Below are positions 1 through 21,783 of a stretch of 21,783 nucleotides of DNA, in pieces. Origin of the DNA: a virus; the IMG/VR virus record IMGVR_UViG_3300042542_001845, positions 1 to 21,783 of that record; one strand, given 5' to 3'. The stretch's first letter is position 1. Every line of letters starts with the position of its first letter. The position numbers and the translations under genes are program-made. Under the pieces are notes generated by a model. The model was not told the DNA's origin. It made no database searches and was given only the letters and a program-made list of their open reading frames with translations.

Positions 1-1
1 C

Positions 2-1759
2 ACCGCGAAATTCGTCAATATGATGAACGCGACGAAGCAGCAGGAAGCGGCTGAACGTCAAGCCCAGATAGCGCAGAAAACGCTAGATTTGAAGACGAAA
101 GAAGACGTGCGCGAAGAAGCGTTGCAAATCCCAAGATTAACTAAGATGCAGCAAGAGAACGCCATACAAGCGTTAACTATGTTTCGTGACGCCGTTGGTG
201 ATATAGATGAAAACGATATTAACGCAAAGGAAGCTGTGCGCGCTGACTTAGTAGCGCGAGTACCGGGCTACGATAAGTTTCTTCCGCCAGCATCATCGTG
301 GACGGGCGATAAAATAAAACGTCTGATGATGGATTCGGCAAAAGAAATAGACAAACTTTACGCAACACCAGTTGCAAGCGTATCTGTTAACGACCGCACA
401 GGGCAGACAACCAGCATCACTGCCGGCGGCTTAGACCCCCGCGCGGAAGTTATTGGTGAAGTCGCGCCTAGAACACCGACGGCGCCGCCAATGGCGGCAC
501 CGCAGGCAGCACCGCAGCAAACAACGCCCGGCCCAATACCAGTAGGTAAGTACGGCGAAACTAGAGTTGCGCCTGACGGTGGGCAACTTGACGATTTTCA
601 GCAAGATCATGTTCGCCGAATGAAAGAAGAGTTGGGTATGACCAATACCCCTGCGTCCTTTACGCGCGGCGGCATGGGGCAGATGTCGCCGGCCATGGTT
701 CCCGCCATTATTGACTCTGCAATGAAAACTGGCGTCATGGCGCAGATCGACCTTGATCAGATGTTAGCGATGACGCCCCCGCAAGCCCGTCAAGGGATTA
801 TGGATGTAATCCGCGACAGCAAGATTGCTTTGCAAGCTGACGCACCATCGTTGGCCGCTAGCGCAATGAACCAGCAGCAGCCAATGGCCCCTAATCCAGT
901 ACAAAGACCTGAAGCAAGGTTTGCTGATATGCGCGGCCCAGCGCCGCAATCGCGGACGGCTAATCTTGGTGGCGATATGGCGCCAATGCAGAATGTGATG
1001 GCACAATCGCAGGGCCGCACACCGTTTATAGCGCGCCGCGAATCGCCGGCCCCCGGCATTTACGGCGTACCCACGCAAGATGTGGCGGCGACATCGCGCG
1101 CCACGCGTCCGTCAAAGCAAGAAATGTATGACGCGGAAGCAGCAAAAATTAAAGCGCAACGCGATGCTGGGCCTCCGCCAGTAACGGCGCAGCAGAAAAT
1201 TGCACGTAGGAGTGAAGTGGCACAGGCGTACAGCAAAACGCAGACGCTCATAGACAAAGCGTACAACCCGAAAGAAGGCATTATCTCGATTGCCAATAAA
1301 ATCAAATCGCTTTCGGATGACCAGAAGGAAGCCATTACTGGCTACAGCGGGTACGTTCCTTCGTTCCGCGAATCCAGTAGAGAAGCGGACACGCTTTTTG
1401 GGAACTTAAAAGGTGTTGTTACGTCGCTAGGTAAAGATGCTGCCGCTGCTTCTGGCGCAGTCGGAAACATGGCGGTGCAAGAATGGAAGATTGCTGCCGA
1501 CATGATTGCCAATCTTGATCTTGCAACTATGACGCCGCGCGCGCTTGACGCGCAGATGGACCGTATCATCGAACAAGTTAGCAACGCAACCAAACTTGCT
1601 GAACGCGTGTACGGCATTCAGTACGGCGAGGATGTTAAGCAATACCCTGATTTTAAACTAAGAGGTTCTCCGCCCGCCAGACCAAAAACGCCTGTAGTTA
1701 AAGGTGGGTCTAGGATTTCGCCTGACATTCAAAAGATATTGAAAAGCCGCGGCATATGA
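2..1759 (+). CDS. Internal virion / ejection-type structural protein, 5' end cut by window
   Basis: The reading frame is open to the left edge. The first Met codons (20 and 23) have no Shine-Dalgarno sequence, so the gene most likely starts outside the window; about 585 codons are present. The N-terminal part is charged and helical. The middle (roughly residues 150-380) is rich in Pro, Ala, Gln and Met and looks disordered. The C-terminal 200 residues form a compact helical domain with a stretch GNMAVQEWKIAADMIANLD, which resembles the end of large podovirus internal or DNA-ejection proteins as I remember them. That family assignment is inference; the late structural context (portal module at the other end of the window, lysis genes downstream) agrees. 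The stop codon overlaps the next start as ATGA, so the two genes are coupled. Confidence 0.6.
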   Translation, partial: TAKFVNMMNATKQQEAAERQAQIAQKTLDLKTKEDVREEALQIPRLTKMQQENAIQALTMFRDAVGDIDENDINAKEAVRADLVARVPGYDKFLPPASSWTGDKIKRLMMDSAKEIDKLYATPVASVSVNDRTGQTTSITAGGLDPRAEVIGEVAPRTPTAPPMAAPQAAPQQTTPGPIPVGKYGETRVAPDGGQLDDFQQDHVRRMKEELGMTNTPASFTRGGMGQMSPAMVPAIIDSAMKTGVMAQIDLDQMLAMTPPQARQGIMDVIRDSKIALQADAPSLAASAMNQQQPMAPNPVQRPEARFADMRGPAPQSRTANLGGDMAPMQNVMAQSQGRTPFIARRESPAPGIYGVPTQDVAATSRATRPSKQEMYDAEAAKIKAQRDAGPPPVTAQQKIARRSEVAQAYSKTQTLIDKAYNPKEGIISIANKIKSLSDDQKEAITGYSGYVPSFRESSREADTLFGNLKGVVTSLGKDAAAASGAVGNMAVQEWKIAADMIANLDLATMTPRALDAQMDRIIEQVSNATKLAERVYGIQYGEDVKQYPDFKLRGSPPARPKTPVVKGGSRISPDIQKILKSRGI

Positions 1760-3762
1760 GCGCGTCTGATTTACGGCGTCTGGAAACAGGCATCCGCCAA
1801 GCGCACAAGCAAGGCGACACCAAAACGGTTGACGTTCTTGGTGCAGAACTGCGGCGCGTCCAAAAAATGCAGCCACCAAAGAAAGCGCCGCCTAAGCGTT
1901 CGTTGGTTGGCGCTGCCATAGAAGCTATACCTAATATCCCATCCAGTGCTGCTGAATTTGCAACAGGACTTTACACCGCCGTCACTAACCCCATTCAGAC
2001 GGCTAGCAGTATGATGGATATTGCGGCAGGCGGATTAAAGACGGGCGCGGAAAAAGTACTGCCGAAGAACGTGTACAATTTTATCAATGATATGGACCGC
2101 GACCCCAAATCTGCGGAACGAGCCATGCGTGCGGCGCGGCAATTTGGCGGCCAGATGGCTGACCGTTACGGTACTCGTGATGCCATTTACAATACGCTGG
2201 CGACTGATCCAGTAGGTTTTGCGGCTGATATGTCAACGTTGCTGTCGGGCGGCGCTAGCGTTGCTGGCCGCGCGGGTAAAGTTGGCACCGCCGGCGTACT
2301 AAATAAAATGGCGCAAGCCACAAATCCTGTAAATGTGCTGAAGCCGGCTGGCCGTGCTGTTGCCAAAGCCGCTGGGCGGGCACCACTTAAAATTGCCAAT
2401 GCTTTGGCGCCTAAGTCGGCGGCGTATATGGAAGCCGCCGAAGGGCGTGCGCCTGAACTTATCGCCCAGCTTCGCGCCCCCGGTGAGATCGTACCCGGCA
2501 GCAGACCAACCGCCGCGCAGCAAGCGTCGCCTTTGGGCCTGACTAAGTTTTCTGCAATGGGAGAGACTAGCGCCAAAGCAAAGCCATCTGAATATCTGGC
2601 CCGCGCAAACGAAGCCGAAGCAGCGCGTCTTGCCAGCCTTCGGACAGTTGGTGGAACGCCAAGTGATGTTACGGCGGCGAAAACCGCACGCAGAACAGCT
2701 ACAGACCCGCTATATGCTGCGGCTGAAGCGCAGAAATTCCGTGCCGATCCGAAACTTATGGTGTTGGCGGATGACCCTTACATCAAGCAGGCAATGCCAG
2801 ATGCTGCACGGCTTTCTGCGTCGCAGGGTGTGACGTTTGATAGCAACCCAACGCGGTATATCCACAACATTAAAATTTCGTTGGATAAGATGCTTACGAA
2901 AACCGGCGAGACTGCGTTGGCGTCTACTGAACGCGCGCAAGTTGCAAAGGTAAAGACGCAACTGGTTAATTGGCTGGAGTCTAAAGCGCCTGAGTACGGT
3001 GCGGCACGCACGACATTTGCCGAAAAGTCTAAACCAATTAACCAAATGGAAGTCGGTCAATACCTTGAAGGTAAACTTACTGCATCGCTAGAAGGCGCCC
3101 CAGAGCGCGCGGGTGTGTTTGCTACCGCCGTAAAGGATGCGCCGGGGACGTTGAAGCGCGCGACTACTGGCGAAGCGCGGTATAAGGAACTGACTGATGT
3201 GCTAACACCTGAGCAGGCGGGTGTTGTTAACGCTATACGCGACGATCTAAATCGCGTTCAGACTACCAAAACGCAAGCCCAGAAGGGTGCATCCGCCGCG
3301 CCGCGCATTACTCAGTTGGCGTCGCAAATTGGCGACGCGCCGGCGTTGCTAAACCGCGCCGCAACCATCGCAAACACAATTTGGAACCGTTTGCAGGGGC
3401 GAATTGATCGCAAGTTAGCTATCGAAATTGCTACAGAAATGCTTGACCCGCAACTAGCCGCGGCGGCCATAGAAAAAGCAGCGACGCGGGAGAGAAGGGC
3501 AGCTACAACAGGCCGCGTTACGGGCGCTGTCGGGCGTGGTACAGGTAAAGTCTTGACTTCGGGAGCCGTTAAGGCCGCCGCGCAGACGCAGAACATTATG
3601 ACGCAAGCGCAAAACCAAAACGCCATGAACAACATATACGGGATTACTGATTTCCCTGACTTCGATCCTGAAACTGGTGAGCCGCTGATAGATATTGATT
3701 ACTCCGAAGGGTATCCCGTGCCAATATACGGCACAGTACCCCGCAACATGATGAGGCGCTAA
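1756..3762 (+). CDS. Large Ala-rich virion protein, putative DNA-ejection protein
   Basis: This 668-residue protein begins at an ATG overlapping the preceding stop (ATGA). No enzyme motif is visible. It is strongly enriched in Ala, Lys, Arg and Thr. Residues about 50-220 hold weakly hydrophobic Gly/Ala helices; the rest is long helical segments. The C-terminal 40 residues change to an acidic, Pro/Tyr/Asp-rich tail (DFPDFDPETGEPLIDIDYS) ending in Arg-rich NMMRR. Such amphipathic, alanine-rich proteins at the end of the structural cluster just before lysis genes are commonly internal virion proteins that leave the capsid with the DNA. That role is inferred from composition, size and position. 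It could instead be a tail-associated or scaffold-like protein. Confidence 0.55.
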   Translation: MSASDLRRLETGIRQAHKQGDTKTVDVLGAELRRVQKMQPPKKAPPKRSLVGAAIEAIPNIPSSAAEFATGLYTAVTNPIQTASSMMDIAAGGLKTGAEKVLPKNVYNFINDMDRDPKSAERAMRAARQFGGQMADRYGTRDAIYNTLATDPVGFAADMSTLLSGGASVAGRAGKVGTAGVLNKMAQATNPVNVLKPAGRAVAKAAGRAPLKIANALAPKSAAYMEAAEGRAPELIAQLRAPGEIVPGSRPTAAQQASPLGLTKFSAMGETSAKAKPSEYLARANEAEAARLASLRTVGGTPSDVTAAKTARRTATDPLYAAAEAQKFRADPKLMVLADDPYIKQAMPDAARLSASQGVTFDSNPTRYIHNIKISLDKMLTKTGETALASTERAQVAKVKTQLVNWLESKAPEYGAARTTFAEKSKPINQMEVGQYLEGKLTASLEGAPERAGVFATAVKDAPGTLKRATTGEARYKELTDVLTPEQAGVVNAIRDDLNRVQTTKTQAQKGASAAPRITQLASQIGDAPALLNRAATIANTIWNRLQGRIDRKLAIEIATEMLDPQLAAAAIEKAATRERRAATTGRVTGAVGRGTGKVLTSGAVKAAAQTQNIMTQAQNQNAMNNIYGITDFPDFDPETGEPLIDIDYSEGYPVPIYGTVPRNMMRR

Positions 3763-3764
3763 CA

Positions 3765-3944
3765 ATGGCTACTATCGACGAAACACAGGCCCAACTTAAC
3801 ACGCACGAACAGGTCTGCACGTTCAGGTACGAGAGCATCTGCGCGCGGCTGAAGCGTCTTGAAACCGTAGGTATGACCGCGACAGGTACGATCATTGTGC
3901 TGCTGATTGGCATACTGGTAAGCATCCTGCAAAAAGGTGTCTAA
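3765..3944 (+). CDS. Small coiled-coil plus C-terminal TM protein, XhlA-like topology
   Basis: A 59-residue frame starts two bases after the previous stop. Residues 1-36 are polar and helical (QAQLNTHEQVCTFRYESI then CARLKRLE), with spacing suited to a short coiled coil. Residues about 38-55 form one strong membrane segment (TGTIIVLLIGILVSIL), and the tail is QKGV. This N-out soluble helix plus C-terminal anchor is the layout of XhlA-type lysis accessory proteins. Only the topology, not a sequence signature, supports that here. It is the first gene of a lysis cassette. Its stop codon is fused to the next gene's ribosome-binding site (TAAGGAG). Confidence 0.7.
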   Translation: MATIDETQAQLNTHEQVCTFRYESICARLKRLETVGMTATGTIIVLLIGILVSILQKGV

Positions 3945-3953
3945 GGAGAGCGT

Positions 3954-4136
3954 ATGCGCGTAGTCAGCTTACTGCTAGCGGCGCTGGCGCTGATGGGCTG
4001 CCAAGACCGCTACCGCTACGATTGCCAAGACCCTGCGAACTGGCAAGCCGAAATCTGCAAGAAGCCCAAGTGCATCGCTATGGGCTACTGCACCGAATGG
4101 CTAATAAATACGGGTGAAGAAAATGAAGCCGACTAA
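3954..4136 (+). CDS. Small Cys-rich phage lipoprotein
   Basis: This 60-residue protein starts at an ATG behind a good AAGGAG site that overlaps the upstream stop. Residues 1-16 are a lipoprotein signal peptide: Arg2, a hydrophobic run, then a lipobox-like LMGC with Cys16. The mature part has four further cysteines (24, 35, 40, 46) in a pattern around YRYDCQDPANW and CKKPKC, and an acidic tail. I recall small phage proteins with the same CQDP..W...C..P.C pattern among aquatic phages, without assigned function. Position in the lysis cassette suggests an envelope role, possibly spanin-like, although it lacks the Pro-rich body of Rz1. The disulphide-capable cysteines suit a periplasmic location. 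Confidence 0.75.
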   Translation: MRVVSLLLAALALMGCQDRYRYDCQDPANWQAEICKKPKCIAMGYCTEWLINTGEENEAD

Positions 4137-4398
4137 CGAATGGTCGCCAGAGGAACTGCTGCGGTTCATCGTCGGCATCGTTCTGTCGCTGACACTTACC
4201 TTTATCGTTGCGACTGTGCTATACTCGTTGGTGTTTGTATCGCAGCCAATGGAAGGGCAGTCCCCTAACGACGCTGAGTTTTTTAAGTTGATCAACCCGA
4301 TAGCAACGTTCATTGTCGGCGCGTTGGCAGGATTGATGGCTGGGCAGGGCAGCGGCCCTATGAAGAAAAAGGATAAAGAAGATGAACTTCCTAAATAG
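4123..4398 (+). CDS. Small membrane protein with two TM segments, holin-like
   Basis: The ATG at 4123 (91 residues) is preferred over an in-frame GTG at 4114, since GGTGAAG lies just upstream. The start overlaps the end of the lipoprotein gene. After a short polar N-terminus, residues about 15-41 form one hydrophobic segment and residues about 58-77 a second (INPIATFIVGALAGLMAG), followed by a Lys/Glu-rich cytoplasmic-like tail. Size, two helices, charged tail and location before an endolysin fit a holin or holin partner. The second helix region closely resembles that of the next gene, so the pair looks like an old tandem duplication. The downstream start lies inside its last codons. Confidence 0.65.
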   Translation: MKPTNEWSPEELLRFIVGIVLSLTLTFIVATVLYSLVFVSQPMEGQSPNDAEFFKLINPIATFIVGALAGLMAGQGSGPMKKKDKEDELPK

Positions 4399-4834
4399 TT
4401 TTGAAAGCAAGCAAGACGGCGTCAATGATACCGTTGAGTTTGTTATCCGCGTTGCCATCGTCACGCTGTCTGCGGTTATCCTTGTTGTTGTGCTGGCGCT
4501 TGTCGCCGGCTTGTTCATGCCAAACGATGTCGTGGACAGCACTGCCATCCTTGAGATGATTAACCCTGCGTTCCAGACCATCATCGGTGCGCTTGTCGGG
4601 CTGCTTGGCGGCTTGAGCCTTAACGCTAACGCCCGCGACAAGGTCGAGCCTGAGCCAGAACCAGAAGCACCGCTTGAACTGACGCCGGCGATGGCGCCAG
4701 CGGCGGATGATGACGATGATGATGACGATATGGCCCCGTGGGAGAAGTACCGCAACGACCTACGCTACGACGCCAACGGCGACGGCGTGGTTGACGCAGA
4801 TGACTTCCCTGATTGGCGGAGTGCTGAACGATGA
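4382..4834 (+). CDS. Holin-like membrane protein with acidic tail and EF-hand-like loop
   Basis: The ATG overlaps the previous gene by 17 nt. In this 150-residue protein, residues about 17-45 are one hydrophobic segment and residues about 57-80 a second, which contains INP then GALVGLLGG as in the neighbour. The C-terminal half is soluble and very acidic: a Pro/Glu repeat, a run of eight Asp, then YDANGDGVVDADDF. The last fits a 12-residue EF-hand or dockerin-type calcium loop with Asp1, Asn3, Asp5, Gly6, Val8, Asp9 and Asp12. Holin-like function is inferred from topology and position; calcium binding is inferred from the loop pattern. The stop overlaps the endolysin start as ATGA. Confidence 0.65.
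   Translation: MNFLNSFESKQDGVNDTVEFVIRVAIVTLSAVILVVVLALVAGLFMPNDVVDSTAILEMINPAFQTIIGALVGLLGGLSLNANARDKVEPEPEPEAPLELTPAMAPAADDDDDDDDMAPWEKYRNDLRYDANGDGVVDADDFPDWRSAER
4769..4804 (+). other. EF-hand-like calcium-binding loop within the holin-like gene
   Basis: These 36 bases encode DANGDGVVDADD, which meets the canonical loop rule (D-x-[DNS]-x-[DNS]-G-x-[ILV]-x-x-x-[DE]) at every ligand position. Position 12 is Asp rather than the usual Glu, as in dockerin loops. Only one loop is present, and eight consecutive Asp lie about 14 residues upstream. Confidence 0.6.
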
Positions 4835-5442
4835 GCCTTATAAACCTTCAACAGAAAATAGGAGTAACGGCAGATGGCGCGTTCGGCCCGGGCACATTTA
4901 AGGCGGCTGCGGCTTATTATAAGCTATCACCTAATCGTGCAGCGCATTTCTTTGCTCAAACGGCGCATGAGTCGGGCAACTTCAAAGCGTTCAGCGAGAA
5001 CCTGAACTACGGCGCTAAGGGTTTGCGCGGCATCTTCCGTAAGTACTTCCCGACCGACGCGCTGGCACGCGCCTATGAGCGCAAGCCTGCAAAGATTGCT
5101 AACCGCGTTTACGGCAACCGCATGGGTAATGGCGACGAAGCGTCAGGCGAAGGTTTTGCTTTTCGCGGGCGCGGAGCCTTACAACTCACTGGAAAATTTA
5201 ACTATTCTGAGTTTGCTAAGTATGTGAACCGCCCTGACGTGATGACGAACCCCGATCTGGTGGCGACAGAACTGGCCTTTGAAAGTGCGCTTTGGTTCTT
5301 TGACAAAAATAAGCTATGGTCCATCTGCGACCAAGGCATCAACGATGCTGCCATTCTGGCGCTAACGAAGCGGATCAACGGGGGCACACACGGCCTTGAT
5401 GACCGCAAACTGAAAACCAAGAAGTACGCTGCTTGGTTGTAA
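4831..5442 (+). CDS. Endolysin, GH19 (chitinase class I / lysozyme-like) family
   Basis: This 203-residue protein starts at an ATGA overlap with the holin-like gene. The core (about residues 35-200) is a GH19 glycoside hydrolase of the phage type. It shows AHESGNF (Glu47 the likely proton donor), SGEGFAFRGRGALQLTG (Glu107 the likely second acidic residue, followed by the family's RGxxQLTG stretch) and NYSEFAKYV. Phage members cleave the glycan strands of peptidoglycan. The first 30 residues (LQQKIGVTADGAFGPGTFKAA) look like the end of a PG_binding_1 repeat, so a small wall-binding part may be fused in front. No signal peptide is seen, so release should depend on a holin encoded nearby. The stop is fused to the next ribosome-binding site (TAAGGAG). 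Confidence 0.9.
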   Translation: MSLINLQQKIGVTADGAFGPGTFKAAAAYYKLSPNRAAHFFAQTAHESGNFKAFSENLNYGAKGLRGIFRKYFPTDALARAYERKPAKIANRVYGNRMGNGDEASGEGFAFRGRGALQLTGKFNYSEFAKYVNRPDVMTNPDLVATELAFESALWFFDKNKLWSICDQGINDAAILALTKRINGGTHGLDDRKLKTKKYAAWL

Positions 5443-5452
5443 GGAGAGTACC

Positions 5453-5620
5453 ATGAACTTAAAGAACCTCATCACGAAGATCGCCGTAAAAGAAGTTGCC
5501 GGCAAAATTCAACCTATGGACAACGCGCCGAAGACTACCCTTGGTTGGAAAGCCAAGCTGGCTGGCGTGCTTGCCATCATCGGCGCAGCAGCAACTGCGC
5601 TGTCGCAATATCTGGCTTAG
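5453..5620 (+). CDS. Small C-terminal TM protein after the endolysin
   Basis: A 55-residue frame starts 10 nt after the endolysin stop, behind a strong AAGGAG (5441-5446). The N-terminal 35 residues are amphipathic and basic; residues about 36-54 (LAGVLAIIGAAATALSQYL) form one TM helix. A Trp-Lys-Ala-Lys stretch before the membrane suggests an inside-positive anchor. It may be a holin, antiholin or late membrane protein; nothing decides between them. The TAG stop overlaps the stop of the convergent minus-strand gene, sharing the bases TTAG. Confidence 0.7.
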   Translation: MNLKNLITKIAVKEVAGKIQPMDNAPKTTLGWKAKLAGVLAIIGAAATALSQYLA

Positions 5621-5748
5621 GTTCGCCTAGCCATCATACGCCCGATCAGTATAACCATCGGGCCTAAGTCTTCTGGTGATTGCCCTGCGCGTAGCATGGC
5701 AATCACCATTTCTAGCGCCTCAGCGGTTGCCGCTGCATGGTCTGTCAT
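5617..5748 (-). CDS. Tiny hypothetical protein, 43 residues
   Basis: The minus-strand ATG at 5748 overlaps the stop of the upstream 63-residue gene as ATGA, and the frame runs 43 codons to a TAA. The product is MTDHAAATAEALEMVIAMLR followed by AGQSPEDLGPMVILIGRMMARR, probably two short helices. No family is recognised. The coupled start and the compact convergent end against the lysis cassette support a real gene. Most of its DNA also forms two large hairpins, so the coding and structural signals overlap. Confidence 0.55.
   Translation of the reverse strand: MTDHAAATAEALEMVIAMLRAGQSPEDLGPMVILIGRMMARRT
5640..5708 (+). terminator. Two consecutive hairpins at the convergent junction, possible terminator
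   Basis: The first hairpin pairs GCCCGAT (5640-5646) with ATCGGGC (5657-5663). The second pairs TGGTGATTGCC (5674-5684) with GGCAATCACCA (5698-5708), an 11-bp perfect stem with a 13-nt loop. On the plus strand the second stem is followed by only a short TTTCT, so it would be a weak intrinsic terminator for the lysis transcript. No T-run follows on the minus strand. Both lie inside a minus-strand small gene. Confidence 0.4.
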
Positions 5749-5936
5749 TTCTTTAACCCTATCATAATCTCGACGCGCTCCCGCGCCGTCCGCATGGCAG
5801 AGTAACGCTGGTGCAACCGCCGGGCGATGGCTGGCCGCTTGTGCGTCTTCAGTTCAGCGTCCAGCGCCTGCTTTAGCTGCTCTTCTGTAAGGTCAGACAG
5901 CACGGCAATCATCGACCGCCAGTTTAGTTTACTCAT
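5745..5936 (-). CDS. Small helical hypothetical protein, 63 residues
   Basis: It starts at an ATG that overlaps the end of the helicase gene by 8 nt and ends in an ATGA overlap with the next small gene. The sequence is almost all helix and Arg-rich (RRLHQRYSAMRTARERVEIM), pI clearly basic. I recall similar short proteins next to SNF2-type helicases in other phages (starting SKLNWR or similar), but know no function. A helicase partner or DNA-binding accessory protein is possible from position only. Confidence 0.7.
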   Translation of the reverse strand: MSKLNWRSMIAVLSDLTEEQLKQALDAELKTHKRPAIARRLHQRYSAMRTARERVEIMIGLKK

Positions 5937-7242
5937 TTTTCAATTCCTCTAATGCTATGTCGGACACCGCACGCTTGTCGTGCAGCGCCGCCCATATGCG
6001 TTCGTCGATACTCTTTTCGGTCAGCATTACATAGACCCAGACATCCTTTGTCTGGCCGCTGCGATGCAGCCGCCCGACCGTCTGTTCGTACAGTTCCAGC
6101 GACCACGGCAGCGACAGGAACACCATGTGGCATCCGCCATGCTGTAGGTTCAGCCCGTGGCCTGCCGACTTAGGGTGGGCCAGCAGCAACTCGACCTTGC
6201 CTGCGTTCCAGCGTTCGATGACGTTGTCATCATCCATCGTCTGCGCGTGCGGGAAACGGCGCTTCAGTTCTGCCAACTCTTCCTGATAAGTGTACGCTAC
6301 TAGCGTATTGGCCCGCTGGTTTTCTGCCAGCAGTTCCTCCAGCCGGTCAAACTTGTGGCTGCTGAACCAGATGGACGGCGTGCCTGCGTCGCGGTTGTAG
6401 ACAAAGCCAGACGCCATCTGTTGCAACTTGGTCGTTACCGCTGCCGCGTTCTGCGCTACGATCTGGTCATCACCAAAACGCACGACATACTCGCGCTTCA
6501 TCTTTTCGTATGGCGCACGGTCTGTCAGCGGCACGCGCACCTCAGTAACATGGCATGGCGGCAGCTTGTCCTTGTACTCGCCCGGCTCCAGCACGAACGT
6601 CGCAGGGCGGATGCGCTTCATAACTTGCTCAAGCCCGCCGGCTGCGGGAACCCATTGGCCGAAGTCGCGGTTGGTGCAGATAAAATACTGCTGCATGAAC
6701 GCACCCTTGGCACGGCCCAGCAGCCCTTGGTCAATGATCTTGCACTGGCCGAAGACATCCTCAAGGCCGTTCGACGTGAACGAGCCGGTCAGCCCCCAGC
6801 GTATTTTCATGGACGCCATCATCTTTTCCAGCGCCTTGAAGCGTTTGCCTGATGGGTTCTTCAGCCGCGTCAGTTCGTCGAACACAACGCCGTCGAAACT
6901 GGATAAGTCCTCTAGCTTATCTAGGTTGTCATAGTTAATGACCACCACACTGGCATCGCTCTGAAGTGCTGCGATGCGTTGCGACGGCGTGCCGACAGCA
7001 AGTGCAGGGGCGATGCCAGACCACTTCGGCGCTTCCACCGGCCACACATCTGTGCAGACACGCTTGGGCGCTACCACCAGCCAGCGGTTGACGATGCCGT
7101 CGCGCAGCATCTCATCCATCGCCGTCAATGTAATGGCGGTCTTGCCAGCACCGACAGGCGCAAGGATCATGGCGCGGTCACGCTCGTACAGGAACGTTGC
7201 CGCCTGCTCCTGATATGGCCTTAGCTGAAGCGTTTGAGCCAT
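5929..7242 (-). CDS. SNF2-type DEAD-like helicase
   Basis: Superfamily 2 helicase of the short phage SNF2 group, about 437 residues. I chose ATG 7242 over GTG 7272 because AGAGGA lies about 9 nt before it. Motifs in order: Q-like LRPYQEQAA (residues 8-15), Walker A APVGAGKT (28-35), motif II FDELTRLKN (DEAH box read as DELT), motif III-like WGLTGSF, and motif VI QTVGRLHRSGQTKDVWVY near the C-terminus. Family members remodel or unwind DNA using ATP; the phage role is probably in replication or recombination. The upstream VRR-NUC gene overlaps its start by 22 nt, a frequent pairing in phages and prophages, so the two probably act together. Confidence 0.92.
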   Translation of the reverse strand: MAQTLQLRPYQEQAATFLYERDRAMILAPVGAGKTAITLTAMDEMLRDGIVNRWLVVAPKRVCTDVWPVEAPKWSGIAPALAVGTPSQRIAALQSDASVVVINYDNLDKLEDLSSFDGVVFDELTRLKNPSGKRFKALEKMMASMKIRWGLTGSFTSNGLEDVFGQCKIIDQGLLGRAKGAFMQQYFICTNRDFGQWVPAAGGLEQVMKRIRPATFVLEPGEYKDKLPPCHVTEVRVPLTDRAPYEKMKREYVVRFGDDQIVAQNAAAVTTKLQQMASGFVYNRDAGTPSIWFSSHKFDRLEELLAENQRANTLVAYTYQEELAELKRRFPHAQTMDDDNVIERWNAGKVELLLAHPKSAGHGLNLQHGGCHMVFLSLPWSLELYEQTVGRLHRSGQTKDVWVYVMLTEKSIDERIWAALHDKRAVSDIALEELKNE

Positions 7243-7496
7243 GCGTCTATGTCCTCTATCGACCACAGACACGCGTAGTGCTGCTTAGTGTGTGCCATCT
7301 CTTCTGAAAAGATACGCTGCAACGCAGACAGGCGTCCGTTAGGCTGCTTGATCTCTACGAACCAAGCCTCGCCGTTAGGCATACAGGCTATGCGGTCGGC
7401 AACACCTATCTGTGTCACGCTGCGGAACTTATAGGCAAAACCGCCTAGCGCCCGCACACGTTTACAGAAATACCGCTCTATTTCTTTCTCAGTCAT
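7221..7496 (-). CDS. VRR-NUC domain nuclease
   Basis: A complete stand-alone VRR-NUC protein of 91 residues. The PD-(D/E)XK core is visible: an N-terminal helix, GVADRI with Asp34, then WFVEIKQPNGRLSALQ with Glu48-x-Lys50 and a downstream Gln60. Family members cut branched or flapped DNA (the domain is shared with the eukaryotic FAN1 nuclease). In phages the short form usually lies beside an SNF2 helicase, as here, and is thought to resolve replication or recombination intermediates. It is first in the minus-strand set and diverges from the DUF2800 nuclease gene, with 96 bp between the two starts. Confidence 0.92.
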   Translation of the reverse strand: MTEKEIERYFCKRVRALGGFAYKFRSVTQIGVADRIACMPNGEAWFVEIKQPNGRLSALQRIFSEEMAHTKQHYACLWSIEDIDAWLKRFS

Positions 7497-7511
7497 GACG
7501 AAGGGCTACTC

Positions 7512-7562
7512 CAAAATTTTTTGCATTTCAAGGCTTGCATCAAATTTTGTTGTCTGTATGGT
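7512..7562 (+). promoter_or_regulatory. Candidate divergent control region with weak promoter and inverted repeat
   Basis: Between the divergent nuclease genes, CAAAATTT (7512-7519) pairs with AAATTTTG (7542-7549), and TTGCAT occurs twice inside it (7521-7526 and 7535-7540). The second TTGCAT with TATGGT (7557-7562) at a 16-bp distance could serve as a plus-strand -35/-10 pair for the replication operon, leaving about 30 nt to the DUF2800 start. Matches to consensus are modest. Confidence 0.35.
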
Positions 7563-7592
7563 GGCGGTTCAAACAATAAAGTGAGGTACAGT

Positions 7593-8714
7593 ATGCAACA
7601 TAGTAAGATAGTCGGCGGTTCGACCGCCAAGCGCGTCATAGCCTGCCCCGGCAGCGTGGCGCTAGTGGACACCATGCCGCCCCAGCCCAGCAGCAGCTAC
7701 GCCGACGAAGGCACGCTCCTGCACGACACCATAGCGTCGGTGTTAGAGAGCGACCTTGACCCGTACAGCATGGTCGGCACGACATACGCTAGTAGCGTAC
7801 TGACCGAAGCGTTGGTCGATGACAAGCTGGTGGTGGCGCTGCGTGCGCTGGACGAAATAGACCCGCAGGGGGAGATGGAATATGCGGTTGAAAGCAGGGT
7901 TGGCTTTGGTGATTTTCTGCCTGACGTTTTTGGTTCTACCGATCTTCTTGGTCGCCTTGGTGATAGAGCGGTTGTTTTGGATTGGAAGTTTGGTGACGGG
8001 GTGGCTGTCGAAGCTATCGAGAACGCCCAATTACTCTTCTACGCTGCGGCTGCTAAACGCACGGCGGAAACGGCGTGGGCGTTTGACGGGGCTAAAGAAG
8101 TAGAACTGATCATCGTGCAGCCGCCTTACGTTAAGCGGTGGGTGACAACGCTGGAGCGCGTTGACGCGTTTGAGAAGGAACTTGCCGCTGCCGTCAAGAT
8201 TGCTGCGCGGCCAGACGCGCCGTTGGCATCAGGCGACCATTGCAAGTGGTGCGCTGCCAAGCCTGTCTGCCCTGTCATGACCGGCGCTGTAGACCGCGCG
8301 CTAAAGGCCAAGGTTGATGCGCTGCCAATGGATCAGATAGCGCACTATTTGGAACAGGCGCCGTTGGTCGAGGCGTTCATTAAGGATTTGCAGCAGTTGG
8401 CGCATGGGCTTCTGGAAAGCGGGACTAAAGTCCCCGGCTGGAAGCTGGTCAACAAACGCGCAACACGGCAGTGGACAAACGAGGATAAAGCTGTAGCCTT
8501 CATGACCCAAGCGGGCGTGGAAGCATGGGCCGATCCGAAACCATTGTCGCCCGCACAAGCGGAAAAGGCTTTGAAGAAAGCCAAAATAGAATTGCCAGCG
8601 GACTTAATCGTCGCTGTCTCCAGTGGCTCTACCCTTGCGCCGGAAAGTGATTCTCGGCCAGCGGTCTTGCAGATCGGACAGATGCTTACCAAAGCTATGT
8701 CCAAAATCCAGTAA
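7593..8714 (+). CDS. DUF2800 family PD-(D/E)XK nuclease, Cas4/RecB-like
   Basis: I start at ATG 7593 (373 residues), behind GAGG at a 6-nt spacing; the frame extends 24 codons further up without support. The protein has RecB-nuclease features: His44 in DEGTLLHDTIA, Asp117 in FGSTDLLG, and Asp130-x-Lys132 in VLDWKFGDG, followed by ENAQLLFYAAAA. Four cysteines, Cys18 in ACPGS and Cys217, Cys220 and Cys226 in HCKWCAAKPVC, are placed as in the iron-sulphur clusters of Cas4 and AddB nucleases. Family members are encoded with phage family A polymerases and are presumed to be replication or recombination exonucleases. It is first gene of the plus-strand replication module. Confidence 0.9.
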   Translation: MQHSKIVGGSTAKRVIACPGSVALVDTMPPQPSSSYADEGTLLHDTIASVLESDLDPYSMVGTTYASSVLTEALVDDKLVVALRALDEIDPQGEMEYAVESRVGFGDFLPDVFGSTDLLGRLGDRAVVLDWKFGDGVAVEAIENAQLLFYAAAAKRTAETAWAFDGAKEVELIIVQPPYVKRWVTTLERVDAFEKELAAAVKIAARPDAPLASGDHCKWCAAKPVCPVMTGAVDRALKAKVDALPMDQIAHYLEQAPLVEAFIKDLQQLAHGLLESGTKVPGWKLVNKRATRQWTNEDKAVAFMTQAGVEAWADPKPLSPAQAEKALKKAKIELPADLIVAVSSGSTLAPESDSRPAVLQIGQMLTKAMSKIQ

Positions 8715-8733
8715 CGTAAAAAGGAATACAGTA

Positions 8734-9396
8734 ATGTCCAATATCACAACTTTTGGCGGCGCTAACTTGCCGTCAGTACAATCGCTCTCTGGCGCTTTGC
8801 GTTCCATTCAGTCTGACGCCGGTGCAACTGGGTCAGTCATCTTGAAAATGGACAAGACAGGCCATTGGGTTTTCGGTGCAGACCAGACCGAAGTCGAGGA
8901 AGGCAGCCTGTGGGCCGCTAACCCGTTCTCGTTCGTCCACGGTTTTATTGCGTGGGGCGACGGCGAAGTGTTGGCTGAGAAGCTGGTGCCGGTGTCAGAG
9001 CCGCTGCCAGAGTTAGAGCCGGCCCCGTCAGGCGCAAAGCGCGGATGGGAAATGCAAGTTGGCATGGTGCTGGTTTGCACAAACGGCGAAGACAAAGATA
9101 TGCAGGCACGCTTCACCGCTACGTCAGTCGGTGGCAAGCGCGCCGTGCAGGCGTTGGCCGTTGCCATCGCTGATCAGGTCGAGAAAGACCAGACTAAGCC
9201 TGTGCCATTGCTTGAACTGAAGACCGAGCATTACCAGCACAAGTCTTATGGGCGTATCTTTACGCCTATCTTTGATATTACCGATTGGGTGTCTATGGAC
9301 GCCGACTCGGTTGCAGAGGCAGATGATGCAGAGTTGGAAGTCGCTGCTGAACCTGATGCCGCTGAAGGTGCGCGTCGCCGGCGTCGCGTAGTTTAA
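8734..9396 (+). CDS. Replication-module protein, possible ssDNA-binding protein
   Basis: ATG 8734 is preferred (AAGGA 8 nt upstream), giving 220 residues. The N-terminal half contains ILKMDKTGHWVFGADQTEVE and an aromatic stretch PFSFVHGFIAWGDGEVL. The middle has conserved-looking WEMQVGMVLVCTNGEDKDMQ, and the last 40 residues are acidic (ADDAELEVAAEPDAAEG) before a basic end RRRRRVV. An acidic tail and aromatic-rich beta core are common in ssDNA-binding proteins. The slot between the DUF2800 nuclease and PolA is where many phages carry the DUF2815 ssDNA-binding protein. No DUF2815 signature is visible, so the function is inferred from context and composition. Confidence 0.7.
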   Translation: MSNITTFGGANLPSVQSLSGALRSIQSDAGATGSVILKMDKTGHWVFGADQTEVEEGSLWAANPFSFVHGFIAWGDGEVLAEKLVPVSEPLPELEPAPSGAKRGWEMQVGMVLVCTNGEDKDMQARFTATSVGGKRAVQALAVAIADQVEKDQTKPVPLLELKTEHYQHKSYGRIFTPIFDITDWVSMDADSVAEADDAELEVAAEPDAAEGARRRRRVV

Positions 9397-9407
9397 GTGG
9401 TGCGAAA

Positions 9408-9436
9408 GCTGGGGGCGTATCCACCATGCCCCCAGC
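9408..9436 (+). other. Perfect 9-bp hairpin between replication genes
   Basis: GCTGGGGGC (9408-9416) pairs perfectly with GCCCCCAGC (9428-9436) around an 11-nt loop. No T-run follows on either strand, so this is not a standard intrinsic terminator. It sits 12 nt after a stop and 25 nt before the next start, a place suited to an mRNA-processing or stability element. Confidence 0.6.
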
Positions 9437-9461
9437 GAGTAGCAGAAGAGTGAGAACTTCT

Positions 9462-9593
9462 ATGTATATTTTATTTATTCTTGGGGCTTTGTCGGGCGTC
9501 GGCATTGTTGTCCTCATAGCTATCGAAATTGCCACCCAAAAAGAAGAGCGCAGACATGAAGCTTGTATGCGCCGTAAGAGATGCGGCAAATGA
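9462..9593 (+). CDS. 43-residue single-TM micropeptide coupled to DNA polymerase
   Basis: The frame starts at ATG 9462. Residues 2-24 form one hydrophobic helix (YILFILGALSGVGIVVLIAI), followed by a charged, basic tail with two cysteines (KEERRHEACMRRKRCGK). The positive tail predicts it stays inside the cell. The TGA overlaps the polymerase ATG at 9590, so translation of the polymerase would be coupled to it. No family is recognised. It could anchor a replication component at the membrane, but nothing in the sequence shows this. Confidence 0.55.
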   Translation: MYILFILGALSGVGIVVLIAIEIATQKEERRHEACMRRKRCGK

Positions 9594-11545
9594 CTAAATT
9601 ATGGGTAGACTTTGAAACGCGCAGCCGGTGCGACCTTCGCAGCCGCGGCGTGTACAATTACGCGCAGGACGCCAGCACCGACGTGCTGTGTATGTCATAC
9701 GCATTTGATGACGAAGACGTGCGGACGTGGCTCCCCGGTGAGCCTTTCCCGCAAGCCGTTAAAGATCACAAGGGGCTAGTGTACGCGCACAACGCAGCGT
9801 TTGAGCGCCTGATATTCTGGTATGTCCTTCAGGTCGAGTTTAAGCTGGAGCAGTTCTATTGCACCGCAGCCCAAGCCCGCGCCAACTGTGCGCCGGGTAG
9901 CCTTGAGGATGTGGGCCGGTTCGCTGGCGCGACCATGAAGAAAGACCACCGCGGCGGACAACTGATCCGCGCGCTGTCCATCCCGCAGCCAGACGGCGAG
10001 TTCCGCCAAGACGCAAAGCTGATGCAAGAGATGGTTGACTATTGCGAACAGGATGTGCGGGCCATGCGTGCCATCACGCTGGCGCAGCGTCCGCTGTCGG
10101 CTGAAGAGTTGGTTGACTATCACGTCAACGAGCGCATCAACGACCGCGGCGTGCTGCTCGACCGGCCATTGGCGCTAGCAGCGGTGCGCTACGCTGAAGC
10201 TGAATTGACAGAGATACAAGACATCGTCGCAGAGGTGACGCATGGCGAGATTAAGTCCGTCCGCAGCCCGAAGATGAAGAAGTGGGTGTTGGACAGGGTA
10301 GGGCCGCAAGCACTTGAACTGGCTACCATTTACAAGGATGGCGAACCTAAGCTATCCATCGACAAGAACGTGCGGGCTAACTTGCTCACGTTGGCAGGGG
10401 AGAACGCGGATGAAGTACCATCGGAAGTTGCGGAAGTCATCCAGTGCGCGGACGATCTGTGGGCATCGTCCGTCGCTAAATTCCAACGTGCAGCGGCGCT
10501 TGCTGATGCGGAGGATTTTCGCGTTAGAGGAGCGTTCGTATTTTCTGGAGGCAGTGCTACTGGGCGCGCTTCATCGTTTGGGCTTCAGGTCCATAACTTC
10601 CCAAGAAAGTGCGCCGCAGACCCTGCATTAGTAAGGCAGGCTATGGTGCGCGGTCACAGGATCGTTCCCGATCATGGCCGGCGCGTAACAGACGTGCTGA
10701 AAGGTATGCTGCGCCCGTCGCTGATGGCTGACAAAGGCAAGCGCCTTGTCGTTGCCGATTGGGCTGCGATTGAAGCGCGGGTGACGCCGTGGGCGTCCAA
10801 CAGCACCTTTGGCGCGAACAAGCTGGACATCTTTGCCAAGGGTGAGGACGTGTACAAGCATAACGCTATGGCTACCTTCCATGTCGGCTATGATGACGTT
10901 AACAAAGACCAGCGCCAGATCGGCAAGGTTCAAGAGTTAGCCTGTGGCTTTGCCGGCGGCGTTGGTGCGTTCGCCAGCATGGGCCGCATCTATGGTCTGA
11001 TAATGTCAGAAAGCAACGCCAAGCGGATGGTTGACGCATGGCGCAGGGCTAACAAGTGGGCCGTGCCGTACTGGGCTGGCCTTGAAGAGACTTATATGCG
11101 TGCCATGCGGAACAAGAACTGTGAGTTTACGACGGGCCGCATCACATATTTATTCGACGGACTGCATCTTTGGTATGCGCTTCCGTCTGGACGTGTGTTA
11201 TGTTATCCTTTCGCCCGTTTCAACGAGGAAGGCGACCTGACCTACGCGAAGGCTTCTTGGAAGCCAGCCGCTGATGCGAAGGAGTGGCCGAGGGCGCGGC
11301 TATGGCGCGGTTTGGCGTGTGAGAACATCACGCAGGCTGTCGCCAACGACTTGCTGCGCTACGCTTTGCGCCGGCTGGACGATGTAGTTTTGCACATCCA
11401 CGATGAAATCGTCTTGGAAGTGCCAGAAGCAGATGCAGAGGCCGCAGCAGCGCGGCTGGTGAAGGTTATGTGTGAGCCGCCACCTTGGGCAGCAGGGCTA
11501 CCCCTGAACGCTGAAGTGGCAATTATGGAACGTTATGGCAAATAA
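9590..11545 (+). CDS. Phage family A DNA polymerase with 3'-5' exonuclease
   Basis: The ATG at 9590, overlapping the preceding stop, gives 651 residues. The N-terminal exonuclease has DFET (Asp7, Glu9), HNAAFERL and YCEQDVRAM, the ExoI, II and III motifs of DEDDy proofreading nucleases. Polymerase motif A is VADWAAIEARV (Asp390 the metal ligand, in place of the usual DYSQIELR). Motif B is RQIGKVQELACGFAGG (Lys446). Motif C is HIHDEIVLEV (His604, Asp605, Glu606). No 5' nuclease domain is present, as usual for phage forms. By hand alignment to E. coli Pol I, the residue at 762 is Leu (Leu450). This is the replicative polymerase of the phage. Confidence 0.95.
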   Translation: MTKLWVDFETRSRCDLRSRGVYNYAQDASTDVLCMSYAFDDEDVRTWLPGEPFPQAVKDHKGLVYAHNAAFERLIFWYVLQVEFKLEQFYCTAAQARANCAPGSLEDVGRFAGATMKKDHRGGQLIRALSIPQPDGEFRQDAKLMQEMVDYCEQDVRAMRAITLAQRPLSAEELVDYHVNERINDRGVLLDRPLALAAVRYAEAELTEIQDIVAEVTHGEIKSVRSPKMKKWVLDRVGPQALELATIYKDGEPKLSIDKNVRANLLTLAGENADEVPSEVAEVIQCADDLWASSVAKFQRAAALADAEDFRVRGAFVFSGGSATGRASSFGLQVHNFPRKCAADPALVRQAMVRGHRIVPDHGRRVTDVLKGMLRPSLMADKGKRLVVADWAAIEARVTPWASNSTFGANKLDIFAKGEDVYKHNAMATFHVGYDDVNKDQRQIGKVQELACGFAGGVGAFASMGRIYGLIMSESNAKRMVDAWRRANKWAVPYWAGLEETYMRAMRNKNCEFTTGRITYLFDGLHLWYALPSGRVLCYPFARFNEEGDLTYAKASWKPAADAKEWPRARLWRGLACENITQAVANDLLRYALRRLDDVVLHIHDEIVLEVPEADAEAAAARLVKVMCEPPPWAAGLPLNAEVAIMERYGK

Positions 11546-11555
11546 GGAGCAAGCG

Positions 11556-13904
11556 ATGAGTGAGGATCGCCAGAAGTTTATAGACTACATAGTTGGATTA
11601 GCCGCTGATACAGTGGGCGAGACAGCTTTGTTAGTGCGTCAGAAGCCCACACGCGGCGAGGACGGCAACCTGATTTACCATGCAGACGGCGCGCCAAAGG
11701 CCACCTTTCCTGCGTTCCTGCCCGAAAAGGCCCGCATCAAGGACGATGAGGCATGGTATGTCAACACTGGCTCGTTCGTCGTTGACCGCTTTGTAGACGG
11801 CAAGCCGGCTGCTAAGTCCAGCAACGTCGAGTTCGTCCTGTTTATGATGCTGGATGACATCGGCACAAAGTCAAAGACGCCGCCGCTTGACCCGACATGG
11901 ATACTGGAAACCAGCGAAGGTTCGTTCCAGTGGGGCTATGCGTTCAACGAACAACCAAACAAAGGCGATTTCTGCGCTGCCGTCAAGGCTATTGCAGACG
12001 CTGGCTACACTGATCCGGGCGCGACCAACGCTGTCCGTAACTGTCGCATCCCCGGCAGCGTTAACTTAAAGAGCGGACGCGGCAACTTTCCTGCGCGGCT
12101 GGTCGAGTTCCACCCAGACCGCGAATACACGTTAGATCAGATTTGCACTGCTTTAGGTGTGACGCCCGAAGAAGGCGACACAGCGGATTATAAAGCCGTA
12201 AAGATACGCGACACGGGGATGGACAACGTCCTGACATGGTTGAGCGAAAAGAACTTAGTTCTTAGCACTATCAACAACGACGGCTGGTGCGCCATCGTCT
12301 GCCCTAACCATCTGGAACACAGCGACGGCATGATCGAGGCGCGCTACAAGCCGCTTGATCGTTCGTTCTGCTGCTATCATGGGCATTGCCAAGACTTAGA
12401 CAGCCGGACGTTTCTTAGTTGGGTAGCCAATGAAGGTGGCCCGAAGGCAACGCCGGGCTTGCGTGACGAATTGATCGCTGAACGGATGGCGTCGATGATG
12501 GACAAGATTTCGCCTACGGAAGCCTTCCCTGATGAAGCCGCAGCGCGTGTGCGTGAGGTCGAAAAGAAAGAGGCAGGACGGCTGGAACAAAGCGAGTGGT
12601 TTGAGCGTTTCGCTTACATACAGTCTGATGATTGCTATTTCGACATGGTCACACGTCAAGAGATAGCGCGTAACGTCTTTAACGCCCTGTTCCGTCACGT
12701 TGACTGTCGCTCCATTCACAAGAAAACGCAGCGTGTGCAATCATCCATCTATTTTGATGAGCGTCGGCAGGATCGCGGCGCGCCAGCATTGGCAGCCGTG
12801 ACGTTTGCCGCTGGTGATGATGTGCTAGTAACGCGCGACGGGTTGGTCTACGGCAACAGGTGGACAAATGCCCGCCCTGATGTAGCTGACAGCGACAAGA
12901 TCGCGGATCACGATGTCGAGCCTTGGCTTGAGCATTGCCGCAATCTGATTACGGATGACAGGGATTTAGACCATATCCTTAACGCTATGGCGTTCAAGAT
13001 ACAGAACCCGCGCGTTAAGATTAACCATGCCATCCTGATTGGCGGCGATGAAGGCGCGGGCAAGGATACTATATTCCAACCGTTCCTATGGGCGCTGGGC
13101 GGCAGTAACTGGCGCAACAGGTCGGTCATCGAAGCTGGCGGATTGGAAAGCCAGTGGGGTTATGCGCTTGAGGCTGAAGTGGTCATCCTGAACGAGTTGA
13201 AGGAACCAGAAGCCCGCGAACGCCGCGCTATGGCTAACAAGCTAAAACCGCTGATCGCTGCGCCGCCTGCAACGCTGTCGGTTAACCGTAAGGGTATGCA
13301 CCCCTATGATTTGGTCAACCGCTTGATGGTGCTTGCATACACGAACGACTCGCTGCCTATCACCCTGCCTACGCAGGATCGCCGTTGGTTCTGCGTCTGG
13401 ACGCACGCGCCACGCATGACAACGCCAGCAGCCGACGCGCTGTGGGGCTGGTATGAGACAGGCGGCTATGAAAAGTGCGCCGCTTGGCTGTGGCAGCGCG
13501 ACGTGTCGCGGTTCAACCCTTCTGCGCCGCCGCCAGTAACCGAATGGAAGCTGAACATGGTCGAGCATGGTATGAGCGCCGCCGAAAGCTATCTGGTCGA
13601 GTTGATGCGCCAGCGTGGGGGTCTGTTTGCTGATGGTGTTATCGGTGGGCCGTTTCATCGCATCTGCGACTTGCTTGGGCCTCTATTGCCTGTCGGCATA
13701 AAGGTTCCACCGGCTGCACTGCTTCATGCGTTTAAGGAAGCTGGCTGGATCGACATGGGCCGCCTCAATTCAAAAGAACATATGAACAAAAAGCATATCT
13801 TTGCCGCGCCTGAAGTGATCCAAAAATATAACAAATCAGAGTTGCGCCGCATGGCGGAAGTGTTGCCAAACAGTAGTATTATGCCAACGCTAGGCAAGAA
13901 TTGA
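11556..13904 (+). CDS. Primase-helicase (RepB-like primase plus D5-like ATPase)
   Basis: I choose ATG 11556 because AAGGAG (11544-11549) stands 6 nt before it and is fused to the polymerase stop; ATG 11535 would add seven residues. The 782-residue protein has an N-terminal part resembling archaeo-eukaryotic/RepB-type primases (FVLFMMLDDIGTK, then NAVRNCRIPGSVNLK). A zinc-binding stretch follows, with CPNHLEHSD and FCCYHGHC. The C-terminal half is a superfamily 3-like ATPase: Walker A GGDEGAGKDT (from about residue 496), Walker B VVILNELKE (about 542-550), and a sensor-like LMVLAYTND. It should prime and unwind at the fork. It ends the plus-strand replication operon. Confidence 0.88.
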   Translation: MSEDRQKFIDYIVGLAADTVGETALLVRQKPTRGEDGNLIYHADGAPKATFPAFLPEKARIKDDEAWYVNTGSFVVDRFVDGKPAAKSSNVEFVLFMMLDDIGTKSKTPPLDPTWILETSEGSFQWGYAFNEQPNKGDFCAAVKAIADAGYTDPGATNAVRNCRIPGSVNLKSGRGNFPARLVEFHPDREYTLDQICTALGVTPEEGDTADYKAVKIRDTGMDNVLTWLSEKNLVLSTINNDGWCAIVCPNHLEHSDGMIEARYKPLDRSFCCYHGHCQDLDSRTFLSWVANEGGPKATPGLRDELIAERMASMMDKISPTEAFPDEAAARVREVEKKEAGRLEQSEWFERFAYIQSDDCYFDMVTRQEIARNVFNALFRHVDCRSIHKKTQRVQSSIYFDERRQDRGAPALAAVTFAAGDDVLVTRDGLVYGNRWTNARPDVADSDKIADHDVEPWLEHCRNLITDDRDLDHILNAMAFKIQNPRVKINHAILIGGDEGAGKDTIFQPFLWALGGSNWRNRSVIEAGGLESQWGYALEAEVVILNELKEPEARERRAMANKLKPLIAAPPATLSVNRKGMHPYDLVNRLMVLAYTNDSLPITLPTQDRRWFCVWTHAPRMTTPAADALWGWYETGGYEKCAAWLWQRDVSRFNPSAPPPVTEWKLNMVEHGMSAAESYLVELMRQRGGLFADGVIGGPFHRICDLLGPLLPVGIKVPPAALLHAFKEAGWIDMGRLNSKEHMNKKHIFAAPEVIQKYNKSELRRMAEVLPNSSIMPTLGKN

Positions 13905-13930
13905 CAACCAATGGGTTGCAGTGATATATG
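13901..13930 (+). promoter_or_regulatory. Promoter overlapping the primase-helicase stop codon
   Basis: A perfect -35 TTGACA (13901-13906) overlaps the TGA stop. An 18-bp spacer leads to TATATG (13925-13930), which is preceded by an extended -10 TG (13922-13923). Expected start is near 13937. No good gene follows before the terminator about 50 nt on, so a short RNA is the likely product. Confidence 0.5.
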
Positions 13931-13936
13931 GGCATA

Positions 13937-14024
13937 GTTGGTAATGCTCTACTAACCCTCTTGGTGTCGCTTTGCTGACCCTTTTAAGCCCCCTGCGTCC
14001 TCACTCCGCAGGGGGCTTTTCTTT
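13937..14024 (+). ncRNA. Candidate short RNA of about 85-90 nt
   Basis: From the predicted transcription start, GTTGGT (13937-13942) can pair with ACTAAC (13951-13956), giving a 5' hairpin (one G-U pair). A single-stranded pyrimidine-rich stretch of about 30 nt follows, and the RNA ends in the strong intrinsic terminator. Promoter, 5' stem, open middle and Rho-independent end are the usual plan of a small regulatory RNA. The alternative is a 16-codon hydrophobic ORF at 13928-13978 without a good ribosome-binding site. Confidence 0.4.
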
Positions 14025-14026
14025 TA
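13986..14026 (+). terminator. Strong intrinsic terminator after the replication operon
   Basis: AAGCCCCCTGCG (13986-13997) and CGCAGGGGGCTT (14007-14018) form a perfect 12-bp stem around a 9-nt loop, followed by TTTTCTTTTATT. This is a textbook plus-strand terminator ending the polymerase-primase transcript. The opposite strand lacks a proper T-run. The terminator reaches the last codon of the convergent minus-strand gene. Confidence 0.92.
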
Positions 14027-14206
14027 TTCATCTTTTAACGCTGCTTCTGCGTCTTCGATTAACTCTATCGGCGGCCAGCGCAGATAGTTTACAAGTTCGG
14101 CGCTTAACACGCCAAGGTCTTCCAAGCGTTCCATCAGGCGGTAAGCCAAGGTAGCTTCGGCCCGTTCGGTGTATCTGTCGGGCAGCGCGTCATCATCATC
14201 GATCAT
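14024..14206 (-). CDS. Small acidic hypothetical protein, last gene of the minus-strand operon
   Basis: ATG 14206 overlaps the upstream stop as ATGA and is preferred to a TTG four codons further up. The product has 60 residues, is strongly acidic (MIDDDD start, EDAEAALKDE end) and mostly helical, with LAYRLMERLEDLGVLSAELV in the middle. No family is recognised. Small acidic phage proteins can mimic DNA or block host DNA-binding proteins, but nothing specific shows this here. Confidence 0.65.
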   Translation of the reverse strand: MIDDDDALPDRYTERAEATLAYRLMERLEDLGVLSAELVNYLRWPPIELIEDAEAALKDE

Positions 14207-14388
14207 TCTGGTGTCCAATCTTTAGGGTATGGCACTGACTTGTAACTGGTTCTGTAAAGTCTGCCGTTTTCGTCATAATGCTCGGTTACTGTCGAGCCGT
14301 CATCGTTCAGGACAACGGCAAGGTCGCCAAGCAGATGCAATGGTCGCCCGGTCTTAGGGTCGATGCGGTATTTTATTTCTTTGGTCAT
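14203..14388 (-). CDS. Small beta-rich hypothetical protein, 61 residues
   Basis: ATG 14388 overlaps the upstream stop (ATGA); AGGAAAAG lies just before it. The sequence reads as a small beta protein (KYRIDPKTGRPLHLLGDLAV, then DDGSTVTEHYDENGRLYR) with YPKDWTPE at the end. The alternating DENGRLYRTSY pattern resembles a beta-hairpin repeat of the YD type, though only one unit is present. No function is known to me. The next gene is coupled by ATGA. Confidence 0.7.
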   Translation of the reverse strand: MTKEIKYRIDPKTGRPLHLLGDLAVVLNDDGSTVTEHYDENGRLYRTSYKSVPYPKDWTPE

Positions 14389-14564
14389 TTCTTTTCCTCA
14401 ATCCAAAAGTGGTGCACCATGTAATGCGTAGCGGTTTCGTCTGTCACCCTTTCACCTATCCCGCCGCTTGCGGTGGTCAGGTGATTGGTGAAGGTGTTGG
14501 GGTCTTTAGCTGAACGCACCGCAGGGATGCGTGTCAGTTTCATATAGCCGTTTTGGTCGGTCAT
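14385..14564 (-). CDS. Small hypothetical protein, 59 residues
   Basis: The minus-strand frame starts at ATG 14564, 3 nt after the preceding gene's stop, and ends in an ATGA overlap with the next gene. The product MTDQNGYMKLTRIPAVRSAK continues through DPNTFTNHLTTASGGIGERV to a His/Trp-rich end (ATHYMVHHFWIEEKK). No family is recognised. The tight packing and coupled end make it a real gene despite its size. Confidence 0.65.
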   Translation of the reverse strand: MTDQNGYMKLTRIPAVRSAKDPNTFTNHLTTASGGIGERVTDETATHYMVHHFWIEEKK

Positions 14565-14567
14565 ATG

Positions 14568-14753
14568 TCACCCTAACCTAGTGATGAACGTGACGCCGTT
14601 GATCGTGCGGCACATGAAGCACTTGCCGTTACGGATGCCGTATTGCGACACGTTGCGGCTGGTGCGCTTGGCTGCGCCCTTGTCGGTGGCTGGCATAGTG
14701 CCAACATCGCCAACGGCCAGCGTTCCCATTGGGTAAAACATGGGGCGGCTCAC
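14568..14753 (-). CDS. Small basic hypothetical protein with GTG start
   Basis: I start at GTG 14753, which overlaps the upstream stop as GTGA; a TTG at 14777 would lengthen it by eight codons, and ATG 14741 would remove four. The 61-residue product is basic, with TSRNVSQYGIRNGKCFMCRT and a beta-like end GVTFITRLG. Short phage proteins with this 'vGd...yg.r.gkkf.cR....g..i.R' layout are common in my memory and lack known function. They may bind nucleic acid; Cys-x2-Cys alone is not a full zinc site. Confidence 0.65.
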   Translation of the reverse strand: MSRPMFYPMGTLAVGDVGTMPATDKGAAKRTSRNVSQYGIRNGKCFMCRTINGVTFITRLG

Positions 14754-14959
14754 GTTATCAGTCCCCGCGCTACGCAAGCCTGTCGCAGATGTTCAGGACG
14801 GACACCCCACCGCTTATAGATGTTGCCATAGTCGCGCCTAACGTCTGACAGGTGCGCTTCCTGCGCCCGTAGCGCAGCCTTTAGCTTGTCATGCTCTTTT
14901 ATAGCTTTCGCCGCTGTGCGTAGCACGCGCATTTGGTCTTTGGTGTCGAGATTGCTCAT
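14750..14959 (-). CDS. Coiled-coil hypothetical protein, 69 residues
   Basis: ATG 14959 follows the upstream stop by one base. The first 45 residues are a long charged helix (RTAAKAIKEHDKLKAALRAQ then EAHLSDVRRDYG) able to form a coiled coil. The end, RWGVRPEHLRQACVARGLIT, looks like a small helix-turn-helix. No family is known to me. The stop overlaps the next start as GTGA. Confidence 0.7.
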   Translation of the reverse strand: MSNLDTKDQMRVLRTAAKAIKEHDKLKAALRAQEAHLSDVRRDYGNIYKRWGVRPEHLRQACVARGLIT

Positions 14960-14960
14960 A

Positions 14961-15296
14961 TTATAGTTCCACTGTTATGTCGGGCTTCGCCCGTTTGTCG
15001 TTTAGTCGGTTAAGCCAAAAGGTTTGATCGTCACCAAATGACCGTGCTGCGTGATACTTGAACAGCGCAACGGCTAGCGGGTCGTAACCCTTCCACTTGT
15101 GCGTCACGATCAGGGGCGATGGCATCATGGCTTCTAGGCTGGTGCGCGTTGGGCGTTCCTTAGCCTTTGCCACAGCGTCTAGATCGCGCAACGTCAAGTT
15201 GATGTTAAACTCGCGGTTTATATGCTGCACCACGGCGGTTTTGTCGGTGATGTAGCCGCACAGATGCTTGATGCGCTTTCTAACAGCGTGTTCCAT
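14961..15296 (-). CDS. Hypothetical protein with possible N-terminal HTH, 111 residues
   Basis: The ATG at 15296 shares its A with the upstream TAA (TAATG). Residues about 1-45 (HAVRKRIKHLCGYITDKTAV, then INREFNINLTLRDLDAVAKA) have the helix-turn-helix rhythm of small DNA-binding proteins. The remainder holds GYDPLAVALFKYHAARS and an acidic end. It is one of the larger products of this operon and a candidate regulator, by inference only. Confidence 0.7.
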   Translation of the reverse strand: MEHAVRKRIKHLCGYITDKTAVVQHINREFNINLTLRDLDAVAKAKERPTRTSLEAMMPSPLIVTHKWKGYDPLAVALFKYHAARSFGDDQTFWLNRLNDKRAKPDITVEL

Positions 15297-15496
15297 TAGC
15301 GTTTGTCCCGCTTGACGTATTTGCCGGATTTAGGATCGCGCATGACTGCGTTGCGCTTCCAATGTAGCAGTTCCTTTGTGTCGCGCACCCATGCTTTGCG
15401 GAACCAGTTATATTGCCGGTGCGTATCCCATAGGATAGCCAATGTTGCGGCTTGTGCGGCTAACAGAACCGCAATTGTCATATATTCGGGTGACAT
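15296..15496 (-). CDS. Small N-terminally anchored membrane protein, 66 residues
   Basis: ATG 15496 is preceded by a very good GGAGG site 6 nt away, which lies inside the tiny upstream ORF. Residues about 4-22 (EYMTIAVLLAAQAATLAIL) form one TM helix or an uncleaved signal anchor; the rest is very basic (RQYNWFRKAWVRDTKELLHW and KYVKRDKR), predicting a cytoplasmic tail. Function unknown. Stop and next start overlap as TAATG. Confidence 0.7.
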   Translation of the reverse strand: MSPEYMTIAVLLAAQAATLAILWDTHRQYNWFRKAWVRDTKELLHWKRNAVMRDPKSGKYVKRDKR

Positions 15497-15498
15497 AG

Positions 15499-15558
15499 TT
15501 AATCCTCCAATATTAGTGTTAATAGGAATAGTGCGGCGCCAGCGATTAGCGCGGTCAT
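15499..15558 (-). CDS. 19-residue hydrophobic micro-ORF
   Basis: The ATG at 15558 overlaps the upstream stop as ATGA; 19 codons give MTALIAGAALFLLTLILED, almost entirely one membrane helix with an acidic end. Its last codons carry the GGAGG ribosome-binding site of the next gene, whose ATG lies 2 nt after its stop. It may be a real micropeptide or simply a translation bridge that keeps ribosomes on the operon mRNA. Confidence 0.45.
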   Translation of the reverse strand: MTALIAGAALFLLTLILED

Positions 15559-15764
15559 TCTGCCATATCGTCGCGCAGGGCGTTATTCTCAGCGACTAAG
15601 CGGTCATATAGTATCTGCAATTGCTCTAATTGGTCTTCAACGTCCAACAGAACGCTTAGGCGCTCGGCCAGCACAACAGACAGTTCGTGTGTGTGTTCTA
15701 GTGTGGCGTTCACTAACTCCCGATCTGAGAGCATACTTAGATAGGTTCGATCTTGATTTGTCAT
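15555..15764 (-). CDS. Coiled-coil hypothetical protein, 69 residues
   Basis: ATG 15764 lies 3 nt after the stop of the upstream gene, with GAGAA just before it. The protein is acidic and nearly all helix; LAERLSVLLDVEDQLEQLQI continuing through YDRLVAENNALRDDM has clear leucine heptads and should dimerise as a coiled coil. No family is recognised. Its TGA overlaps the start of the 19-codon ORF. Confidence 0.7.
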   Translation of the reverse strand: MTNQDRTYLSMLSDRELVNATLEHTHELSVVLAERLSVLLDVEDQLEQLQILYDRLVAENNALRDDMAE

Positions 15765-15767
15765 TTC

Positions 15768-16046
15768 TCAGTTTCCTTTTGCTTTTGCGATTGCGGCTTG
15801 CGCTGCGACAATGGCAGCGGTTTCGTATCCTTCATCGTCATATTGGGCATGATCGGCAAATAGCGCCAACATAGTATCCAGTGCTGCCAACATCTCGTTG
15901 TAGCTGTCTTGCATCGCCAAGATCGCGGTTAGGTTCTCGACGCTATCGTCGTATAGTTCGCCCTCATTGTTTACGGCGTTGCCCATTAGCACGCATTTGT
16001 TGCTTTGGATTAGCTCGCGCACGGTGCGGAATATGTCGTTAGTCAT
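15768..16046 (-). CDS. Acidic helical hypothetical protein, 92 residues
   Basis: ATG 16046 is preceded by AAGGAAA, which lies inside the 29-codon ORF just upstream. The protein is acidic and Ala-rich with several short helices (NLTAILAMQDSYNEMLAALD, then ALFADHAQYDDEGYETAAIV) and one Cys. No family is recognised. Its composition suits a small protein-binding phage factor, but nothing specific is visible. Confidence 0.7.
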   Translation of the reverse strand: MTNDIFRTVRELIQSNKCVLMGNAVNNEGELYDDSVENLTAILAMQDSYNEMLAALDTMLALFADHAQYDDEGYETAAIVAAQAAIAKAKGN

Positions 16047-16049
16047 GGT

Positions 16050-16139
16050 TCAGTTTCCTTTTAATGTAATGATGATTGATGTGATGGATAGCAGCAGCAC
16101 GGCGACAAAGCCGGCTGTGGCTAAGACGTGCGCGATCAT
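16050..16139 (-). CDS. 29-residue hydrophobic micro-ORF
   Basis: The ATG at 16139 overlaps the upstream stop as ATGA. Twenty-nine codons give MIAHVLATAGFVAVLLLSIT followed by SIIITLKGN, a complete TM helix with a short basic tail. Its final codons contain the AAGGAAA site of the next gene, which starts 3 nt beyond its stop. This repeats the arrangement of the 19-codon ORF about 550 nt further along the same operon. Confidence 0.5.
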   Translation of the reverse strand: MIAHVLATAGFVAVLLLSITSIIITLKGN

Positions 16140-16375
16140 GCGCCCTCCACTTCGACGAAATAATAGCCATCGCCTTTGACGTTGCCACCTTGGGCAAACT
16201 TGCCCGTCCAGCCTAGCTTAGCCATTAGAGCGTCAGCAGCGGCCTTGTGGGCATTGTCAGTGCTTAGCGCATAGTCATAGCCAACTGTAATGCTGCCCGC
16301 CCATGCGGACGCCTTGATGCGGCTCCCCTTGGTGTTGGTTGGTTTGATGTGCTTGGTTTCGATTGCTTGGAACAT
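16136..16375 (-). CDS. Conserved small phage/plasmid-type protein, 79 residues
   Basis: ATG 16375 is chosen because the 12-nt leader GGAGTGAGTGAA stands directly before it; the frame extends up to a GTG at 16399 without support. The sequence MFQAIETKHIKPTNTKGSRI, then WAGSITVGYDYAL, AADALMAKLGW and GGNVKGDGYYFVEV belongs to a family of short proteins that I recall from many proteobacterial phages and plasmids, with no known function. The GSRIKA and KLGW..K...GG...G..FV positions are the recognisable ones. Confidence 0.78.
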   Translation of the reverse strand: MFQAIETKHIKPTNTKGSRIKASAWAGSITVGYDYALSTDNAHKAAADALMAKLGWTGKFAQGGNVKGDGYYFVEVEGA

Positions 16376-16413
16376 TTCACTCACTCCTGTTGTTGGCACT
16401 AGCGCCAGCCTCG

Positions 16414-16431
16414 CGGCGGATTGCTCCGCCG
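16414..16431 (-). other. Intercistronic hairpin
   Basis: CGGCGGA (16414-16420) pairs with TCCGCCG (16425-16431) around a 4-nt loop, in the gap between two minus-strand genes. No T-run follows on the minus strand, so mRNA processing or stability is more likely than termination. Confidence 0.5.
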
Positions 16432-16441
16432 TCCGGTGGTG

Positions 16442-16789
16442 TTAGTCAGCGTAGAAACAAAGGTCGAAATTGTAATGCGGCTCCGCAAAGATGCCGATTT
16501 GGCAAAGCGCATCGCTGGCAACTAGCGCCCATGAATAAGGGCCACCTTCAAACGACACACGCCAGCCGCCGCGCTCTGGCCGCATGAAGCACTCGATCTC
16601 TGGCTTGCAGCCAATATCAGCGGCAAACTTGCACATGGCATCGTATGCGGCCTTAGCGCGCCCCTTGGGGCTTTTGCGCTTAACAGCGGCCAGCGCCACA
16701 CGTTCGGCCAGCATGGTAGAGCCTTCGCCGTAGTAATAACCCTCATTCTTGAAGGCGTATTCTAGGTTCAATGTGATTGCTTGTGTCAT
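16442..16789 (-). CDS. Hypothetical protein, 115 residues
   Basis: ATG 16789 overlaps the upstream stop (ATGA) and has GGGAG about 9 nt before it; the longer frame to 16816 lies inside the upstream gene. The protein mixes helices and strands (EGSTMLAERVALAAVKRKSP, then RGGWRVSFEGGPYSWALVAS) and ends FDLCFYAD. Four cysteines are scattered. I do not recognise the family. Confidence 0.72.
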   Translation of the reverse strand: MTQAITLNLEYAFKNEGYYYGEGSTMLAERVALAAVKRKSPKGRAKAAYDAMCKFAADIGCKPEIECFMRPERGGWRVSFEGGPYSWALVASDALCQIGIFAEPHYNFDLCFYAD

Positions 16790-17118
16790 GCCATGTCTCC
16801 CATTGCTTGCGCCCACAGGCTATTGCAGATGTCGTTGTCGGTGTGGTCTTGGATCAGTTCGCTGCCATCGTCGGCATTGCCCCAGACAAGATAGAGACTG
16901 CCAGCGTAGTTACCATTGGCGTCTATCAAGCGCAGCGTATCTTCGCCTGTGGTGGCTAAGGCGCGCGACACAGGCGTCCACATGGTTGCGCGCTTTACAG
17001 TCCATTCTTCACCATCGTTTACGTCGATTTCGCAGCCAGCAGCTAACGCTGCGCGGACTAGTTTGCGCGCTACTGTGCGTTCACCTTGTGTGGTGTAGTG
17101 ATCAAAAGATGTAGTCAT
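16786..17118 (-). CDS. Conserved small phage protein, 110 residues
   Basis: ATG 17118 follows the 12-nt leader GGAGTGAGAACC; the upstream 33 codons of open frame run back into the neighbouring gene and are not supported. Recognisable parts are VNDGEEWTVKR, TTGEDTLRLIDANGNYAGSL followed by YLVWGN, and DHTDNDICNSLW. I recall short phage proteins with the same 'dgeewtvkRs...tD.DtLr....G..vGsv.lvyGn....isDhTdn' layout, without known function. Possibly an alpha/beta two-layer protein. Confidence 0.75.
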   Translation of the reverse strand: MTTSFDHYTTQGERTVARKLVRAALAAGCEIDVNDGEEWTVKRATMWTPVSRALATTGEDTLRLIDANGNYAGSLYLVWGNADDGSELIQDHTDNDICNSLWAQAMGDMA

Positions 17119-17141
17119 GGTTCTCACTCCAGTTGAATTGA

Positions 17142-17339
17142 TTAATACTGATCTGCGCTCTGCGCCCACATTGTCTGACGCATCGCGTCTTCCCAACCTA
17201 AATGCCAGCGGTTCCAACGGCTGTCGATTGAGCGGTCGCTGCTAGAGCTATAAGGACAATCGACGCTACGGTCGCCGCGCCCAAATGCGTTGTATCCATC
17301 GTGATACTCTACGTTGTCGGTTCTGGTGTATTCGGTCAT
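17142..17339 (-). CDS. RMF-like (ribosome modulation factor / CrpP-fold) small protein
   Basis: ATG 17339 stands behind the leader GGAGTGAGTGAA, giving 65 residues; the longer open frame upstream is Arg/Cys-rich noise across the preceding gene. The pattern HDGYNAFGRG, CPYSSSS, RWNRWHLGWEDAM matches the RMF signature GY.AG..G.....CPY......W..GW.eAm in order and spacing. Bacterial RMF (about 55 residues) binds the 30S subunit and promotes inactive 100S ribosome dimers. Phage and plasmid members of this fold are known but their role is unclear. Compared with RMF it has a longer, Ser-rich linker between CPY and the Trp. It could affect host translation. Confidence 0.6.
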   Translation of the reverse strand: MTEYTRTDNVEYHDGYNAFGRGDRSVDCPYSSSSDRSIDSRWNRWHLGWEDAMRQTMWAQSADQY

Positions 17340-17363
17340 TTCACTCACTCCGTTTGAAAAGGT

Positions 17364-17388
17364 CTGCGCGACGAGCTGCGCCGCGCAG
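17364..17388 (-). other. Intercistronic hairpin before the RMF-like gene leader
   Basis: CTGCGCG (17364-17370) and CGCGCAG (17382-17388) pair around an 11-nt loop, between the first two genes of the minus-strand operon and 12 nt upstream of the GGAGTGA leader. No T-run follows. It may tune decay or readthrough of the operon mRNA. Confidence 0.4.
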
Positions 17389-17395
17389 GATAGGT

Positions 17396-17617
17396 TTACC
17401 ATTCGCCGCCAGCGGCACGGACTTCGTCGCGGCGCTCTGCCAGCGGCGCAAGCGCATCGCGGACATTGGCGATTGCTTGTGCGACTGTCTCTGCGCCGTC
17501 TAAGCACTCAAGGATGTCACCGTCTGACCAGCACTCTACAACATAGTCCCAGCCGTCAGATTCGTATGTCCGCAGCGCGTGATTGCGGACGGCATTGATA
17601 AGGTCTTGTTCGTTCAT
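17396..17617 (-). CDS. Conserved small phage protein, first gene of the minus-strand operon
   Basis: ATG 17617 has the leader GGAGTGAATGAC directly before it, giving 73 residues. It is acidic and helical: LINAVRNHALRTYESDGWDY, VECWSDGDILECL, then AQAIANVRDALAPLAERRDE. I recall many short phage and plasmid proteins with the same 'avrnhA..nYe.dGWD..vECw.d.di' pattern; none has an assigned function. Being promoter-proximal, it is likely the most strongly expressed early product of this operon. Confidence 0.78.
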   Translation of the reverse strand: MNEQDLINAVRNHALRTYESDGWDYVVECWSDGDILECLDGAETVAQAIANVRDALAPLAERRDEVRAAGGEW

Positions 17618-17651
17618 GTCATTCACTCCTACAGCGTCATGCTGTGCCCTC

Positions 17652-17679
17652 ATTCTACATTTTAAGAGGGTATGTTCAA
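17652..17679 (-). promoter_or_regulatory. Minus-strand promoter for the small-gene operon
   Basis: On the minus strand TTGAAC (17674-17679) is followed after 16 bp by TAGAAT (17652-17657), near-consensus -35 and -10 elements. Expected start is near 17645, about 28 nt before the first gene. A GAGGGTA box (17666-17672) lies in the spacer, and ACAGC/GCTGT (17631-17645) forms a short inverted repeat at the start point, so repression there is plausible. Confidence 0.55.
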
Positions 17680-17797
17680 GCCACTATTTTGCATCGCCAT
17701 GTCGATTTCTTGGATTGCAGCAAATTGTGTGGCATTTCTGCACTACCCTCTAAAACCGATTTTAAGGCCCATACAGCACGATTTGAGTTTGAGGGTA
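17666..17797. repeat. Three GAGGGTA boxes
   Basis: GAGGGTA occurs at 17666-17672 and 17791-17797, and inverted as TACCCTC at 17744-17750. The first two are extended: TTTTAAGAGGGTA against TTTTAGAGGGTA read on the other strand. The first lies inside the predicted minus-strand promoter, so these may be operator sites. Confidence 0.5.
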
Positions 17798-17864
17798 GGT
17801 CAGTATGGAAAGAGGTCGAGTCCGAAAAGGTTCTGGTTCTGTTCTGTTTCTGTTCCAATGCTGC

Positions 17865-17905
17865 AATGACGTTCCGAATGACAACCAAATGACGTCCCAA
17901 ATGAC
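17865..17905 (+). repeat. Four tandem AATGAC iterons
   Basis: AATGAC begins at 17865, 17877, 17888 and 17900, spacings of 12, 11 and 12 nt, each followed by two variable bases and CC (or TCC/CCC). One-helical-turn spacing places all copies on one face of the DNA, as in origin iterons or cooperative operators. Two inverted copies (GTCATT) lie at 17965 and 17977 beyond the DnaA box. Confidence 0.7.
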
Positions 17906-17929
17906 TACCGATTATAATGAAAATAAATC

Positions 17930-17938
17930 TGTGGATAA
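17930..17938 (-). promoter_or_regulatory. Consensus DnaA box
   Basis: TGTGGATAA is the exact reverse complement of TTATCCACA, the consensus binding site for the host initiator DnaA. It lies in an AT-rich stretch (17911-17950) that could melt easily, between the left AATGAC iterons and the right inverted GACGTCATT copies. Together these form a plausible replication origin. Confidence 0.6.
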
Positions 17939-18163
17939 CTTACACAAAATGGACGTCATGGGACGTCATTAGGGACGTCATTATTCAACAGCAAATGACG
18001 TCCGGATTATTGGCGGAATTGCGCCATTCGGGGATGCTAATTGTCATATTGCCATTATATTTGTTTAAAGTCAGGTTTTATAAAATGGGTATATATATAA
18101 CCTATACGGTACGCTGTACGCATTTCGTCAGCGACTGGTGTTTTTGAAATCATGACGTCCCTT

Positions 18164-18450
18164 ACTGTATTAACACAGTAACACACCTAGCTGTTTGTTC
18201 TCATTGGTTGACGTTAACGTCAAGCGTTCTGGCATGACTTGGATTGTCATGACAACATGACGTCTGCTGGTGTATTAACACACTAACACACCTAGCTAGC
18301 TAGCAATGTGTTTTTTCCAATTCGCGCAAGCGCAGAAAGGGAAAGGCCATTCCTAATTCTAGCTAGCAAGAACATAAGCAGAACGCTAATCACTGTGTTA
18401 ACACAGCAACACACCTAATGCTGGCAGCACTGTGTTAGTGTATTAATACA
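18164..18450. repeat. Array of four TTAA-centred palindromic operators
   Basis: Sites: ACTGTATTAACACAGT (18164-18179), GTGTATTAACACAC (18270-18283), CTGTGTTAACACAG (18393-18406, perfect palindrome) and TGTATTAATACA (18439-18450, perfect palindrome). The first three are each followed within two bases by the identical AACACACCTA (18180, 18285, 18408). CTAG-rich flanks (CTAGCTAGCTAGC at 18292 and CTAGCTAGC at 18359) accompany them. Centres are 105, 123 and 45 bp apart. This looks like an operator array for a dimeric repressor or initiator. Confidence 0.7.
18208..18223. promoter_or_regulatory. 16-bp perfect palindrome
   Basis: TTGACGTTAACGTCAA reads the same on both strands. It combines the GACGT core of the GACGTC cluster with the GTTAAC core of the neighbouring operator array. 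A second perfect palindrome of 12 bp, TTGTCATGACAA, lies at 18244-18255. Confidence 0.7.
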
Positions 18451-18488
18451 GTAAATATTTGGAGGGGGTGGGTAGGGCCGGTGGGCCG

Positions 18489-18501
18489 CGTGACTGTCAC
18501 G
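18489..18501. promoter_or_regulatory. Inverted repeat CGTGAC-T-GTCACG
   Basis: Six-bp arms (18489-18494 and 18496-18501) around a single T, in a G-rich stretch between the operator array and the terminase promoter. It may bind a dimeric regulator; the spacing is too short for an RNA hairpin. Confidence 0.4.
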
Positions 18502-18637
18502 GGAGGGATCGCAAACAATTTTTTTATTTTAAAAAATATGCTACAAAGTATTTGGAGCGGTTGGGAATGAGGCGGTTGCGATCAGTCCTCTGGCCCACAG
18601 GCGATTGTCGAGTAGCCGCCGCTCTAGTTTATTTTTT

Positions 18638-18666
18638 TTGCAATCCGGTTTGCAACACACTATAGT
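18638..18666 (+). promoter_or_regulatory. Plus-strand promoter directly before the terminase genes
   Basis: TTGCAA (18638-18643), a 17-bp spacer, and TATAGT (18661-18666) form a good sigma70-type promoter. The spacer contains a second TTTGCAA, giving a direct repeat. The expected start, about 7 nt after the -10, coincides with the terminase ATG at 18674, so the transcript may be leaderless. Confidence 0.55.
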
Positions 18667-18673
18667 ACGCCCA

Positions 18674-19171
18674 ATGACTTTCTACTCACTGCCATTTACA
18701 CCAGAGCGGATGCAGGCCACCGAGTCGCGGCTGGAGTCTATCTACGAAGCTGCACGCTATGGGCTAAAGGGTGACAGCCTTGCTATGGCCGCCGGCATGA
18801 CCCCGCGGCAATTCCGCGTGCTAGCCGACGCTGACCCTTTGGTCGAGATGGCTGAGATCAAGGGCAGGGCTGACGGCGAGATGGTAGCGGCCAAGACCAT
18901 GTACGAAGCGGCACGCGATGGTGACAGCAAGGCTGCGCTGGAGATACTCAAGCATCAGCACGGCTGGGTAGCCAAGCAACAGATCGACGTAAACATCGAC
19001 CAACAGATAAGCATCACAGGCGCGCTAGAAAAAGCACAGACGCGCGTCATCGAAGGGCTGTACACAGAACTGCCCCGCCTAGAGGACACCAGCAATGCAA
19101 GCACCGATATATTCAGCCCAAGACGAGATGGAGTTGATGGCGAGGCTGTGGTCACCAAGCCTAAAAGATGA
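18674..19171 (+). CDS. terS: Terminase small subunit
   Basis: The frame continues upstream to 18605, but ATG 18674 gives 165 residues and begins a sensible protein; it has no Shine-Dalgarno site and may be read from a leaderless mRNA. ATG 18710 is the next choice. Residues about 20-60 (IYEAARYGLKGDSLAMAAGM, then TPRQFRVLADADP) form a helix-turn-helix like those in TerS proteins, followed by helices (AAKTMYEAARDGDSKAALEI, LKHQHGW) that usually drive ring assembly. The end is Ser/Arg-rich. TerS binds phage DNA at the packaging start and hands it to TerL, whose gene overlaps by 77 nt. Confidence 0.85.
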   Translation: MTFYSLPFTPERMQATESRLESIYEAARYGLKGDSLAMAAGMTPRQFRVLADADPLVEMAEIKGRADGEMVAAKTMYEAARDGDSKAALEILKHQHGWVAKQQIDVNIDQQISITGALEKAQTRVIEGLYTELPRLEDTSNASTDIFSPRRDGVDGEAVVTKPKR

Positions 19172-20630
19172 CCCGCTAGCGTTCGTACTGTACACATTCC
19201 CGTGGGGCCAAGCAGGCACACCGCTGGAACATTTCCCCGGCCCGCGTAAATGGCAACGCCAGATACTAGCTGACTTGCGTGACCACATAAAAGAGAACAA
19301 CGGTAAGGTTGACTTCTCAACTGCACGGCTGGCGATTGCGTCAGGACGCGGTATTGGCAAGTCCGCTTTAGTGTCATGGCTGACGATATGGATGCTGTCA
19401 TCAAGGATCGGCAGCACTACCATCGTGTCGGCCAACTCCGAGGCGCAGTTGCGCTCGGTCACATGGGCAGAAATAACCAAGTGGCTAGCCATGAGCCTAA
19501 ACAGTCACTGGTTTGAGATAGCCGCCACACGCATCATGCCCGCCAAGTGGCTGACAGAACTGGTCGAGCGTGACCTCAAGAAAGGTACGCGTTACTGGTC
19601 AGTCGAAGGGCGGCTGTGGTCAGAAGAGAACCCTGACGCATACGCAGGGGTCCACAACTTCGACGGTGTGATGCTGATATTTGACGAAGCCAGCGGTATC
19701 CCAGACTCGATATGGTCCGTATCAGATGGTTTCTTCACAGAGAATACACCACATCGGTTCCATCTGGCGTTCTCCAACCCGCGGCGCAACACAGGCTATT
19801 TCTACGAAACGTTCCACAGCAAGCGGGCGTTCTGGTCAACACGCGTCATCGACGCACGCGATGTCGAGGGTACAGACAAACACCTGTACCAGCGCATTAT
19901 TGATGAGTACGGGCCAGACAGCTACCAAGCCAGTGTCGAAGTGTACGGTAACTTTCCATCAGAAGGTGACGATCAGTTTATCGGCAGCAATCTGGTCGAT
20001 GATGCCATGAAGCGTGCGCCTGTCAAAGATACTAGCGCGCCCATCGTCATAGGTGTGGACCCTGCACGGTTCGGGGCTGACGCTACGGTCATCGCTGTGC
20101 GCCAAGGACGTGACATCCTAGAGTTGCGGAGGCACCGCGGTGCGGACACTATGGAAGTGGCAGGCCATGTTATCGACGCCATAGAGCAGTTCCAGCCGGC
20201 GCTGGTCTGCATCGACGAAGGCGGACTAGGCGCCGGCGTCGTGGACAGGCTGAAAGAGCAGCGGTACAAGATACGCGGCGTAAACTTCGGCAACAAAGCT
20301 AAGAACCAGACCATGTGGGGTAACAAGCGCGCAGAGATGTGGGGCGCCATGCGTGACTGGCTCAGGACGGGCCACATCCCGACAGATAGGTTCCTGAAGA
20401 CGGACCTCATAAGCCCGCGGACCAAGCCTGACAGCAGGGGGACACTGTTCCTAGAAAGCAAGAAAGATATGAAGTCGCGCGGGCTGGCCTCGCCAGACGC
20501 AGCGGACGCCATAGCGGTCACGTTCGCGTTTCCTGTAGCATCTACTGATCCGCGTCTGACACGCGTTGACAAGCATCGTACAAGAGGCTATTCTCCCGGC
20601 GGAATATCTACATCGTGGATGGGCAGTTAA
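19095..20630 (+). CDS. terL: Terminase large subunit
   Basis: ATG 19095 has AGAGGA 8 nt upstream, within the terS gene (77-nt overlap). The 511-residue packaging motor has the ATPase with Walker A ASGRGIGKSA (82-91) and Walker B VMLIFDEASG (Asp197, Glu198), a coupling-type stretch HLAFSNP (223-229), and a C-terminal RNase H-like nuclease with VIGVDPARFGADATV (Asp322), LVCIDEGGLGAG (Asp374) and SPDAADAIA (Asp468, Asp471). It cuts concatemeric DNA and pumps it into the prohead through the portal encoded nearby. Its stop overlaps the next start (TAATG). Confidence 0.95.
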   Translation: MQAPIYSAQDEMELMARLWSPSLKDDPLAFVLYTFPWGQAGTPLEHFPGPRKWQRQILADLRDHIKENNGKVDFSTARLAIASGRGIGKSALVSWLTIWMLSSRIGSTTIVSANSEAQLRSVTWAEITKWLAMSLNSHWFEIAATRIMPAKWLTELVERDLKKGTRYWSVEGRLWSEENPDAYAGVHNFDGVMLIFDEASGIPDSIWSVSDGFFTENTPHRFHLAFSNPRRNTGYFYETFHSKRAFWSTRVIDARDVEGTDKHLYQRIIDEYGPDSYQASVEVYGNFPSEGDDQFIGSNLVDDAMKRAPVKDTSAPIVIGVDPARFGADATVIAVRQGRDILELRRHRGADTMEVAGHVIDAIEQFQPALVCIDEGGLGAGVVDRLKEQRYKIRGVNFGNKAKNQTMWGNKRAEMWGAMRDWLRTGHIPTDRFLKTDLISPRTKPDSRGTLFLESKKDMKSRGLASPDAADAIAVTFAFPVASTDPRLTRVDKHRTRGYSPGGISTSWMGS

Positions 20631-20896
20631 TGGCTGACAAGAAGAAATCAGTGTCGCTATCCGTTGGCAGAGGCGAGAAACTGCCTGTGTCAAAGGGTGC
20701 GGGCCTGACAGCCGCTGGCAGAGCCAAGTATAATGCTGCTACAGGTAGTAACTTAAAGGCGCCTGCGCCCAGCCCGAAAACAAAAGCAGATGCAGGACGC
20801 AAAGCGTCATTCTGCGCGCGCATGGGTGCAGTAGCTGCTAAGGCCAAAGACGGCGAACGCGCCAAAGCTAGTTTGAAAAGGTGGAAATGCCCATGA
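20630..20896 (+). CDS. Small basic protein, DUF6321-like
   Basis: ATG 20630 shares its A with the terL stop (TAATG), giving 88 residues. It contains GLTAAGRAKYNAATGSNLKA, PAPSPKTKADAGRKASFCAR and a C-terminal KASLKRWKCP. I recall this KGLTAxGRxKYNxATGSNLKAP...RKSFCARM pattern as a small domain (DUF6321, by memory) in many aquatic and other phages, generally near terminase genes; its function is unknown. The protein is highly basic, so DNA or RNA binding is plausible. Confidence 0.72.
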   Translation: MADKKKSVSLSVGRGEKLPVSKGAGLTAAGRAKYNAATGSNLKAPAPSPKTKADAGRKASFCARMGAVAAKAKDGERAKASLKRWKCP

Positions 20897-21054
20897 AACC
20901 CGGACTGTACGCAAATATCCATGCTAAAAAAGCCCGCATAGCTGCTGGCTCTGGTGAGAAAATGCGTAAGGTAGGCTCTAAGGGCGCCCCCACCGCCAAG
21001 GATTTCAAAGAAAGCGCCAAAACCGCTAAAAAACCAGCTAAGAAGGGTAAGTAA
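20893..21054 (+). CDS. Very small Lys-rich phage protein, 53 residues
   Basis: The ATG overlaps the preceding TGA (ATGA). The product starts MKPGLYANIHAKKARIAAGS and has GEKMRKVGSKGAPTAKDFKE before a Lys/Ala-rich end. I recall the 'YANIHaK..RI..GSGEKMRKpGskGAPT' motif as conserved among many phage small proteins (possibly DUF5872, by memory). Function unknown; it may bind nucleic acid through its lysines. It lies in a run of four basic small genes between terminase and portal. Confidence 0.72.
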   Translation: MKPGLYANIHAKKARIAAGSGEKMRKVGSKGAPTAKDFKESAKTAKKPAKKGK

Positions 21055-21453
21055 ATGCCAGCATATAAAGGTTCAAAAGTTTTAGGGACTCTTCGGGGTG
21101 GAGTTAGTGCTAAAGGTGGCACGGCTCCAGTTGCAGGAAAAACAGGCACTCAGGGCGCGCGCACAACCGACCCTAAAATGGTGGGTAAACCTACCATGAG
21201 CAACAAAAATAACGACCCTAACAACACATACACACGCGCTATGTCATCGCCAAAACCAAAAGCGCCGCCAGTTGTTAGCGCCGCTGAACGCGCTGCAATT
21301 GCTAACCGCGACCCAGCCCGCAAAGCAGCAGCCGCAAAGATTATGGCACGCGAAGGCACAACAAGCGCGGCAGGCGGTCGTTCAACAGCCAAGCCGCAGA
21401 TCATTCGTACCACTACGGCGATGAAGCCAACTCCAATGGGCAAAAAGCGTTAA
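21055..21453 (+). CDS. Basic low-complexity protein, 132 residues
   Basis: The ATG follows the previous stop without a gap; AAGGGTAAG lies just before it. The sequence is rich in Ala, Lys, Thr, Gly and Pro with almost no hydrophobic core (SKVLGTLRGGVSAKGGTAPV; then RDPARKAAAAKIMAREGTTS) and ends MGKKR. It is probably disordered and positively charged. No family is recognised; it could condense or coat nucleic acid or interact with head proteins. Confidence 0.65.
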   Translation: MPAYKGSKVLGTLRGGVSAKGGTAPVAGKTGTQGARTTDPKMVGKPTMSNKNNDPNNTYTRAMSSPKPKAPPVVSAAERAAIANRDPARKAAAAKIMAREGTTSAAGGRSTAKPQIIRTTTAMKPTPMGKKR

Positions 21454-21455
21454 TT

Positions 21456-21593
21456 ATGCCCCTTACTAAGTCACCCAGCAAAGCTGCGTTCCGCAAGAAC
21501 ATCAAAGCAGAAGTAAATGCGGGTAAACCTGTGAAACAAGCCGTCGCCATCGCTTACAGCGTGAAGCGCGCCGCCAGCAAAGGCAAGAAATAA
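21456..21593 (+). CDS. Small basic phage protein with KQAVAIAYS motif, 45 residues
   Basis: ATG 21456 follows the previous stop by 2 nt. The product is MPLTKSPSKAAFRKNIKAEV, then NAGKPVKQAVAIAYSVKRAA, SKGKK. The 'aGKP.KQAVAIAYSvkR.A' segment is a motif I recall from many short phage proteins, alone or as a tail of others, with no firm function. It probably forms two helices with basic ends. Confidence 0.7.
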   Translation: MPLTKSPSKAAFRKNIKAEVNAGKPVKQAVAIAYSVKRAASKGKK

Positions 21594-21596
21594 TCT

Positions 21597-21783
21597 ATGG
21601 CCGACCCCACAGGCATTGAAGCGGCAGGAAAAGTTGCCAACGTAGGATCGAACGCGCCTAAGACAACGCGCGACGATCACGATAAGATGGCTACCATGCG
21701 TAGCCGTCTTACGATGGCGCAGGCTGCGTATTCAGACAGCCGTGAGGACGAACTAGACGATCTACGCTTTATGGCCGGCAGCC
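21597..21783 (+). CDS. Portal protein (P22-like), 3' end cut by window
   Basis: The frame starts at ATG 21597, 3 nt after the previous stop, with AAAGGCAAG upstream, and runs off the window after 62 codons. The N-terminal part is polar; MRSRLTMAQAAYSDSREDEL followed by DDLRFMAGS resembles the first helix of P22-type portal proteins, in which a charged helix ends in a 'D.rF..G' motif. A portal just after terL is the normal phage order. The portal is the twelve-subunit DNA channel of the head. Confidence 0.65.
   Translation, partial: MADPTGIEAAGKVANVGSNAPKTTRDDHDKMATMRSRLTMAQAAYSDSREDELDDLRFMAGS

Follow-up and report, generated by a model that had tools for sequence, protein, structure and literature searches.

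The window, that is, the whole stretch of DNA analyzed here, is a partial IMG/VR contig of 21,783 bases. By TerL comparison, its nearest annotated genomes are MW202483, a podovirus with a P22-like portal, and Phage DSL-LC05 from Dishui Lake; a host search in genome contigs returned one uncultured bin and nothing else. The phage encodes its own PolA-type polymerase and a primase-helicase (Table 1). A gap of about 1 kb, holding repeats, a DnaA box, and further iterons, separates small leftward ORFs, the last of which starts near 17,653, from terS and terL directly downstream of the repeat array. About 12 such leftward ORFs occupy positions 14024-17653; several of them are missing from relatives with a 95-99% identical TerL or have diverged strongly there.

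Table 1. Features of the candidate origin and its proposed initiator in the window
Feature	Position	Strand	Detail
Left iteron set	17865-17909	+	AATGACGTTCC 17865, AATGACAACC 17877, AATGACGTCCC 17888, AATGACTACC 17900
AT-rich core GATTATAATGAAAATAAATC	17910-17929		AAATAAA(T/C)C preceding box kept in relatives
DnaA box, exact	17930-17938	-	TTATCCACA on minus strand
Right iteron set, inverted	17951-17982	-	copies at 17951, 17961, and 17973, GGACGTCAT(T)
Additional iteron AATGACGTCC	17994-18003	+	
Second AT-rich element TATATATATAACC	18080-18104		similar element in relatives
Distal iteron ATGACGTCC	18152-18160	+	switches class with core set in relatives
Distal iteron ATGACGTCT, one mismatch	18257-18265	+	switches class with core set in relatives
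Primase-helicase, proposed initiator	11535-13904	+	RepB-primase-like N-terminal part, DUF5906 helicase-type core
C-terminal winged-helix-like domain, proposed iteron reader	13560-13901	+	residues 676-789
Wing loop NSKEHMNK, covarying recognition segment	13767-13790	+	residues 745-752

The iteron array and the DnaA box

Upstream of terS, an AT-rich core that includes the DnaA box lies between two opposed sets of ATGACGTCC iterons; the arrangement, two iteron sets around an AT-rich region, is that of P4-alpha/SaPI-Rep-type origins. A sequence-only reading had proposed an origin here from four AATGAC direct repeats, an exact DnaA box, and inverted copies to its right, and all of these were recovered: the repeats are spaced by 12, 11, and 12 nt, the box is an exact TGTGGATAA, and the right-side copies are GGACGTCAT. 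Its list was accurate in the copies named but omitted three on the plus strand (17995-18003, 18152-18160, and 18257-18265). Within the left set, the full GT(C/T)C tail is carried only at 17865 and 17888, and the variant at 17877 predominates among the iterons of some relatives. Repeats and exact box are far beyond chance. With at most one mismatch, ATGACGTCC occurs 15 times in the window versus 3.5 ± 2.0 times in shuffles (maximum, 8), and its six exact copies all fall within 17889-18160 (Poisson log10 p of about -15 for a 1.4-kb region). The GC-skew profile, suggested earlier as a check, gave no clear switch at the candidate origin in this partial contig. The origin matched none of 50,697 phage records in a nucleotide search, and its region matched nothing in Rfam.

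The box at 17930-17938 is the sole exact DnaA box in the window. An exact box is present in 18 of the 38 nonredundant origins of the window's clade versus 0.41 expected from shuffles; 16 of these 18 share orientation and context, and the box often lies 21-22 nt ahead of the right iteron set. In near relatives, the context AAATAAA(T/C)CTGTGGATAA is kept at the same site while the iterons differ. Outside the clade, an exact box was found in only 2 of 17 origins. Conservation among relatives is therefore partial within the clade and not universal, and the box is best described as a real but clade-specific accessory.

Two other elements lie near the array. A second repeat family, TTAACACA..AACACACCTA, has three copies to its right (18168-18189, 18273-18294, and 18398-18417); it shows no link to iteron class and is kept only partly in relatives. 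A perfect palindrome, TTGACGTTAACGTCAA, lies at 18208-18223, and since similar versions occur near the origin in relatives with other iterons, a different factor probably binds it.

Covariation of iterons with the primase-helicase C-terminus

TerL and primase scans yielded about 160 related loci. About 90 classified related IMG/VR loci carry the array at the equivalent position upstream of terS, and iterons are general at this site, although their sequence switches. The switch is coherent (ATGACGTCC, ATGACAACC, ATAGCCTAA, ATGACCCAG, ATTGTCCACA, CTGCCGAAA, and others), with left, right, and distal copies changing class jointly, and word counts distinguish at least 10 classes family-wide. For instance, the window's type is replaced by ATGACCTACC in L029, ATAGCCTAAC in L046, and ATGACAAC in L010 and L011; L007 carries ATGACCCAG and a DnaA box with one mismatch. 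In L012 and L150, overlapping TCACCGTGAC / GCGATCACC repeats (at least four copies) lie 1,400 b upstream of terS besides the iterons.

The last three 30-residue blocks of the primase-helicase are 100% identical between the window and L004, which shares its iterons, and 63-83% identical in L007, L029, and L046, which have other iterons, except for one L029 block; the L029 protein also diverges near its N-terminus. Covariation was quantified with iteron class assigned from DNA alone. N745 ranked first of 789 columns by mutual information with iteron class; in close pairs, whose primase-helicase bodies are at least 80% identical, it differed in 97% of 438 different-class pairs versus 11% of 263 same-class pairs, at equal mean body identity (0.901 and 0.904, respectively). 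The eleven best-scoring columns all lie within 741-763. The covariation delta was 0.88 for N745 and at most 0.26 for nine other proteins, and a tenth, a poorly sampled ORF (20 and 16 pairs), reached 0.44. On a tree built from residues 1-690, which excludes the C-terminus, there were about 21 class changes and about 20 changes of residue 745, and in independent pairs the two never moved in opposite ways; for the CTA class, seven of eight agreed in direction (p 0.016), and in each of the remaining classes the pairs were too few for significance.

Other proteins were considered as readers. The 111-residue ORF did not covary with iteron class, and the other small ORFs, the polymerase, and the exonuclease gave nothing comparable to N745. 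Thus, of the two phage-encoded binders suggested earlier, the primase-helicase, through its C-terminal domain, is supported by covariation and the 111-residue protein is not. As judged from these comparisons, there is good support for a candidate iteron origin and for a phage protein as its iteron binder, and the iterons appear specific to their cognate C-terminal domain.

The protein has a DUF5906 match above cutoff (residues 502-617), a RepB_primase-like match (residues 102-193) of 23.8 bits, just under the 24.3 cutoff, and the PHROG annotation primase. Its sole significant PDB sequence match is the NrS-1 helicase part (6k9e; E 1.7e-10; residues 471-673), and the C-terminal domain matched no PDB sequence significantly. 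Primase and helicase parts thus appear to be joined in one protein, as in P4-alpha/SaPI-Rep-type initiators. The isolated C-terminal domain was modeled with a pLDDT of 82 and a pTM of 0.72, in the order helix-strand-helix-helix-strand-loop-strand, and is predicted to adopt a winged-helix fold. The covarying segment falls in the hairpin loop that joins the strands, the wing, which starts with residue 745; the invariant L730, H731, A732, and E735 are in the helix before it. Most fold matches were winged helices, at low scores (best Z, 6.8; Foldseek E above 0.1); the P4 origin-binding domain did not appear among them, an absence that is not decisive. The full-length model was poor (pLDDT, 64; pTM, 0.34) and unusable outside the C-terminus. 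A search of all loci for the reader domain apart from the primase, for example fused to an Odn-like nuclease, found only a broken-frame primase in L136 (6044-8303), where the frame breaks ahead of the domain, which continues in another frame (8094-8303), through either a sequencing error or a real truncation.

In a 10-base iteron frame with the near-constant part A-T-x-x-C, residue 745 corresponds to bases 6-8 as follows: G with CTA (19/19), N with GTC (11) or AAC (1) (12/12 together), H with CCA (3/3), A with CCA (6/8), K with xCA (11/11, base 6 variable), and D with CGA (1); residue 747 corresponds to bases 9-10, R with CA (11/11) and K with C at base 9 (12/13). Because the DNA-derived class served as the seed for finding the motifs, the counts characterize the classes and do not amount to another independent test. 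L029 (G745, K747) joins CTA with CC, as two modules would predict. For origins held out in two new scans, the 745 rule was correct in 11 of 12 (shuffle p 3e-5), a few loci with weak repeats being left unclassified. These scans added D745 with S or T747 for TGCCGAGA, E745 for TGCGGAGA, and H745 with R747 for CCACA. Exceptions are L133 and L135 (GRIACVD with ATAGCCTA), L208 (A745 with CTA), and L244 (A745 with TGCCGATC). The GRIACVD wing of L132, L133, and L135 accompanies mixed CCAG and CTA iterons, which may be code exceptions or origins in transition. In MW202483 (3600-5200), a GMCFAPE wing of unclassified specificity occurs with TTGGTAGTG repeats at the origin position and many GTTTACATAAAC-type repeats.

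Proposed origin function and alternative explanations

We consider it very probable (about 0.85) that the region is a replication origin and that the primase-helicase binds its iterons via the C-terminal winged-helix domain, opens the core, and loads helicases. We infer that several copies of the protein would bind the iterons through this domain, that the AT-rich core would melt once both opposed sets are bound, that helicase rings would be loaded facing apart, and that the primase-helicase would supply primers to the phage's own polymerase, with opening assisted in the window's clade by host DnaA bound at the box. In base reading, as we infer it, the constant part of the iteron would be occupied by the invariant HTH helix, and its variable half would be read by the wing (residues 745-751), with 745 facing bases 6-8 and 747 facing bases 9-10. 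Even odds are given to a broader proposal, that the wing rather than the HTH helix carries a modular, near-two-residue code. Iterons would then be predictable from the initiator and the reverse, and replicon specificity would switch rapidly in populations, like plasmid incompatibility groups, perhaps avoiding cross-replication by coinfecting kin or origin-directed attack.

Repeats directly upstream of terS and terL could instead be the site where the small terminase binds for packaging (pac/cos), and repeats near terS are indeed familiar from cos/pac phages. Such repeats would be expected to coevolve with the small terminase; yet neither subunit covaries with iteron class (largest delta, 0.17 for TerS and 0.09 for TerL), and TerS is 92-96% identical to the window's in L004, L007, and L029, the last two having other iterons, which makes packaging very improbable. 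The repeats might also be operators for divergent transcription under the control of the C-terminal domain or of some other regulator, given that the gap separates leftward from rightward genes, that a promoter-like match (17889-17918) overlaps an iteron, and that distal copies exist at 18152 and 18257. Promoter-like matches, however, barely exceed shuffles (4 versus 2.3 ± 1.3), and the protein that covaries with the iterons is a primase-helicase, as initiators usually are; we regard operators alone as unlikely, and autoregulation may be superimposed on origin function.

Covariation could also arise by linkage, the C-terminus and the origin traveling on one recombination block with neither reading the other, given their distance of about 4 kb and the evident mosaic exchange. 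The primase genes of L125 and L108 are mostly 90-99% identical but 73-79% identical in windows covering the last ~230 nt, and the ~500 nt past the gene are again 94-100% identical though both ends differ; the domain thus changed by itself, at a distance of kilobases from the iterons. The L096/L102 pair likewise has a near-identical primase body, a drop in the last 200-300 nt, and recovery downstream, and in both pairs the origin arrays differ. Consequently, domain and array changed separately and yet always match. Moreover, the intervening ORFs (14750, 14961, 15296, and 15555) do not covary, the signal within the protein is strongest at individual wing residues, and a given iteron is paired with the same residue again in distant lineages. 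Linkage is therefore the explanation to which we give least credence, and reading of the iterons by the C-terminal domain is preferred.

Relation to known replication systems

The proposed reading of the iterons by the primase-helicase ties an orphan array to a likely reader at the residue level, and the rule predicts, from a single protein loop, which repeats an uncultured phage has at its origin. At least 10 repeat specificities turn over among otherwise closely similar phages, and why phages diversify their origins becomes directly testable. RFX1 is a precedent for DNA reading by a wing. The P4 origin-binding domain has been compared with RFX1 (PMC10516667).

By analogy, the window's origin looks like a P4/SaPI-style layout, which would extend iterons around an AT-rich core, known from phage satellites, to a podophage family. 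P4 alpha combines primase, helicase, and a winged-helix domain binding ori repeats in one protein (PMC4234260), and the window's protein also joins primase and helicase with a predicted winged-helix domain. However, the P4 primase is of the bacterial TOPRIM type and the window's is RepB/AEP-like; this phage differs further in its DnaA box, its PolA-type polymerase, its podophage genome, and the many iteron specificities among near-identical members of its family. SaPI/PICI origins likewise have two iteron sets around an AT-rich region (PMC6092414), and the C-terminal domain of SaPI Rep recognizes iterons (PMC7581432), a role that is putative in the window; PICI origins lie directly 3' of rep, whereas the window's lies ~4 kb from the gene, beside terS. 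The likeness to the NrS-1 primase-polymerase is limited to residues 471-673, with the C-terminal domain outside the match.

Geminivirus Rep comes from small circular ssDNA viruses and is not a winged-helix primase-helicase. As in the window's family, geminivirus iterons differ between close relatives, each matching its own Rep (PMC12548392). In the Vibrio cholerae PLE, the initiator DNA-binding domain and ori covary and have been swapped repeatedly, and cognate pairing was shown experimentally (PMC8263062). This resembles the exchange described here, but the PLE reader is an N-terminal RepA_N domain, neither primase nor helicase activity is predicted for its protein, and there are two module types without a residue-level code. 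The general scheme is known from P4 alpha and SaPI Rep, and the new part is the proposed wing-borne, fast-switching code.
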